Source of the DNA: Candidatus Roseilinea mizusawaensis
GTDB taxonomy: Bacteria; Chloroflexota; Anaerolineae; J036; Brachytrichaceae
Direction: 5' to 3'
Assembly: GCA_016841965.1 (NCBI GenBank)
Contig: JAEANN010000044.1
Location: forward strand, 186,001 to 250,000
Length of the DNA: 64,000 bases
The notes beneath the pieces were generated by a model. That model was not told where the DNA came from. It made no database searches and saw only the letters and a program-made list of their open reading frames with translations. The position numbers were made by a program, and so were the translations under genes. This document shows, in pieces, positions 1 through 64,000 of this stretch; the stretch's first letter is position 1, and each line of letters starts with the position of its first letter.

Positions 1-29
1 CGGCACGATTCTGGACACAAGCGTGAGCG

Positions 30-1142
30 ATGCGAGAGATAGCGAGCCGGCCGTTGCATGTCGTGCAGTATGCTGAGCCAATCGAGCACAAGCGCGCTGC
101 CGGCAGTGTGGCTAGCTTGTGGAGTGAGTCGCTGGCCATCCTGTCTGCTCACTCTGGGCCAATCCTGATACTGGCGCTGTTGGGTTTTGCCGGTGCAAAC
201 ATTGTGGGACAATTGCTCAATACAGCGCTGACGTTTGAAAGTTATGCCCGCACCGGCAGTTTCTTCTCCTCTTTCTTCAGCCATCTCCAGGTGCAGTATC
301 TGGCGCAGGCGGTGTGCGGCGCTTTCACGCTGACGCTGGCGCGCGGCGGCGTGACCTGGATCGCGCTGAACCACGGCACGGGACGCCGCATCTCACTGGG
401 CGCAGCGTGTCGGGCCGCGCTGGAACGCTGGCCGGCCTTGCTGCTTGCCGCTGCTCTGTATGGCGTGCTGATGCTGGCCGGCATCGCCGCGTTGACAGTG
501 TGGTTGCGTGAATTGCGCATGGATCCAAGCAACCTGGGCCGCATCAGCTTTGACATAGCCGGCATCTCCTACGCCATCACAGTCCGTTCGATCGGCGCGT
601 TGATTCCAGACCCCGGCTCGCCATTCTCCGAGCTGCTGGCCTATGCCCGTGTGTTGATGCGACGCTCTGCCTCGGCGTACACCTGGCTGGTCCAACAGTA
701 TGGCGCCGGCGCCGTCTCCAGTGCATGGCCGGTTGGACTTGCCGGCATCGTCTCGATTATTGGGGTGGATGCGCTGTTGAGGATGCGCTTTGCCGCGATC
801 ATGGGGTCGGCCAACGGGGGATTCGCGCGCGCACTGTGGGCGTGTCTGCGCGTGGGCGTTTGCTGTTTTGGGCCGGTGGTCATGCACGCCTGGCTGGTGC
901 GCTTGGCCGTCTTTGGCGTGTCTGTGTTGTTTGTGATTGCGCCGCTGACTGTTGCGCAGGGAGCGTTGGTGGCCTGGCTGGTGCGGACAGCCGGCTCGTT
1001 CTGGCCGTATCCGGTCAGCCAGCTTGTGTTTGTCGTCGGATCGAGTCTGGTGCTGATGGTGTTTGCCGCCTTTGCCACAGTCTATGATGCGCGCCAGTAC
1101 CTGGCCCTGCGCAACCGAGCAGGTCAGGGGGAGCTGGCCTAA
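30..1142 (+). CDS. Polytopic membrane protein of unknown function
   Basis: A 370-residue protein with at least six hydrophobic stretches (roughly residues 45-65, 90-110, 135-160, 230-250, 285-310 and 335-360). It carries no motif I can assign. The N-terminal 40 residues are polar and probably cytoplasmic. The gene is convergent with the DUF58 gene and their stop codons overlap by four bases, so each 3' end lies in the other gene. No ribosome-binding site is obvious and only 29 bases precede the start, so the true start could differ. It resembles generic Chloroflexota integral membrane proteins; the function is not recognised. Confidence 0.65.
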   Translation: MREIASRPLHVVQYAEPIEHKRAAGSVASLWSESLAILSAHSGPILILALLGFAGANIVGQLLNTALTFESYARTGSFFSSFFSHLQVQYLAQAVCGAFTLTLARGGVTWIALNHGTGRRISLGAACRAALERWPALLLAAALYGVLMLAGIAALTVWLRELRMDPSNLGRISFDIAGISYAITVRSIGALIPDPGSPFSELLAYARVLMRRSASAYTWLVQQYGAGAVSSAWPVGLAGIVSIIGVDALLRMRFAAIMGSANGGFARALWACLRVGVCCFGPVVMHAWLVRLAVFGVSVLFVIAPLTVAQGALVAWLVRTAGSFWPYPVSQLVFVVGSSLVLMVFAAFATVYDARQYLALRNRAGQGELA

Positions 1143-2404
1143 TGAGTAGAGCGCCCGCGCAGCCGGGCTGAGGGGGGCTGTTCGATGGCGCTCGCCAGCG
1201 ACTCACTGCGCCGCACCACGCGCACGATGGCGCCGGCCTCGCTAAGCGCGCCAACGACGGGGGCGCATGACTCAGTTCCTCCGAAACTTTGTGCATCGAT
1301 CACGATCGCAACCATGCGCAGGCCGGCGCGCCTCATGTGCTGCGCCACGCCTGTCCAGCTCAGGTCGGTGGAGGGTGATATGGCGATGACAGTCGCGCCG
1401 CGCGACAACGAGGGACTTTCGGCGCGCAGCACACGGTTGAAGGGCACGTCGCCTTCAGCCCGTAGCACGCTCAGCATTTCCATCAACTTGCCGTATTGAC
1501 GCTCGCCGCGCTCGCTGGCCAAGGCTTCGCGCCGCCGGCTGTATGCGATCAATCCCACAGCCCGCTCCTGGCGCAGGAAGTACTGCGTGATCGAGGCCGC
1601 GATGGAGATCGCATACTCTTCTGTGGCAGGCGGCAGCGTGAAGGGCTGCGCAGAGTCAGGCACACGCGCCGGCGCATCTGCCCTGACATGTACCTCACGG
1701 TGCAGATCGAGCAGAATCCACAAGTCGGACATGGGATCCAGCTCGAACTCCTTGACGGTCAGCCGATTGCGTTTCATGGTGATCGGCCAGTGGATGCGGT
1801 TGATGCCGTCGCCGTTCATGTAGTCGCGCACGCCGGCTGCATTAGTGGTGACGTAGTGCGTGCGTCGGCGCTGGGTGTCGCCGCCGGGCAGTTGGCCTGT
1901 CGGCAGGGGGAACTCGCGGAAGTTCTCAGTCGCAGGGTACACCAAAATGCTGTGCACGCGCTGGATGGCGCGCTCCATCTGGTAGATGCCGAGCGGGTCG
2001 CTGCTGCGCACCACGACGGGGCCGAGGGTGTAGCGGCCGCGCTCGCGGCACAGTGTGCGCGTGCGCCAGCCGCGCCACTGTCTGGCCCCGATCAGTCCCG
2101 TCACCCGGCTGGCTGCGTGGCCGGGCAATGTGGAATAGTCGTGCACCTCAAGCCACAACTTGGGAATGCGGCCGAGGTTGTACACGATGAACTCTTCTTC
2201 AAATGTTTGGCCGGCCTGCGCGACACGGGTTAACGTGCGGCGGTGCAGGCGCAGCCGGTTGACCGACACCCATGCCCAAGCCACCGAGATGACAATCAGC
2301 GTGAACAGCGCGCCGGCAAAACTCCACCACAACGAGCGGCCACTGCTCAGCGCGCCGGCCACCGTCACCAGGAATAGCAGCCAGATGACGCGATAGCGAG
2401 TCAA
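1139..2404 (-). CDS. DUF58 domain protein, partner of MoxR ATPase
   Basis: A 421-residue protein with two N-terminal membrane segments (residues about 5-45), then a beta-rich region, then a DUF58/vWA-like C-terminal half containing SDLWILLDLH and a second Asp-rich turn (AIVIDA) near residue 370. DUF58 proteins are habitually encoded beside MoxR AAA ATPases, as here: the MoxR gene ends 20 bp upstream on the same strand, so the two form an operon. The family is thought to act with MoxR in assembling or metal-loading membrane complexes; the actual client here is unknown. The reading frame begins with TTG and no good ribosome-binding site decides the start. Confidence 0.85.
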   Translation of the reverse strand: MTRYRVIWLLFLVTVAGALSSGRSLWWSFAGALFTLIVISVAWAWVSVNRLRLHRRTLTRVAQAGQTFEEEFIVYNLGRIPKLWLEVHDYSTLPGHAASRVTGLIGARQWRGWRTRTLCRERGRYTLGPVVVRSSDPLGIYQMERAIQRVHSILVYPATENFREFPLPTGQLPGGDTQRRRTHYVTTNAAGVRDYMNGDGINRIHWPITMKRNRLTVKEFELDPMSDLWILLDLHREVHVRADAPARVPDSAQPFTLPPATEEYAISIAASITQYFLRQERAVGLIAYSRRREALASERGERQYGKLMEMLSVLRAEGDVPFNRVLRAESPSLSRGATVIAISPSTDLSWTGVAQHMRRAGLRMVAIVIDAQSFGGTESCAPVVGALSEAGAIVRVVRRSESLASAIEQPPSARLRGRSTH

Positions 2405-2424
2405 GCTGTCACCGTGTCAGTCTG

Positions 2425-3375
<951 letters not shown>

Positions 3376-3776
3376 GTATCCCTGCTTGTGGCGCAATCGC
3401 CGGCCGCGCGCAGGACCCCGCAAGTTGACGCCGATCCTGCGTGATGGGCGCTGCGCTCAGCGTGGACAAAGTCCGCTGCGTCGCGCGCGGATGTTACCAC
3501 ACGCGCGGCGCAGGACCGATAGCTGCGCCTCTACTTTTCATCGAAATCGATATACTTGGCGCAATTTGCCCACCGACCCTGCTGCTTCGCCATGACGCGT
3601 CTGCATCGGCTGGGATCGCGTGCGGACGAAATCCGACCCGGCTTGCTGCCTGATCTCAGGAGGTGAACACATACAGATTGTGACGACAAGAAGCATGTGA
3701 TACGCCAGATCATTCCGTCCGCGAGATATTCGAGCTTTGATTTGACTGACACGCAATCACATTCACGAAATCACAC
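3376..3776. promoter_or_regulatory. Divergent intergenic region with orphan Shine-Dalgarno
   Basis: This 401-bp gap separates the divergent moxR and NCS2 permease genes. It holds a full anti-16S match, AGGAGGTGA, at 3658-3666, immediately preceded by a small inverted repeat (CCTGA at 3649-3653, TCAGG at 3656-3660) that could hide it. No long frame follows; only a very short one (GTG at 3680, or ATA at 3671 in the same frame, to TGA at 3698) is possible. The permease start lies about 110 bp downstream and has no good ribosome-binding site of its own. I could not fit a known riboswitch consensus. Confidence 0.35.
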
Positions 3777-5213
3777 ATGGCCATTGAACAAGAAACCAAA
3801 GTACAAGGCTATATGCCGCTGGATAGACCGCCGGCCGGCGCAATGCTCAGTTTGGGGTTCCAGCAAGTCCTGACGATGTTTCCGGCGACGGTGCTCGTTG
3901 CCATCCTCACCAAATTCGATGTGGGCGCCACATTGCTCACCAGCGGCCTCGGTACGATTGTGGCGCTGTTGGTGTCTAGAGGTCGCATCCCGCTGTACTA
4001 CGGCTCCAGCTTTAGCTACATCGCCGTCGTCATCAGCGCGATGAGCTTGTTCGTACCCGATTGCTTCAACAATCCTGTGCTGAACTATTGTGGCGAGGGC
4101 GTGAGACTGGTTCAGGTTGGCATCCTCGGCACGGCGGTGGTCGAGATTGTGATCGGCCTGCTCATCATGCGGGCCGGCAAGGCTGTGCTCGACAGGGTGC
4201 TGCCGCCCATCATCACCGGCAGTGTCGCAGTAGTGATTGGCATTGCCCTGGCCGGCGCCGCACTGAATAATGCCGCCAGCGGCGGGCCGGTCTTCAACCA
4301 AAGCAATCCCTTGCCCGAAAGCATGGCCGGCATCCCCTGGCTGGTGGCATTGATCACCCTCGTGGCTACTGTTGCGTTCTCAGTGTACTTGCAGAATCGT
4401 GGTCTGCTGGGCATGTTGCCCATTTTGCTGGGTGCCGGTGTTGGGTATGCCGTGTCCATCCCCTTCGGACTGGTGAACTTTGATCAGGTGCTCACTGCCG
4501 AGTGGATTGCCGCCCCCCGCATCACTCTGCCGGCCTTCGAGGATCCCCGCGCGTGGTCGATCATGGTTAGCATTGCGCTGATCGCTGTTGCCACCATCCC
4601 AGAGAGCACGGCCCACCTGTACCAGATGAGCCTGTACATCGACGCGCTGGCCAAACAACTGGGCCGCGCTCCGCTGGAGATCAAGAAGCTGATTGGCCTG
4701 AATCTGATAGCCGACGGCGCGCAGGATGTGGTGGCCGGTGCGCTGGGCGGCGCAGCCGGCACCAACTACGGCGAGAACAACAGCCTGATGGCTATCACGC
4801 GCAACTACTCGTCGTGGGTGCTGGCCGTGGCCGGCCTGATTGCGATTGCCCTTGCCTTCATCGGCAAGCTGGCCGCGTTGATCGGCACCATTCCGGTCGC
4901 CGTCACCGGCGGACTGGCCATCTACCTCTTCGGCGTAATCGGTATGCAGGGCGTGGCGCTGATACAGTCCGAGAAGGTCAATCTGTTCGAGCCGCGCAAC
5001 CTGGCTATTGGGGCGATCATTCTGGTCACCGGCATCGGCGGGTCGATGGCGCTGCCCAACGGCCTGTTCCCTTTCCAGATTCCGGTCATCTTTCCCAATG
5101 GAATCCCGGCCATCGTGTTTGCCGCCATCGCCGGCATTCTGCTCAACCTGTTGTTTGTCGTCTTGCCGCCCCGGCTGTTTGGCGTGCAGGAGCGCGAGAA
5201 CTTGAACGGTTAG
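3777..5213 (+). CDS. NCS2 family nucleobase (uracil/xanthine) permease
   Basis: A 478-residue polytopic protein of the nucleobase:cation symporter-2 family, importing uracil, xanthine or a related base with a proton. Family landmarks: the YYGSSFSY segment near residue 77; IPESTAHL near 276, carrying the Glu equivalent to the UraA substrate-binding Glu241; and TNYGENNSLMAITR near 325, carrying the Glu290 equivalent. Around fourteen hydrophobic segments fit the UraA fold. The start is uncertain: an internal ATG at 3813 (MPLDRPPAG) has AAGG upstream and is a reasonable alternative. The gene stands alone, with no purine or pyrimidine genes nearby, so the base transported cannot be decided. Confidence 0.9.
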   Translation: MAIEQETKVQGYMPLDRPPAGAMLSLGFQQVLTMFPATVLVAILTKFDVGATLLTSGLGTIVALLVSRGRIPLYYGSSFSYIAVVISAMSLFVPDCFNNPVLNYCGEGVRLVQVGILGTAVVEIVIGLLIMRAGKAVLDRVLPPIITGSVAVVIGIALAGAALNNAASGGPVFNQSNPLPESMAGIPWLVALITLVATVAFSVYLQNRGLLGMLPILLGAGVGYAVSIPFGLVNFDQVLTAEWIAAPRITLPAFEDPRAWSIMVSIALIAVATIPESTAHLYQMSLYIDALAKQLGRAPLEIKKLIGLNLIADGAQDVVAGALGGAAGTNYGENNSLMAITRNYSSWVLAVAGLIAIALAFIGKLAALIGTIPVAVTGGLAIYLFGVIGMQGVALIQSEKVNLFEPRNLAIGAIILVTGIGGSMALPNGLFPFQIPVIFPNGIPAIVFAAIAGILLNLLFVVLPPRLFGVQERENLNG

Positions 5214-5217
5214 GTAT

Positions 5218-5243
5218 TAGGGGCGAGCAGTTGATCGCTCCTA
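5218..5243. terminator. Hairpin between convergent genes
   Basis: TAGGGGCGA (5218-5226) pairs with TCGCTCCTA (5235-5243) over nine positions, one of them G.U, around an eight-base loop. It begins just after the permease stop codon, in the 49-bp gap before the stop of the convergent URO-D gene. There is no strong T-run on either strand, so it is only a candidate bidirectional terminator. Confidence 0.4.
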
Positions 5244-5262
5244 CTTGCTTGCCTGGTTGAGC

Positions 5263-6207
5263 CTAGCCCAGGCGCAAGTTTCGTACCGTGTCGCCGGCAG
5301 CCTTGAGCAGCCGGTAAGGCGTATCCGGCGGCACGGTGCACCCCGGCCCGATCAACAGCTTACGCGGGCCGGCTTCTTCCACCGAGCGTGTAATGTCTGC
5401 CCGGACATCGTCCACCGACTGATAGGCAATCCGCGTTTCATCCATGCCACCCAGCAGGGCAGCGCTCGTCATCGTGCGCGCCTCTGCCAGCGAGGGCGGC
5501 GTCGCCAGGTGCGACCAACTGAATACCTCGACCGGATAGGACAAGCAGCGGTCGAAGCGCAGGTTGAAGCCATGCACGTGGGCAATACGGGTCATCCCTT
5601 CAGCGGCCTGCAGGATACGCTGGTCATAGGGCGCAACGAACTCAGCGTACTGCGCATCGGTGAAGCCGCCTTTGGCCGGATCGACTGCTCCGTTGATCGA
5701 GTAGAACAGGCCGTTGACACCCAGCCGGCGCAACTCCCCGATATATGCAATCAGGGTTTGCGTAATTGCCTCCAGCGCGGCGTGGCCGGCCTCTGGGTGA
5801 GCGAGCACCAGATCGCGCGCCTGCCGCCCTGTCCCGCGCACCAGCGTTTGCAGTGGGTCGAACAGCGTGTCCAGGATCGCCACATCTGGCCCGATTTCCG
5901 CGCGAATCCGGCGCAGACAGGCCAGTTGATTGGCGTATGTGGGGTGATCCATCGGCAGCGGCTTGAACGCCAGTAAGTGCTCGCGAGTCGTCACGTTGGG
6001 TACGCCGGGCAACGGCAGGCGATAGTCGTTCATCGTCTTCATGAAATCCCAGTCGTATGTCCTGAAGAAGTTGACATGCAGTCGAGCAGTTTCTTCACCA
6101 GAGTAGTGCTCGCTGGCAAAGTGCACCCACATGCATACCGGCAGCCGGTCGAGATCGTCGCCGCGAACGGCTGCATTGAATCGCTCTAGTTTGGTCATCG
6201 CTTTCAT
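5263..6207 (-). CDS. Uroporphyrinogen decarboxylase (URO-D) family protein
   Basis: A 314-residue TIM-barrel protein of the URO-D superfamily. N-terminal MTKLERFNAAVRG and DRLPVCMW, the mid-region GLFYSING and the C-terminal GPGCTVPPDTP are typical of the branch that includes corrinoid methyltransferase-like members rather than HemE itself. HemE has an invariant arginine-rich N-terminal motif (PVWxMRQAGR) that is absent, so haem synthesis is unlikely. TATGGAG provides a plausible ribosome-binding site before the ATG. It stands alone between convergent and divergent neighbours. The substrate is unknown; a methyltransferase or decarboxylase role is inferred from family only. Confidence 0.8.
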   Translation of the reverse strand: MKAMTKLERFNAAVRGDDLDRLPVCMWVHFASEHYSGEETARLHVNFFRTYDWDFMKTMNDYRLPLPGVPNVTTREHLLAFKPLPMDHPTYANQLACLRRIRAEIGPDVAILDTLFDPLQTLVRGTGRQARDLVLAHPEAGHAALEAITQTLIAYIGELRRLGVNGLFYSINGAVDPAKGGFTDAQYAEFVAPYDQRILQAAEGMTRIAHVHGFNLRFDRCLSYPVEVFSWSHLATPPSLAEARTMTSAALLGGMDETRIAYQSVDDVRADITRSVEEAGPRKLLIGPGCTVPPDTPYRLLKAAGDTVRNLRLG

Positions 6208-6248
6208 CGGGTTTGCTCCATAAAACTATGTCAGATATCGCCACATCG

Positions 6249-6267
6249 GCCTGCACCCTGTGCAGGC
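6249..6267. repeat. Inverted repeat in divergent promoter region
   Basis: GCCTGCA and TGCAGGC form a perfect 7-bp stem around the loop CCCTG, about 45 bp upstream of the URO-D start on the minus strand. There is no T-run. It could be an operator or a 5'-UTR hairpin for the URO-D gene. Confidence 0.35.
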
Positions 6268-6299
6268 CGGGTGTGTCTCGCCTGAGAGGCTCCATCATA

Positions 6300-6332
6300 A
6301 AAGGCGCGCCAAAGGGGCGCCAAAGGTGCGCC
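6300..6332. repeat. Three tandem 11-bp repeats AAAGGNGCGCC
   Basis: Three head-to-tail copies of AAAGGNGCGCC (N = C, G, T in order) occupy 6300-6310, 6311-6321 and 6322-6332 in the gap between the divergent URO-D and LysM genes. The period is close to one helical turn, so a protein reading all three copies would bind one face of the DNA. Confidence 0.8.
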
Positions 6333-6453
6333 ATGCAGCCGCGCGACCGACATCTTGTGTCTGAAGGCTGCTATCATGGCGTTATCTCAAACGATTCAAA
6401 CGATGTCGGCAGAGACCTGTTGAACGCTTTTGAGATCTGCAAGGCATCGTAGC

Positions 6454-8013
6454 ATGGATACGGCAATGAGAATGAGTGTGCGGGCGCTTTCACGCGCCGT
6501 GATGGTGTTATTGGCGCTGCTGGTGGTGGCTCTTGGGGCAAATGCTCAGAACACCAGCGTGCTGATGCAAGAGGATTTCGAGGGGCAGTTTGCCAATGAT
6601 CCGAATTGCCAGGACGGCAAATGCAATGTCCCCCAGGGCTGGCGGGTGTGGTTCATCCCACATCGCGATACCGACCCCCAAGGTGTCAACTACCCGCCGG
6701 GATACGGCCAGATCGGCGACGCAAACCGGGTGAAAAGCGGGGCCGGCGCGCAGCGTCTCTTTACAGAGAATCGAACCTTCACCGCCGGCATCTATCGCAT
6801 AGTCAGTAACGTCAAAGTTGGGTCGAAGCTGCGCTTCAGCATGTGGGGGCAATCCTGGTCCACCAACGACAACAGCCCGATTTCAGCCCGTCCCTCGGCT
6901 GACATCAAGCTCAAGATTGGGATCGACCCTGCCGCTGGAGACGACACACAACCCAGCCCGTTTAACGGTCGCGTGGTCTGGTCGACCGAGCAGGATGCCA
7001 AAGACGCTTTTGTGCAGTTTATCGTCGAGGCCGAGGCCAAAACCAGCACGGTCATTGTGTGGACCTATGCCACCATGAAAGATGTGGTGCGACACAATGA
7101 GGTATTTTGGGACGATGCGCTGTTGGAGGTGATCGCGCCGGCTGCGACCGCGCAGACTATGTCTGACACGCCGCCCACTGCTGCTGCCCCGACGCCTGAG
7201 GCAACGGCTATCGGAACAGGCGGCTCTGAAGCATCTGCTGCGCAAATGACCGGCGGCATCACCTACACAGTCAAGGAGGGCGATACCCTGTTTGGCATCG
7301 CGCTGCAATACAACAAGGATCTGGACGAACTGCGCCGGCTGAATCAACTGGATGGCGACTTGTTATCCATCGGCCAGGTGCTGGTGATCGAGCCGCCGGC
7401 GCCGCAGGAGCCGGCGCCTACACAGCCTGCGCCAGATGCCGGCGGAGCTGCCGGCGATCCTGCCGGCGCACAACCCCAGTCGGTTATGGCCGTTGCTCAG
7501 GCCGAGACCACGCCTGTCGCGCAAAATGAGCCTGCGCCGACGCCATCGGTTGGCGCGCTGTGTGTGCAAGCCTATTTCGACAACGACGGCAATGGCGTGC
7601 GCGACCCCGGCGAAGACCTAGTTCCAGGCATTCTGTTCAGTGTCACATCGGGCGGTGAGTCCAAAGGCACATACACCAGCGATGGCGTCAGCGAGCCGTA
7701 TTGCTTTACTGAACTGGCAGTGGGCGCCTACACCGTTGCGGCCGTGATCGGGGCAGACTATGTAGCAACAAGTCCGCTCAACGATACGGCTAACGTCGGC
7801 GGAGGTATGAATGCGCTGTTCTCGCTTGGCATCCGCCGCGCCGACGCAGCTTACAAAGTGATCGAGTACACGCCGACGCCTTCCCCCGCTGCTTCTGGCA
7901 GCGCCGGCGGCCCAAGCCTGCTGGCAATTCTGGCTACGATTAGCGGGGCACTCATCATTCTGGGCGCAGTAGGATTTGGTGTCCTGTTTTTCCTGCAAAG
8001 CCGCCGGCTGTAG
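6454..8013 (+). CDS. LysM-domain surface protein with SdrD-B-like domain and C-terminal anchor
   Basis: About 519 residues, exported. The signal segment (ALSRAVMVLLALLVVALG) is followed by a jelly-roll-like N-terminal domain (about 25-230), a Thr/Pro/Ala linker, a LysM module (about 267-312, YTVKEGDTLFGIALQYNK), a second Pro/Ala-rich linker, an SdrD-B-like beta domain (about 367-465, VQAYFDNDGNGVRDPGED) and one C-terminal membrane helix ending in SRRL. LysM modules bind N-acetylglucosamine polymers, so wall association is likely. I took the ATG at 6454; in-frame TTG (6430) and ATG (6466) starts are possible. It heads a run of envelope genes on this strand. Confidence 0.8.
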   Translation: MDTAMRMSVRALSRAVMVLLALLVVALGANAQNTSVLMQEDFEGQFANDPNCQDGKCNVPQGWRVWFIPHRDTDPQGVNYPPGYGQIGDANRVKSGAGAQRLFTENRTFTAGIYRIVSNVKVGSKLRFSMWGQSWSTNDNSPISARPSADIKLKIGIDPAAGDDTQPSPFNGRVVWSTEQDAKDAFVQFIVEAEAKTSTVIVWTYATMKDVVRHNEVFWDDALLEVIAPAATAQTMSDTPPTAAAPTPEATAIGTGGSEASAAQMTGGITYTVKEGDTLFGIALQYNKDLDELRRLNQLDGDLLSIGQVLVIEPPAPQEPAPTQPAPDAGGAAGDPAGAQPQSVMAVAQAETTPVAQNEPAPTPSVGALCVQAYFDNDGNGVRDPGEDLVPGILFSVTSGGESKGTYTSDGVSEPYCFTELAVGAYTVAAVIGADYVATSPLNDTANVGGGMNALFSLGIRRADAAYKVIEYTPTPSPAASGSAGGPSLLAILATISGALIILGAVGFGVLFFLQSRRL

Positions 8014-8106
8014 TGATCGGCCACTGCTATTCGCCGCTGAGTCTGGCATGTGACTGCGCCAAGCCAACCGGCGGTGTGCAGCGCCCCAATTCCTTGATCT
8101 GTGGTC

Positions 8107-11100
8107 ATGTTGAATAGACCTTCGGATCGATCTCGCGCCGGCGTCGTTCTGGTCGTGCTGCTGGTGTGTGCGCTGGCAAGCGCACCGATCTGGCTCGGCC
8201 CCGGCATCCTAAATACCCGCGCCGGCGGCGACAGCCCGTTTCTGTTGCAACGGGTATATGAGCTATCGGCCAATCTGCGCGCCGGCCAGTTTCCTGCCCG
8301 CTGGATGCCGAATGCGGCCTATGGGCTGGGCTACCCGTTCTTTCACTTCTATGCTGCGTTGCCTTACTATCTGGCCGCTGTCCTGAACCAGATCGGTTTT
8401 GATCTGCTGGTTGCTATCAAGCTCACCCAGACGCTCGGCATGTTCGCTGCCGGTGGGACCATGGCGCTCTATGCGCGCCGCTGGCTGCCACCTCTTGGCG
8501 TCGCGTTGGCAAGTGTGGCCTACGTCTTGGCCCCGTTTCATCTCGTCAACGTCTATGTGCGCGGCGACTCGCTTTCCGAGTTCTACGCTTTCGTGTGGTA
8601 TCCGCTGATTCTGTGGTCGGTTGATCGCATCGTGCGGCAGCATACCGCGCCGCCGCCGCTTCGCTTCGGCGCCCATATTGTTCACACGCTGATGCTGGCG
8701 CTGTGTGTGGCGGCGCTTGTGCTGACTCACAACGTGTCGGCCATGATCTTTGCCCCATTCATCGTGGTCTATGCCCTGGCGGCAGTTTGGCGCGAGCGGC
8801 GCGGGCTGCTGTTGCCGGTCATTCGTCTGGCGCTGGCTGCTTTGGCAGCAGTGTTGCTCAGCGCATGGTTCTGGCTGCCGGCGCTGGGCGACGCGCCGTT
8901 GGTCCAACTCGGCAATCAGACGACGGGTTATTTTCATTTCGCCAATCACTTTCGCGGTGTCGATCTGATTCAGTCGGGGTTGATATTTGACTATCGCGAC
9001 TCGCCGTTTGCGATGGGGCTGGCGCAGGCAGTTCTGGCAATGGCCGGCGCGGTGTGGTGCATGGCGCGTGCGCTGCGCACGCGGCATTTTTCCTCCGATT
9101 GCTCGGTGTGGCTGGTTCTGTTTCTCGTAGCAACCTGGATGATTACTCCGCTCTCGCGCAGCGTGTGGGAGATGGCGCCGCTGTTGCCCCTTGCCCAGTT
9201 CCCGTGGCGCTTTCTATCCGTCCAAGCGCTTTTCGCCGCCTTGCTGGTCGGCAGCTTGGTGTTTCAGAGCACAGAAGACAGAACGCAGAATACAGAATAC
9301 GCAACGGACAACACGCAAATCGCAAATGCAAAATCCCAAATCCAAAATCCCAGATGGGTTGTTTTGGCTTTGCTCGTGCTTCTGGTTGTGCAGTCGATCC
9401 CCGGCCTGCCGAATGAGCGTCTGAATGTGCAGGCGGAAGATGTCACGCCAGAATCTCTAAAGCTGTATGAGTGGTTCACCGGCAACATCGGCACGACCAT
9501 TCGCGCCGAATATCTGCCCGTGACGGCGCAGCCGCGTCCGTTCACCGGCCCTGATGTGGTGGGTATGCCGCGTCGGGCGCTTGCGCTGTCGGGCAGTGTG
9601 GCAGTCTCGGCGTTGGAGGAGGAATTCCCTGCGCGTCAGGTGTGGCGTGTGACGGTGGATAATGACGCCGCAACTTTCATCCTGCCGTTGTTGTACTGGC
9701 CGGCCTGGCGCGCGCGCATCGTGGGCGGCCCGGAAATCGCACTGGCTCCGTTTGTGGGGTCGGGCTGGGTCCAAGTGTCGCTGCCGCGCGGGGAGCACCG
9801 CCTCGAGCTATGGCTCGAGGCCACACCCTTACAGCGCGTTGGGGAGGTGATCTCGCTGCTCGCTGTGGTTGTAGTCGCTGGACTTGCGGTGCTGGCAACC
9901 ATGCTGTGGGTGCGCCGGCAGGGATGGCGCAACGCCGGCCGGCAGATTGCGCGCCGGGCTGTTGTGGGCGTCGCGGCGGGTCTGGCGCTTGTGGCGACGG
10001 CGTTGTTGGTGCGCTGGCTCGATCCGCCCGGCGCAGATGCCGCGCCGATGCAGGTGCTGGACTTTGCCGGCCGGCCATTCCCCCATCGCGGGCCGCTGAC
10101 CTTTGTTGATGCGGCGGGGCGCACCTATACCCTGACACAGGCGCATGTGTCGCCGACGCGTGTCAGGGCCGGCGATCTGTTCACCTTGACCACACAGTGG
10201 GAGGGTGGGCGCGCACCGGCTGAGGTCGGCGTGCAACAACTCTTGCCGCAGGGCGGGTATTTTGCTTTGCTGTTCCGCTACGCGCGCGAGGCGTCGTTTG
10301 GCCCGCCGGCGCTGAGTGTGCATCGCGCATTGTCCGACGCGCTGCCCGGCCCCATGCCGCTGACCCTTGTCGCGCGGGATGCAACAGGCCAGCCCATGAC
10401 GCCGACGGTGCCAACCGGTGAGTATGAGGGGGGCGCGATTCTGGCCGGCCTGCTCCTCTCCGACAGCCGGCCCAGCCCGCCCGATGCGATCATTCGCACT
10501 TTTCCCAATGGCATTGTGTTGCGCCATGTCGATTGGTTCCACACCGGCGAGCGCAATATTTGCATCCGCTTGACCTGGTCTACCCTCCATCCCCGCCCCG
10601 ATGCGCTGAAAGTCGCCTTGCGCTTGCGCGGCGCCGATGGGCGCGAAATCGCCCGTGCAGATGGCGAAGCGCAAGGCGGGCTGGCGCCCACCTGGGCATG
10701 GCCGGTCGATGCCCCGGTGGGTGATAACTATTGTGTGGATCTGGTCGACACACTCGGCGTGGGTGAGCCGTACACATTGCTGGTGCGCTGGTATCGGCTG
10801 CGCGACAATCACACAGAAGGCGAGATTACGCTGGTCGGCGAACGCGGTCGAGGCTTGTGGGACGTGCATCTGCCGGCCCTGATCATTACCGAGCATCGCC
10901 AGCAGCCGCCGGCCATGCAGATGCGCAGCGCGGCGCTCTTCGCAGAGTCGATCCGCTTGCTCGGATACGATCTGCTGACCACCACGCAGTCACTCAGCCT
11001 GACTCTGCACTGGCAGGGCCAAAAGCCCATCATGCAGGACTACAAGCTATTCGTTCATCTTGCGCCGATGGAGCGCCCCGAACCGCTGCGGCAGGTCGAT

Positions 11101-11346
11101 CGCTTGACCCAGGATGGGTTGTATCCTACTGGCGTGTGGCAGCCGGGCGAAGTGGTAAGCGAGCGTGTGGCGCTTGACCTGACCGGCCTGCCGCCCGCCC
11201 GTTATCGGCTGGCTATCGGCTGGTACGATCCGAACACCCTGGCGCGCTTGCCGGCCAGCAATGCCGGCCAGCCGGTGCCAGACGACTGGCTGGTGCTGGC
11301 CGAGATCGATCTGACGCACGAGCCGGGGGCAGGAGAAAAGCCGTGA
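8107..11346 (+). CDS. Large PTPS-related (GT-C-like) membrane protein
   Basis: About 1079 residues. The first 420 carry some ten membrane helices and match the family called 6-pyruvoyl-tetrahydropterin synthase-related membrane proteins. The name is misleading: the fold resembles GT-C glycosyltransferases, with an Asp/Arg-containing first loop (GGDSPFLLQRVYEL) and PNAAYGLGYPFFHFYA. Residues about 470-1079 are beta-rich and extracytoplasmic, with one more helix pair near 570-650. A role in transferring sugars to surface polymers or proteins is inferred. An unusual A-rich stretch near residues 387-416 interrupts the GC-rich gene. The next gene starts within its stop codon (GTGA overlap), so the two are probably co-translated. 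Confidence 0.75.
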   Translation: MLNRPSDRSRAGVVLVVLLVCALASAPIWLGPGILNTRAGGDSPFLLQRVYELSANLRAGQFPARWMPNAAYGLGYPFFHFYAALPYYLAAVLNQIGFDLLVAIKLTQTLGMFAAGGTMALYARRWLPPLGVALASVAYVLAPFHLVNVYVRGDSLSEFYAFVWYPLILWSVDRIVRQHTAPPPLRFGAHIVHTLMLALCVAALVLTHNVSAMIFAPFIVVYALAAVWRERRGLLLPVIRLALAALAAVLLSAWFWLPALGDAPLVQLGNQTTGYFHFANHFRGVDLIQSGLIFDYRDSPFAMGLAQAVLAMAGAVWCMARALRTRHFSSDCSVWLVLFLVATWMITPLSRSVWEMAPLLPLAQFPWRFLSVQALFAALLVGSLVFQSTEDRTQNTEYATDNTQIANAKSQIQNPRWVVLALLVLLVVQSIPGLPNERLNVQAEDVTPESLKLYEWFTGNIGTTIRAEYLPVTAQPRPFTGPDVVGMPRRALALSGSVAVSALEEEFPARQVWRVTVDNDAATFILPLLYWPAWRARIVGGPEIALAPFVGSGWVQVSLPRGEHRLELWLEATPLQRVGEVISLLAVVVVAGLAVLATMLWVRRQGWRNAGRQIARRAVVGVAAGLALVATALLVRWLDPPGADAAPMQVLDFAGRPFPHRGPLTFVDAAGRTYTLTQAHVSPTRVRAGDLFTLTTQWEGGRAPAEVGVQQLLPQGGYFALLFRYAREASFGPPALSVHRALSDALPGPMPLTLVARDATGQPMTPTVPTGEYEGGAILAGLLLSDSRPSPPDAIIRTFPNGIVLRHVDWFHTGERNICIRLTWSTLHPRPDALKVALRLRGADGREIARADGEAQGGLAPTWAWPVDAPVGDNYCVDLVDTLGVGEPYTLLVRWYRLRDNHTEGEITLVGERGRGLWDVHLPALIITEHRQQPPAMQMRSAALFAESIRLLGYDLLTTTQSLSLTLHWQGQKPIMQDYKLFVHLAPMERPEPLRQVDRLTQDGLYPTGVWQPGEVVSERVALDLTGLPPARYRLAIGWYDPNTLARLPASNAGQPVPDDWLVLAEIDLTHEPGAGEKP
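9266..9352. repeat. A-rich low-complexity insertion inside a GC-rich gene
   Basis: About 87 bp made of short A-rich words (CAGAATACAGAATAC, CAAATCGCAAATGC, CCCAAATCCAAAATCC) sits in frame within the PTPS-related gene and encodes a Gln/Asn/Thr-rich loop. Its composition is far from the flanks and from all neighbouring genes. Confidence 0.75.
9801..9820. repeat. Perfect 8-bp palindromic hairpin in coding sequence
   Basis: CCTCGAGC - TATG - GCTCGAGG forms a perfect stem with a 4-base loop inside the PTPS-related gene, where it encodes RLELWLEA. Probably a coincidence of coding; recorded because the stem is perfect. Confidence 0.5.
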
Positions 11347-12236
11347 AGCGCACGACACTGGCGCTGGCGATGCTGGTTGGGCTGACGGTTGCGCCGGCTT
11401 GCGGCGCCCCGCTCACGCCCTTCCCCACAGTCAAAATCGCGCTGGTCGCCCCGTTCGAGGGCCGCTTTGCTGCCGTGGGCTACCAGGCCTTCCCGGCCAT
11501 GCGCATCGCCTTGCGCGAGCAGATCGCAGCCGGCGGCATCGGCGGATTTCAGGTTGAGTTTGTGGCTTACAACGACAATGCCGATCCGGCACAGGCTGCC
11601 CGCATGGCGCGCAACGTTGTGTTGGACGAATCGGTTGTCGCAGTCATCGGGCACTATCGGCTGGATACCACGCTGGCCGCGCTTGCGGTATACACACAGG
11701 CCGGGCTGCCGGTCATTGCGCCGGGTGTTCCGGCAGACTTGCTGCCCGAGCATCCGCTGCTGTTTCGCATGGGCGCTTCGACTGCGCAGTTACGCGCCCC
11801 GGCGTCGTGCCGTATCGATGAGGAGCTGCGGCAGCAAATCCTGGCTGTTGTGCCCGATCTTCAGTCCGGCGCGGTACAACGTCTGTTTGCCACGCGCGTG
11901 GCCGGCAAGTGTTTCGCCACCGACGCGCCCGATCCGCGCGATTGGCCGGCTGCACAACGCGCCTTGTCTGCTTTTTCCGATGTGTCGGGCGGCTTCGCGC
12001 CTGGGCCGCGCGCCATCACGGCCTATGACGCCACTCGCCTGATTCTGGCCGCTTTGCAAGCACAGACGCAGGCCGGTCGTCGGCCTAGCCGGGCAGAGTT
12101 GGCCCATGCGCTACGCACGATCCCCTATACCGGTCTGCTTGGCCCGATTCGATTCGACTCGCAGGGCGTGATCGTGGAGCCTGCGGTGTGGGTGTATCGA
12201 TTCGACCGCTCTGGTGAACTGCTGCTGATGCGCTAG
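11343..12236 (+). CDS. Short branched-chain-type periplasmic binding protein
   Basis: A 297-residue protein of the Leu/Ile/Val-binding (Peripla_BP_6) fold. After a signal segment ending near ACGAP, it shows the family opening KIALVAPFEG, then MRIALREQI, VVAVIGHYR and AGLPVIAPG, and at the C-terminus YDATRLILAAL and GLLGPIRFDSQG. Full-length members run 370-400 residues. Here lobe 1 passes almost directly into the C-terminal part, so the central segment is missing. It starts with GTG overlapping the upstream stop codon. No permease or ATPase genes are near, so it may be a sensor-like or degenerate binding protein rather than a transporter component. Confidence 0.7.
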   Translation: MKRTTLALAMLVGLTVAPACGAPLTPFPTVKIALVAPFEGRFAAVGYQAFPAMRIALREQIAAGGIGGFQVEFVAYNDNADPAQAARMARNVVLDESVVAVIGHYRLDTTLAALAVYTQAGLPVIAPGVPADLLPEHPLLFRMGASTAQLRAPASCRIDEELRQQILAVVPDLQSGAVQRLFATRVAGKCFATDAPDPRDWPAAQRALSAFSDVSGGFAPGPRAITAYDATRLILAALQAQTQAGRRPSRAELAHALRTIPYTGLLGPIRFDSQGVIVEPAVWVYRFDRSGELLLMR

Positions 12237-12307
12237 AGGCTGTTCAGATGGCCGACGCCCCAGATCAGGTATTGGGGCAGGCGTCCGGGTTACAATCATT
12301 CTGGATC

Positions 12308-13705
12308 ATGAGCACGAGTAGCCGGAAATCAGCGCGACGACGTGCGATGTGGCTGACCGGCTTTGTAGCCGGCCTGGCTACAGTCGCGCTCCTGGTGGCA
12401 TGGCTTAACGGGTTGGGGCAGCCGCTGCTCGATGATGTTGTGCCGGCCCCGCCGCCTCGCGAACCTATTGTCAGCGCCATTGATTCAGATACGTGCCGGG
12501 ATCGCCCTGTCGGTGCGCAATATGCAATGGTGTGTGTGGATTCACAATTGCTGAACACAGACGACCCCACCGCGTGCGATCCTTTTGGCGGGCCGTATCA
12601 GATTGTTGTTTGTCCCGACCCATCACAGATCATAACCGGCAACACACGCCCAACCCTGGCAGCCGGCGCGGGAAGTGTGATCCTGCCTTTGCCGCCGGCG
12701 CCGACATCGCCCCCGTTGAGTCCGACGACCACGCCAGAGATGGCTGCGCGCTGGACTGCAACGCCGGCTGACCGAGCTATAGGAGCGTCCGCCCCCGAAG
12801 AAGATATGGGTAGCCCCGCCGCCACGCCGGCTTTAACTCAAACACCTGCTCAGTTGCCGCAGCCGGCGCCACCCCTGCTCGATCCGCTGCAATCGCCGCC
12901 TGGCCCGGCCACAACACCTGCGCCGGCCCCCACACCGATTGACGCACCCACCATCATCGTCATGCCGACCCCAATGCCGACCCAGGTTGAGCTGAATCCC
13001 GACGCCGCAACTGCAACACCGACCCTGGCATCGACGCCCTCTATTGCTCCGGATGTGACGCCCACACCGACCATAGAGGCCGGCCCGACGCCCACCCCGG
13101 CCATGCCCATCACACTCCCCATCGCGTTGCCGGACGAGGGCTATGTGATGACCGGCGCCGGGCAACAGACCACGCCGGGGCTGGTGCTCACATCTACCCG
13201 GCTGCTGCTGGTCAGGTTGATGTACAACGGCGCAGGCAGTGTGGCGGTGTCGGTGCGTGGCGCAAGCGAATCGGCGGGCCGACTCATGTTACAAGCTGCC
13301 GGTCTGCCGGAAAAGAGCGGCGTGATCGATATACCAGACGCCGGCGTCTATTTCATTGACGTGAGCACAACTTCGGGCGGTTCCTGGACTCTGACAGTGA
13401 GCCAGCCGGTTCCGCCGCTGCAAACGCCTTTTACTGCTCCCAATACCTCTCTGAGGGGCTGGGGCGATCAGGCTACCGGCTTTGTGCGACTGCATAGCGG
13501 GGCAATTGCAATACGCTTCGAGCACGCCGGCAGCGGCGCATTTTCCGTGACGTTGTACGACGCCGAAACAGGCCGGCAGGTTGGGTCGCCGCTGGTGCAG
13601 ACAATCGGTCCGTTGCAACAAACTGTGACGCTGCCCATCGCGCGTGAAGGCATCTATGTCTTTGATGTGACCGCTACTGATGTGTGGTCAATCATCATCC
13701 AGTGA
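12308..13705 (+). CDS. Secreted Thr/Pro-linker protein with two beta domains
   Basis: A 465-residue protein: basic N-terminus, one membrane segment (about residues 12-33), a short Cys-containing region, then about 170 residues dominated by Thr, Pro and Ala, and two similar C-terminal beta domains (about 276-372 and 378-465), each ending in an Ile/Val-rich strand pattern (GVYFIDVSTT, GIYVFDVTAT). The domain pair resembles PPC-type beta modules, but I cannot assign a function. The ATG at 12308 was preferred; TACAAT lies 11 nt upstream and no ribosome-binding site is seen. A surface or stalk-like extracellular role is inferred. Confidence 0.7.
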   Translation: MSTSSRKSARRRAMWLTGFVAGLATVALLVAWLNGLGQPLLDDVVPAPPPREPIVSAIDSDTCRDRPVGAQYAMVCVDSQLLNTDDPTACDPFGGPYQIVVCPDPSQIITGNTRPTLAAGAGSVILPLPPAPTSPPLSPTTTPEMAARWTATPADRAIGASAPEEDMGSPAATPALTQTPAQLPQPAPPLLDPLQSPPGPATTPAPAPTPIDAPTIIVMPTPMPTQVELNPDAATATPTLASTPSIAPDVTPTPTIEAGPTPTPAMPITLPIALPDEGYVMTGAGQQTTPGLVLTSTRLLLVRLMYNGAGSVAVSVRGASESAGRLMLQAAGLPEKSGVIDIPDAGVYFIDVSTTSGGSWTLTVSQPVPPLQTPFTAPNTSLRGWGDQATGFVRLHSGAIAIRFEHAGSGAFSVTLYDAETGRQVGSPLVQTIGPLQQTVTLPIAREGIYVFDVTATDVWSIIIQ

Positions 13706-13965
13706 CGCCGGTGCAGGTAGATTCGCCCATTCCAGCCGGCTGCTGTCTCGCCGCCGATTGCTGCCGTTGCGCGTCCCTCTTTCTTGACGCAAATTCAACG
13801 CCGCAGATCGAAAGGCAATCGTAGGGTACGATTCCCATCTCTGTGATACACTCATCTTGTCGCAAGCCTGCTCATCATTAAGAGCGTCGCTGCTCGCTCA
13901 TCAGGGGCAGGTCACGCGCGGGGAACGCATGGTCTGCTGCTGTGACAAAAAAGGATGGGACTTCG

Positions 13966-16900
13966 ATGATCAGGTTTAAGCCTCGACAAACAAGGATTCG
14001 TGGATCAACGTTTCTCCTCGTTTGTCTCGCTTTGGCGATGACGGCCGCCGTCGTCACCGTGATCGTCGCCGCTTCTGGCAGACAGACGCGCTGGGTTGGC
14101 AACATTGCCATCACGGCCGATCAGTTTGTCTACCTGGGTGACGGAAAAACGTATGCCTCGGGCAATGTGCAGTTAGGCGACAAACTGCTCTTGTCCGGCG
14201 CTGACGATCAAGTCGTCTTCGATAGCGAGACGTTAGTCGGTCAGGGCACGCTGAAGCTGACCGATGGCGATCTGGAGCTGTTCAGTGGCCCGTTCACCGC
14301 GTCGGGCAAGACTGGACTAGCCAAACCAGACCCAACGGTCAGTTCCAAGCTCAACCGCATTGCCGGCTTTGCGGTAGCCAGACCGGCCTCCATCACTTAC
14401 GTGAACATCCCTGCGGGAACAGCAGGTGGCACGGGTGACATCGTCATTGCCGCCCCCGGCGTGACGAAAGTGTCCTCGGTCAACTTCCTGTTGCAGCCAG
14501 GCGCAACGTTCATGGGCGAAGTGCCGCCGATGGAGTTCGACCTTGCCGGCGTCATCCTCCAGATTCCTGAAGGCGCGCAGGTGACCGACACCGGCATTTA
14601 CGCCTCCAGGGTCACGCTCCAAATGCCCCCCGAATTGGGTGGTCAGACCACCGTCCTGACCGGGTTCGGGATCACCGCCCAAGGCCTGGTGCTGAGCACA
14701 GGCAACGGCGAGATCACGCTGCCCGATATGTGGATTGGCGATGGCGACTACATCAAGATGTCGGGGATGAAGGGCAAGCTGGTGTATGACGTTCAGGCAA
14801 ACAATTACTTGTTCAACGCAGCCGGAACGCTCGATGTGACGCTGCCGGATAACATGGTGTCCACTCAGGTCCATCTTGAATTGACCTCCGATGGCTACGC
14901 CGCGCAAATCATGGGCCATGTGCCCGGATTTGAGCTGAACGTTGCCGGCGGGTTGATGAAGCTGGGCGAAGTGAACATCACCGGCGCCGGCCTGACTGCC
15001 AAGACGGCTCAGTTCGTGCTTCCTGCCGATCTGGGCGGCGCGTCTATGGCATTGACCGATGTCTACATCGACGGACAGGGCCTGAGCGTTGGGAGCGGCG
15101 ACTTTGCCATCCCAGACGTGATGTTGGCCGATGGCCTGAGCATTAGCGGGGCCAAGGCGCAGTTGTCTGTGATCAACGGTCAATATGCGCTGGCTGCCCA
15201 GGGCACATTGAATGTGATGTTGCCGGAGAACACCCAGGCAACCGCTGTCACATTCGTGATGTCCAAAGATGGAGACATCACAGGCGAAGTGAATGGTCTG
15301 AAGCTCAATTTGGGCGGCGCGGTGCTCGAGTTGGGCGCAACGAAGCTCGGCAGTGCAGGGTTGACCAGTGAATCGGCTGCCATCACAGTCCCGCCAGAAC
15401 TGGGCGGTCTGTCGGCGGCGGTTGATCAAGTGGTCATCGGCGCCGACGGGTTGTCATTTGGCTCGGCAGGTCTTAACGTGATCTTGCCAGACATTGTGCT
15501 GGGCGAAGGGCTAAGCCTTGCCAATAACATGGCAAAGCTGAGCGTCGTCGATTCTGGGCAGAGATTTGCGTTCGATGTAAGCTCGACGCTGGTTGCTGGC
15601 ACGGATAGCGAACCGATTACGTTCGCTATGTCCGCCAATCCGGATGGCAGCGTCGCGTTGAAAGGTACTGCGGGCGCGCTCTCCTTGGACCTGGGCGGCA
15701 TCGTGTTTGGCTTGAACAACGTTGAAGTCACCGGCGAGGGCCTGATGGCAAAGAGCGCCTCAATTGCTTTGCCGGCTGATCTGGGCGGCGGTGTGGCTAC
15801 CGTCAGCGACGTCCTAATTGACGGCTATGGCGTCTCGGTGGCCGGCGGCGCTATTACCCTTCCTGATCTCGTCGTCGTGGATGGGGTGTTGACGCTGACT
15901 GGCGCGCGCCTCGATTTGGGTGTGGCCGACGGCGCCTATGTGGCTTCCGGTCAGGGCACTCTCAATGTCACACTGCCCGGCAACGAGAGGGCAGCTCCGA
16001 TCACCTTCAAGATCAGCGGCGACGGTCAGGTCTCGGCAGAAACCACCGGCCTGATGCTTGATGTCGGCGGCCCGGTGCTCAAACTAGGCCCGGCCAGGTT
16101 GACGGCTGAAGGTTTGAGCGCTGATGAGGCCATGATCACATTGCCGTCTGACCTGGGTGGTCTGTCTGCAACGGTCGATCAGGTGGTCATCGGCGCGAAC
16201 GGCTTGTCGTTCGGCGCGGCCGGCCTCAACATCATCCTGCCTGAAATCCCGTTGGGTGAAGGCCTGGCCTTCACCGATAGCACGGCACAACTGAAGGTGA
16301 TAAACGAGCCGGCAGGTCAAACCTATGCCATGGATGTCGCCTCGTCGTTGAGCATCGGCGAAACGAGTGAGTCCATCAAGTTCACCATGTCCGCGATGCC
16401 GGATGGCAGCGTGTCGATTGACGGGGCCATGAGCGGCTTGGGCATCGACATCGGCGGCGTGGTGCTTAGCCTGATCGATGTGTCGATCTCCAACGACGGT
16501 CTGGCCGCTTCGGCGGCTACGGTGGCGCTGCCGGCCGAGCTTGGCGGTGGCATGACTGCTGTCAAGGATATCCGCATCACCGGCCAGGGCTTGAGCGTTG
16601 GCGGCGGTAGTCTGGTGTTGCCGGAGATTGTGCTGGCTGACGGCGCGATTTCCATCAGCAATGCCACGGCTGATATCGCCGTCGTCGATGGCGCCTATGG
16701 TTTCATGGCTAAGGGCACTTTGGCAACCAACCTGCCCGACATGGCTCAGACCGCGGATGTCACGTTCTCCATCGGCGGCGACGGCCAGATTCAAGGCTCG
16801 GTCTCCGGGCTGAAGCTAAATCTGGGCGGCGTGATGCTGGCCTTGGGCGAAACCAAGCTCAACAGCGAGGGCCTGACTGCTGCGAGCGCGAGCATCCGTG

Positions 16901-17229
16901 TGCCGTTCCTCTTCTCGGCCTCTGTGTCCGATGTGTCCATCGGTGCAAATGGTCTCTCGTTCGGGTCTGGCAACCTGAGCGTGTCATTGCCGGACATCAT
17001 GATCAACTCTGGCTTCGGTTTCACCAAGAACGAGCTGGCGATCAGCTTGACCGGCGCCGGGGCAGTGGTCACGATTGATTCGACAATGATCGCCGAGAGT
17101 GAGCAGCGGCCTGTGCGTCTGACCTTCAACGCTACCGGCAACGAGGTGGCAGCAGCCGGTAATCCAAGCTTCATGATCAATCTGGGCGGCATTATGGTGA
17201 CGCTCAGCGATATGAGCACGCAGAACTGA
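13966..17229 (+). CDS. Giant exported repeat protein with alternating 123/127-residue units
   Basis: A 1087-residue protein starting at the ATG at 13966, with AAAGGATGGG upstream. A single N-terminal membrane or signal segment (about 12-38) precedes a repetitive body. From about residue 220 to the end, seven units of 123-127 residues follow one another. Each has LP.(D/E)LGG, a DV.I.G.GLS turn, LP(D/E)I and a LNLGG closing strand. Units alternate between two types, giving a super-repeat of about 250 residues. The glycine/asparagine turns and regular strands suggest a beta-solenoid or stacked-beta rod. I recognise no family. It is last in the envelope-gene run and is followed by a strong terminator. 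Confidence 0.75.
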   Translation: MIRFKPRQTRIRGSTFLLVCLALAMTAAVVTVIVAASGRQTRWVGNIAITADQFVYLGDGKTYASGNVQLGDKLLLSGADDQVVFDSETLVGQGTLKLTDGDLELFSGPFTASGKTGLAKPDPTVSSKLNRIAGFAVARPASITYVNIPAGTAGGTGDIVIAAPGVTKVSSVNFLLQPGATFMGEVPPMEFDLAGVILQIPEGAQVTDTGIYASRVTLQMPPELGGQTTVLTGFGITAQGLVLSTGNGEITLPDMWIGDGDYIKMSGMKGKLVYDVQANNYLFNAAGTLDVTLPDNMVSTQVHLELTSDGYAAQIMGHVPGFELNVAGGLMKLGEVNITGAGLTAKTAQFVLPADLGGASMALTDVYIDGQGLSVGSGDFAIPDVMLADGLSISGAKAQLSVINGQYALAAQGTLNVMLPENTQATAVTFVMSKDGDITGEVNGLKLNLGGAVLELGATKLGSAGLTSESAAITVPPELGGLSAAVDQVVIGADGLSFGSAGLNVILPDIVLGEGLSLANNMAKLSVVDSGQRFAFDVSSTLVAGTDSEPITFAMSANPDGSVALKGTAGALSLDLGGIVFGLNNVEVTGEGLMAKSASIALPADLGGGVATVSDVLIDGYGVSVAGGAITLPDLVVVDGVLTLTGARLDLGVADGAYVASGQGTLNVTLPGNERAAPITFKISGDGQVSAETTGLMLDVGGPVLKLGPARLTAEGLSADEAMITLPSDLGGLSATVDQVVIGANGLSFGAAGLNIILPEIPLGEGLAFTDSTAQLKVINEPAGQTYAMDVASSLSIGETSESIKFTMSAMPDGSVSIDGAMSGLGIDIGGVVLSLIDVSISNDGLAASAATVALPAELGGGMTAVKDIRITGQGLSVGGGSLVLPEIVLADGAISISNATADIAVVDGAYGFMAKGTLATNLPDMAQTADVTFSIGGDGQIQGSVSGLKLNLGGVMLALGETKLNSEGLTAASASIRVPFLFSASVSDVSIGANGLSFGSGNLSVSLPDIMINSGFGFTKNELAISLTGAGAVVTIDSTMIAESEQRPVRLTFNATGNEVAAAGNPSFMINLGGIMVTLSDMSTQN
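14633..17229 (+). repeat. Coding tandem repeats, about 370-385 bp per unit
   Basis: Unit landmarks (the LGG codons) fall near 14633, 15031, 15400, 15781, 16153, 16540 and 16905. Spacings of 369-398 bp alternate between shorter and longer. Comparing every second unit gives better matches (period 750-760 bp) than comparing neighbours; for example, DQVVIGA.GLSFG recurs only at 15420 and 16173. Confidence 0.8.
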
Positions 17230-17337
17230 CGAGCAATGCAGCGACGCCACGGCTTGTGGCCGTGACTGACTGAGCGTATCTTCCCCCGACGCACAAGCGC
17301 CAGGTCGCTCAGGCAAGGATGCGCAGGTGAGAAACCG

Positions 17338-17378
17338 GGCGCGGCAGTTTGCAAAGCTGCCGCGCCTGCGCTTTTTCT
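17338..17378 (+). terminator. Rho-independent terminator
   Basis: GGCGCGGCAG (17338-17347) pairs perfectly with CTGCCGCGCC (17357-17366) around TTTGCAAAG, followed by TGCGCTTTTTCT. It lies 109 bp after the repeat-protein stop and before glpK, so it ends the envelope-gene transcript. Confidence 0.85.
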
Positions 17379-17472
17379 AATTATGCGTTGTGCTCTGCAG
17401 CCAAGAATGTGGAATACTTGCCGCACCACAAGCCCAACACACATATGTTTGACATTCTCCCTGGAGGTCTGT

Positions 17473-18981
17473 ATGGCTAGCTACGTGGCAGCGATCGATC
17501 AAGGTACAACCAGCACGCGCTGCATTCTTTTCGATCAGGCCGGCCTTCCCGTGTCCAGCGCGCAACTGGAGCATCGGCAAATCTACCCCCGCCCCGGCTG
17601 GGTGGAGCATGATCCGCTGGAGATTTGGCGCAACACCCGCGAGGTGATCGCTGTGGCGCTGGCGCGCGCTAACTTGACGCCGGCCGATGTGGCTGCGGTA
17701 GGCATCGCCAACCAACGCGAGACAACTGTGGTGTGGGATCGCGCCACAGGTGAGCCGGTCTGCAATGCCATTGTCTGGCAGGACACCCGCACCGACACCA
17801 TCTGCAACGCACTGGCAGCCGGGGCCGACCGGCGCGCCGACCAGGACATCCTGCGCTACAAGACCGGTCTGCCCCTCTCGACGTACTTCTCCGGCCCGAA
17901 GATCCTCTGGATTCTCGACCACGTGCCCGGCGCGCGCGAACGAGCATTGCATGGCGAGTTGCTCTTTGGCAACATCGATACCTGGCTGATCTGGAACTTG
18001 ACGGGCGGCCCCGATGGCGGACTGCACATGACCGATGTGACGAACGCCTCGCGCACCCTACTGATGAACCTGGACACGCTGGACTGGGACGTAGACATCC
18101 TGGCGCTGCTGGGTATTCCGCGCGTCATGTTGCCGCAGATTCGTCCATCGAGCGAGGTGTACGGTGAAGCGCGCGTGGCGCTGCCAGGCGTGCCGGTGGC
18201 TGGCGATCTGGGCGATCAACATGCGGCTTTGGTTGGCCAGACCTGCTTCGAGGTGGGCGAAGCCAAGAACACCTATGGCACCGGCTGCTTCATGTTGCTC
18301 AACACCGGCAACCGCATCGTGCATTCGCAGAATGGGTTGCTGACGACGCTGGGTTATAAGCTGGGCAATGCCCCGGCTGTCTATGCGCTGGAAGGATCGA
18401 TTGCTATTACCGGCGCGCTGGTGCAATGGCTGCGCGACAACCTGGGGTTGATCGAAAAGTCATCTGACATCGAGCCATTAGCGCGCACAGTCAGCGATAA
18501 CGGCGGCATCTACTTTGTGCCGGCCTTCTCCGGCCTGTACGCGCCATACTGGAAAAGCGATGCGCGCGGGGTGATCGTGGGTCTGACGCGCTTTGTCAAC
18601 AAAGGCCACCTGGCGCGCGCTGCGCTGGAGGCCACCGCCTACCAGACGCGCGAAGTGCTTGAGGCCATGAACCGTGATTCTGACGTGAGATTGACCCGCC
18701 TGAAAGTGGATGGGGGTATGGTGTTCAACGAGTTGTTGATGCAGTTCCAGGCCGACATTCTGGATGTGCCGGTGATCCGGCCAACAGTGACGGAGACGAC
18801 GGCGCTGGGGGCTGCTTATGCCGCCGGCCTGGCCACAGGGGTATGGCGTGAAACCGGCGATTTACGCGCCAACTGGCGCGCAGACCGCGAGTGGCAGCCG
18901 GCTATGGACGCATTCACCCGTGAACGCCTGTATGCCGGCTGGCTGAAAGCCGTGACCCGCACGTTTGACTGGGTGACCTGA
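17473..18981 (+). CDS. glpK: Glycerol kinase
   Basis: A 502-residue FGGY kinase that phosphorylates glycerol to sn-glycerol 3-phosphate. The phosphate-binding loop DQGTTSTRC lies at residues 8-16, the adenosine-side motif [11 protein letters not shown] near 270, and the FGGY C-terminal signature region [15 protein letters not shown] near 414. Length is standard for GlpK. The ATG at 17473 was chosen because GGAGG lies 6 bp upstream; the frame upstream of it is not conserved-looking. No glpF or glpD is adjacent, so it is a stand-alone gene. The downstream neighbour is convergent. Confidence 0.95.
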
Positions 18982-19036
18982 TAAGCGGCGCATCACCCGC
19001 AGTATGTGTCTCAAGCCGGCAAATACGCACACTGCT

Positions 19037-21739
19037 CTAGCCGCGAGTGTCGCCCGGCGCTTGAGATTGCGCCGGCGACGACGGCGCGATAAATTCACGC
19101 GCCAACTCCTGCGCGGCCTTTAGCGCGTCGCGCGCCTCCTCAAACGAGTTCGCGTGAGTCCAGCGATCCTCCAAATCGGCGATGCGCTCCTGCGTCGTGG
19201 CCCAGTTGTTCAGCCGGCCGGTGCTGTGCGCGCTCAGAGTGCGTGCCTGTTGTTCGAGTTGTTTCAACTCATCGTGCAGGCCGCGCAACTCGAGCAGGTT
19301 GTCTTTCAGCGCGTTGACTGCCTGCGTGAGGGGCGCGACAATCGATTCGGCGTCTGATCGGATGCGGCCCAGATCGGCCAGCACAGTTTCGGCAGCGCGC
19401 CTGGATTCTGACTGCAAGAGTTGTGTCAGACGCTCGGTCAGGCCGGCCAACGCGCGGCGAGCCGGCGCCAGCCTGCGCGGCGCCCACATGGCTGCCCCAT
19501 ACGGGCTGCCGTCTTTCTGTAACTGGCCGGCCTGATTGACGAGCGCAGTGGCCTCGCTCAGAATTGCCTCGATTGCGGTTTGTCCCGCCACAAACGCAGA
19601 CTGCTGTTGGCGCATCATAGAGATGTGTTTCTGCGCTTCCAATCGGACGACTTCCCCACTGCTGATCGTCGCCTGCGCCTCGCGCAAAAAGCGCACATCA
19701 GCATTTGCACAGGTCGCCAGCCACTCTTGTATCGCCTGCAATGGCTCCTGTGCGTGGAATTCGAAATCCAGCACCGGCTGGCTGGACAATGACTCCAGCG
19801 CGCCGCGCATCTGCTCCAGCCGTGACTTCAGCCGTGTGAGATCGCCGGTTGCCCGATCCAGTTGCTGCCGGTAACTGTTCAGCGCAGAGGCCAGTTCGTC
19901 GCGCATCCAGGTTGCGCGGGTGATGATGTCGGCCCAGTAGGGCATTGGTTCCTGCGCCAGTTGCCTGAGTTGCTGGTACATCGCAGCAAACTCGCCGGCC
20001 CTGGGCGCCAGTTCGTCGCTGTGCGGCGCGACCAGCTCAAACTCCTCCAGTTGGTGCAGCAACTCCGGGTCGTCGAGCAGATTGCGCGCGCGTTGGGCGT
20101 CGTCTTGCACGCGCGTTTCAACCTGCTCTGTGTCTGCAGCGAGTGTCGCCAGAGCATCTTGCTGTTGCTTGACCTGGGTCACTTGATTCAGCGCTGTGGC
20201 GAACGCGCTTTCCGCAACGGTTGTTAGGTCGGTCACCAGCGCGCGCCAGTTGTTCTTCAGCGCTTCCCCGGCAGCCTGCAATGCGTCGGGCGTGGTGCCG
20301 CTCCAGTAGTTGGGATGGCATGCGCGCAGAATGCCGGCTGCTTTGTCTGCGGCGGCGATGGCGGCGTCGATGGTGCTCTCGTTCAGCGTCTCGGTCTGCT
20401 GCTCCAGCGTCTGGCGATTGGACTCGAAGGTTTGCTGCGCCTGCGCGGCCTGCTTCAGCCAGACATCGAGTTGTTGCTCGATTGTCTGCACGCTGGCCAT
20501 GGCGTCGAGGTCTTCGGAGGGAAGCAGCGCTTCGAGCGATGCGATTGCTTCCTCCACTTGTTGCGCCAGTTTTCTGGTGATATCGCGATCGAACTGGGGA
20601 GGGGTGTCTCGAATCACGGCGCGCATATCTTCCAGTTGAAGGGCTGCCCCGTCACGGGTTGCGGCGACCCGCTCGCGCGCAGCGCGCAGCCGGCGGATTG
20701 TCTCCTGTCCCGCTTGCAGCCCGGCGATCAGGTCGGCCGCCTCGGTTGACAACTCGACATAGCGTCCCTCTGCGAGCGCAAGCTTCAGAGCGTCAAGCTG
20801 CTCGGCAAACGCCCTGGCTTGTTCGGCGAGACGATGACGACGGCAGCCGGCGGCCACATCACTATCGATGTCCTGTTGCAGAGCTGCCAGGTGGTTGCCG
20901 GCGTTCCGCACGTGCGCTTCTGCTGCTTCGCGCGCCGCTACAATCTGTTTCACGTTATTGGCCACTGTTTCCAGGTCGTTTTCCACGTAGGCGCGTAGGG
21001 GGAAGGCTGCCACCACTTGGGTCTCATCGGGTTGCTCGGCCTGCAACAAATGTTCGATCGTGTCGAGCGACTGGCTGGCGTGCGCCATCAGACGGCGCTG
21101 GTCTTCGAGCAGTAGTGCCGGGCGCGTCTCTGCCTCAATGCTGGCCGTCAACTCAAGCGCCTTCTGTCGCAATTGTGCAGCGAACATCTTTTCGCGCTGG
21201 CCGAGGGTGGCAATCTCGTCCCTCAGCGCCTCGACTTGAGCGACCCCCTCGGTTGCCGGCCCGACTTCGTCGACGATAGCATCCATCTCGCGCTGCTGGC
21301 GCTGGCGTTGTCTGATCTCGGCGGCCAGTGGAAACAAGAGCAGCGCCTTCAGCACGGACTGGTCAGGGATGTCCTGCAACGCATTTTGTTCGATGCGCTG
21401 CAGCAATCTGTCGATGGCGCCGAAGCCATTCTCGATCAACTGTTGCGCGCGGTCATGCAAAGACTTGTAAGGCTCGCCGTGTCTGCCGTTGCCGAGGGCT
21501 ATCGATAACTCGGTCAGCCGGCTGCGGGCATTGACCAGCCGGTCAAGGGCCTGTTGCTTGTTCTCGCGCCACCGATTGCGCCGCCTGCGCGCCCGGCTTA
21601 CCAGGATCATCTCGGCTACGACGATAGCGATGTAAATGACGGTCACGATCAACACGATGGCAAGCGTGACGTTGGTGGTGTTGGGCTGATAGGTGCCCGA
21701 TAGGACAAGTGCGCCGGCAGGCATCGTGAATACAGACAT
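19037..21739 (-). CDS. Membrane-anchored giant coiled-coil protein (EzrA-like topology)
   Basis: A 900-residue protein. The ATG at 21739 has AGGAGG upstream. A short outside N-terminus is followed by one membrane helix (residues about 22-45, VTLAIVLIVTVIYIAIVVAEM), a basic stop-transfer (RARRRRNRWR), and then about 830 residues of Ala/Glu/Gln/Leu/Arg-rich heptad-like sequence broken by prolines into several helical bundles. Topology and length pattern recall EzrA, the spectrin-like septation regulator, but I see no specific signature, and other membrane-bound coiled-coil scaffolds fit equally well. It lies 100 bp downstream of dgt on the same strand and ends convergently with glpK. Confidence 0.7.
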   Translation of the reverse strand: MSVFTMPAGALVLSGTYQPNTTNVTLAIVLIVTVIYIAIVVAEMILVSRARRRRNRWRENKQQALDRLVNARSRLTELSIALGNGRHGEPYKSLHDRAQQLIENGFGAIDRLLQRIEQNALQDIPDQSVLKALLLFPLAAEIRQRQRQQREMDAIVDEVGPATEGVAQVEALRDEIATLGQREKMFAAQLRQKALELTASIEAETRPALLLEDQRRLMAHASQSLDTIEHLLQAEQPDETQVVAAFPLRAYVENDLETVANNVKQIVAAREAAEAHVRNAGNHLAALQQDIDSDVAAGCRRHRLAEQARAFAEQLDALKLALAEGRYVELSTEAADLIAGLQAGQETIRRLRAARERVAATRDGAALQLEDMRAVIRDTPPQFDRDITRKLAQQVEEAIASLEALLPSEDLDAMASVQTIEQQLDVWLKQAAQAQQTFESNRQTLEQQTETLNESTIDAAIAAADKAAGILRACHPNYWSGTTPDALQAAGEALKNNWRALVTDLTTVAESAFATALNQVTQVKQQQDALATLAADTEQVETRVQDDAQRARNLLDDPELLHQLEEFELVAPHSDELAPRAGEFAAMYQQLRQLAQEPMPYWADIITRATWMRDELASALNSYRQQLDRATGDLTRLKSRLEQMRGALESLSSQPVLDFEFHAQEPLQAIQEWLATCANADVRFLREAQATISSGEVVRLEAQKHISMMRQQQSAFVAGQTAIEAILSEATALVNQAGQLQKDGSPYGAAMWAPRRLAPARRALAGLTERLTQLLQSESRRAAETVLADLGRIRSDAESIVAPLTQAVNALKDNLLELRGLHDELKQLEQQARTLSAHSTGRLNNWATTQERIADLEDRWTHANSFEEARDALKAAQELAREFIAPSSPAQSQAPGDTRG

Positions 21740-21839
21740 GCTCGCCTCCTGAAAGGTCGGCACAGATTGACCTGTGCCGAATGATTGCCCCGAGTGTAGC
21801 AGCCTCCGGCAAACTGCATCTCTGCAGGAGGCCAGCGTA

Positions 21840-23006
21840 TCAAACGCGCTCGTGCGGGTCGAAGAGCCGGGCGTACTCGTCGAGTGCAAAGCGGTCAGTC
21901 ATGCCCGCGATGTAATCGCACACCACACGCTCGCGGGGGGTATACGCCAACCGGGCGCGCGTTGCTTGTGGCAGGATGCGTGGCTCGGCCAGATACGCGC
22001 CGAACAAGTCGGCGATCACGCGCTGGGCCTTTGTCTGCATGCGCAACACGCGCGGATGTTCGTACAAGTTGCGATACAGGAAGGTTTTTAGCTCGCGGTT
22101 CATGGCTTGTGTGTCTGGTGGAAAGCCAACCAGATTGTGCGCCTGGCGCCGAACATCGTCCACATTGGCGACGCCGGCCTGTTTGATCTGCTGTGAGGTG
22201 TGGCGAACAAGGTCCGTCACCATTTGGCCGATCAACTTGCGAATCACGCGATGGCGTTTCAGATCGTTGAATGACTCTTCGGCAGGCACCGCTGCTGCGT
22301 CGCGGGCGCGTTGCCACCATGCCAGCCGGCTTACTTGTTCGACGTCGAGCAGGCCGGCGCGCAGTCCGTCGTCCAGGTCGTGCGTGTTGTAGGCCAGTTC
22401 GTCGGCGAACGAAGCGATCTGCGATTCGAGCGAGCCGCGCCGGTCGATCTCGTAAGCTTCAGCGCCTTCGGGTCGCACAACGTCGTACTCTGTCTCGTGT
22501 TTCACGATCCCTTCGCGAAACTCATAGGTCAGGTTCAGGCCGGGGAAATCAGGATAGCGCCGTTCCAGCTCTGTGATGATGCGGAAGCTGTGATGATTGT
22601 GGTTAAAGCCGCCGTGATGCTGCATCAGTTCGCTCAGTCGGGCTTCGCCAGAATGGCCGAACGGCGGATGCCCCAGGTCGTGCGCCAAGCAGATGCCTTC
22701 GACAAGGTCCTCGTTGGCGCCCAGCGCGCGCGCAATGGTGCGGCCAATCTGCGCCACTTCCAGCGTATGGGTGATGCGTGTGCGATAGTAGTCGCCCTCG
22801 GTCACGATGAACACCTGCGTCTTGCCTTGCAGCCGGCGAAAGGCTGTGGTGTGCAACACCCGCTCGCGGTCGCGCTGGAAGGCTGTGCGATACAGCGCCT
22901 CCGGCTCGACGAATGCGCGCCCGCGCGACTCGGCGCTTTTTACCGCGTAGGGCGCGAGATAGGCCGCTTCAATCTGTTCGAGTTGTTCGCGTGTTCTCAT
23001 GGCCAT
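21840..23006 (-). CDS. dgt: dGTP triphosphohydrolase-like HD protein
   Basis: A 388-residue HD-domain protein expected to hydrolyse dGTP (or other dNTPs) to the nucleoside and triphosphate. The metal-binding pattern is intact: RITHTLEVAQIGR near residue 80, AHDLGHPPFGHSGE near 110, and a later SFADELAYNTHDLDDG near 195. Length and the FRRLQGKTQVF segment match the dGTPase-like (type 2) family. The protein begins MAMR, and either Met may start it. The divergent tRNA-Gln gene starts 41 bp upstream. The coiled-coil gene follows on the same strand. Confidence 0.92.
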   Translation of the reverse strand: MAMRTREQLEQIEAAYLAPYAVKSAESRGRAFVEPEALYRTAFQRDRERVLHTTAFRRLQGKTQVFIVTEGDYYRTRITHTLEVAQIGRTIARALGANEDLVEGICLAHDLGHPPFGHSGEARLSELMQHHGGFNHNHHSFRIITELERRYPDFPGLNLTYEFREGIVKHETEYDVVRPEGAEAYEIDRRGSLESQIASFADELAYNTHDLDDGLRAGLLDVEQVSRLAWWQRARDAAAVPAEESFNDLKRHRVIRKLIGQMVTDLVRHTSQQIKQAGVANVDDVRRQAHNLVGFPPDTQAMNRELKTFLYRNLYEHPRVLRMQTKAQRVIADLFGAYLAEPRILPQATRARLAYTPRERVVCDYIAGMTDRFALDEYARLFDPHERV

Positions 23007-23047
23007 TGTTGCTACCGCCTGTTTGTGGTAGGATCATGTGCCATCAC

Positions 23048-23119
23048 TGGGGCGTCGCCAAGTGGTAAGGCAGCGGACTTTGGATCCGCCATGCGTAGGT
23101 TCGAATCCTGCCGCCCCAG
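23048..23119 (+). tRNA. tRNA-Gln (anticodon TTG)
   Basis: A 72-nt cloverleaf: acceptor TGGGGCG/CGCCCCA, D-arm with GTGGTAAGGC, anticodon stem GCGGA/TCCGC around CTTTGGA (anticodon TTG), T-arm GTTCGAATC, discriminator G. The U1:A72 pair is typical of glutamine tRNA. CCA is not encoded (CCT follows). It lies between dgt and lon on the opposite strand. Confidence 0.95.
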
Positions 23120-23165
23120 CCTTCTGCTGTATCAGGTTCATCCAGGGCGTCAACGGTGGGGTCTG

Positions 23166-25796
23166 CTACTTTCCGATCACCGGCCTGCGCCCATTGCGGC
23201 TGCGCGGCTTTGGCAACACCTTCACTGCCGGCGAGCGCCGCCGGCCGGCCCGTCCACTTGCCGGCATGAGCGCCGCATCCCACACTTGCTCAACCCGCTC
23301 CACAAATACGAAGTCCATAGACTTCAGCACGTCTTCCGGCAGATCGTCCAGGTCAACTGCGTTGCGTTTGGGCAGAATCACCGTTCTCAGCCCGGCGCGA
23401 TGAGCAGCCAACACCTTTTCCTTGATCCCGCCCACCGGCAACACCAGTCCGCGTAGGGTGATCTCGCCGGTCATGGCTACATCGGGGCGCACCTGCCGGC
23501 CGGTCAGCACCGAGATGATGGCTGTGGACATTGTTACGCCCGCCGATGGCCCGTCTTTGGGTTGCGCGCCGGCCGGCACGTGCACGTGAATGTCGCTCTT
23601 CTCGAAGAGGGTTTCATCGATCCCCATGTCGGCGGCTTTACTGCGCACATATGACAGCGCGGCTTGGGCGCTTTCGCGCATCACGTCGCCCAGTTGGCCG
23701 GTGAGCTGGAATCCTTTCGAGCCGCGCATCACCGTCGCTTCTACGAAGATGATGTCTCCGCCAACCGGCGTCCACGACAGACCCGTCGCCACACCCGAAG
23801 CCCCTGTCCGCTCGGCCACTTCAGCGTAGAACTTCGGTTTGCCGCTCAAGTCGAGCAGCATGTTTGCTGTCACATGCACCGGAAAATTCAGCTTGCCCTC
23901 TTGCATGCGGGTAACCAGCTTGCGGCAGATGCCGCCGATTTCGCGCTCCAGGTTGCGCACGCCGGCTTCGCGCGTATAGCTGCGGGCCAGTTCGCGAATC
24001 GTCTGGTCGTCGAACGTCACTTCGCCCGGACGCAATCCGTTCTCTTTGATCTGGCGCGGCACCAGATACCCTTGAGCGATATGCAGTTTCTCCTGCTCCG
24101 TATAGCCGCTCAGTTGCAGGATTTCCATCCGGTCGCGCAGCGGCCCCGGAATCGACTCCAGCGTGTTTGCTGTGCAGATGAACATGGTCTGCGACAGATC
24201 GAATGGCACGTCCAGATAGTGATCGCGAAACTCGCGGTTTTGCTCTGGGTCCAGCACTTCCAATAAAGCTGCGGATGGATCGCCTCGGAAGTCGGCGCCC
24301 AGTTTGTCGACTTCATCCAGCATGAAGACCGGGTTATTCGTGCCGCACCGGCGAATGCCCTGAATGATGCGCCCCGGCATCGACCCGATGTACGTGCGAC
24401 GGAACCCGCGAATCTCGGCCTCGTCGTGCACGCCGCCCAGCGACTGCCGGATGAACTTGCGCCCGACCGCGCGCGCAATGCTTGCGCCCAGCGATGTTTT
24501 GCCCACGCCGGGCGGCCCGACAAAGCACAGGATGGCCCCCTCGCGTTCGCGCCGGATCATATCCTGCGGCGCAGTGTCTGTGCTGCTGTCGCCGGCTTGT
24601 TTTTCCTCTTCAGCGGCTCCCTCGTCAGGCGCTCCTATCTGTTCTGCAGCCAGTTCCAGCTTGCGCTTGCGCACCGCCAGAAACTCCAGGATGCGCTCCT
24701 TGATGTCCTTCAGTCCGTAGTGGTCTTCGTTGAGCACCTGGCGTGCATGGGCGATGTCCAGATTATCAACCGTTGCTTTCTGCCACGGCAAGGACACCAT
24801 CCAATCCAGATAAGTTCGGATGACCCCATATTCGGCGGCCTGGGGGGGCAGTTTGGCCAGTCGATCCAACTCGCGTTCTGCTTCCTGGCGTGCTTCCTCG
24901 TTCATGCCGCTGGCGGCAATCTTTTCGCGGAAGTTGTTGATCTCGATGGTCTGTTCATCGGCTTCGCCCAGTTCGCGCTGGATAGCTTTGATTTGCTCGC
25001 GCAGAAAATACTCGCGCTGCATCTTCTCCATTTCGCTCTGGGCTTCGGTCTGGATCTTTTTGCCGAGTTGCAGTACCTCCAGCTCTTTGTTCATGAGCTG
25101 CAGCAAGAACAGCATCTTGTTGGGCAGCCCGTCCATTTCGAGCAACTTCTGCGCATCGTGGATATCCATGCGCATGTAGGTTGCCACGGCGTAGGTTAAC
25201 TGGCGCGGGTCCTCGATGTTTTGGATCATCTGCGCCAGCTCGTCCGGTAGGTTGGGGATCAACTCGGCCATTTGCGCGAACACCTGGCTGATGTTGCGTC
25301 GCAGCGCCTCGATCTCCAGCGTGGTTTCCCACGTTTCGGGCAGCGCCGAGATGCGCGCCGTCAGATACGGCTCGCTGCTGGTGAACGCTTCGATCCTGAA
25401 CCGCTCGCTGCCTTGCACGATCATGTTGATGATGCCGTCGGGCGACTTAAAGATGCGCACGATGTTGGCCAGCGTGCCGACGTCGAAAATATCGTTTGCG
25501 CCCGGCTCTTCGATTTCCGGGTTTTTGCTGGCGACCAGCCCGATCGGCGCTTTGTGCTGGATGGCGTCGTCGATCAGTTTGATCGAGCGCGGCTGGGCCA
25601 CCCGCAGCGGGATTGCCGACAATGGGTATACGATCATGCCGCGCAACGGCAGAATGGCGACGGCTTCTGGCATTTTGGGGTCGCTCAATTGGAGCATTTT
25701 GTGTTGGGCCTCGGCTTCTGCTTCGGCTTGCGCCTCGGCAACGGCGTCGGCGGCTTCGAGCAAACTGTTGATGCGTTCTATATCTCTATCAGCCAT
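23166..25796 (-). CDS. lon: ATP-dependent protease Lon
   Basis: An 876-residue cytoplasmic AAA+ serine protease that degrades misfolded and regulatory proteins. An N-terminal substrate-binding LON domain begins near residue 45 ([14 protein letters not shown]). Next comes a coiled-coil segment (about 235-320), then the AAA module with Walker [12 protein letters not shown] near 432 and Walker [11 protein letters not shown] near 495, then the protease domain with [11 protein letters not shown] (catalytic Ser near 747) and the catalytic Lys in [11 protein letters not shown]. The linker between helical and AAA parts carries an acidic insert (about 398-420). The basic C-terminal tail is slightly longer than usual. 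No heat-shock operator was recognised. Confidence 0.97.
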
Positions 25797-25889
25797 GTTG
25801 CATGAACTATGGAATGGGTGAATCAGCGAACCTGTCGCCGGGCGTCCTGCGTGGGGGATACGCTCGGGCTAGTGTTCACGTATTTCATG

Positions 25890-26825
25890 TTAGCTGCGCG
25901 ATACGATCAGGGTCATTGATCCCGGGTCGCGCTCTGTCAACGCCAGGTGTCTAGAGCCTTTTGTCTGCCAATCGGGCGACAACATCTGCACGATGGCATT
26001 GAATGTGTCGGGGTCCCCGGTTGTCCAGAACTCGCGGCGCTGTTCTCGAACACGGCAGATGGCGCCGTTGGAAGCACGATCGGCGCTCTGCTGAGTTTCG
26101 TTGGCGATCATATCACGAATGCGCCGTGTCTGTCGCGCCACAGCCGGGCCAGGGTCGATCAGGCGCACAACTGACTGAGGCGTGCCCCCGGCGTCGTGTT
26201 GGCCTTCCCATTCAGCCACCACATCCTCGATCCAGGGCGCAAGAAAAGGGAAATGGGTGCAGCCCAACACCAGCGTATCTACGCCGGCTGCCAGCAATGG
26301 CACCACATAGCGCGCCACGCGCTGCCGGCCGGCTTGACGATCGCTGTCTGATAAGCGGGGATTGGCCGGCGTCAGGCCTGCTTCGACCATCTCCACCCAT
26401 CCCGGACAGGTTTGCTCGATGACGCGCAGCGTGGCGGCAAAACGGCTGACGACGCTCGCAAATAGCTCGCCCTGAAAAGTGGCCGGCGTCGCCAGAACCC
26501 CGATTATCCCTGTGCGGGTCTGGGTTGCTGCCGGTTTCACTGCCGGCTCCATCCCCACAAATCGACGATCTGGATGCAGTTCGCGCAGGGGGCGCAGCGC
26601 TGCTGCCGAGGCTGTGTTACATGCGATCACAATCGGATTGCATTGCTGTCTAAGCAGCCAACCCACTGCCTGCAGCGTCAGCCGACGCACTTCTAACAGG
26701 CTGCGCGAGCCATACGGCACGTGGGCTTGATCGGCCAGGTAGATGAAGGGTTCCTCCGGCATCAGGCGAACAATTTCGCGCAGGACAGACAGTCCGCCTA
26801 CCCCAGAGTCAAAAACGCCGATCAC
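25890..26825 (-). CDS. murI: Glutamate racemase
   Basis: A 311-residue enzyme converting L- to D-glutamate for peptidoglycan. Signatures: GVFDSGVGGLSVLREI at the N-terminus with the first catalytic-site Asp/Ser, CNTASAAAL with the first catalytic Cys near residue 74, and LGCTHFPFL with the second Cys near 190. I chose the GTG at 26825 (protein begins MIGVFDSG), because longer versions overlap the divergent nfo gene and add unconserved sequence. A TACGAT box lies 6 bp upstream of that GTG, so the message may be leaderless. Its presence implies a peptidoglycan wall. Confidence 0.92.
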   Translation of the reverse strand: MIGVFDSGVGGLSVLREIVRLMPEEPFIYLADQAHVPYGSRSLLEVRRLTLQAVGWLLRQQCNPIVIACNTASAAALRPLRELHPDRRFVGMEPAVKPAATQTRTGIIGVLATPATFQGELFASVVSRFAATLRVIEQTCPGWVEMVEAGLTPANPRLSDSDRQAGRQRVARYVVPLLAAGVDTLVLGCTHFPFLAPWIEDVVAEWEGQHDAGGTPQSVVRLIDPGPAVARQTRRIRDMIANETQQSADRASNGAICRVREQRREFWTTGDPDTFNAIVQMLSPDWQTKGSRHLALTERDPGSMTLIVSRS

Positions 26826-26831
26826 GCCAAT

Positions 26832-26854
26832 ATCGTACCACTGCGCGCTACAAT
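26832..26854. promoter_or_regulatory. Back-to-back -10 boxes for murI and nfo
   Basis: In the 35-bp gap between the murI GTG (26825) and nfo ATG (26861), TACGAT (minus strand, 26837-26832) ends 6 nt before the murI start and TACAAT (plus strand, 26849-26854) ends 6 nt before the nfo start. Neither gene has a Shine-Dalgarno sequence. No convincing -35 elements are seen. Confidence 0.5.
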
Positions 26855-26860
26855 GCGCCC

Positions 26861-27766
26861 ATGAGCAAAGCGGTCCGAAACTCGCCAACGCATACCGTCG
26901 GTCATCTGCCCATTCGCTTTGGCACCGTGGGTTCGCCTACCATCACGCCCAAAAGTGGCGGCAGCGCGGCAGCGGTTGCCTGCATCCGCGAGCTGAATCT
27001 CGACGCGCTGGAATTGGCCTGGGTACAGAGCGTGGTTGCCAGCGATGAGGCGTGCGCGCGGATCAAGGCTGCCGCCGAACAGCACAATGTGGCAATCAGC
27101 GTACATGCGCCCTACTACATCAACCTGAACGCAGAGACCGAGGCGATGTGGCTGGCCGGCCGAGAGCGGCTGCTGGCTGCGGCGCGGGCCGGCTACAAAG
27201 CCGGCGCAACCGATATCATCTTCCATCCCGGCTCGTACATGAAGCGCGATCCCCAGACAGCCAATGCGATCGCGCTGGCGCGTCTCGGCGAAGTTGCCGA
27301 CACCCTGCGCCGGGAGAAAATCGCCGTCATCCTGCGCCCCGAGACGATGGGCAAGCGCGCCATGTTGGGCACCCTGGAGGAAACGATCGCGTGGAGCCGG
27401 CAGATCGAGTCGGTGCTGCCCTGCGTTGACTTTGCCCACTTACACGCGCGCGCCGGTGATGGCACATTCAACACCTACGACGAATTTGCCGCCGCCATCC
27501 GGCTAATTGCGGCCGGCCTGGGTCAGCGCGGCATCCAGCATATGCACATCCATTTCAGCGGCATTGCGTACAGCGCCAAAGGCGAGCAGCATCACCTGAA
27601 TCTGGCGGACGCCGATATTAATTTCAAAGCGTTTTTCAAGGCGCTGGCCGATCTGGGCGTGAGTGGGCGTGTCTTGTGCGAGACGCCCAATTTGGAGCAA
27701 GATGCAGTGTTGATGCAAAACACCTATCGCCGCGCCTATGCGCGCGCAGCGGCGAGGCCGGCATGA
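26861..27766 (+). CDS. nfo: Endonuclease IV-type AP endonuclease
   Basis: A 301-residue TIM-barrel AP endonuclease for repair of abasic sites. The trinuclear zinc ligands can be read off in order: SVHAPYYINL (His), IIFHPGSY (His), LRPETMG (Glu), CVDFAHLHA (Asp, His), HMHIHFSG (His) and LCETPN (Glu). The usual D-x-H ligand pair appears as EQH in KGEQHHL, so one Asp is replaced by Glu. Length is close to the family norm of about 285. The start is the ATG at 26861, with TACAAT 6 nt upstream and no ribosome-binding site. It overlaps the following aminopeptidase pseudogene by ATGA. Confidence 0.88.
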   Translation: MSKAVRNSPTHTVGHLPIRFGTVGSPTITPKSGGSAAAVACIRELNLDALELAWVQSVVASDEACARIKAAAEQHNVAISVHAPYYINLNAETEAMWLAGRERLLAAARAGYKAGATDIIFHPGSYMKRDPQTANAIALARLGEVADTLRREKIAVILRPETMGKRAMLGTLEETIAWSRQIESVLPCVDFAHLHARAGDGTFNTYDEFAAAIRLIAAGLGQRGIQHMHIHFSGIAYSAKGEQHHLNLADADINFKAFFKALADLGVSGRVLCETPNLEQDAVLMQNTYRRAYARAAARPA

Positions 27767-28499
27767 AAATCATTGCGCTCCACAGACAAATTCAAACCAT
27801 CCCCGCCGATGCGCTGATCCTGACCCTCAGCAAGGGCGAAGCCCTTGCAGCCGGCCCGCTTGCCGCATCGGATAGCTGCCGCCGCGCGCGCCGGCGAGCT
27901 TGTGGCTCGCGCCGTGAACACCAGTCGCGACCTGATCAGCCAGCCGGCCAATGCGATGACCCCGCCGGCTCTGGCCGAGGCAGCACTCGCCTTCGCGCGC
28001 GATCCCGGCCTCTCCTGCACCGTTCTGGCTGAGCGCGCCATCGCCGGGCTTGGCATGGGGGGCTGCTGGCTGTGGCCCAGGGCAGCGCCTATCCCCCGCG
28101 CGTTGTCATTCTGGAACATGTCGGTGCGTCGGGCCGGCCGCCGAAAGGCGCATGATTCTGGTAGACGCGCAGCACTTTGCCAAGCGCTACCAGCCGGCCG
28201 GCGTCGTGGATCTGGCGACGCTAACCGGCGCCAGCGTGGTGGCGCTGGGCGAGTGGGGCGCCGCGGCTTTATTCACCAATGATCATGCCTGGGCCGGCGC
28301 AATTCGCGCCGCCGCTGCTTTCACCGGCGAGCGATTATGGCGCGTGCCGATGTATGCCCAATACGCCGGCAAGCTGTGCACCCAGGTGGCCGACCTCAAA
28401 AACACAGCCGGGCGCACGGGCGGGGTCGGCGCGTCGGCATACTTTCTCAGCATCCGTCTGGCGTCGATCTTCACAGAGCGGGCTGCGGTTGGGGTATAA
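27763..28499 (+). pseudogene. Decayed M17 leucyl aminopeptidase
   Basis: Four pieces of an M17 cytosol aminopeptidase lie in order but in three frames. 27763-27867 (frame 1) is the N-terminal strand. About 27880-28062 (frame 2) has NTSRDLISQPANAMTPP and GLGMGG. 28063-28155 (frame 1) has LLAVAQGSAYPPRVVILEH and then a stop. 28152-28499 (frame 3) has MILVDAQHFAKRYQPAGV, VDLATLTGA and NTAGRTGG. Roughly 120 residues of the N-terminal domain, the whole central metal-binding region (including the NTDAEGR motif) and the C-terminus are missing. The frame 2 to 1 shift falls in a run of six Gs and could be one lost G; the large deletions cannot be sequencing errors. It cannot be active. Confidence 0.88.
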
Positions 28500-28500
28500 T
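28470..28500 (+). promoter_or_regulatory. Candidate promoter for the rpmH cluster
   Basis: A perfect TATAAT at 28495-28500 with TTCACA at 28470-28475 (19-bp spacing), inside the end of the aminopeptidase pseudogene. It leaves a leader of about 107 nt before the rpmH start. The -10 is convincing; the -35 spacing is long. Confidence 0.6.
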
Positions 28501-28613
28501 CTGCCGGCTTTGCGCGCACTTGATTTCGCGCGCCACCCATGCAAATCGGGCGGCTGGCCAATACTTTTCAAGCCGGGGCCGCTTACACCAGTGAGATTAA
28601 GGACAACGACAAC

Positions 28614-28838
28614 ATGTCAACCAAGCGAACCTATCAACCTCGCAAGCGCCGTCGCGTGCGTGTTCATGGTTTTCGCGCCCGCATGGCGACCAAAAGCGGG
28701 CGCAAGGTGCTTGCTGCCCGCCGCGCACGGGGGCGCTATCAGCTCACCGTCAAGGCGAACAACCATGTCAAGCAGATCGACTGGAACGAAGTGTATTCGC
28801 CGGCCAGGAGCAAGCGCGGGACAGAGGGAAGCAAATAA
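28614..28838 (+). CDS. rpmH: 50S ribosomal protein L34, C-terminally extended
   Basis: A 74-residue protein. Residues 4-46 are a clear L34: [20 protein letters not shown], then [19 protein letters not shown] and LTV. L34 normally ends there at 44-50 residues. This one continues for 28 more ([19 protein letters not shown]). The ATG at 28614 follows TAAGGACAACGACAAC, with AAGGA about 8-10 nt upstream. It opens the origin-type cluster rpmH-rnpA-yidD. L34 binds 23S rRNA in the large subunit; the tail would project from that site. Confidence 0.95.
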
Positions 28839-28844
28839 AGCATC

Positions 28845-29240
28845 ATGCCGGCTGGGCTGGGTCGTCTGCGCAGCGCCGAGGAATTCGAACGGGTAAAGCG
28901 CGAGGGCGGTTATTGGCGCGGCCGGCTATGCGCCCTGAATGCCGCCAGACGCGCCATCACCCAGGATGATTGGCAAACAAATCCCCCAAAAGTCGGTTAC
29001 ATCACGCCACGCAGGCTCGGCAAGGCAGTACATCGCAATCGCGCGCGCCGCTTGCTGCGCGAGTCCGTGCGTCTGTTGGCCGGCCGCTTGCCGCCGCATT
29101 GGGACATTGTGTTGATTGCGCAGCGCGAGCTGGTTAAACCCGGTGTGCGGATGCGCGATGTTCAGGATGAGTTAATTTGGCTGCTGACCAAAGCACACAT
29201 CTTAATGCCGGCCCAAACCCAGGATCACAACCAGATATGA
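28845..29240 (+). CDS. rnpA: Ribonuclease P protein component
   Basis: A 131-residue basic protein that partners RNase P RNA in maturing tRNA 5' ends. The family signature is intact: [20 protein letters not shown] followed by LLRESVR (the RNR motif), plus the N-terminal [14 protein letters not shown] helix. The ATG at 28845 lies 6 bp after the rpmH stop, with GAGGGAAG upstream. Its last codons overlap the yidD start by ATGA, so all three are translationally coupled. Confidence 0.95.
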
Positions 29241-29494
29241 ATCGCGACGTCTACCTGGAGCCGCCTGCACTACAACCGCGACTCGTTTCACGGTTGTTGA
29301 TGGGCGCCATCCGGCTTTATCAGATGACCATCTCCCAAGCTCTACCGCCGTCGTGCCGGTTCTATCCATCGTGCAGCGAATACACCCTGCAAGCGATTGC
29401 CCGCTACGGCGTGCTGAAAGGCACCTGGCTGGGCGCCCGCCGAATTCTGCGCTGTCACCCATTTCACCCAGGCGGATATGATCCTGTTCCGTAA
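29237..29494 (+). CDS. yidD: Membrane protein insertion efficiency factor YidD
   Basis: An 85-residue protein with the invariant YidD core [16 protein letters not shown] near residue 40 and the C-terminal [13 protein letters not shown]. An amphipathic N-terminal helix ([17 protein letters not shown]) should attach it to the inner face of the membrane. It begins at 29237, overlapping the rnpA stop. Its usual job is to assist YidC-dependent insertion; yidC follows one gene later. Confidence 0.95.
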
Positions 29495-29568
29495 GAGCTG
29501 AGACCGATGAGCGTCATCTACGCGGTGTCGTATTCATCGTTTTGCTCAGCTTGGTTGAGGGCTTTGAG

Positions 29569-30762
29569 TTGAAGACAATATCTTCTCCGCGCGCTGGTGA
29601 GCGCGCTGCGATCAGCAAACTGGCCGCAATCATTGGCAGCATCTTGCTGCTGACAGCCTGCGCCGGCGAGCCGCCCCCTTCGGCATTTCCGGGTATGAGC
29701 GTGTACGGCGATTTTGCCTACCTGGCCAACAATTTTCACCTCTCCAAATGGGATTTGAAGAGCGGCGCGCAAGTATGGCAGTTCCCGGCCACCCAGGACA
29801 CCGCGACGCCGATTGGCCCCTTCTCCGGCACGCCGGCCAAATATGGCGATTGGATCATCATCGGCGGCAGCGCCGGCCTGAATGGCGGATACGATCGCCA
29901 TGTATATGCCGTGTCGGATGCGACTGGCGCCGAAGTGTGGCGCTTCACTGGCGTCCGTGAATTCGTCGATGGTGTCGTGACAGACGGCAAGTTAATCTTC
30001 GCGCCCAGCGGCGACGGCGTCTTGTACGCTCTGGATCCATCGAACCGAGACACAAACGGCGAACCCCGTGTGGCCTGGAAGTTCCAGACCGGCAACCGCC
30101 TGTGGAGCCGCCCCTTGTTGGCCGATGGTCGGCTGTACCAGGCATCGTTCGACCACACACTGTACGCAATTGACGCTGCGACAGGCCAGGAGATCTGGCG
30201 CTTCGACACCCCGAATGCGCCTGTAGCCGTGCAGCCGGCTTTGCGCAATGGCGTGTTGTATTTCGCGTCATTCGATGGCTATGCCTATGCCGTCAATGCC
30301 GCCGACGGCACATTGAAGTGGAAGTCCCCTGTGGATGGTTGGGTGTGGACGGATCCCAGCGTGGGCGACACCCTGCTGTATATGGGCGATGTGCGTGGCA
30401 GGGTGTATGCTTTCGACCTTCAGAGTGGCGAGCGCAAGTGGCACTTCGACGCCCTCGATTCGATCAAAGCGCATCCAGTGTTGGCGAACGATTTACTCTA
30501 CATCGTGTCAATGGACACGTTTGTGTATGCGCTCGATCCACTGGGCGCCGGCCGGGATTCTAATGGCAAAGTGGACCGCAATGCTGCCAAATGGCGCAAT
30601 GAAACGTTGGGACGTCGGCTGATGACGACACCTGTCATCTACGGTGATAATCTCCTGGTGCCCCCGCTGGACGGCGAGGTGAAAATCTGGTCGCTGAACG
30701 CCAAAACTGGCGAACGCGGCATACGCATGCCGGCGGCGCCAACCGGCACAACCATGCCGTGA
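29569..30762 (+). CDS. BamB-like PQQ-type beta-propeller lipoprotein
   Basis: About 397 residues. A signal peptide ends in the lipobox LLTAC (Cys near residue 31), followed by six or seven PQQ-like blades, each with a W-containing strand such as KWDLKSGAQVWQF, DATGAEVWRF, DAATGQEIWRF and NAADGTLKWKS. The fold matches BamB/PQQ-binding-like repeats; no catalytic residues of a quinoprotein dehydrogenase are seen, so a scaffold role is likelier. I preferred the TTG at 29569, with GAGG 8 bp upstream; a TTG at 29542 is possible. Its position between yidD and yidC is unusual and hints at an envelope-assembly role. Confidence 0.78.
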   Translation: MKTISSPRAGERAAISKLAAIIGSILLLTACAGEPPPSAFPGMSVYGDFAYLANNFHLSKWDLKSGAQVWQFPATQDTATPIGPFSGTPAKYGDWIIIGGSAGLNGGYDRHVYAVSDATGAEVWRFTGVREFVDGVVTDGKLIFAPSGDGVLYALDPSNRDTNGEPRVAWKFQTGNRLWSRPLLADGRLYQASFDHTLYAIDAATGQEIWRFDTPNAPVAVQPALRNGVLYFASFDGYAYAVNAADGTLKWKSPVDGWVWTDPSVGDTLLYMGDVRGRVYAFDLQSGERKWHFDALDSIKAHPVLANDLLYIVSMDTFVYALDPLGAGRDSNGKVDRNAAKWRNETLGRRLMTTPVIYGDNLLVPPLDGEVKIWSLNAKTGERGIRMPAAPTGTTMP

Positions 30763-30797
30763 TGAGCGCGGCGACCGCCGCAGGACCAGCACAATAC

Positions 30798-30833
30798 TGA
30801 GTAAGGGCTTGAGTAAGGGCTTGAGTAAGGGCT
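30798..30833 (+). repeat. Three perfect 12-bp tandem repeats upstream of yidC
   Basis: TGAGTAAGGGCT is repeated three times without a mismatch (30798-30809, 30810-30821, 30822-30833), followed by a decayed TAAAGGCT. Each copy holds an AAGGG that resembles a Shine-Dalgarno core. The yidC ATG is 10 bp after the last perfect copy. Confidence 0.9.
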
Positions 30834-30842
30834 TAAAGGCTT

Positions 30843-31691
30843 ATGGGCAATATTTTCGACTTCCTGGTGGTCAACCCGATGACCAACATCATGTTGTTGA
30901 TCTACGGGCTGTTCAACAACTATGTGATCGCCATCGTCCTGCTGACGGTCCTCATTCGTCTACTGACACTGCCGCTAAACCTCAAGCAGATGGTTTCCAG
31001 CATCAAAATGGCGGCCTTACAGCCCCAGATGAAGGCTCTGCAGGAGAAATATAAGAACGACCCGCAGACGCTTTCCGCAGAGATGCGCAAGTTGGGGTTC
31101 AATCCATTGTCGGGGTGTTTGCCAACGCTGATCCAGTTCCCGATTCTGATTGGCCTCTACAACGCGATTATGCGCACCATGGCGGTCAATCCGTTCAGCC
31201 TGTTGGAGCTGGGCAAGCATGTGTACAGCTTTCTACCCGGCCTGTCTTCTTTGGTGCCGATCAACAGCCAGTTTCTACTCTGGGACCTGGGTCAGCCCGA
31301 CCCGTTCTTTGTCGTTCCCATCCTGGTGGTGGCAACCACTTACTTCTCCACCAAGTTCACCATGGCGCCTACCACCGACCCACAGATGAAGCAAACCAAC
31401 CAGATGATGAGCTGGATGATGCCTATCATGTTTGGCTTCTTCATGCTGTCTGCCCCGGTGGGACTGGGTATTTACTGGGTGATTTCAAACCTGATCGGCA
31501 TTGGACAGTATTACCTGCTGAAGCCGCGGCTGGATTCGGCGCGCGCCTTGCACGCTGCGCCGGCTGCGACAACGATGACTGCCGTGGCCGTTGCCTCGCC
31601 TGCCCCGAAAGCGCCGCCGCCCAAGTCCAAAGTCAAGCCAAAATCCACAGCCAAGATAGCAAAATCAGGCGCCGAAAGCGGCAAGAAATAG
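30843..31691 (+). CDS. yidC: Membrane protein insertase YidC
   Basis: A 282-residue Oxa1/YidC/Alb3 insertase of the short, Gram-positive-like type without the large periplasmic domain. Core landmarks: LIRLLTLPLNLKQ with the conserved groove arginine near residue 39, GFNPLSGCLPTLIQFPILIG, and MMSWMMPIMFGFF. Five membrane segments are visible. The last 45 residues are Ala/Pro/Lys-rich, a ribosome-binding type of tail. The ATG at 30843 lies directly after the 12-bp repeats. jag follows 72 bp downstream, as in most yidC loci. Confidence 0.95.
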   Translation: MGNIFDFLVVNPMTNIMLLIYGLFNNYVIAIVLLTVLIRLLTLPLNLKQMVSSIKMAALQPQMKALQEKYKNDPQTLSAEMRKLGFNPLSGCLPTLIQFPILIGLYNAIMRTMAVNPFSLLELGKHVYSFLPGLSSLVPINSQFLLWDLGQPDPFFVVPILVVATTYFSTKFTMAPTTDPQMKQTNQMMSWMMPIMFGFFMLSAPVGLGIYWVISNLIGIGQYYLLKPRLDSARALHAAPAATTMTAVAVASPAPKAPPPKSKVKPKSTAKIAKSGAESGKK

Positions 31692-31700
31692 CCGTTAGTT

Positions 31701-31722
31701 TCTGCACAGCCTCTGCACAGCC
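31701..31722 (+). repeat. Two perfect 11-bp tandem repeats upstream of jag
   Basis: TCTGCACAGCC occurs twice head to tail (31701-31711 and 31712-31722). A diverged TCTGCAGAGC follows at 31741, in the 72-bp yidC-jag gap. Confidence 0.85.
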
Positions 31723-31763
31723 TCTGGCGCCGGCCAGGTTTCTGCAGAGCAACAGGATGCGAA

Positions 31764-32621
31764 ATGCCCGCAATTGAGATCAGCGCACACGATATTGAAT
31801 CCGCCATCAATCAGGGTCTCTCTCGACTTCAATTGCTGCGCGCCGAAGTCAAGATCGAGGTGCTAGACGAGGGGAGTCGCGGTGTGCTGGGGATTGGCGC
31901 GCGCCCGGCCCGCGTGCGGCTGACGCCGTATACAGAGATTGAAGCAATAGCTGAAGCCGCCTCTGTCGCGCCCGATGCACCGGCCTCGGCAGATCGCACG
32001 ATGGCAGCATTGGACACCTCGTCCGAGCGCCTGCAGCAGGGCGCGTCGCCCGCCGAAACCGCTGTGGACGCATCCCGCGATGCAACAACGCAGCAAGATT
32101 CTGCGGAGTCAGACACATCTCCCTCGTCTGAAGGTGAACGTGTGCTGACTGACGATGACGCCCGCCTGGCTGCTGCCTTCACGCAGGCTGTGCTGGATCG
32201 GATGAAGTTCAAGACCACTTGCGTGGGACGCCTGATGCAGCCGGCAGATGACCAGGAAAGCGTTTCCATCTGGGTCGCCATCACGGGCCAAGACGCCAGC
32301 CGGCTGCTGGCGCATCAAGCCGAGTCGCTCGAAGCGCTCCAGCTTGTTGTGCAGAACATGTGGGCGCACAAGACCAAGAGCAGCGCGCGCATCACGCTCG
32401 ACGCCGATCAGTACAAGGCCAATCGCGAACGACGCCTCAAGCAGATGGCAACCCGTCTGGCCGAGCGTGTTGTGAGCGCCGGCCGGTCGATTACGCTCGA
32501 GCCGATGCCGCCCGCGGAGCGCCGGCTAATTCACCTGGCGCTGCGCGACCATCCGCACGTCTATACCGAGAGCGAAGGCGAAGGCAATCAGCGTCGCGTC
32601 GTCATCAGACTGAAGAAATAA
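31764..32621 (+). CDS. jag: RNA-binding protein Jag/KhpB
   Basis: A 285-residue protein with the full Jag architecture. The Jag_N domain occupies residues 1-55 (EVLDEGSRGVLGIGARPARV). A low-complexity acidic/Ser/Thr linker follows (about 60-130), then a KH-II domain (about 135-205, GQDASRLLAHQAESLEALQL) and an R3H domain (about 210-285, with PAERRLIHLAL). Such proteins bind RNA, often with KhpA, and influence cell-wall growth and division. It sits directly after yidC, which is the conserved order. Confidence 0.93.
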   Translation: MPAIEISAHDIESAINQGLSRLQLLRAEVKIEVLDEGSRGVLGIGARPARVRLTPYTEIEAIAEAASVAPDAPASADRTMAALDTSSERLQQGASPAETAVDASRDATTQQDSAESDTSPSSEGERVLTDDDARLAAAFTQAVLDRMKFKTTCVGRLMQPADDQESVSIWVAITGQDASRLLAHQAESLEALQLVVQNMWAHKTKSSARITLDADQYKANRERRLKQMATRLAERVVSAGRSITLEPMPPAERRLIHLALRDHPHVYTESEGEGNQRRVVIRLKK

Positions 32622-32672
32622 TCTCATCGTCGAGCGATTGGCTCGCTGATTTGCCCCCTCATCCCCCAGCTT

Positions 32673-33503
32673 GTGATAGATTATCTCGCCATCGGACACG
32701 TCACCGAAGATTTGTGGCCAGATGGCAAGACGCCGGGCGGCCCGGTCATGTACGCCTCGCGCACCGCGCTGGCCTGGCTCGATCATGTCGCTGTGTTGAC
32801 CGCAGCCGGCGACAACTTTGACAGCGCGGCTGCTTTTCCCGGCGTTGACGTGCGCCGCATTCCTGCGCCGTCTACCACGCAATTCCGCAACATTTACGCG
32901 AACGGCGGGCGCCGGCAGATCGTCTGGCCCTGCCCTGTCCGCATTGGAGCTAGGCATCTGACAGACGAACTGCTGGGCAGCCGCATCATTCACCTGGCGC
33001 CGGTGTGCAATGAGGTCGAGGCCGACATGCTCTCGCGCATTCCGCCGGCTGCGTTTGTGGGTGTCACGCCGCAGGGGTGGCTGCGCCGATGGGATGAGCA
33101 GGGCACTGTGTACGCAGCCGGCTGGGAAGATGCCGGCATCATTCTGCCGCGCGCCAATGCCATTGTGCTCAGCATCGACGACGTGGCCGGCGATTGGCGC
33201 CTCGTGCGCAACTGGGCATCGCAGACTTCCATTCTGGTCGCCACGCAGGCCGCCGAAGGCTGCATGTTATTCCTGAACGGCGCGCCGATCCATGTGCCAG
33301 CGCCGCCTGTGGCGCAGGTCGAGCCGACCGGGGCCGGCGATATCTTTGCCGCTGCCTTGTTCATTACCCTCCAACAGGGTTGCGAGCCGGCCCGCGCCTG
33401 CGCCATCGCCAACTGCATCGCCGCCAACTCCGTCACCTTCCCTCATGGGCAGGGCTTTCCCACCCGCCAAGATGCCCAACGTTGCGCCGCAGCGGTGATT
33501 TAG
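32673..33503 (+). CDS. PfkB/ribokinase family sugar kinase
   Basis: A 276-residue kinase. The C-terminal PfkB signature EPTGAGDIFAAAL carries the catalytic Asp near residue 229, and the N-terminal TPGGPVMYASRTAL matches the family's first signature in position. It is shorter than typical ribokinase (about 300 residues), with a trimmed lid. Substrate could be a sugar, nucleoside or other alcohol. The start is GTG at 32673 with no ribosome-binding site. The gene lies between jag and parA on the same strand; a functional link is not evident. Confidence 0.85.
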   Translation: MIDYLAIGHVTEDLWPDGKTPGGPVMYASRTALAWLDHVAVLTAAGDNFDSAAAFPGVDVRRIPAPSTTQFRNIYANGGRRQIVWPCPVRIGARHLTDELLGSRIIHLAPVCNEVEADMLSRIPPAAFVGVTPQGWLRRWDEQGTVYAAGWEDAGIILPRANAIVLSIDDVAGDWRLVRNWASQTSILVATQAAEGCMLFLNGAPIHVPAPPVAQVEPTGAGDIFAAALFITLQQGCEPARACAIANCIAANSVTFPHGQGFPTRQDAQRCAAAVI

Positions 33504-33537
33504 AATCGGAGTCAACGTCATCTGGAGAAACCCACCC

Positions 33538-34323
33538 ATGGCCTATATCTACGCGATCGCCAATCAGAAGGGTGGTGTGGGAAAGACCACCACAGCAGTC
33601 AACCTTGCAGCTTATCTGTCCAGTATGGGCAAGCGCGTTCTGCTTGTCGATATGGATCCACAGGCCAATGCCAGCAGCAGCCTGGGCATCAACAAAGACA
33701 AGGTAGAAGCTTCGAGTTACGACGTGTTGTTGGGCAATATCACAGCCGCCCGCGCCACACTCAGGAATGGCAAGCTTAATCTTGCGATCATTCCTAGTTC
33801 GCCCAATCTGGCAGCAGCCGAAGTGGAGCTGGTCGGCGAACTGGCGCGTGAATATCGCCTGCGACAGGCATTGACGCCAGAGGCAGACAAGTATGACTAT
33901 GTGCTGATGGATTGCCCGCCATCGCTGGGCCTGTTGACGGTCAATGCGCTCACGGCTGCCGGCGGCGTCCTCATACCTGTGCAATGCGAGTATCTGGCGC
34001 TTGAGGGTCTGTCCCAGCTCACGCGCATCGTGCAACTGGTGCGCCAGCGGCTGAATCCACAACTAGAGATTCGCGGATTGATCCTGACCATGTATGACGC
34101 GCGCACGGCCCTGGCGCAGCAGGTGGTGGCCGAAGTGCAAAAGTTCTTCGGGGCGCGCGTGTTTGCCACGCGCATCCCACGCAATGTCCGGCTAAGCGAG
34201 TCGCCCAGCTATGGCCAGCCCATTTTGACCTATGCACCGGGGTCGCCTGGCGCCAAGGCCTACGCTGAACTGACACAAGAACTGCTGGCTCAAAATGAAC
34301 GGGAGGGGGTGACCCATGCCTAA
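33538..34323 (+). CDS. parA: Chromosome partitioning ATPase ParA/Soj
   Basis: A 261-residue deviant Walker ATPase. QKGGVGKTTTAVNLAAYL lies at residues 10-27, VDMDPQANASSSLG at about 40 and DCPPSLGLLT at about 122. With ParB and parS sites it segregates the replication origin. CTGGAG 10 bp before the ATG is a good ribosome-binding site. parB overlaps its end by eight bases, so the two are coupled. Location near rpmH-rnpA-yidC-jag is the usual origin-proximal arrangement. Confidence 0.95.
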   Translation: MAYIYAIANQKGGVGKTTTAVNLAAYLSSMGKRVLLVDMDPQANASSSLGINKDKVEASSYDVLLGNITAARATLRNGKLNLAIIPSSPNLAAAEVELVGELAREYRLRQALTPEADKYDYVLMDCPPSLGLLTVNALTAAGGVLIPVQCEYLALEGLSQLTRIVQLVRQRLNPQLEIRGLILTMYDARTALAQQVVAEVQKFFGARVFATRIPRNVRLSESPSYGQPILTYAPGSPGAKAYAELTQELLAQNEREGVTHA

Positions 34324-35230
34324 ACCGATTGGACTGGGACGCGGACTGGACTCGCTGATTCCCAGCGCTTCAGACGCAGATACCCAACCAGTTGCTGCGC
34401 CGGCCAGAGGTGGCGACCAGCGCGGCGTGATCGAAATTGCGATCAACGAAATCCGCGCCAATCCGCACCAGCCGCGCCTGTCGCGCGGCGTCGAGGCGCT
34501 AAAACTGGACGAGCTGGCCGCCAGCATTCGCGAGCATGGCGTCATTCAGCCCATCATCGTCACCCGCACCCAAGGCCCCGGCGCGCCATTTACGCTCGTG
34601 GCCGGCGAGCGCCGCTGGCGCGCCTCGCAACTGGCCGGCCTCACCCATTTGCCGGCTATCATCAAAGAAGTCGCCCCCCAGCAGATGCTGGAACTGGCGC
34701 TGATTGAAAACATCCAGCGCAGCGACCTCAGCCCGCTTGAAGAGGCTGCCGCCTATCAACAACTGATTAACGAGTTTGGCTTGACGCAAGAGCAGGTGGC
34801 CGAACGGGTGGGCAAGAGCCGCGCCGCCGTTACCAATACCATGCGCCTGTTGAAGCTGCCCGGTCAGGCGCAGGCAGCATTGATGCAGGGCGTCATCAGC
34901 GAAGGCCACGCCCGCGCGCTGCTCGGCCTGCCGTCGAGCGTCGATCAACTGGTGGCGCTGGACGAAATTGTGAAGAATGGCTTGAACGTGCGACAGGCCG
35001 AGGAGCTGGTGCGGCGCATGACCCAGCCGGCTTCACCCGCGCCCAGACCAAACGGGCGGGCGCCGGAACGCTGGGAAGGGGCCAAGGAATACGAGTCGAA
35101 GCTGCGCACTGCGCTGGGCACGCGTGTCTCCTTGCAGCGCAGCCGCAAGGGCGGTCGCATCGTTATCGAGTTTTATTCCGACGAGGAGTTTGCTTCCATC
35201 TACGAGCGCATCGTGGGCAACGAGCCATGA
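34316..35230 (+). CDS. parB: Chromosome partitioning protein ParB/Spo0J
   Basis: A 304-residue parS-binding CTPase-type protein. It opens with the typical GLGRGLDSLIP. ParB box I is NPHQPRLSRG and box II is AGERRWRASQLAGL; this is the CTP-binding region. EEAAAYQQLINEFGLTQEQ leads into the central helix-turn-helix (VAERVGKSRAAVTNTMRLL). The C-terminal dimerisation part ends with FYSDEEFASIYERI. The start overlaps parA by 8 bp, and its stop overlaps the start of the M24 peptidase gene. Confidence 0.95.
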   Translation: MPKPIGLGRGLDSLIPSASDADTQPVAAPARGGDQRGVIEIAINEIRANPHQPRLSRGVEALKLDELAASIREHGVIQPIIVTRTQGPGAPFTLVAGERRWRASQLAGLTHLPAIIKEVAPQQMLELALIENIQRSDLSPLEEAAAYQQLINEFGLTQEQVAERVGKSRAAVTNTMRLLKLPGQAQAALMQGVISEGHARALLGLPSSVDQLVALDEIVKNGLNVRQAEELVRRMTQPASPAPRPNGRAPERWEGAKEYESKLRTALGTRVSLQRSRKGGRIVIEFYSDEEFASIYERIVGNEP

Positions 35231-36420
35231 CCGATCTCATCCCCATCATTCACGAGAAACTTGACCAGGCTGTCAGCCTGCTCAACGAACACCACCTTGA
35301 TTGCTGGCTGACATTCGTGCGCGAAACATCTCAGGTGTACGACCCGGCCCTTAACCTGATTCTGGGGTTGGGGTTAACCTGGGAATCGGCGCTAATCGTG
35401 TCTCGTTCGGGGCGCAAGGTAGCGATCGTTGGGCGATTCGACGCCGACACCGTGCGCCGGCTGAACGCATACGATGAAGTCATCGGCTACGATCAAAGCA
35501 TCGGCGAGCCGTTGCAAGCGCAACTGGCCCAGATGAACCCGTCGCGCATTGCCCTCAATTACTCGCTGAGCGACGCCGGCGCCGATGGCCTGACCTTTGG
35601 CATGTATGCTCGCCTGACCCGGCTGCTGGCCGGCACGCCCTACGCCGCCCAGTTTGTCAGCGCAGAGGATGTGGTGCGGCGGCTGCGCGAACGCAAATCT
35701 TCGCGCGAACTGGAGCGTATCCGCCGCGCCGTTGACGTGACACAGCAAGTCTACGATGAGTTGTTTGCCCGGCCGCTGGTTGGCATGAGCGAGCGGCAGG
35801 TTCATGCGCTGACCGGCGATATCGTGACGCGCCACGGCTGTGAGTTTGGCTGGGAGCGCGCCGGCAATCCCATCGTCAATGCCGGAGCGGACTCGGCCAT
35901 CGGCCACGGCATGCCCGGTGATCTGGTGATCCAGCCAGGGCAACTTGTCCACGTTGACATGGGGTTGCGCTGCGACGGCTACTGCGCTGATTTGCAGCGC
36001 ATGGTCTATGTACGGCGCGAGGGCGAAAGCGAGCCGCCAGAGGATGTGCGCCGCGCCTGGCAGGTGTGTTGGGCGGCGCTAGAGGCCGGCCGGGCTGCCC
36101 TCAGACCCGGCGTGCTGGGTTGGCAGGTAGATGCGGCTGCGCGCGCCGAGTTGACGCGCCACGGCTATCCCGAATACATGCACGCCTTCGGTCATCACGT
36201 TGGTCAAAAAGCACACGATGGCGGAAGCGTGCTGGGGCCGCAGTGGGACAGGTATGGCGATCTGCCGAACAAACCGGTTGAGGTTGGCAACGTGTTCGCG
36301 ATTGAACTGGGCGTGATGGTTGCACCCTATGGCTATATCGGCATCGAAGAAAACGTGCTGGTGACCGAAGCCGGCGCCGAATATCTCAGCGCGCCCCAGA
36401 TGGAACTCTGGCAGCAATAA
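35227..36420 (+). CDS. M24 family metallopeptidase (Xaa-Pro aminopeptidase-like)
   Basis: A 397-residue pita-bread fold peptidase. All five metal ligands are present: HVDMG (Asp), CADLQR (Asp), AFGHHVG (His), AIELGVM (Glu) and IGIEENV (Glu). An N-terminal creatinase-like domain (1-160) precedes the catalytic domain. Proline-specific aminopeptidase activity is probable, but creatinase or ectoine-hydrolase-type activities share this layout. The ATG overlaps the parB stop by ATGA, implying translational coupling, though a shared function with chromosome segregation is unlikely. Confidence 0.88.
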   Translation: MTDLIPIIHEKLDQAVSLLNEHHLDCWLTFVRETSQVYDPALNLILGLGLTWESALIVSRSGRKVAIVGRFDADTVRRLNAYDEVIGYDQSIGEPLQAQLAQMNPSRIALNYSLSDAGADGLTFGMYARLTRLLAGTPYAAQFVSAEDVVRRLRERKSSRELERIRRAVDVTQQVYDELFARPLVGMSERQVHALTGDIVTRHGCEFGWERAGNPIVNAGADSAIGHGMPGDLVIQPGQLVHVDMGLRCDGYCADLQRMVYVRREGESEPPEDVRRAWQVCWAALEAGRAALRPGVLGWQVDAAARAELTRHGYPEYMHAFGHHVGQKAHDGGSVLGPQWDRYGDLPNKPVEVGNVFAIELGVMVAPYGYIGIEENVLVTEAGAEYLSAPQMELWQQ

Positions 36421-36457
36421 TCACTCTTGTGGCGCTCGACACACGCCACTCGGCCCC

Positions 36458-38053
36458 ATGAACCTCATCATTTACAACGCCAACATCTACACTGTGAACC
36501 CGGCCCAACCGCGCGCCACGGCGCTTGCGATTGCCAATGACCGCATCGTGGCCGTTGGCAGCGATGCCGAGATCGACGCTGTGCGCCTGCCCAACGCACA
36601 GCGTGTGAATCTGGCCGGCGCATTTGTCATGCCCGGCATGATCGACGCCCATCTCCATCTGCAATGGACCGGCCTGGGTATGCAAAGCGTCAATGTCTTC
36701 GAAGCGCCCAGCATCGAAGCAGTTGTCGCGCGTGTGCGCGAGCGTGCGCAGCGCACCCCGCCCGGCAAATGGATCACCGGCGAAGGCTGGACGCAGGACG
36801 TATGGGATCCTCCGCGCTTTCCCACAGCCGGTGATCTGGATGCGGCAACCCAAGCGCATCCGGTTATGCTTTCGGCCAAGAGCGGTCATGCGTCGTGGGT
36901 GAACAGCGTGGCGCTGCGGGTGTGTGGCATCACAGCCGGCACCGTTGATCCACCCGGCGGTCAGATCGTGCGCGATGTGCACGGCAATCCAACCGGCGTG
37001 CTGCTGGAAAACGCTATGGCGCTGGTTGCGCGACATGTTCCGCCGCCAACGCCGGCGCAAGAGGAAGAAGCTACCCTGGACGCCATGCGCGCCATGAATC
37101 GCGTTGGTCTCACTGGGGCGCATTGCATGGACGGCGGCGAGGTCAGCCTGCGCTCGTTCAACACCTATCAGCGCCTGCGCGAGCAAGGCCGCATGACTTT
37201 GCGCGTGGTCAAGCAACTGGGGGTCGAGGTGTTTGACACAGTGTTGCGCGCCGGTATTCGCAGTGGTTTCGGCGACGCCTGGTTGCGCATCGGCGGGATC
37301 AAAATTTTTAGCGATGGCGCGCTGGGGCCGCATACGGCCGCTATGCTCGAACCATACGAGAACGAGCCGGCCAACTATGGAATCAGCACGTTCGAGCGCG
37401 AGCAACTGGCCGAGACGGTGATGCGCTGCAATCAGCACGGTTTGGCTGCGGTCATTCACGCCATCGGCGACCGCGCCAATCACGACGCGCTGGATGCTTT
37501 TGAAGTTGCCGCACGACAGGTCGGCGGTGCGCACGTGCGCAATCGCATTGAGCATGCGCAACTCGTTCATCCCGACGACATCGCCCGATTTGCCGCGCTG
37601 GGCGTCGTGGCTTCGATGCAGCCCATTCACGCGATTGGCGATATGCGCATGGCTGATGTTTGTTGGGGACAACGCTGTCGCACGGCCTACGCCTGGCGTG
37701 CGCTGGCCGAGGCCGGCGCCAGGCTGGCCTTTGGCTCAGATAGCCCGGTGGAGAGCTTCAACCCCTTCCTCGGTTTGCATGCGGCTGTGACCCGCCGCCG
37801 GCTGGATGGCTATCCCGCCCCGCAGGGTTGGTATCCCGAACAGCGTCTGACTATCGAGGCAGCCATCCAAGCCTATACGATCGGCGCAGCCTATGCCGGC
37901 GGCATGGAGCGCGACATCGGTTCGCTCGAGCCGGGCAAGCTGGCCGATCTGGTCGTCTTGTCGCGCGATGTGACGCGCTGCGAGCCGGATGCCTTGCTCG
38001 ATACGACAGTGCAGCGCGTGCTGCTCAACGGTGAATGGCTCGACCTGGATTGA
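36458..38053 (+). CDS. YtcJ-type amidohydrolase
   Basis: A 531-residue metal-dependent amidohydrolase. The metal motif DAHLHL is near residue 65, a later His is in HAIGDRANHDALDAF near 330, and the catalytic Asp is in FGSDSPVES near 430. N-terminal YNANIYTVNPAQPRA and C-terminal GSLEPGKLADLVVL are the typical small beta-domain halves. The YtcJ branch has been linked to N-substituted formamide deformylation, but substrate here is unknown. It lies 38 bp after the M24 gene and is convergent with ggt. No ribosome-binding site is visible. Confidence 0.87.
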   Translation: MNLIIYNANIYTVNPAQPRATALAIANDRIVAVGSDAEIDAVRLPNAQRVNLAGAFVMPGMIDAHLHLQWTGLGMQSVNVFEAPSIEAVVARVRERAQRTPPGKWITGEGWTQDVWDPPRFPTAGDLDAATQAHPVMLSAKSGHASWVNSVALRVCGITAGTVDPPGGQIVRDVHGNPTGVLLENAMALVARHVPPPTPAQEEEATLDAMRAMNRVGLTGAHCMDGGEVSLRSFNTYQRLREQGRMTLRVVKQLGVEVFDTVLRAGIRSGFGDAWLRIGGIKIFSDGALGPHTAAMLEPYENEPANYGISTFEREQLAETVMRCNQHGLAAVIHAIGDRANHDALDAFEVAARQVGGAHVRNRIEHAQLVHPDDIARFAALGVVASMQPIHAIGDMRMADVCWGQRCRTAYAWRALAEAGARLAFGSDSPVESFNPFLGLHAAVTRRRLDGYPAPQGWYPEQRLTIEAAIQAYTIGAAYAGGMERDIGSLEPGKLADLVVLSRDVTRCEPDALLDTTVQRVLLNGEWLDLD

Positions 38054-38071
38054 CCCGCCCGCCTGCGTCGA

Positions 38072-39889
38072 TCACCATCCCAGGGCATAGCCAATCTGTG
38101 TGCGCGGCGACGCGCCGCCGGCAATGATGCCCCGCCTCGAATCGCGGTAGATGCCCATGCATTTGCCGTGACTCCATCCGTCGTTCACCACCACTTCGTG
38201 ACCGCGCGCTTCCAGGCCGCGCCGCACAGCCGGGTCAATGCGATCTTCGGCTTCCAGCCGGCCCGGATAAGCGTCGCGCGGATAGAACGAGGATGGGAAG
38301 TGTACCGAGTGCACGCTTGGCGCGTCGAGGGCGGCTTGCAAGTCCATGCCGAAGTCGACCACGTTCAAGAAGAATTGCAGCGTCCATTGGTCCTGGCTGT
38401 CTCCGCCGGGTGTCCCGAACACCATGTATGGCTCGCCGTCGCGCATGACCAGCGACGGCGTGAGCGTTGCGCGCGGACGTTTGCGCGGTTGCAGGGCGTT
38501 CGGACGTTCGGGGTTCAGGTAAAACATCTGGCCGCGTGTGCCCATCGGGAATCCCAACCCTTGCACGACCGGCGACGAGCCGATCCATCCGCCGCTGGGT
38601 GTAGCGGCCACCATGTTGCCTTCGGCGTCGACAGCGTCGAGGTGTGTGGTATCGCCGAGATGGCCATGTTTGATGCGATAGGGCCGCGCGACGCCCTCGC
38701 CGAGCAGGTGTAGCGCGCGCCGGTTGTCGGCGGCCACATCAAATGTGGTCGCGTACGCCGGCGCGCCATATCCCACATCGCCGGGCCGCATCTCGCGCGA
38801 CGCTTCACGCCCGATCATCTCCCGACGATGCGCCGCGTAGTCTTCGGACAACAGAATTTCATAAGGCACGTTGTCGAAGGCCGGGTCGCCATAGTACGCC
38901 TCGCGGTCGGCAAAAGCCAGCTTGGCGCATTCGATTAGTGTGTGCAGATACTCAACCGAGTTGTGCCCCATTGCCGGCAGATCGAACCCCTGCAACAACG
39001 CCAGTTGTTGCAGGAATACCGGCCCCTGCGTCCATGCGCCGCACTTGTACACATCGAGGCCGTGGTAGCGATAGCTCACCGGCTCGTCGAGTGTGGCGTG
39101 CCATTCGGCAATATCGTCGTAACTCAGCAGGCCGGTGTGCGCCTGGCCGGTGGCATCGACAACCGGATGCTCGCGCATGAACGACACCATGCGATGCGCA
39201 ATCTCGCCGCGATAGAACACGTCGCGCGCGGCTTCGATGCCGGCGACCCGGCCTTTGCCCTGAGCGGCTCGTTCGCCGTCGCACATCTGTCTCAGCACGC
39301 CGGCCCAATCAGGGTTGCGCAAGATTTCGCCGACTTCGGGCGCGTGACCGCCCGGCAGATACACCTCGCCCGTCGTTGGATACAGCTCTGTGAACTTGCG
39401 CGCGTTGGCTCTCAGGCTGTTGTGCAGGCCGGGGTAGACGGGGAAACCATTTTCGGCCAGTTCGATCGCCGGCTGCAAGATCTGCGCGAAGCTGAGCTTG
39501 CCGAAGCGCGCCACGGCCAGCGCCCATGTGTCAACCACCGAGGGCACACAGGCCGGCAGATAGCCATCGCCGGGGATCAGGTCGATGCCGTGATCGCGGC
39601 ACCAGTCGATCGTGAAGGCGCGCGGCGACCAGCCCATGCCGCTGAGCGAATACACCTTGTGCGCTTTGGCAGCGTAGATGAGGGTGGGTGCTTCGCCGCC
39701 CAGCCCGCACGATTGCGGTTCCAGCAGGTTGAGACAGAAGCACATGGCTGCTGCCGCGTCGATGGCGTTGCCGCCCTGCTCCATGATGCGAAAGCCGGCG
39801 GCAGTGGCCAGATAGTGGCCCGAGGTGACGACGCGCCGCGTGCCCATGACAACCGGGCGAGTGGTGAACGTAGAGGTAGCGTTTGGCAT
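38072..39889 (-). CDS. ggt: Gamma-glutamyltransferase family protein
   Basis: A 605-residue Ntn-hydrolase of the gamma-glutamyltranspeptidase family, which cleaves or transfers gamma-glutamyl groups and matures by self-cleavage. N-terminal EQGGNAIDAAAAM and SCGLGGEAP are the family opening. The expected autocleavage and nucleophile Thr is in GDTTHLDAVDAEGNM near residue 413, giving a large subunit of about 410 and a small one of about 190. There is no obvious signal peptide, so it may be cytoplasmic. I chose the ATG at 39889; TATGAT ends 7 nt upstream, suggesting a leaderless message. Longer in-frame starts (39931, 39901) exist. Confidence 0.88.
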   Translation of the reverse strand: MPNATSTFTTRPVVMGTRRVVTSGHYLATAAGFRIMEQGGNAIDAAAAMCFCLNLLEPQSCGLGGEAPTLIYAAKAHKVYSLSGMGWSPRAFTIDWCRDHGIDLIPGDGYLPACVPSVVDTWALAVARFGKLSFAQILQPAIELAENGFPVYPGLHNSLRANARKFTELYPTTGEVYLPGGHAPEVGEILRNPDWAGVLRQMCDGERAAQGKGRVAGIEAARDVFYRGEIAHRMVSFMREHPVVDATGQAHTGLLSYDDIAEWHATLDEPVSYRYHGLDVYKCGAWTQGPVFLQQLALLQGFDLPAMGHNSVEYLHTLIECAKLAFADREAYYGDPAFDNVPYEILLSEDYAAHRREMIGREASREMRPGDVGYGAPAYATTFDVAADNRRALHLLGEGVARPYRIKHGHLGDTTHLDAVDAEGNMVAATPSGGWIGSSPVVQGLGFPMGTRGQMFYLNPERPNALQPRKRPRATLTPSLVMRDGEPYMVFGTPGGDSQDQWTLQFFLNVVDFGMDLQAALDAPSVHSVHFPSSFYPRDAYPGRLEAEDRIDPAVRRGLEARGHEVVVNDGWSHGKCMGIYRDSRRGIIAGGASPRTQIGYALGW

Positions 39890-39954
39890 GCCGGCCATCA
39901 TAGCGCAGCGGTAGAGATAGGGCTTGTCCAAATGGGAAGGTACAAGTCCTGCCT

Positions 39955-42594
39955 CTACGTTTCCAAATCCGGCTCGCTCTGGCTAGAGGGGGACAACACT
40001 TCGCGGAATTGCGAGCCGGGCACACTGGGGCCAACGATGCCGCGCTCTTCCATCAGCTCAATCAAGCGGGCCGCGCGGGTATAGCCGATGCGCAGCCGGC
40101 GCTGAAGCAATGAGATCGACGCCTTGCCTTGCAGTCGCACCGTGGCTACGGCGTCCTGGAACAGCTTGTCCTCTTTGTTACCGCCGGCATCTTCCATCAC
40201 GCTAGACAAAGCGCGGGCCTCGTCCCAGGTCAATGGCTCACTGCTCTGGGGCAGCGGCATCTGCACAGCCTGCGCAGCGCTGTCAAGCGTGCCGGTCATG
40301 GGGATGGAGGGCGCGCTCAACGACGCGGTGAGCGGATCGCCGGTTTCGACGCTGCCGGCCTGAGCGCGCCAATGACGCACAACGGTGTTGATTTCCTTGT
40401 CGGACACCCAACAGCCCTGGGCGCGCGTGGGCAGCGGGCTGTCGGGCGTGACTACCAGCATGTCTCCGCGCCCGAGCAGCTTTTCGGCGCCCGGCGTATC
40501 GAGGATGACGCGCGAGTCGACGCTGGTGGCGACGGTGAACGCGATACGCGCCGGGAAGTTGGCTTTGATCAGCCCGGTGACGACATCCACACTGGGGCGC
40601 TGCGTGGCGATGATGAGGTGAATGCCGGTCGCGCGCGCCATCTGCGCCAGCCGGCACAGTGTTTTCTCCGTCTCGTCCGGCGCGAGCATCATCAGGTCGG
40701 CCAGCTCGTCGATGATGACAACGATGTATGGGATCTTTCTGAGATCTTCGGGCGCTCGCCCAGCTTCCCCATCCTGGCGCGCCTGAATCTCGCCTACTTT
40801 TGCGTTGAAATCGACGATATTGCGCACGCCGTGTTTGGCAAACACGCGATAGCGGTTTTCCATCTCGCGCGTCACCCAGGCCAGCACGCCGGTGACTTTT
40901 TCGAGATCCACAACCACCGGCGACAGCAGGTGTGGGATGCCGTTGTAGCCGGTGAGTTCGACGCGCTTGGGATCGACCATGAGCAGGCGCAGGTCTTCTG
41001 GCGAGTTGTGACACAACAAGGCAGTGATGATGGCGTTGACGCACACGCTCTTGCCCGAGCCGGTCGTGCCGGCGATCAACAAATGCGGCATGGCCGTCAG
41101 ATCTGCAACAACAGGATGCCCACTCACATCCTGCCCCAGCCCCAGCCGCAGGCGGCTCTTGCGCGCCAGATGTGCGAACTCCTCCGACTCCATCACGTCG
41201 CGCAACGATACCAGCGACACTTCTGAGTTGGGCACTTCAATGCCCACGATGGCCCGGCCGGGCACGGGCGCCTCGATGCGGATGCGCGGGGCCGCCAAGG
41301 CCAACGCAAGATCATCGGCCAGCGACGCAATTTTGCTGACCTTGACTTTGATCTGCTTGCCGCCTTTGGTGTCGATGAAGCCCGGCTCGACACCAAACTG
41401 GGTGATGGTCGGTCCCTGGTTCACTTCAACCACGCGCCCCGGCACCCCAAACGAGCGCAGCGTCTCTTCGATGACCTGGGCGCGCTTGCGGATGTCAGCT
41501 TCTTTGAGCGAGGCGTCGTTGCCGGGTTCAAGCACCTTTTCGACAACGGGCAGCTTCCAGTCCTGACGGCTTTCGATGCGCGAAGTGATGTGTGGCTGCG
41601 CGGGGCCGGCCGCAACCGGCTGAGCAGATGCGGTTGAGGCCGCCGGGTCTGGCCCGCCGATGATGCGCGGCGGGGGCAATTTGCGCGATGGTTCGGCCGG
41701 AGTTGCTAATGGTGCGCGATTGCGGCCGGGTGGGTTGATCATCGGTGTGGGATTGGCCGGCGGCGTAGCAGGGCGTCCGTTGCCTGTGATGGGCCGGGCC
41801 GGCGGGATGTCTGCTTCTTCGGCGGCATCCGAGAGGGCCGGCTTGCGCGCTGGCTGCCTGCGTCTGAGGCCGTTGATGATTAGGTCGCCCATGGTGCTGC
41901 GCGCCGGACGGTCGTTGGCGCGCCGGTTTGTGCGCTCGCCCGGCTCGCGATCCCACGCCGGCACGATGACGCCATCGGGGCCGGCCTCCCGCTCGGTGGG
42001 GCGGCCCTCCACGAGATGCCGAATGAACTGAATCAGTTGCGCGATGGAGAGCCGGGCGGTCAGCATGATAGCCGCCCACCACACAATCATGACGATGAGC
42101 AATGTGCCGACATTGCCCAGCGCGCTGCTCAGCCCATCCACCAGGCCGGCGCCGACGCGTCCACCGCCGGCATTGGCAGCGGCCAGCGCCTCGCTGTTCG
42201 GATACATCGCCATGCCGATGATGTGGAATGTCATCAGCGCGGCGACGAAGGCGATCAGCACGCCGAGAATGCGCAGCGGCGCAAGGCGGGGAAAACGATC
42301 CCCAAACCGGCGCAATACCAGGTAGAACCCAAACAGGCCCATGACGATGGGCGCCAGCAGCACGCCCCAGCCGAACGCCGCGCCCAGGATGCGCAGCCAG
42401 TCAGCCGTAATCTCTCCCTGGCCGCCCGGCGACAATGCGCTCAGGATGGTGAGCAGCGCCAGACCGATCAGCAGGTAGCCGAGCAGGTCCAGCCACTGAT
42501 CGGTGGTGAGCAGCGGCTTGTCCGGCGCCGGTCTGGCCTTGTTACCTTTTCTGGGCGAGCCTTTGGCCGCAGGCTTGCGCGCATCGTATCGCAT
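39955..42594 (-). CDS. ftsK: DNA translocase FtsK/SpoIIIE
   Basis: An 879-residue septum-associated DNA pump that moves chromosome ends during division. Four or five membrane helices (about 30-185) are followed by a Pro/Arg-rich linker (about 215-340) and the alpha/beta motor domains with Walker A GTTGSGKSVCVN near residue 510 and Walker B VVIIDELADLMML near 625. The C-terminal gamma winged helix (about 800-860, QRRLRIGYTRAARLIELMEE) reads polar DNA motifs. Length is close to B. subtilis SpoIIIE plus a longer linker. TACAAT lies 26 nt upstream of the ATG on this strand. It is divergent from tsaC. Confidence 0.96.
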   Translation of the reverse strand: MRYDARKPAAKGSPRKGNKARPAPDKPLLTTDQWLDLLGYLLIGLALLTILSALSPGGQGEITADWLRILGAAFGWGVLLAPIVMGLFGFYLVLRRFGDRFPRLAPLRILGVLIAFVAALMTFHIIGMAMYPNSEALAAANAGGGRVGAGLVDGLSSALGNVGTLLIVMIVWWAAIMLTARLSIAQLIQFIRHLVEGRPTEREAGPDGVIVPAWDREPGERTNRRANDRPARSTMGDLIINGLRRRQPARKPALSDAAEEADIPPARPITGNGRPATPPANPTPMINPPGRNRAPLATPAEPSRKLPPPRIIGGPDPAASTASAQPVAAGPAQPHITSRIESRQDWKLPVVEKVLEPGNDASLKEADIRKRAQVIEETLRSFGVPGRVVEVNQGPTITQFGVEPGFIDTKGGKQIKVKVSKIASLADDLALALAAPRIRIEAPVPGRAIVGIEVPNSEVSLVSLRDVMESEEFAHLARKSRLRLGLGQDVSGHPVVADLTAMPHLLIAGTTGSGKSVCVNAIITALLCHNSPEDLRLLMVDPKRVELTGYNGIPHLLSPVVVDLEKVTGVLAWVTREMENRYRVFAKHGVRNIVDFNAKVGEIQARQDGEAGRAPEDLRKIPYIVVIIDELADLMMLAPDETEKTLCRLAQMARATGIHLIIATQRPSVDVVTGLIKANFPARIAFTVATSVDSRVILDTPGAEKLLGRGDMLVVTPDSPLPTRAQGCWVSDKEINTVVRHWRAQAGSVETGDPLTASLSAPSIPMTGTLDSAAQAVQMPLPQSSEPLTWDEARALSSVMEDAGGNKEDKLFQDAVATVRLQGKASISLLQRRLRIGYTRAARLIELMEERGIVGPSVPGSQFREVLSPSSQSEPDLET

Positions 42595-42620
42595 AGGACA
42601 GGTGTTCTATCGAGACGGCT

Positions 42621-42668
42621 ATTGTAGCGCATTACAGTGGGCAGAAGCGCAGCCGGCCTGCCTATAAT
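42621..42668. promoter_or_regulatory. Divergent ftsK/tsaC promoter region
   Basis: A TACAAT box reads toward ftsK (minus strand, 42626-42621) and a perfect TATAAT reads toward the Sua5-type gene (plus strand, 42663-42668). The latter ends only 8 nt before the ATG at 42677, so that message should be leaderless. No clear -35 elements are found for either. Confidence 0.6.
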
Positions 42669-42676
42669 CTCCGCCG

Positions 42677-43753
42677 ATGACACGTGTTTTCGATGTGCGC
42701 ACAGAACCGGCGGCAATTGCTTTTGCGGCAGAGGTGATTCGCCAGGGCGGCCTGGTCGCGTTTCCCACCGAAACGGTGTATGGTCTGGGCGCGAATGCGC
42801 TTGATGCCGACGCGGTCGCCAAAGTTTTTAGCGCCAAGCAACGCTTGTTGAATGATCCGCTGATTGTGCATGTCGGCGCGACAGAGGATCGACCTGACGT
42901 GATTTCAGAGTTGGTCCGACAAGACATTCTGGGCGCGCTGTCTGCGCCGCAACACGCCGTGGCGCAGAACCTGGCGCGCGCATTCTGGCCCGGCCCATTG
43001 ACGCTGGTGCTTCCGCGCGGCGAGCGCGTCCCGCTCATTGTCACCGCCGGTCAGGACACGGTGGCGGTGCGCGTGCCGGCTCATCCGATCGCCCTGGACT
43101 TGATTCGTTGCAGCGGTGTTCCGATTGCCGCGCCCAGCGCAAACCGTTTTGGACATGTCAGCCCGACGACAGCTCAACACGTGCTCGACGATCTGGATGG
43201 TCGCATTGATGTCGTGCTCGATGGCGGGCCAACGCCGATCGGCATCGAATCGACGGTGTTGGATCTGACAGAAATTCCGCCGGTCGTGTTGAGGCCCGGC
43301 GGCTTGATTCGTGCACGGATCGAAGCGTTGATTGGGCCGCTGCGCGATCGATCTGTGGGCGCCGAGGACTCGGCGGAGCATGACGCGCGCCCCCAGCAAT
43401 CGCCGGGATTGCTGAGCAAGCACTATGCTCCGCGCGCCGAATTGCGCGTGGCGCGCACGACCGCCGAGCTGATCGAAACCCGCCGCGTGTTGATGGGTCA
43501 GGGGTTGAGTGTGGGGTTGCTCATCATGGACGCGCAACAGGCCGATTGCGCCGGCCTGGCGCCGGTGTTCACGCTGGGCCATGATCTGGATAGTGTGGCG
43601 CGCAATGTATATGCCGGCCTGCGCGCCCTGGACAGCGCCGGCGTCGATGTCATTCTGGTCAGCGAAGTGGAAGCCCAGGGCATCGGCGAGGCCATTGCCG
43701 ACCGGCTGAAGCGCGCGTCACGCGGCAGGCCGGCCTCCACCCCTTCAGACTGA
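42677..43753 (+). CDS. L-threonylcarbamoyladenylate synthase (Sua5 type)
   Basis: A 358-residue long-form Sua5. It makes threonylcarbamoyl-AMP for the t6A modification of tRNAs reading ANN codons. The YrdC domain covers about 1-205 (AFPTETVYGLGANAL, KQRLLNDPLIVHVG, and APSANRFGHVSPTTA). A linker with SPGLLSKHYAPRAEL leads to the C-terminal Sua5 domain (about 240-350). The length distinguishes Sua5 from short TsaC. TATAAT lies 8 nt upstream of the ATG and there is no ribosome-binding site. TsaB/D/E genes are not in the window. Confidence 0.93.
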   Translation: MTRVFDVRTEPAAIAFAAEVIRQGGLVAFPTETVYGLGANALDADAVAKVFSAKQRLLNDPLIVHVGATEDRPDVISELVRQDILGALSAPQHAVAQNLARAFWPGPLTLVLPRGERVPLIVTAGQDTVAVRVPAHPIALDLIRCSGVPIAAPSANRFGHVSPTTAQHVLDDLDGRIDVVLDGGPTPIGIESTVLDLTEIPPVVLRPGGLIRARIEALIGPLRDRSVGAEDSAEHDARPQQSPGLLSKHYAPRAELRVARTTAELIETRRVLMGQGLSVGLLIMDAQQADCAGLAPVFTLGHDLDSVARNVYAGLRALDSAGVDVILVSEVEAQGIGEAIADRLKRASRGRPASTPSD

Positions 43754-43767
43754 GGCGCCGGCCTGCG

Positions 43768-44730
43768 CTAGGGTGTTGGAGACAGCACGCCCGGCAGGTC
43801 GAGCGCGGTGGCGTCTGCCGGCGCAACAATGCTGATCGCCGCGCCGTGATCGCGCAAACGCACATCGGCCTTGAACACGATCACTTTGTTCTCGCCATCC
43901 GTGCTGCCCAGGTCAACATTCATTTGCAGGCGATGGATGTAGCCGTCGTCGCAGGCCCAGAGTGTGAATTCGCCCGCCCGCACAGACAGGCTGCCGATGC
44001 CGGGCACAGCGTTTGCCCCAAATGCGGCCAGCGCTTCACGGGTTGCCGGGGCATTGGCGCTGTACACATCGCAAGAGCGGCCCTCGAATTCCTGGCTGCT
44101 TGTCTGCTCGAACGCAAATTGGCCTGCGTTGTCATCGGCCAATCGGCGCAGGAACTGGAGCGTGTCCACCGGCGCTTGCGCCAGGCCGGCTTGCGCCTCT
44201 GGCAGGATGTACCAACGCTCTTCGAGCGCGCCGAGCAAGGGCGCCGGGCCGCGCAAGTAGGTTTTGCCATCTGCTGCAATCACCTGCGCCCCGTCCTGAC
44301 TGCCCCCCACCAGCGCAGCAACCAGTCCGCTCATGGTGAAAGCGGCGTTGGGTTGGTTGTATTGGCCGGTGAGCGCCATCAACGTCACCTCGGCATCCGC
44401 TTCGCCCCCTGACAGCGCGGCGAAGGGCTGGCCTGCTCCTGTCATCGTCATTTCGATCTGATACGACGCTGCGGCGCTGGTTTTGAGAATTGCGGCTTGC
44501 AACCTGGTGCCGGCCGGCGATTCAAACGCGCCGGGTGTGGCCGGCGCGGGAGTGCTGGTCGGCGGGACAGGGGTGGCGGTGGGTGGGGCCGGCGTCGTTG
44601 TGGGGATCAACAGGGTCACGGCCAGCGTGACCACCGGTGACCGGGCCGGCGCCGGCATGCTGGCGCACGCAGCCAGCAAAACAGGGAGTGCCGCCAGCGC
44701 CAGCGCGGCCCTTATCGCTCGTTGTGTCAT
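43768..44730 (-). CDS. Lipoprotein with LppX/LolA-like fold (putative)
   Basis: A 320-residue lipoprotein. The signal peptide ends in LLAAC (Cys near residue 22), followed by a Thr/Pro/Ala linker (about 35-70) and a beta-rich domain beginning with SYQIEMTMTG. Its layout (repeated long strands, a central YLRGPAPLLG and WYILPE segment) resembles LppX/LprG/LolA-type lipid-binding lipoproteins; this is a fold-level impression only. Two conserved-looking cysteines (RSCDVY, LWACDDG) may form a disulfide. It ends 14 bp from the convergent Sua5 gene. Confidence 0.65.
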   Translation of the reverse strand: MTQRAIRAALALAALPVLLAACASMPAPARSPVVTLAVTLLIPTTTPAPPTATPVPPTSTPAPATPGAFESPAGTRLQAAILKTSAAASYQIEMTMTGAGQPFAALSGGEADAEVTLMALTGQYNQPNAAFTMSGLVAALVGGSQDGAQVIAADGKTYLRGPAPLLGALEERWYILPEAQAGLAQAPVDTLQFLRRLADDNAGQFAFEQTSSQEFEGRSCDVYSANAPATREALAAFGANAVPGIGSLSVRAGEFTLWACDDGYIHRLQMNVDLGSTDGENKVIVFKADVRLRDHGAAISIVAPADATALDLPGVLSPTP

Positions 44731-44789
44731 TCTTCTTGCCCCGACTGATTTTCAACGTCAGTTTAGCAGAGCCGCGCGAGAACAGCAGT

Positions 44790-45710
44790 TCACCGTTGCG
44801 GCGCGCTCGATCGGCAGTCGCGCAGATCGAACGGGTAGCGCGCCGCTTGTTGTTGCCAGTAGCGTTGCAGGGTGACGCCGTTAGAAGGATTAGTGGAGTT
44901 CGGCGTGTATGTGCTTGCGATCATACCGATGCCCAGATCATCGACGGCTACCCGGCTGTTTTGCCAACGGGTGAATACAAACGGCGCAGCATCCAGCAGA
45001 TATCGGTTCATTGTCTCGACATCGATGCCGTAAACGATGTTGTCGCCGGACAGGAGTTGGCGTGTGTCCGGGTCTGGATCGGTGAGCCAGTCGGGCTGAT
45101 TGATCACGATGATGTTGTGGGCGTTGTAGCCGCGCGCCACATCCACAAAGCGCTGAGCGATGGCGCGCTGGCGGACTGGGCTGACATCACGAATGGCGTC
45201 GGCAGGATCGAACCACACACCCGGATTGTTTTTAAGGTAGTCGATCATCAGGCGCAGCCAGCTTTCAGCGTCATTGACGCGCTGATTGACCGGCGTCTGT
45301 ACGATGTCCCCCCAACTGAGAATGACCAGAAGCCCCAGGCGATTGGCCTGTCGAACGAAGTCGGTGACGGGGCCGGGGATGAAAGTGGGCGTGATTTCAT
45401 CGTCGGCGACGCGCAGGCGCACAATCTTTGCGCCGGCTGCGGCCAGGTCGCGCAGGCGGGCGTCGGGCTTGTAGTCGCTGGCGTTCATCTCGGTCAGGGT
45501 GGGGAGGTTGGCGCCGTGCAGGACGACGCGCCGGCCGGCTTCATCGCGGATCGCTGGGCCATCGACGTGTAGCCGGCATAAGCGGGCCGCTTCGGCTGTC
45601 ATTTCGGCCGCGATGGATTGCGCTTCGCCGCTCCAGCGCGGGACACAGGCGACAAGCGCTGCTTGCGCGAGCAGCGCGACGATGAGGATGAGTTGGCGTA
45701 ACGTCTTCAA
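44790..45710 (-). CDS. GH5-like exported protein, catalytic residues replaced
   Basis: A 306-residue exported protein (signal segment with VACVP, possibly a lipobox). It has the outline of a family 5 glycoside hydrolase TIM barrel: VVLHGANLPTLTEMN, AAAGAKIVRLRV, RLGLLVILSWGD, AHNIIVINQPDWL and SRVAVDDLG. In active GH5 enzymes the fourth-strand motif is NEP with the acid/base Glu; here it reads NQP. The seventh-strand nucleophile Glu (usually in E-F/W-G) appears as DDLG. Both catalytic glutamates therefore seem lost, which suggests a binding or structural role. TTG start at 45710 with GGAG 8 bp upstream. Divergent from tRNA-Leu. Confidence 0.6.
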   Translation of the reverse strand: MKTLRQLILIVALLAQAALVACVPRWSGEAQSIAAEMTAEAARLCRLHVDGPAIRDEAGRRVVLHGANLPTLTEMNASDYKPDARLRDLAAAGAKIVRLRVADDEITPTFIPGPVTDFVRQANRLGLLVILSWGDIVQTPVNQRVNDAESWLRLMIDYLKNNPGVWFDPADAIRDVSPVRQRAIAQRFVDVARGYNAHNIIVINQPDWLTDPDPDTRQLLSGDNIVYGIDVETMNRYLLDAAPFVFTRWQNSRVAVDDLGIGMIASTYTPNSTNPSNGVTLQRYWQQQAARYPFDLRDCRSSAPQR

Positions 45711-45731
45711 TTTTAAACTCCGGCGTCGTGA

Positions 45732-45737
45732 TATACT
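45732..45737 (+). promoter_or_regulatory. -10 box of tRNA-Leu
   Basis: TATACT lies 10 bp before the mature 5' end of the tRNA, well placed for its promoter. The -35 region is AT-rich (TTCAATTTTAAA) but not a clear consensus. Confidence 0.45.
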
Positions 45738-45747
45738 ATCGGCCCAC

Positions 45748-45830
45748 GCCGAAGTGGCGGAACTGGCAGACGCGCACGACTCAAAATCGTGTTCCCTAAA
45801 GGAGTGTGGGTTCGATTCCCACCTTCGGCA
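45748..45830 (+). tRNA. tRNA-Leu (anticodon CAA)
   Basis: An 83-nt class II tRNA: acceptor GCCGAAG/CTTCGGC, D-arm GGAACTGGCAGACGC, anticodon stem CACGA/TCGTG around CTCAAAA (anticodon CAA), a long variable arm (GTTCCCTAAAGGAGT), T-arm GGTTCGATTCC, discriminator A. CCA is not encoded. Confidence 0.96.
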
Positions 45831-45860
45831 TCTTCCTTCTGTTCCTCTTGCGCCTTTGTT

Positions 45861-46895
45861 TTACGGCCAGCGATATTCCAACTCTGGCCCGCTGCTGAAT
45901 GACTGGTCAATCGGCAGTCCCAACAGGGCAAACAGCACTTGCCGGCTCAGCCCGCCCAGGAACGATGTCAGCGTTGAGCTGGAGCGATAGCGAATGACGC
46001 GCGGCTCGCCGGTGATGCCGCCCAGCTCGGCTGCTTTTTTGATGCCATCGTCGATGTTGCCCAGTTGATCGACCAGTTTAGCCTGCAACGCCTGCCGGCC
46101 GGTCATGATGCGACCATCGGCTATTTTGCGCACCTCGGCCTCGCTCATCTTGCGCCCCTGCGCCACCACCTTCACAAACGAGTCGTAGGTTTCGTCGACG
46201 ATCGCCTGGAGCAACGCGCGCTCCTGGTCAGTCAGGCCGCGCGCCGAACTGCCGATGTCCTTATACGGCCCGGATTTGATGGCGTTCACCCGAATGCCTA
46301 CCTTTTCGTACAGCCCTTCCAGGTCTTGCAGGTTCAGGATGACGCCGATGGAGCCGGTGAACGTGTCGGGGTTGGCCACGATGTGATCGGCGGCCATGGC
46401 GATGTAATAGCCACCGGAAGCCGCTGTGGCGCCGAACACAGCCACAATCGGCTTGTCGGCCTCTATCAGTGCCTGGTATATCTCATTCGTGGGGACGACC
46501 GAACCGCCGGGGCTGTTGATGCGCAAGACGATGGCTTTCACATCGGCGTCCTTGGCGGCCTGACGGATGAGCGGCACCAGTCGGGCAGACGTAGCCACGG
46601 TGTCGGTGCTGAGGGGCGAACTATCGTCACCGCTGACGATCCCACCGGTGATGTCGATGATGCCCACTGCCGGCCCGCTGGTTGGGCCGGACACGTGCAC
46701 CGGCCCACCGGACAACGGCGTGCTGGGCGCGTCGGCGCGCGCCGGGGCGGTCAACCCGGCCAGACCGGTGAACGTCGCGGCAATGATGGCCAGGCACGCG
46801 CAGATGGGCATGGCGAAGCCGATCACCACGCCGGCCAATGTCCACGCGGCAGTGCGGTTCTTGGGCTGGGGGGGCGGTTGAAATGAAGGTTCCAT
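45861..46895 (-). CDS. sppA: Signal peptide peptidase SppA
   Basis: A 344-residue membrane-anchored serine protease (S49) that degrades cleaved signal peptides. One N-terminal membrane segment lies at about residues 17-45. The catalytic Ser is in ATAASGGYYIAMAAD near residue 160. The catalytic Lys is in AIKSGPYKDIGS near 211. LRINSPGGSV is the oxyanion-region signature. It is the short, single-domain form, which works as an oligomer. AAGGAG precedes the ATG. It is transcribed in the same direction as the hydrolase/anti-sigma/sigma genes, but with a 388-bp gap upstream. Confidence 0.94.
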   Translation of the reverse strand: MEPSFQPPPQPKNRTAAWTLAGVVIGFAMPICACLAIIAATFTGLAGLTAPARADAPSTPLSGGPVHVSGPTSGPAVGIIDITGGIVSGDDSSPLSTDTVATSARLVPLIRQAAKDADVKAIVLRINSPGGSVVPTNEIYQALIEADKPIVAVFGATAASGGYYIAMAADHIVANPDTFTGSIGVILNLQDLEGLYEKVGIRVNAIKSGPYKDIGSSARGLTDQERALLQAIVDETYDSFVKVVAQGRKMSEAEVRKIADGRIMTGRQALQAKLVDQLGNIDDGIKKAAELGGITGEPRVIRYRSSSTLTSFLGGLSRQVLFALLGLPIDQSFSSGPELEYRWP

Positions 46896-47089
46896 TTTAT
46901 TCTCAATCTCCTTCTGGTTGAACCACGATTAATCTGCCAAGACTCTACCATGAGCAGCGCGCGAGTCGATCTGCGGTAGTCCGCAGGCGCAATTGCCGGC
47001 CGGCGTTACACTCAGGGATGACGAAGTCACGCGCGGCGCCGGGTTCGGTCCGCACGCCGGTTGATCGATTGCAGAAAGCGACGTGTTGA

Positions 47090-47230
47090 TGGAAATTCAG
47101 TGCAGCACTGAATACATCCGGCTCGGCGGTGGAGTACAACCGCGACGCCAGGTTGGCTTCGCAGATGGTGGTGTGGACGGCCCTGCTGAGCGCCGTGACC
47201 CTTACCGGCTGGCTGCTGGCGGCGAGGTGA
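47090..47230 (+). pseudogene. C-terminal remnant of an AEC-type transporter
   Basis: In the 388-bp gap between sppA and the hydrolase, one plus-strand frame reads SAALNTSGSAVEYNRDARLA, then ASQMVVWTALLSAVTLTG, WLLAAR and a stop at 47229. This matches the end of auxin-efflux-carrier (AEC) permeases: the Pro/Ala-Asn-Thr turn, the Asp-containing loop and the final membrane helix. A stop codon lies just upstream (47087), so only about 46 codons remain. No gene is visible in the rest of the gap (46896-47086). Confidence 0.5.
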
Positions 47231-47283
47231 CGCCAGACGACTGTATCATCCTGTTCGAGGTGACCGCATCTCTGCCGGGCGCT

Positions 47284-48306
47284 TCAGTTTTGTCGTAACC
47301 AGCTTGCCACTGCTGTTGCAACGTCGTAACGCAGCCAGTCTAACTGCAGGTAATGGCCGCTGTCGAACTCCACGATTTGGGCGCCCACCTGGGTGCTCCA
47401 GTTGCGCAAGGCGATTGGAGAAACAACATTGTCGTAGCGGGCGATGACAATCAGCACAGGCTTACCTGTTTGGCCCAGTTTCTGCCACTCTGCGCGCAGG
47501 GCAGCCTGCCGTTCTGGCAAGAACTGATCATCGGCCAGCAGGCCCGGCTTTTCAACCGAGAAAGGCCGGCCGGCGTACTTGTCAAGATACTGTTGCATCA
47601 GCGCGCGCGACACAAACATGCCTTGAAAGGCGCTGCCAGGCCGGCCGGCTTGCAATGTCTGTCGCACAATCGGCCGCACTACGTTTGGCAAAATCAGCGA
47701 CCGAATTGGCGTCGAGTCCAGCGGCACGACAGGGGCCAACAGTGCCATGCGCTGCACGGCATCTGGGGCTTGCAACGTGATACTGATGGCAACAGGCCCG
47801 CCCCAACTGTGCGCGATGAGCTGAATGGGTCTGCCTTCGTTGCGCGACTGAATTGCCCGTAAGACGCTCAGCGTGTCGCGCACGTAATCCGCGCGGTTTG
47901 CGTCAGGAACAGCAGATGAGTCAAAGTGGCCGCGCCAGCTCAATGCGTACACGTTAAACTCCTGGCTGAAGGCGCGCATCCACGGCTCCCAAGACCATGC
48001 CCCGCCGCCTGCGCCGTGGATCATGAGTACGCTCGCGTCGTGCCCGGATTCAACGGCGTATACACGCACAGTGGCGATCGCATCTGTCTGTGTCTCGAAC
48101 CAGGAATACGAACTGATATCTGGATCAGTAAATGAGGCACCAGCTTGGTCAGCGCGCTGAATGAGCGCATCTGACGGCCGCTGTGCGCCGGCTTGCAGGC
48201 TGCTCAGATCATAGGCGACAACTGCCAGCGCGATTCCAAGTGTGATGAGCAGTCCCAGTGTCACGTAAAGGCGCTGCTTTAGGCGCGGCTTTGTTCGTCG
48301 AATCAT
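47284..48306 (-). CDS. Membrane-anchored alpha/beta hydrolase
   Basis: A 340-residue alpha/beta-hydrolase with an N-terminal membrane anchor (about residues 12-33). The oxyanion/HG region is VLMIHGAGGGAWSWEP. The nucleophile elbow is LIAHSWGGP with Ser near residue 165. The acid Asp is in IARYDNVVSP and the catalytic His in DSGHYLQLD, so the triad is complete. Substrate is unknown; lipase, esterase or haloperoxidase-like activities share this pattern. A TATACT box lies about 26 nt upstream of the ATG without a ribosome-binding site. The anti-sigma gene ends 69 bp upstream. Confidence 0.82.
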   Translation of the reverse strand: MIRRTKPRLKQRLYVTLGLLITLGIALAVVAYDLSSLQAGAQRPSDALIQRADQAGASFTDPDISSYSWFETQTDAIATVRVYAVESGHDASVLMIHGAGGGAWSWEPWMRAFSQEFNVYALSWRGHFDSSAVPDANRADYVRDTLSVLRAIQSRNEGRPIQLIAHSWGGPVAISITLQAPDAVQRMALLAPVVPLDSTPIRSLILPNVVRPIVRQTLQAGRPGSAFQGMFVSRALMQQYLDKYAGRPFSVEKPGLLADDQFLPERQAALRAEWQKLGQTGKPVLIVIARYDNVVSPIALRNWSTQVGAQIVEFDSGHYLQLDWLRYDVATAVASWLRQN

Positions 48307-48375
48307 GGGTTAAGGCAGTGTTTTGCAGGTGGCAAGTATAAGCAGGCGCGAAGCTGCGCATTTCAGCCGGCGCGG

Positions 48376-49431
48376 TCACAGCCGGCCCAGCACAATCGGC
48401 CCGGCCGGATTGGGTGTCTCGCTGCCGCCGGCCGGTTCGACAGTGACCCCGATGTTTTGGAACTTTGAGAACGGCTCGGTGCTGCGCACGATCAGCCGGC
48501 TGACGCCCGATGCATCGGTGTTGAAGACACTCGACGGCAAGCGCTGGTTGCGGTTGATGAGCCACAACTGGTAGGTTTGGTCAGACGGTAGGGGCGGCAG
48601 ATTGGCTACCGACACGTAAGCGATGGTGGACTGTGGCGCGTAGAACACAGTGACTGTGGCGCTTCTGAAGGCGTTGGCGATACCGGGCAGTGTGGCCACG
48701 CGCACGTTGGGTTGCAACAGCACCGACATTTCCATCTGGGTCTGGGCCAGCGCAGCTTCCCTTTCGCTGATAGACGCGCGCAAAGTTGCTATATCCTGCG
48801 TTAACCGTTGTGCCTCGGACTGAGATTGCGCAAGTGCCTGCTGCGTTTGCGCCAGTGTAGCCTGCGCCTGATCCAGATCGCGTTCGAGCTGGATGACGCG
48901 CGCTGTCGCTGCGTCGAGCGCCTTCTGGATCACGCCGGCGTCTCGTTGCAATTGAGCGGTCTGCTCGCGCAGCACAGTGGCCTCCTGCTCGGCGTCTTGC
49001 AGTCGTATCGCCAGCAGCAGGGCGACTGCCACTGCAACGGCGGCTGCAACTGCCGATAGTCCGGCGAACAGCCAGGCCGGCCAGGCGCGCTGTGAGCGCT
49101 CGTCGCGCAGGCGTGTAAAGCTCGGCCCGGCCGAAGCGTTGCGCGGTTTGCGCTGAATGCGCCGCAGGCCGGCGGCCGGCGCAGCCGGCGATGACGCAGC
49201 GGGCGGTGTAGCCGGCAACGATGCGTCGATCTGCTCCAGCAGACGTTGCTTGAGCGCCGGCGATGGCTGAACCGGTTCCACCGACGCCAGAATCAGCGTT
49301 GCCATGGCCCGGTCGCGTGCTAGCTGCGTTTTCAGTTGCGATGATTCGGCTATCTCCAGGCGCAATTCATCAGCCTCGTGCGCCTCCAAAGCGCCCAGGG
49401 TGTAGAGGGTTACTTTCTCTTCCTGTGTCAT
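48376..49431 (-). CDS. RskA-type transmembrane anti-sigma factor
   Basis: A 351-residue anti-sigma factor. The cytoplasmic N-terminal part (about 1-75; YTLGALEAHEADELRLEIAE) resembles the sigma-binding region of RskA/RslA. A Pro/Ala linker and one membrane helix (about 123-145) follow. Next comes an unusually long heptad-rich coiled coil (about 147-240), then a C-terminal anti-sigma-K domain (about 255-351; YVSVANLPPLPSDQTYQLWL). Such proteins hold their sigma factor at the membrane and release it after proteolysis. The start overlaps the sigma-factor stop by ATGA, so the two are coupled. Confidence 0.88.
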   Translation of the reverse strand: MTQEEKVTLYTLGALEAHEADELRLEIAESSQLKTQLARDRAMATLILASVEPVQPSPALKQRLLEQIDASLPATPPAASSPAAPAAGLRRIQRKPRNASAGPSFTRLRDERSQRAWPAWLFAGLSAVAAAVAVAVALLLAIRLQDAEQEATVLREQTAQLQRDAGVIQKALDAATARVIQLERDLDQAQATLAQTQQALAQSQSEAQRLTQDIATLRASISEREAALAQTQMEMSVLLQPNVRVATLPGIANAFRSATVTVFYAPQSTIAYVSVANLPPLPSDQTYQLWLINRNQRLPSSVFNTDASGVSRLIVRSTEPFSKFQNIGVTVEPAGGSETPNPAGPIVLGRL

Positions 49432-50060
49432 GCGTCGTCCAATCCGGGTTCAGGCCCGAACTCGGGCAGCTTTTGTCTGAGCAGCAACATCGCCTGCCGT
49501 GCGCGGCTATGCACGGTGCCCACCGGTTCGCCCAGCCGCTCGGCAATCTCGCGGTGTGTCAGCCCGGAGAAGAAGGCTAGCTCGATCACGCGCCGATGTG
49601 GTTCCGGCAGGCCGGCGATGGCCTGGCGCACACGCTGGCGCGAGATGTTCAGATGCGCCTCTTCATGCACATTGGCTTCTTCGTCGAGGATGTCCCATTC
49701 AGCCTCAGGAGCTGTCCCGGCGCCATCAAGTGTGTTCTGGCCTGAGTCGCGGTCCAGCTCAAGCGTGCGTCTGGCGCGCCGCCGGCGCAGCGCGTCGATC
49801 GCCATGCGGTGCACGATGGTGAGCAGCCAGCTTCGCACGTTGCCGCGCGCTGCATCGAATTGTTCGGCGTGCCGCCACAGGCGCAGAAAGGTTTCTTGCG
49901 TCACTTCTTCGCTTGCGGCGCGGTCTTCTAGAATGCGCTGCGCGACGCCGTACACCTGGCCGGCATAGCGATCGTAGAGCATCTCGAATGCGTCGCGGCT
50001 TTGCAGTGCAATCAGGCGTACTAGCCGGGCATCGTCTGCGTGTGTGTCTGAAGTCATCAT
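49428..50060 (-). CDS. ECF sigma factor, SigK-like
   Basis: A 210-residue group IV sigma factor. Region 2 is LYDRYAGQVYGVAQRIL followed by EEVTQETFLRLWRHAEQF and the DNA-melting segment SWLLTIVHRMAIDALRRRR. An acidic linker follows, then region 4 with LPEPHRRVIELAFFSGLTH and the helix-turn-helix REIAERLGEPVGTVHSRARQ. I placed the start at the first of two tandem ATGs (50060), preceded by AAAGG; the longer frame upstream is poor. It is coupled to the RskA-type gene. The fasciclin gene just upstream is a likely target, by analogy with mycobacterial SigK. Confidence 0.9.
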   Translation of the reverse strand: MMTSDTHADDARLVRLIALQSRDAFEMLYDRYAGQVYGVAQRILEDRAASEEVTQETFLRLWRHAEQFDAARGNVRSWLLTIVHRMAIDALRRRRARRTLELDRDSGQNTLDGAGTAPEAEWDILDEEANVHEEAHLNISRQRVRQAIAGLPEPHRRVIELAFFSGLTHREIAERLGEPVGTVHSRARQAMLLLRQKLPEFGPEPGLDDA

Positions 50061-50240
50061 TGGGCGTGCCTTTGCGGCGTCCCTCGCCCATCCATTCAAC
50101 CACAAACCGGTTAAGCCGGCAATGGGGCGCAGTAGCAGCATTGCCGTTGCGGCGGCCACACGTTGCTCTGTGCGATATGGAACTGTTTGCATGTTTATGC
50201 CCATGTCCGTGACACCATCCTGCGCGCTACGGCAGACCGA

Positions 50241-50269
50241 TAAAAAACGGGGCGCTGGCTGCGCCCCGT
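50241..50269 (-). terminator. Rho-independent terminator after the fasciclin gene
   Basis: On the minus strand, ACGGGGCGC pairs perfectly with GCGCCCCGT (50269-50261 with 50255-50247) around a 5-base loop, and is followed by TTTTTT. It lies 42 bp after the fasciclin stop, so sigma-gene transcription mostly needs its own promoter in 50061-50240. Confidence 0.85.
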
Positions 50270-50310
50270 CACTCCAAGTGGACTGAGTGTCCTGACCTGT
50301 CACGCTCAAC

Positions 50311-51636
50311 TTATCGCGCCGGTGGCAGTAGCACGCTGTCGATTACGTGAATGATCCCGTTGCCGGCAAACACGTTGGCCAGAACCACCGTGGCGTCATT
50401 GATCTTGACGGTGTCGCTGACGGTGGCAGTCAGCCGGCTGCCCTGCAGCGTGCGCAGGCTGCCGTGCTTGAGCACAGCATCGGCGTCGAGGCTGCCCCGC
50501 GCCACGTGGTAGAGCAGGATGCTGCGCAACTGGGCGCGATTCTTGGGCTTCAGCAGCTCTTCGACCGTGCCGGCGGGCAACTTGGCGAACGCCTCATCGG
50601 TCGGAGCGAATACAGTGTAAGTGCCGCTCTTCAGCGTCTCGACCAGGCCGGCGGCTTGCAGCGCTGCGGCAAGTGTGGTGAAGCTGCCGGCTTCGACGGC
50701 GGTCGTGACGATGTCCTTGGGTGGAATCAGCACGGTGTCGATGACGTGGATGATGCCATTGGTGGCCTTGATATCGGCAGCGATCACGTTCGCATCGTTG
50801 ATCTTTAGGGTCGCCTCGCCGACGCGAATCCAGGCGCGACCGCCGAGCAGGGTGCGCACACTATTATGGTGCGCCAGCGTCTTGGAGGCGAGCCGGCCAC
50901 GCACCACATGGTACAGCAGGATGTCGGTCAGGGCCTGCTTGTTCTCGGGTTTCAGCAGCTCTTCGACCGTGCCGGCGGGTAGCTTGGCGAACGCCTCGTC
51001 GGTCGGGGCAAACACGGTGTAGGATCCTTTCTTCAGCGTGTCGGTCAGGCCAGCGGCTTCGATGGCGGCAACCAGCGTCTTAAAGTTGCCGGCGGCGATG
51101 GCGGTGTCGATGATGTTGGTTGGCTTGGCGGGCGGAATCAGAACCGTGTCGATGACGTGAATCACGCCGTTGCTGGCGCGCACGTCGACGACGATTACCT
51201 GCGCGTCGTTGATGAATACTTTGCCATCGTTGACCTTGATGGCGATGGTCGCGCCGTTGAGCGTGCGGGCGCTCTTCAGCTTGACGACCCTGTTGGACTC
51301 GAACTTGCCGCGTACCACGTGATAAGTCAGGATGTCGATCAACGCTTGCTTGTTCTCCGGCTTGAGCAGTTCGTCGATCGTGCCGGCCGGGAGCTTGGCG
51401 AAGGCGTCATCGGTGGGGGCGAACACGGTAAGCTGGCCGGGTGCACTCAGCGCATCGACCAGTCCGGCTGCCTGAATGGCCGCAACCAACGTGCTGAATC
51501 CGGGCGTCTCTGACGCAATCTCGACTATGTTCTTGGCGGGTTGCGCCGAGGCGAGCGATGGGCTGGCGATTACGCTCATCATCAGCGCGCCGGCGGCCAT
51601 GGCTTGCAGGGCGGTTCGTCGATTCATCTTCTTCAT
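50311..51636 (-). CDS. Secreted protein with three fasciclin (FAS1) domains
   Basis: A 441-residue exported protein. The leader has a Tat-like NRRTALQ motif and an Ala-rich core ending SLASAQ. Three FAS1 domains follow, at about 35-165, 170-300 and 302-438. Each contains the family H1 region (LTVFAPTDDAFAKLPAGT, YTVFAPTDEAFAKLPAGT twice) and the H2 region ending in NGVIHVIDTVLIPP or a close variant. The second and third domains are nearly identical over their first half, implying recent internal duplication. FAS1 proteins mediate adhesion. GGAG lies 8 bp before the chosen ATG. A terminator follows the stop. Confidence 0.93.
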   Translation of the reverse strand: MKKMNRRTALQAMAAGALMMSVIASPSLASAQPAKNIVEIASETPGFSTLVAAIQAAGLVDALSAPGQLTVFAPTDDAFAKLPAGTIDELLKPENKQALIDILTYHVVRGKFESNRVVKLKSARTLNGATIAIKVNDGKVFINDAQVIVVDVRASNGVIHVIDTVLIPPAKPTNIIDTAIAAGNFKTLVAAIEAAGLTDTLKKGSYTVFAPTDEAFAKLPAGTVEELLKPENKQALTDILLYHVVRGRLASKTLAHHNSVRTLLGGRAWIRVGEATLKINDANVIAADIKATNGIIHVIDTVLIPPKDIVTTAVEAGSFTTLAAALQAAGLVETLKSGTYTVFAPTDEAFAKLPAGTVEELLKPKNRAQLRSILLYHVARGSLDADAVLKHGSLRTLQGSRLTATVSDTVKINDATVVLANVFAGNGIIHVIDSVLLPPAR

Positions 51637-51678
51637 CTGTTTCACTCCATCCGACTAGATTATTCAAACCATCCTTAT

Positions 51679-51696
51679 CTGTGCAAACTGTGCACA
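51679..51696. repeat. Two 9-bp direct repeats upstream of the fasciclin gene
   Basis: CTGTGCAAA and CTGTGCACA lie head to tail 43 bp upstream of the fasciclin start, differing at one position. They could mark an activator or sigma-factor site; no consensus was recognised. Confidence 0.4.
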
Positions 51697-51883
51697 ATCT
51701 TTATTACGCAGAGGGGTGCCGCATGCATGATGCCGGGGCTAAGAGTTTGATAAATTGCCGGTAAGAGGTTGGCGAGTGGGGTATGGTCCTCGCTGCCGGC
51801 GGGATCGACGGCGCGCTGCCCGAGCGGCCATCGTTTGAGTTGCCCACGCCGCGCAGCCCGGCGAACCACCACTCGACACCGAG

Positions 51884-52054
51884 GCTGGTTGGGAGGCGTA
51901 CCGGGCCGTTACGCGTGAGCAGGGCAAGCGGACGCCGCAGCCGCTGAAGCTGCTCAACCCTCAGCCCAGGGTCAGCAAGGTGTTGACAACCACCGGCTTC
52001 AGTGCCTTCCTGGAGATTTACACCGATCTGGACGCGGCCATCGCCTCGTTCTGA
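51884..52054 (+). pseudogene. C-terminal remnant of a STAS anti-sigma antagonist
   Basis: A plus-strand frame ending at TGA 52052 reads AYRAVTREQGK, LKLLNPQPRVSKVLTTTGF and SAFLEIYTDLDAAIASF. This is the usual end of SpoIIAA/RsbV-like STAS domains (leucine strand, P.V..VL..TG turn, F.IY.D...A). The N-terminal two-thirds, including the phosphorylatable Ser loop, is absent. The last 37 bp overlap the 3' end of the larA gene on the other strand. The rest of 51697-51883 shows no gene. Confidence 0.5.
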
Positions 52055-53334
52055 CCGGCCGGCAGGTAGGCGACCGTTTGCGGCCCTTCGGGCATGATGC
52101 AAAGGGTTGCCTGCGGGCCGTAGCGCGCGCGCAACTCGGCCAGCGTATCCTCGATGCGCCGGCATGGCTTCAGCAGCGCGGCCCGAATTTGATCGTCGCT
52201 CAACCCATCGCTGCGTAGATACACATCGGCCTTCAGTTGAACCAGCGCCTGGATGTGCGCTTCCCATTGATCCTGCACCGGCTCGCGCAACGCCAGGATG
52301 CGGTCGAGGAGTTCGCGCGGGCCGGCCGATTCGCGCAACAACTGGCCGTACAGGCCGTGATCGGGGATGCCGTCGCAGCATTCGGCGGCGGCAATGATGG
52401 CGCCACCCGGCTTGACGATTTGCGCGGCCGCGCTCATCCCTTTCACCGTTTGGTACAGGTTCATGTCCAGGGGATAGCCAGAATTGGTCGTCACCACGAT
52501 GTCGAACAGATGTGGCGCAGGACGCATAGCCGTCTGGCGCACGAAAGCGCAGCCGCGCGCGTGCGCTTCATCCAGATCGCCCGCAAACACGCCGGTGATC
52601 TGCTTGTCTTTGTTCAGACTGACGTTGAGCAGAAACAGGCGCGCGTCGGGCGTGCTGGCCCCGGCTTTCAAAGCTACTTCGCGCGCTTCCTCCCAGATCG
52701 GGTTGCCATGTGTGATGCCCCACGTGGCGTTCGGGTGGCCGATCATGCCGGCGTCGTGGTTGCCTAATACTGTTTTCAGGCCGGCCATGCCGGGCATGAT
52801 GGCTTTGCCGCCCCCGGAGAAGCCGGCGAAGAAGTGCGGCTCGATGAAGCCGGTCAGAATCTTTACATCACACCCAACCATCTCCCGGTTGAGCCAGATT
52901 TCATGGCCGCGACTGCTCACCCCCAGGCATACTTGCGTCGATGGGTCGAAGGCATTGTTTTGAACAATGCGATATTGATCCACGACGGCGTCACCCAGCA
53001 TCTGGCGCAACTCGGCCGGGGTGTTGGGGCGATGGGTGCCCAGCGCATTGAACAGCGTGATGGCCTCGCGCGGTGCGCCAAGATCGGCCAGCCCGGCCAG
53101 CACAGCCGGCAGGATGATGTGGTTCGGTGTGGGGCGGGTGATGTCGCTGAAAATGACGCCGATGCGCTGATGATGCAGGCTGCCCAGATCGTGCAAGGCG
53201 CGCATGGCTTCGCGGATGGTGTGGGCGGGATCGGGCAGGCTGGGCGCATGGGCCGGCTCGATCACCGTCGCGCCCCAGGCAGCGGGGATGTCGATCCACA
53301 GACCGTTTTTGCCATATGCGAGTTTGATTTTCAT
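52018..53334 (-). CDS. larA: LarA-like nickel-pincer lactate racemase
   Basis: A 438-residue protein of the LarA family, which interconverts L- and D-lactate (or related 2-hydroxyacids) using a nickel-pincer nucleotide. FSDITRPTPNHII and NALGTHRPNT carry conserved N-domain residues. EPHFFAGFSGGGKAIMPGMA contains the His and the Lys that attaches the cofactor, near residue 180. HPNATWGITHGNPIWEE follows. The ATG at 53334 has AGGAG about 11 bp upstream. The cofactor genes larB, larC and larE are not in this window. It lies 29 bp after a Rieske ferredoxin gene in what looks like one transcript. Confidence 0.88.
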   Translation of the reverse strand: MKIKLAYGKNGLWIDIPAAWGATVIEPAHAPSLPDPAHTIREAMRALHDLGSLHHQRIGVIFSDITRPTPNHIILPAVLAGLADLGAPREAITLFNALGTHRPNTPAELRQMLGDAVVDQYRIVQNNAFDPSTQVCLGVSSRGHEIWLNREMVGCDVKILTGFIEPHFFAGFSGGGKAIMPGMAGLKTVLGNHDAGMIGHPNATWGITHGNPIWEEAREVALKAGASTPDARLFLLNVSLNKDKQITGVFAGDLDEAHARGCAFVRQTAMRPAPHLFDIVVTTNSGYPLDMNLYQTVKGMSAAAQIVKPGGAIIAAAECCDGIPDHGLYGQLLRESAGPRELLDRILALREPVQDQWEAHIQALVQLKADVYLRSDGLSDDQIRAALLKPCRRIEDTLAELRARYGPQATLCIMPEGPQTVAYLPAGQNEAMAASRSV

Positions 53335-53363
53335 GGCGTTGGATGCTCCTGATCTGCCGGCGG

Positions 53364-53771
53364 TCAAGAGCGCGCCGACATCCATGCAGGGCGCTCGACT
53401 TTGACCATGATTGTGCCGTTGCTCAGCACATGCACAGGGTATGTGCGCAGCCGCGGCCCCGTTTTGGGGAAGACACATGCGCCGCTGCGGGCGTCGAAGC
53501 GATAGCCGTGATCGGGGCAATCGACCTCACCCGTGCCGTTGTCAAGCGAGCCGTAGGACAGGTCGCCGAGAGCGTGCGGGCAGAGGGACGTGAACGCGAC
53601 GACTTCGACGCCGGCCAGGCTGTCCATTTTGTCCAGCACGGCCAACAGGATCGGTTCGCCGTCCACATCGACGCGCCTCATCCGGCCACGTTGCAGGTCA
53701 GAGAGTTGGGCAACGGGGGTGAAGCCGGCCAGGTCCTGATTGGGCAGTTCGCCGAAGAGGGAGTCTGTCAT
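53364..53771 (-). CDS. Rieske-type [2Fe-2S] ferredoxin
   Basis: A 135-residue soluble Rieske protein. The two cluster-binding motifs are SLCPHALGDL (Cys-x-His) near residue 70 and VDCPDHGYRFDARSG (Cys-x-x-His) near 90. The single-domain length fits an electron donor such as those of aromatic-ring dioxygenases or nitrite-reductase small subunits; no partner oxygenase is nearby. TATAAT ends 7 nt upstream of the ATG with no ribosome-binding site, so the message is probably leaderless. That box merges with the T-run of the hairpin after the upstream permease gene. larA follows. Confidence 0.85.
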   Translation of the reverse strand: MTDSLFGELPNQDLAGFTPVAQLSDLQRGRMRRVDVDGEPILLAVLDKMDSLAGVEVVAFTSLCPHALGDLSYGSLDNGTGEVDCPDHGYRFDARSGACVFPKTGPRLRTYPVHVLSNGTIMVKVERPAWMSARS

Positions 53772-53778
53772 CGGCGGG

Positions 53779-53818
53779 ATTATAAAAGGCCGGCTGCGTC
53801 GGTGTGACACAGCCGGCC
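53779..53818 (-). terminator. Hairpin terminator fused to a -10 box
   Basis: On the minus strand GGCCGGCTG (53818-53810) pairs perfectly with CAGCCGGCC (53796-53788) across a 13-base loop. It is followed by TTTTATAAT (53787-53779), whose last six bases are a perfect -10 box placed 7 nt before the Rieske ATG. The same element may end the permease transcript and start the Rieske-larA one. Confidence 0.6.
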
Positions 53819-53844
53819 GATTGCGCGCGCGGGTGTGATGCGTG

Positions 53845-54753
53845 TCAGGAACTGCGCGGGTCGAAGGCGTCGCGCAGACCGTCGCCCAGGTACATGAAGG
53901 CCAGCATGGTGATGATGATGACGAGGCTGGGGAAGAACACGACGTGGGGCAGGGCGCGCAGCACGGCAAATCCGTCGTTGAGCATGACGCCCCAGCTGGG
54001 GGTGGGGGGCACCAGGCCGATGCCCAGGAAGCTGAGGCCGGCCTCGGCCATGATGGCGGCCGGCACGCCGAACGACAGGAAGATCATCAGCGAGCCGATC
54101 AGGTTGGGGAGCATGTGGCGCAGGATGATGTGTCGCGCCGGCGCGCCCAGGGCATGAGATGCTTCCACAAACGCCTGGCTTTTTAGCTGCAAGACCTGGC
54201 TGCGCACCAGGCGGGCCGGGCCGACCCAGGCCGCGATCGACATGGCTATCAGCAGATTGATGAAGCCGCGTCCGAAGGCGGCCATGAAGATGATCAGCAG
54301 CAGCATGGTAGGGAAGGCGTACAACGAGTCGGTGATCCGCATGAGGATCGTGTCCACCTTGCCCCCATAGTAGCCGGCGATGGCGCCCACGACGGTGCCG
54401 ATGAAGATGGTCAGGCCCTGACTGAGAAAGCCCACAGCCATCGAGATGCGTGCGCCGTGAATGATGCGGCTCAGAATGTCTCGGCCCTGCTTGTCCGTGC
54501 CGAACAGATGCTGCGCGCTGGGGGGCTGGCGCAGGGCGGTGAAGTTAGGCTTGATCGGGTCGTATGGGGCGACAATGTCAGCCAGCGCGCCAATGAGCGC
54601 AAAGAAGAGGATTACGTACAGGCCGAGGGCCGCGCCACGGTTCTTGAGCATCCGGCGGAACGCCTTGGCCCAGGGGTTCTCTGGCGCGCGCATGGCCGGA
54701 TGGTCCGGCGCACTTTGCTCGTTCCGAACTCGTTTTCTCAGCGTTTCCAGCAT
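53845..54753 (-). CDS. DppC/OppC-type ABC permease (system 1)
   Basis: A 302-residue inner-membrane permease of the peptide/nickel ABC family. An N-terminal segment with FRRMLKNRGAALGLYVI precedes GTDKQGRDILSRIIHGARIS (the DppC-type signature) near residue 95, and an EAA loop (EASHALGAPARHIILRHMLPN) near 195 contacts the ATPase. Six membrane helices are visible. It is third in the order SBP1-permease-permease. No ATP-binding subunits are encoded here. It is closely similar to the system 2 counterpart, including VPPTPSWGVMLNDGFAVLR. Confidence 0.92.
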   Translation of the reverse strand: MLETLRKRVRNEQSAPDHPAMRAPENPWAKAFRRMLKNRGAALGLYVILFFALIGALADIVAPYDPIKPNFTALRQPPSAQHLFGTDKQGRDILSRIIHGARISMAVGFLSQGLTIFIGTVVGAIAGYYGGKVDTILMRITDSLYAFPTMLLLIIFMAAFGRGFINLLIAMSIAAWVGPARLVRSQVLQLKSQAFVEASHALGAPARHIILRHMLPNLIGSLMIFLSFGVPAAIMAEAGLSFLGIGLVPPTPSWGVMLNDGFAVLRALPHVVFFPSLVIIITMLAFMYLGDGLRDAFDPRSS

Positions 54754-54796
54754 GTGACTCTGCTTCCTTTCCCGCTGTCTGCGCTGGCCGCCGCGT

Positions 54797-55729
54797 TCAT
54801 GAATAGCGGATGCGTGGGTCGATGATCCCGTAGGCTACATCCACAGCCAGATTCATGAAGATGACCAGTCCGCCAAAGATGATAGTCTGGGCCATGATCA
54901 TGGGGTAATCGCGCCCGCCGATGGCGCCGACGAAGGCGTTTGCAACGCCAGGAATGGTGAAGATTTGCTCTACGAACACCGATCCGGTCAACATGCCGGC
55001 CAGCGTGGGGCCGGCGACTGTGATGACCGGGATCAAGGCGTTCTTCAACACGTGCCGCAGGATGACGACGCGCTCCAGCAACCCTTTCGCGCGCGCCGTG
55101 CGCACGTAGTCCTGCTTGATCACTTCGAGCATGCTGGCGCGGGTGAAACGCGCAGTGGTGGCCAGCGGGCCAAGCATGAGCACCAGAATGGGCATCACCA
55201 TGCGTTCGGGCGTACCCCAGCCGGTGACGGGAAACCAATGGAGTGTCAGCGAAAACAGCAGGATTAACCCGATGGCCAGGACAAAACTGGGCACGGCGAC
55301 ACCGATGACGGCGATGAACATGCTGGCATAGTCAATGAAGGTGTTGCGATAGACGGCGGCGACGATGCCGAGCAATGTGCCCAGACTGATGGCCAGCAGC
55401 GCGGCGATCAACCCCAGTTGAGCCGAAATGGGCCATGTGCGAGCGAGAATATCCTGCACGTGCTCGTTGCGGTAGGTGAGCGAGAGACCCAAGTCGCCTC
55501 GGATGAATTTGGTGAACCACAACACATATTGCACCGGCACCGGCTTGTCCAGGTCATACTGCTCGAGCAGTTGCTTGCGCATGGCCGGGGTGATCTTGGC
55601 GGCGTTTTCCGGGTCGTCGAGGCCGAGCGGGCTGCCGGGCGTGACTTTGGCGACGAAGAAGGTGATCAGCGACAACACGAACAAGGTGAAGATCGCCTGA
55701 AGGACGCGGCGGACAATATATTGCCACAT
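54797..55729 (-). CDS. DppB/OppB-type ABC permease (system 1)
   Basis: A 310-residue permease with the DppB pattern: N-terminal YIVRRVLQAIFTLFVLSLIT, the extracytoplasmic loop AMRKQLLEQYDLDKPVPVQY, and the EAA loop VRTARAKGLLERVVILRHVL near residue 215. The C-terminus ends YGIIDPRIRYS. It pairs with the DppC-type protein to form the membrane channel. It lies 81 bp downstream of SBP1, and that gap is filled by a long hairpin. No ribosome-binding site is obvious before its ATG. Confidence 0.92.
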   Translation of the reverse strand: MWQYIVRRVLQAIFTLFVLSLITFFVAKVTPGSPLGLDDPENAAKITPAMRKQLLEQYDLDKPVPVQYVLWFTKFIRGDLGLSLTYRNEHVQDILARTWPISAQLGLIAALLAISLGTLLGIVAAVYRNTFIDYASMFIAVIGVAVPSFVLAIGLILLFSLTLHWFPVTGWGTPERMVMPILVLMLGPLATTARFTRASMLEVIKQDYVRTARAKGLLERVVILRHVLKNALIPVITVAGPTLAGMLTGSVFVEQIFTIPGVANAFVGAIGGRDYPMIMAQTIIFGGLVIFMNLAVDVAYGIIDPRIRYS

Positions 55730-55755
55730 GATGTGCGCAAGTCAGCGGTCAGCGA

Positions 55756-55798
55756 TCAGGAATCAGATGGCATCTTGCGAATGCCATCTGACTCCTGA
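55756..55798 (-). promoter_or_regulatory. 18-bp intercistronic hairpin between SBP1 and its permease
   Basis: TCAGGAATCAGATGGCAT (55756-55773) and ATGCCATCTGACTCCTGA (55781-55798) are inverted copies with one mismatch, which is G.U in the minus-strand RNA. The loop is 7 bases. It begins 13 bp after the SBP1 stop. Such hairpins commonly protect the binding-protein message and lower permease expression. Confidence 0.75.
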
Positions 55799-55810
55799 GA
55801 GTGGGCTGGA

Positions 55811-57574
55811 TCAGCTTTCGACACTCACGCGGCGATAGGTTGGCCCCATGCCGGTGACGTAAACGCCCTTGACGCGCGGCTTCATCATCAGGTTGGCTAC
55901 GTAATAGTAAATGGGGATGAGGTAGGGGTCTTCCCAGGTCAGGATGCGATCGGCCTGACGATAGAGTTCATGCCGGCGGGCTGGATCGGCGCTCCGGGCC
56001 GCTTCCTCGACCAGCGGCGCAACCCGATCGGTGCTCTTGTAGCCGCCCCATTCGGGGATCTTGCTGTAATCGCCCTTGAGCCGGCCGGTCACCATGAAGT
56101 TCATGGAGTTGTGCGAGTCAGGGAAGTCCATCCCCCAGCGTTCGCGCCACAGATGTAGCCGGCGCGGCTCCTGTTCGCGCCACGCGCCGCGCGCGCCGGG
56201 ATCCATCAGCGCCAGCTCCATCTCGATGCCCAGCACGTCCTTGTACATGGCGGAGATGGCCTCGAACATGGTCTGGTAGTCGTCGGTGTGGTTCGAGTTG
56301 ATCCAGAACTTGGGGAAGCCTTCGCCGTTGGGGAAGCCGGCGTCGGCCAGGAGTTGTCGGGCCTTATCCGGGTTGTAGGCCATCTCTGGGTTGAGGTCTT
56401 TGTCGTAGCCCAGCATGGTCGGCGGCAGGAATTGATAGGCTGGGGTGACCGTTCCCGCCAGCACATCCGCAATGGCATCTCGATCGATGGCGATAGCCAG
56501 TGCCTGGCGCACGCGCACATCGTCGAACGGTTTGGCGCTGACCGGGATGAGCATGTACTGTGTGAACAACTCGGCGTAGGTGATGAGTTGTTGCGACAGA
56601 ACCGGGTCGCTCTTGACGCGCGGCAGGTCGCCGGTGGGCACCTCGATCACATCCAGTTCGCCTGTTTCATAAGCGGCGATGGCGGTGGCCTGGTTCTTCA
56701 ACATCCTGACGGTTAGCTTGTCCAGACCAGGGGCCTGCTCGGTGTAGCCATGCCAGTGCTCGTTGGGCAGCAACGTCATGTATTCGTCGCGCTTCCACTC
56801 TGTCATCTTGAAGGGGCCGTTGCTGAGCACATACTGCGGCTGGGTCCACTGTGTGTCCTTGCCATACTGCTCGATGCGGTCCTTGGGCAGGGGCGAATAG
56901 GTCGGATAGCTGACCATGATGGGGAAGAAGCCAGCCGGCCCGGTCAGCTCGAATTGCAGTGTGTAGTCATCCAGCGCCTTGACGCCGATGGTGTCGGGGT
57001 CGGTGGTCACTTTGCCGGCATAGTCGGCTGCGCCCTTGATGATGTCCATCATGTACAGGATGCCGCCGCCGCAGGAGATGTCGGGCGAGACGTTACGCTT
57101 GACCGTCCACTCAAAGTCTTTGGCGGTGATGGGTGTGCCATCGCTCCACTTCAAGTCTTTGCGCAGCTTGAATGTCCACACCGAGCTGTCCTCGTTGGGC
57201 GTCCAAGATTCGGCGCAGTCGGGGGTTGGCTCCATCTTCTCGTTCAGGTACACCAGTGCGCTGAACATGAGCTGGTTGGTGAAGACGGTGTTGGCGCCGC
57301 CAGAGCAGCCGGGGTCGGTGCCGGCGCCAGGGTCGCCGTAGAACGAGGGCATGTTCAGATAAAGGACGCGCTCAGCTCTGGCAGGCGCTTCTGCAGCAGG
57401 CGCTTCCTGGGGCGCTTCGGCTGCGGGTGGGGCTTCGGTGGGTGGGGGCGCTTCGCCGGCTGGGGCGGCCGGCCGGGCACCGCCGCCACAGGCGGCTAAT
57501 CCTGCGGTTGCGCCGGTGAACATGGCGGCCTTCAACAATCTGCGTCGACTGATGCGGTTCGAATTCGTGGACAT
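55811..57574 (-). CDS. Family-5 ABC substrate-binding lipoprotein (system 1, SBP1)
   Basis: A 587-residue peptide/nickel-type binding lipoprotein. The leader combines a twin-arginine motif (ISRRRLLKAA) with a lipobox (GLAAC), followed by an Ala/Pro/Glu linker (about 35-65). SBP_bac_5 landmarks are FKLRKDLKWSDGTPITAKD near residue 135 and VRQALAIAIDRDAI near 355. It delivers substrate, probably oligopeptides, to the adjacent permeases. TAGGAGGAG precedes the ATG. A perfect promoter lies about 120 bp upstream. It is clearly paralogous to SBP2 (similar DDYTLQFEL and TDP/SNHTDDYQT blocks). Confidence 0.93.
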   Translation of the reverse strand: MSTNSNRISRRRLLKAAMFTGATAGLAACGGGARPAAPAGEAPPPTEAPPAAEAPQEAPAAEAPARAERVLYLNMPSFYGDPGAGTDPGCSGGANTVFTNQLMFSALVYLNEKMEPTPDCAESWTPNEDSSVWTFKLRKDLKWSDGTPITAKDFEWTVKRNVSPDISCGGGILYMMDIIKGAADYAGKVTTDPDTIGVKALDDYTLQFELTGPAGFFPIMVSYPTYSPLPKDRIEQYGKDTQWTQPQYVLSNGPFKMTEWKRDEYMTLLPNEHWHGYTEQAPGLDKLTVRMLKNQATAIAAYETGELDVIEVPTGDLPRVKSDPVLSQQLITYAELFTQYMLIPVSAKPFDDVRVRQALAIAIDRDAIADVLAGTVTPAYQFLPPTMLGYDKDLNPEMAYNPDKARQLLADAGFPNGEGFPKFWINSNHTDDYQTMFEAISAMYKDVLGIEMELALMDPGARGAWREQEPRRLHLWRERWGMDFPDSHNSMNFMVTGRLKGDYSKIPEWGGYKSTDRVAPLVEEAARSADPARRHELYRQADRILTWEDPYLIPIYYYVANLMMKPRVKGVYVTGMGPTYRRVSVES

Positions 57575-57698
57575 GGAACACTCCTCCTATAAAAGAATCT
57601 TGCCTGACGAATGAAACCTGGTTCGTCGATTTACGCGCTGCCGATTTCGCGGCTCCTGTTTGGCTGGTCACGTCAAGATGAGGTGCGACCTTGCCGGG

Positions 57699-57726
57699 AT
57701 TATAGATTCGCCGAGAAGTGTGTCAA
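57699..57726 (-). promoter_or_regulatory. Consensus sigma-70 promoter of the SBP1 operon
   Basis: On the minus strand TTGACA (57726-57721) and TATAAT (57704-57699) are both perfect, 16 bp apart. It lies in the 198-bp gap between the system 2 permease stop and the SBP1 start, giving a leader of about 120 nt. Confidence 0.88.
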
Positions 57727-57772
57727 CTGGTCTGCGCAATTTCTGGGCTATGGCGCAAGCCAACAAAGGCGC

Positions 57773-58705
57773 TCAGCGTTTCATGCGCGGGTCAAGCGCA
57801 TCGCGCAGGCCGTCGCCAAGGAACAGGAATGCCAGTTGTGTCAGCGCCAGCACCAGGCCAGGAAACAGGGCCATGTGCGGGTAGCTGCGCAGTACAGCGA
57901 ATCCGTCATTGAGCATGATGCCCCAGCTGGGCGTGGGGGGCACAAGGCCGATGCCCAGGAAGCTCAGGCCGGTCTCGGCCAGGATCGCGCCGGGCACGCC
58001 AAACGAGAATGCCACGATGACGGCGCCGAGCAAATTGGGGATGAGATGGCGCACGATGATGCGGGCGTCGGACGCGCCCAGGCTGCGCGACGATTCGATG
58101 AACTCGCGTTGCTTGAGTTGAAGCATCTGGCCGCGCACCAGGCGCGCCAGCCCGACCCAGGCGGTGAAGGCCAGCGCAAACAAGAGGTTCACAAACCCAC
58201 GTCCGAATGCGGCCATCAGAATGATCAGAAACAGGAAAGTGGGAAAGGCGTAGAAGATGTCGGTCACGCGCATGATGACCGTGTCGACCCAGCCGCCGTA
58301 ATAGCCGGCCAGCGAGCCGAGAAAAATGCCGATCGTGGCGACCAGCACCTGGCTGGCAAAGCCGATCGCCAGAGACACGCGGGCGCCATGGATGATCCGG
58401 CTCAGGATGTCGCGCCCCTGTTTGTCAGTGCCCATCAGATGCTGCACGCTGGGCGGTTGACGCACGGCTGCGAAATCGGTCTTGTAAGGGTCATAGGGGG
58501 CAATGACATCAGCGAAGATGGCCATCAGCACAAATATGAGGATGATGGCCAGGCCGACCAGGGAAGCCTTGTTGCGACGCAGCCGGCGGAAGGCGTCACT
58601 CCACAGGCTGCTTTGCCTGCGTAGTTTGAGGTTGAGATCGGTTTCAGCTGCGGTGGGTGCGCCATCTGCGGCGCGCGAGTCTTGGGTGGAGGTGGTGCTG
58701 TCCAC
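57773..58705 (-). CDS. DppC/OppC-type ABC permease (system 2)
   Basis: A 310-residue permease. A polar 40-residue N-terminus leads into FRRLRRNKASLVGLAIILI. GTDKQGRDILSRIIHGARVS is near residue 103 and the EAA loop ESSRSLGASDARIIVRHLIP near 205. It shares long blocks with the system 1 DppC protein, so the two arose by duplication. It follows the DppB-type gene by 17 bp. It is the last gene before the SBP1 promoter. Confidence 0.92.
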   Translation of the reverse strand: MDSTTSTQDSRAADGAPTAAETDLNLKLRRQSSLWSDAFRRLRRNKASLVGLAIILIFVLMAIFADVIAPYDPYKTDFAAVRQPPSVQHLMGTDKQGRDILSRIIHGARVSLAIGFASQVLVATIGIFLGSLAGYYGGWVDTVIMRVTDIFYAFPTFLFLIILMAAFGRGFVNLLFALAFTAWVGLARLVRGQMLQLKQREFIESSRSLGASDARIIVRHLIPNLLGAVIVAFSFGVPGAILAETGLSFLGIGLVPPTPSWGIMLNDGFAVLRSYPHMALFPGLVLALTQLAFLFLGDGLRDALDPRMKR

Positions 58706-58722
58706 GCTGTCATTCCTCTGCG

Positions 58723-59655
58723 TCAGTCATAGCGGATGCGCGGGTCGATGATGCCGTAGGCGACATCGACTGCCAGGTTCAGAAAGACGATCAGCGCTGC
58801 ATAGATCATCGTGTTTGCCATGATCATGGGGTAGTCGCGATTGGCTGCGGCGTTGATGAAGGCACCGCCCATGCCCGGCACGCTGAACATCGTCTCGACG
58901 AAAAACGAGCCGGTCAACAGGCCGGCCAGAATGGGGCCGGTGATCGTGACCACAGGGATCAGCGCATTGCGAATGACGTGCTTGATGATGACCCTGCGTC
59001 GGGTCAGTCCTTTGGCGTACGCCGTGCGCACAAAGTCCAGGTTGATTACCTCCAGCATGCTGGTGCGGGTGTAGCGCGCCACGCCGGCCATTGGGCCCAG
59101 CATCAGCACGAACACCGGCAAGACCATCCGTTCGGGCGTCCCCCAGCCTGACACAGGGAACCATCTCAATTCGACCGAAAAGATCACAATGGCAATGATG
59201 GCCAGCACAAAGGTGGGTATTGTCGTGCCGACCACTGAAATGAACATGGTCAGATAGTCGGTCAGCGTGTTGTGGTTGACTGCGGCGATGATGCCCAGCG
59301 TCACGCCGAACAGCAGCGCCAAGGATGTGGCAATCAGCCCCAGTTGCGCGGAGATGGGCCAGGTGCGCCCGAGAATGTCAGACACATTCTGGTTGCGCGA
59401 GCCATACGACACCCCCAGATCGCCCTGCAGGGCCGCCCTCAGCCAGTTGAGGTACTGCACCGGCACCGGCTGATCCAGCCCATAAACCTCACGATAACGC
59501 TTGCGCATTGCTTCGGGGATGCGCGCGCCGATATCCGGGTCGTCGAACCCGAACGGCCCGCCGGGTGTGGCTTTGGCGATGCCGAACGTGATGACCGAGA
59601 TGGCGAACAGGATGAAGACCGACTGGATGAACCGCCGGATGATGTACTTGCTCAT
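58723..59655 (-). CDS. DppB/OppB-type ABC permease (system 2)
   Basis: A 310-residue permease starting MSKYIIRRFIQSVFILFAIS (ATG at 59655, GGAGGAAAC near 59661-59669 in reverse does not help; the upstream in-frame Met lacks support). Typical loops: AMRKRYREVYGLDQPVPVQY and the EAA region VRTAYAKGLTRRRVIIKHVI near residue 215. The C-terminus ends YGIIDPRIRYD, almost as in system 1. It lies 77 bp after SBP2, in a gap that contains a GC-rich hairpin. Confidence 0.9.
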   Translation of the reverse strand: MSKYIIRRFIQSVFILFAISVITFGIAKATPGGPFGFDDPDIGARIPEAMRKRYREVYGLDQPVPVQYLNWLRAALQGDLGVSYGSRNQNVSDILGRTWPISAQLGLIATSLALLFGVTLGIIAAVNHNTLTDYLTMFISVVGTTIPTFVLAIIAIVIFSVELRWFPVSGWGTPERMVLPVFVLMLGPMAGVARYTRTSMLEVINLDFVRTAYAKGLTRRRVIIKHVIRNALIPVVTITGPILAGLLTGSFFVETMFSVPGMGGAFINAAANRDYPMIMANTMIYAALIVFLNLAVDVAYGIIDPRIRYD

Positions 59656-59677
59656 TGCGCGCGGAGGAAACAAATCG

Positions 59678-59708
59678 CGCGCGCGGCGCCAGCCTGACAC
59701 CGCGCGCG
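59678..59708 (-). promoter_or_regulatory. GC-rich hairpin between SBP2 and its permease
   Basis: CGCGCGCGG (59678-59686) and CCGCGCGCG (59700-59708) form a perfect 9-bp stem with a 13-base loop, in the 77-bp gap between the SBP2 stop and the permease start. It parallels the hairpin in the same position of system 1, but the sequence is unrelated. Confidence 0.55.
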
Positions 59709-59732
59709 CCGGAACACATCAAAACAGACAGA

Positions 59733-61478
59733 TCACTTCTCGACTGACACGAATCGGAAGTCTGTTCCGAGGCCGTTCTGAATCAGCCCTTTGACATACG
59801 GCTTCACGACGATGTTGTTTGCGCCGTAGTACAGGGGGATGATCTTGGGGTCTTCCACGATCAGGATTTGTTGAGCCTGCTTGTACAACTCGGCGCGCTT
59901 GGTCTCATCAAGCTCGATGGCTGCCGCGTCCACCAATTCGTCGAACTTCGCATTGACCCAGGCATAATCCGGATTGTCGGTCCAGATTGCGTCGTTCTTG
60001 GGGGTGCTCTTCATGAAGTTCATGCCGCTGGCCGAATCGGGATAATCGTTGCCCCAACCCTGGCGCCAGAAGTGCGGCATCGGCGGCTTGCGCTTGGCCC
60101 ACTCGCCGCGCGCGCTGGCTTCCATCAACTCCAGTGTCACCTCGACGCCCAGATTTTCCTTCCACATGGCCTGGATCGTCTCGAACAAGGTCTGGTATGT
60201 GTCGGTCTGGTTGCTGTTGATGTACAGGGTCGGCATTGGCTTGCCGCCCTCGCCATAGCCAGCTTCAGCGAGCAATTCCTTAGCCTTGCCGGGGTTGAAA
60301 GCCAGCTCTTGGCCGAGATTCTCGTCGTAGCCAGGCAGACCCGGCACGATGAACTGATACGCGGGAATGTAGGCGCCCTGCAGCGCGACGTTACACACGA
60401 TGTCACGATCAATAGCCATGGCGAACGCCTGCCGCACGCGCGGATCGTTGAGCGGTTCCAGCGTCTGGCTGCGGATGATGAGGTACTGCGTGAGTTGATT
60501 TGGCTTGCTGCTGTACTCCGCGCCAAGCGTTGGATCGGCCTTGACGCGGGCGATGTCGCCAACCGCAACCTCTGCAAAGTCCAGTTCGCCGGTCTCATAG
60601 GCGGCCATCGCTGCGGCTTCCTGCTTGATCATCTTGATGACGAACTTGTCCACGCCGGGTTTCTGGCCGAAGTAATTCGGATCCGGCGCGAACGTCATCT
60701 GCTGATCGGGTATCCACTCCACCAGCTTGAACGGACCGCAGGTGACGATGTTTTCGGGCTTGGTCCAGTCTGCGTTGCCGTATCGCTCGATCACTTTCAG
60801 CGGCACAGCGGCATAGTTGGGGTAAGTGACCACTATGTCGAAGTAGGGCGTCACCTTCTCGAGCGTGAATTCCAGCGTGTAGTCGTCCAGCGCCTTCACA
60901 CCGATCTCATCCGGGTTATCGATCTCTTTGCTGTAGTACTGGGTGGCATTCTTGATGAACTCCAGCGTGTAGAGAACACCCGCCAGATCTGGCGCCAGAT
61001 TGCGCTTGATGGACGCTTCATAGTCCGCCGCCGTTACCGGCGTTCCGTCCGACCACTTGATGTCCTTGCGCAGCTTGAAGGTCCACACCTGACCGTCTTT
61101 GGTCTCCCAGGACTCAGCGGCCAGTGGCTGGGCCTTCAGATTCTCGTCGAAATAGACCAGCGGGCTGAATGTCAACTGGTTGATCATCACCGAGGCTGTG
61201 CTGCCAGAGGTGCCCGGGTCCACGCCGGCCCCGGGGTCGCCCAGGTAGGCCAGCATCGGCATGGTGAACACGCGCTCGGCAGCTGGCTGCGCGGGTTGGG
61301 CAGCCGGCTGGGCCGGCTCCGCGACAGGTGTTTCGCCAATCGCGGGCTCTTCGGCTTTCGGCGCAGCGCCCGGCGTCTGCGCCGAGGGCGCTGCGCAGGC
61401 AGCCAATGCGAGGCCTGTGCTCAGCGTTGCGGCGCGCAGAAAGCTGCGGCGGCTCAACGTGACCCTGTTCGTCTTCAT
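59733..61478 (-). CDS. Family-5 ABC substrate-binding lipoprotein (system 2, SBP2)
   Basis: A 581-residue binding lipoprotein. The leader has a twin-arginine motif (LSRRSFLRAA) and a lipobox (LAAC), then a Pro/Ala/Glu linker. SBP_bac_5 landmarks are FKLRKDIKWSDGTPVTAAD near residue 125 and VRQAFAMAIDRDIV near 350. It should feed the system 2 permeases with peptides or related cations. AAGGAGG precedes the ATG at 61478. It is paralogous to SBP1. With no ATPase gene nearby, both systems must share ATPases encoded elsewhere. Confidence 0.93.
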   Translation of the reverse strand: MKTNRVTLSRRSFLRAATLSTGLALAACAAPSAQTPGAAPKAEEPAIGETPVAEPAQPAAQPAQPAAERVFTMPMLAYLGDPGAGVDPGTSGSTASVMINQLTFSPLVYFDENLKAQPLAAESWETKDGQVWTFKLRKDIKWSDGTPVTAADYEASIKRNLAPDLAGVLYTLEFIKNATQYYSKEIDNPDEIGVKALDDYTLEFTLEKVTPYFDIVVTYPNYAAVPLKVIERYGNADWTKPENIVTCGPFKLVEWIPDQQMTFAPDPNYFGQKPGVDKFVIKMIKQEAAAMAAYETGELDFAEVAVGDIARVKADPTLGAEYSSKPNQLTQYLIIRSQTLEPLNDPRVRQAFAMAIDRDIVCNVALQGAYIPAYQFIVPGLPGYDENLGQELAFNPGKAKELLAEAGYGEGGKPMPTLYINSNQTDTYQTLFETIQAMWKENLGVEVTLELMEASARGEWAKRKPPMPHFWRQGWGNDYPDSASGMNFMKSTPKNDAIWTDNPDYAWVNAKFDELVDAAAIELDETKRAELYKQAQQILIVEDPKIIPLYYGANNIVVKPYVKGLIQNGLGTDFRFVSVEK

Positions 61479-61831
61479 CTCAACTCCTCCTTGTCCTTGT
61501 CGATAATGCTGATGACACACGAATTGGGCATTCTATGCCTGCCCGGTGTTCGTGCGGTTGCCACGGTCAGAAACTGCACGACGCTTTCCAAAACCTCAGC
61601 AAGCAATTCCAGTGTGACATCCCAGATCAGAAGACGCCTGCGCGTTCATGTCGCGGAAGCCGGTCGCGGGAGCTTCGGGTGATGGAGCAGACGAGGCCGG
61701 TTTGCGATCAATCGTCCTTAGTCCTTGAGGACTGTACTGCACGGCTGCCGCTTTGTCAAACACGCGACCGCCCGCGACGACAGGAGCCTGGATCAATGAC
61801 CAATCTACACGCTGATGTGCCCAGGCTGCCG
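61479..61831. other. Intergenic region upstream of SBP2
   Basis: A 353-bp gap between the regulator stop and the SBP2 start. Apart from the SBP2 ribosome-binding site (AAGGAGG on the minus strand near 61487) and a small inverted repeat (AGTCC-TTGA-GGACT near 61719-61732), I see no gene. A TAGAAT box near 61530-61535 on the minus strand is a weak -10 candidate for SBP2. Confidence 0.4.
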
Positions 61832-63208
61832 TCATCCCACCAGCTTGTAACCCCGGCCCCGCACCGTCAGCAGATAGGCCGGCTCCTGCGTCCCTGGCTC
61901 CAGCTTGGCGCGCAGCCGGCTGACCAGCTTCTCGATCCGCGCGTCGTCCACATCGTTCAGGTAGTTCTCGCCCCACACTTCCGTGACGATGGTGTACTTG
62001 TCCACGATCTTGTTCAGCCGGCCATATAACAACAGCAGCAGCTTGTATTCCAGTTCGGTCAGCGGCTCGATCATCCGGCCATCTACATACACATCACCGG
62101 CGTCCACATCGACTCGCACGCCCCGCTCGTGCTGATCGGCAGCCAGGGCGTGCCGCTTCACAAATGCCCGCCAGACCTCCCCCACCAGGGGAGCTGCATC
62201 GCTCATGTCCGGCGCATCCTCGTTGTCGCGGACATCGTCGGCAAGTGCTTTGGGCAGCAGGCCCTTGACGCGAAGCTGGGCCAGCACGCGGCTATCGGCG
62301 CGGGCATGGCTGAACAATGCCATCAGCGCCTCGCGCTCAGGCGGCGTGATTTGCGCCCACAGTCGGGCGCATTCCTGGTGAATGGTGGCATCGCTGTCGA
62401 AGGCATGCGCGGCGACCGATTGTGCTTCGCGCTGCGTGCTCTTTGGCGCGCCGGCGGCTACGCGCGCATAGATCTGCGTCACGCTCTTCAGCAGGCCGGG
62501 ATGCCCGCCTGCCTGGCGCGCCAGGAAATCAAGCTCCTCCGGCTCCAGCGTCAGCCCATCGGCCTTGACCATATCCCGGATCAGATCGCCCGACTCAGCC
62601 GCGCTCAGAAACCCGATCCAGTGCGTTTGTGCTGCAAACAATTCGACAAACTCCCCGGCTTCACGGTCGGTGCGTATCTCGGGCAATGGCCGGTCGGTCG
62701 CAGTCACATAGGTCAATCGCTCGCCAAAACGATCTTTGGTGGCGCGCAGATTCAGGAACACGCGCCCGTCCAGTTTCTCGAACGGATCGTCGAATTCGTC
62801 GAGCACCAGCACGACGCGGCGAGTTGAATCCTGGCACAGCGCCGTCAGCGCGTCGTTGAACGCCAGTGGACTGCGCAAGGGGGTCGGCGGCTCTACCACT
62901 TGCTGATATAGCCAGTCCAGGCGGGGCAACAGCCCGTCTTGCGCGCCGGCGCGGCGCAACGCCTCGATGGCGTTGCGCAACACGATCTCGTGCAGGGCGC
63001 GCTCGCTCCGTTCCGGCATCAGGTTGCAGTCGACGTGCACGAACAGCCAGTCGCTTTCGGCCTCTTGCCAGAGGATGTCGCGCACTTCCGGCGCGCAGAT
63101 CGCCCGCAACAAGGTTGACTTGCCTGTGTTGCTCAGGCCGACAATCGATGTGCACTCGGCGGCGCGTATGGCCGACAGCACTATTCCCATTTCACGTTCG
63201 CGGATCAT
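61832..63208 (-). CDS. STAND-like ATPase fused to OmpR-type winged helix
   Basis: A 458-residue one-component regulator. The N-terminal P-loop ATPase has Walker A GLSNTGKSTLL near residue 25, Walker B RVVLVLDEFDDPFEK near 130, and an ORC/STAND-like helical part (FLARQAGGHPGLLKS) to about 330. The C-terminal 95 residues are an OmpR/PhoB-type DNA-binding domain with LTELEYKLLLLLYGRLN, an Arg-rich recognition helix (ARIEKLVSRLRAKL) and YLLTVRGRGYKL. There is no receiver domain. AAGG lies 8 bp before the ATG at 63208. It is divergent from the PrsW gene and upstream of the SBP2 operon; either could be a target. Confidence 0.82.
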   Translation of the reverse strand: MIREREMGIVLSAIRAAECTSIVGLSNTGKSTLLRAICAPEVRDILWQEAESDWLFVHVDCNLMPERSERALHEIVLRNAIEALRRAGAQDGLLPRLDWLYQQVVEPPTPLRSPLAFNDALTALCQDSTRRVVLVLDEFDDPFEKLDGRVFLNLRATKDRFGERLTYVTATDRPLPEIRTDREAGEFVELFAAQTHWIGFLSAAESGDLIRDMVKADGLTLEPEELDFLARQAGGHPGLLKSVTQIYARVAAGAPKSTQREAQSVAAHAFDSDATIHQECARLWAQITPPEREALMALFSHARADSRVLAQLRVKGLLPKALADDVRDNEDAPDMSDAAPLVGEVWRAFVKRHALAADQHERGVRVDVDAGDVYVDGRMIEPLTELEYKLLLLLYGRLNKIVDKYTIVTEVWGENYLNDVDDARIEKLVSRLRAKLEPGTQEPAYLLTVRGRGYKLVG

Positions 63209-63278
63209 GTGATTTGCCTTTTGGCGCGCCTCTCGCAGCGCGCGAACGCCGCGCCAGCTCACGATGAGGAGCAATCAG

Positions 63279-64000
63279 ATGGATACAATTCTATGCGTGG
63301 TGATGTTTTTGCTGACAGTGGCCCTGGTGGGTGTGATGACGTGGCTGTATTTCCGCATCATGCGCGGTATTGACCGGTTTGAACAGGAGCCGACACGCTA
63401 TCTGATTGCCGCGTTCCTGTGGGGCGCAGTGCCGGCCGTGCTGATAGCGCTTATCTTTCAGCTCATCCTGTCCATCCCTGTTTCCCTGATCCTCGGCGAG
63501 GAGTCGCTGGGCAGCGCGCTATTCGGGGCGTCTGTTGCCGCGCCGGTGACTGAGGAAATCTTGAAGGGCGCAGCAGTGGCCATTATCTATCTCACCCGCC
63601 GCCGCGAATTCGACGGCTGGGTAGATGGCATCGTGTACGGCGCGGCAGCCGGCTTCGGCTTTGCTTTCGTCGAGAACGTGCTGTACCTGATGGGCACAGA
63701 GACGGTCGAGGAGTGGTTGGCGCTTTTCTTCCTGCGCGTCATTGTGTTCGGCTTCATGCATGGCTTCTGGACGGCGCTCACCGGCATCGGCTTTGGCGTC
63801 GCGCGCAATGCCCGCTCGGGTGCGGTCAAGGTTGTTGCCATCCCGGCCGGCCTCGGCGCCGCCATCGTCTCGCACGTGTTGCACAACACCGCCTTGACGT
63901 TGGCTGAAGCCTCGAATGGCGGCACCTTGCCGATTGCGCTGGTCAATTACGGCTTTCTGTTGGCCGGTTTGGTGATCGCCAGCCTCGCCGCCCTGCACCA
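63279..64000 (+). CDS. PrsW-family intramembrane metalloprotease (partial)
   Basis: The first 240 residues of a polytopic protein that runs past the end of the window. Membrane helices occur about every 30 residues. PrsW landmarks are FEQEPTRYLIAAFLWGA near residue 35, APVTEEILKGAAV (the glutamate pair) near 88, DGIVYGAAAGFGFAFVENVLY near 112, FMHGFWTALTGIGFG near 160 and SHVLHNT near 197. The family cleaves anti-sigma factors or processes envelope proteins; RskA-type targets exist in this window, but no link is shown. GAGGAG precedes the ATG at 63279. It is divergent from the ATPase/winged-helix regulator by 70 bp. Confidence 0.88.
   Translation, partial: MDTILCVVMFLLTVALVGVMTWLYFRIMRGIDRFEQEPTRYLIAAFLWGAVPAVLIALIFQLILSIPVSLILGEESLGSALFGASVAAPVTEEILKGAAVAIIYLTRRREFDGWVDGIVYGAAAGFGFAFVENVLYLMGTETVEEWLALFFLRVIVFGFMHGFWTALTGIGFGVARNARSGAVKVVAIPAGLGAAIVSHVLHNTALTLAEASNGGTLPIALVNYGFLLAGLVIASLAALH

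What the first reader, a model, noticed from the sequence alone, without database searches (positions are those of the whole stretch)
13966..17229. Unrecognised 1087-residue exported rod with an alternating dimeric repeat
Seven units of 123-127 residues alternate between two subtypes; like units (750-760 bp apart) match better than neighbours. Each repeats LP.(D/E)LGG, a G.GLS turn, LP(D/E)I and LNLGG. This is a higher-order repeat produced by duplication of a pair. I know no family with this pattern; it may be a new beta-solenoid or stacked-sheet surface fibre.
Basis: seen in the sequence. Interest (0 to 1): 0.65.

Follow-up and report, generated by a model that had tools for sequence, protein, structure and literature searches.

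The report
Unnamed repeat rod of Chloroflexota bacteria
This gene encodes an exported-looking, all-beta rod built from seven copies of a roughly 125-residue unit that no protein-family library searched here names; larger Chloroflexota proteins carry the same rod between likely binding domains, so it is most likely a stiff surface stalk.

Summary
The ORF at 13966-17229 (1087 aa) has an N-terminal hydrophobic segment, a ~155-residue N-cap, seven tandem units of ~107-130 residues and a short final strand. Units 2-7 run A-B-A-B-A-B; unit 1 is a third type. Pair duplication is supported by a tree of units, not by order alone. The gene is under purifying selection.

Profiles of 41 units and 21 N-caps hit no curated family or solved structure; the best solved-structure match to the units is TamB at a non-significant E = 0.53. 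The module is a family: it occurs in 33 of 396 genomes sampled from the class and in two families outside it. Elsewhere it usually sits inside exported-looking proteins of about 1,400-4,200 residues, flanked by beta-propeller, NosD-like, DUF11, DUF4397, fn3 or PKD domains. AlphaFold2 gives a confident all-beta array (pLDDT 86-88) without a significant match; LptD jellyrolls are nearest, weakly. The genome lacks Omp85, TamB and LptD_N hits.

Best reading: a rigid exported stalk. A groove-bearing lipid rod is possible but unproven. Surface location and fibre formation are inferred.

The parts
13966..17229 (+). Whole rod gene, 1087 aa (alternative GTG start at 13942)
   Evidence: dN/dS about 0.16-0.19 against L016
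14005..14073 (+). Hydrophobic segment, residues 14-36: signal peptide or membrane anchor (inferred by eye)
   Evidence: sequence read; no signal-peptide program available
14074..14541 (+). N-cap, residues 37-192
   Evidence: N-cap HMM and alignment A5 shared with about 20 relatives; LptD-like local structural match
14542..14931 (+). Unit 1, residues 193-322, first-unit type
   Evidence: unit HMM 106 bits; tree
14941..15300 (+). Unit 2, residues 326-445, type A
   Evidence: unit HMM 124 bits; tree
15310..15666 (+). Unit 3, residues 449-567, type B
   Evidence: unit HMM 82 bits; tree
15691..16053 (+). Unit 4, residues 576-696, type A
   Evidence: unit HMM 106 bits; tree
16063..16437 (+). Unit 5, residues 700-824, type B
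   Evidence: unit HMM 91 bits; tree
16450..16812 (+). Unit 6, residues 829-949, type A
   Evidence: unit HMM 117 bits; tree
16822..17142 (+). Unit 7, residues 953-1059, type B, lacks the LP.(D/E)LGG turn
   Evidence: unit HMM 66 bits; tree
17143..17229 (+). C-terminal end, start of an eighth unit (INLGGIMVTL) then stop; same end in L016
17336..17368 (+). Terminator-like hairpin, 15 pairs, followed by T-run
   Evidence: consensus scan; not evidence of function by itself

Best explanation
The gene encodes an exported, rigid, all-beta stalk. The N-terminal hydrophobic segment sends it through the membrane, either as a cleaved signal peptide or as a retained anchor. The N-cap starts the beta-structure, and seven tandem units extend it head to tail into one continuous rod rather than a string of separate beads. 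Growth in length came by duplicating pairs of units. In larger relatives the same N-cap plus units separates an N-terminal domain (propeller, beta-helix-like, DUF11) from C-terminal fn3, DUF4397 or PKD domains, so it works there as a spacer holding binding domains away from the cell. The stand-alone form studied here would be a bare rod in the cell envelope or on its surface. Shown: ORF, repeats, purifying selection, family, architectures, confident all-beta prediction. Inferred: export, rigidity, surface exposure, spacer function.
For: Seven units and N-cap; purifying selection against the 85% relative; N-cap found just before the units in most relatives; flanking domains in relatives; AlphaFold2 pLDDT 85.8 and 87.7, pTM 0.68 and 0.76, about 70% strand; rod composition without cysteine, 14.5% Gly, 11.5% Ala, 3.4% Lys+Arg; no Omp85, TamB or LptD_N in the genome; precedent for a giant repeat surface filament in the phylum, GhlA of Litorilinea aerophila, made of DUF11 repeats (PMC13319060).
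Against: No coordinates could be inspected, so rigidity and length are not measured. No wall- or surface-anchoring motif was recognised in this protein. The stand-alone form has no binding domain, so a spacer role is less obvious for it than for its relatives. A long C-terminal region present in many relatives is missing here. Weak hints point to groove folds instead (TamB, LptD).
Confidence: 0.6

Rival explanations
1. The rod is a groove-bearing lipid or glycolipid conduit, working like LptA polymers or TamB: stacked units form an open taco-shaped beta-sheet whose hydrophobic inside carries lipid tails through the envelope.
For: Best, non-significant, profile hit of the unit is TamB, E 0.53; hhalign scores TamB at 22.3 against 9-18 for other proteins and shuffles, but only 1.9% probability. 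LptD chains lead both structural searches of the N-cap-containing model; 69-71 N-cap residues fit the LptD jellyroll region at 2.3-2.4 A, Z 6.2-6.5, and the three-unit model's best row is an LptD model, 56 residues, 3.2 A, Z 5.6. Some Chloroflexota show diderm-like envelopes in tomograms (PMC13319060).
Against: No match is significant, and Z under 8 is common by chance. The genome has no Omp85, TamB or LptD_N hit, so the known receiving side is absent. N-cap and unit profiles do not match E. coli LptA, LptC or LptD by hhalign. Relatives embed the rod between extracellular-type domains.
Confidence: 0.15
2. The protein is a building block of one of the proteinaceous outer layers described in Chloroflexota, a lattice or S-layer-like coat, rather than a single projecting stalk.
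For: Cryo-tomography of Litorilinea aerophila shows an inner layer, an outer layer and a lattice-like protein layer of unknown composition (PMC13319060). The rod is exported-looking, cysteine-free and repetitive.
Against: Patchy occurrence: 33 of 396 genomes of the class, 5 of 28 in the family; a main coat protein would be expected to be more widespread. One copy only in this genome. No S-layer homology domain was found.
Confidence: 0.15
3. The reading frame is a degenerate or spurious repeat without function.
For: Order of unit types alone is not strongly non-random (5.8% of orders).
Against: dN/dS about 0.16-0.19 against an 85% relative with the same seven units and the same end; family across many genera; confident structure prediction.
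Confidence: 0.02

Closest known systems
GhlA, grappling-hook filament protein of Litorilinea aerophila (6,596 aa, 49 DUF11 repeats; PMC13319060)
   Same: Giant repeat-built protein of a Chloroflexota bacterium with an N-terminal hydrophobic stretch, forming a projecting filament.
   Different: Its repeats are DUF11, Ig-like beads on a string; the rod unit here is unrelated in sequence (no DUF11 hit in P0001 or its units) and predicted as one array. DUF11 occurs only as a separate flanking domain in some relatives.
Lpt beta-jellyroll proteins (LptA, LptC, N-terminal LptD; PF03968 LptD_N)
   Same: All-beta modules that can stack head to tail into a continuous rod (PMC6164715); nearest structural rows for the N-cap.
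   Different: No sequence or profile match; structural match partial and under the usual cut; no LptD_N or Omp85 in this genome.
TamB / AsmA-like repeating beta-groove proteins (PF04357)
   Same: Long all-beta repeat proteins with an N-terminal membrane segment; TamB is the best, non-significant, profile hit.
   Different: E 0.53 and 1.9% probability are not significant; no AsmA or TamB Pfam hit in protein or units; groove not shown.
Ig-like, fn3 and PKD stalk adhesins of bacteria
   Same: Same presumed job: repeated beta units that space binding domains from the cell.
   Different: The unit is longer (~125 aa), matches none of these Pfam families at cut-off, and three units are predicted in a defined mutual arrangement (pTM 0.76).

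Membership tests
Lpt beta-jellyroll (LptA/LptD_N, PF03968) | Profile match to LptD_N/OstA | tested here: not met
   No PF03968 hit for P0001, 41 units or 10 N-caps; own genome has no hit while six control genomes do.
Lpt beta-jellyroll (LptA/LptD_N, PF03968) | Twisted beta-jellyroll fold | tested here: inconclusive
   N-cap residues fit the LptD jellyroll over 69-71 residues at 2.3-2.4 A, Z 6.2-6.5; Foldseek E 0.002-0.018 with TM-scores about 0.1.
Lpt beta-jellyroll (LptA/LptD_N, PF03968) | Binds lipid A in a hydrophobic groove | not testable with these tools
   No coordinates or ligand data available.
TamB / AsmA-like repeating beta-groove | Profile match to TamB or AsmA domains | tested here: not met
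   No Pfam hit; PDB profile hit TamB E 0.53; hhalign probability 1.9%.
TamB / AsmA-like repeating beta-groove | Continuous hydrophobic groove along the rod | not testable with these tools
   Model coordinates are not exposed; only secondary structure and confidence were read.
TamB / AsmA-like repeating beta-groove | Partner outer-membrane machinery (Omp85) | tested here: not met
   No PF01103 in a 99% complete genome, with seven control genomes ringing.
DUF11 / Ig-like stalk proteins | Repeat unit matches DUF11, fn3, PKD or Big families | tested here: not met
   No such hit in P0001; only scattered sub-threshold hits in single units.
S-layer proteins | SLH or other S-layer domain | tested here: not met
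   No Pfam or NCBIfam S-layer hit in P0001.
S-layer proteins | Lattice assembly on the cell surface | not testable with these tools
   Needs microscopy.
New module defined here (N-cap plus units) | N-cap immediately followed by one or more units of ~124 positions | tested here: met
   Unit HMM and N-cap HMM on relatives; 33 of 396 class genomes with the unit.

The most novel reading that the evidence does not exclude
A covalently fused, LptA- or TamB-like groove rod in bacteria without recognised outer-membrane machinery, carrying lipids or glycolipids through, or helping to build, the diderm-like layered envelope of some Chloroflexota.
Probability: 0.08. Interest if true: 0.85.

Novelty: new variant of a known kind. 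Interest (0 to 1): 0.45.

Why it matters
The layers outside the cytoplasmic membrane of Chloroflexota are of unknown composition (PMC13319060). A patchy family of exported-looking beta-rods, found in several Chloroflexota families and absent from Pfam and NCBIfam as searched here, gives candidates for envelope or surface structures, a ready domain model for annotating very long proteins of this phylum, and a testable question: structural stalk or lipid-bearing groove.

Tried and rejected
Pfam, NCBIfam and PDB sequence searches of the whole protein: nothing significant. DUF5980, DUF2997 and similar Pfam hits rejected as below their curated cut-offs and inconsistent between units. Plasmid and phage records: no match. 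Viral contigs could not be scanned with the unit alignment because no stretch was conserved enough. Structural searches of the three-unit model in PDB and viral libraries: best E 0.019 and 0.016, TM-scores 0.2 or less, rows mostly propeller-type proteins and OspA sheets over short or badly fitting stretches; no fold is claimed or excluded from these. A C-terminal YLP..R-type motif sought in the own genome: no exact match. Absence of the rod in the third genus member (G002) is uninformative, since its contig ends next to the upstream neighbour. Occurrence outside Chloroflexota was not tested with the unit profile. Permutation of unit order as proof of alternation was dropped as too weak. An LptA/OstA-like repeat in the N-cap, suspected by eye, found no sequence support.

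Full report
What is there. Window 13966-17229 (+) encodes 1087 residues. The ATG at 13966 has an AAGGA sequence about 11 bases upstream; a GTG at 13942 is an alternative start. The protein begins with basic residues and a hydrophobic stretch (residues 14-36), compatible with a signal peptide or an uncleaved anchor; no signal-peptide program was available, so export is inferred. Residues 37-192 form an N-cap, and seven units follow. The last 28 residues begin an eighth unit and stop. The 85%-identical relative ends at the same point, so the end is not a local break. A stem-loop with a T-run follows at 17336-17368, before a glycerol-kinase-like ORF (named by eye).

Repeat structure. Unit 1 is a type of its own; units 2-7 alternate A-B-A-B-A-B. 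In a tree of 50 units from seven proteins the B units of this protein and its close relative group with 98/99 support and join a B unit of the more distant relative L011 with 97/98; the A units group with two L011 units at 91/90. The A/B split is therefore older than the split from L011, and pairs were duplicated later. Other members show their own block duplications: L048 units 7/9 and 8/10, a pair; L047 units 5/8 and 6/9, neighbours copied together three units apart. Order of types alone is weak statistical evidence.

Family. Profiles from 41 units (A3) and 21 N-caps (A5) match no Pfam family at a curated cut-off and no solved structure significantly. The same unit was found in 33 of 396 genomes sampled from the class, 26 of 222 genera, in 5 of 28 genomes of the family, and in two families outside the class. 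The one named relative is an uncultured Anaerolineae bacterium. N-cap plus units recur together in most members examined. N-cap and unit profiles resemble each other (hhalign 76% probability), so the N-cap may be made of divergent units.

Architecture. In this protein, its 85% relative and L011 the rod stands alone. In other members it lies inside exported-looking proteins of up to 4,172 residues, after propeller-like, NosD-like or DUF11 regions and before DUF4397, fn3, PKD or DUF11 domains. That is the main reason to read the rod as a spacer.

Structure. AlphaFold2 on N-cap plus three units gave pLDDT 85.8 and pTM 0.68 with 28 sequences; on three units pLDDT 87.7 and pTM 0.76 with 44 sequences. 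About 70% of residues are strand, and the LP..LGG motif is a short helical turn; 15 of 32 strands are strongly amphipathic against 8.3 on average in shuffles, which fits a one-sided hydrophobic face but does not tell a closed core from a groove. A pTM of 0.76 for three units suggests a fixed arrangement of neighbours, not loose beads; this is inference, since coordinates could not be inspected. Structural searches gave no significant match. LptD chains were nearest to the N-cap, over about 70 residues at 2.3-2.4 A.

How it most likely works. An exported rod, either bare or as the stalk of a larger protein. The conduit reading rests on weak hints (TamB, LptD) and is weakened by the absence of Omp85, TamB and LptD_N in a 99% complete genome, each search with control genomes that do ring. 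The literature read here describes Chloroflexota as lacking outer-membrane markers while showing layered, sometimes diderm-like envelopes of unknown composition (PMC13319060).

Verdict.

Noticed in passing
L012, L013, L014, L015, L048, L050, L055, L061, L079: C-termini of the long relatives: Many long relatives end in a short motif such as YLPLVMRR, YLPLIMK, VYLPVVTR or IWMPLVGR, a possible sorting or anchoring signal; this protein lacks it and an exact pattern scan of the own genome found none.
   Followed up: partly
L012, L013, L014, L015 after the unit array: Similar-looking sequence follows the last unit in several long relatives (for example IPIGNTGFFLTSISGKVTL in L012) and has no Pfam match; it is missing from the stand-alone rod.
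   Followed up: no
window 12248-13705: Exported-looking protein of 485 aa with a Pro/Thr-rich middle and two similar beta-rich C-terminal stretches (by eye), no Pfam hit; conserved next to the rod in the 85% relative.
   Followed up: partly
window 6430-8013: Protein with LysM and SdrD_B-like domains and a C-terminal hydrophobic segment, in the same gene run as the rod.
   Followed up: no
window 19037-21889: 950-aa protein on the minus strand with an N-terminal membrane segment and long coiled-coil-like sequence, EzrA-like by eye; no Pfam hit above cut-off.
   Followed up: no
L061 4017-8921 and 8899-15216: Two adjoining minus-strand ORFs of this family overlap slightly, as if one long gene were split by a frameshift or assembly error.
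   Followed up: no
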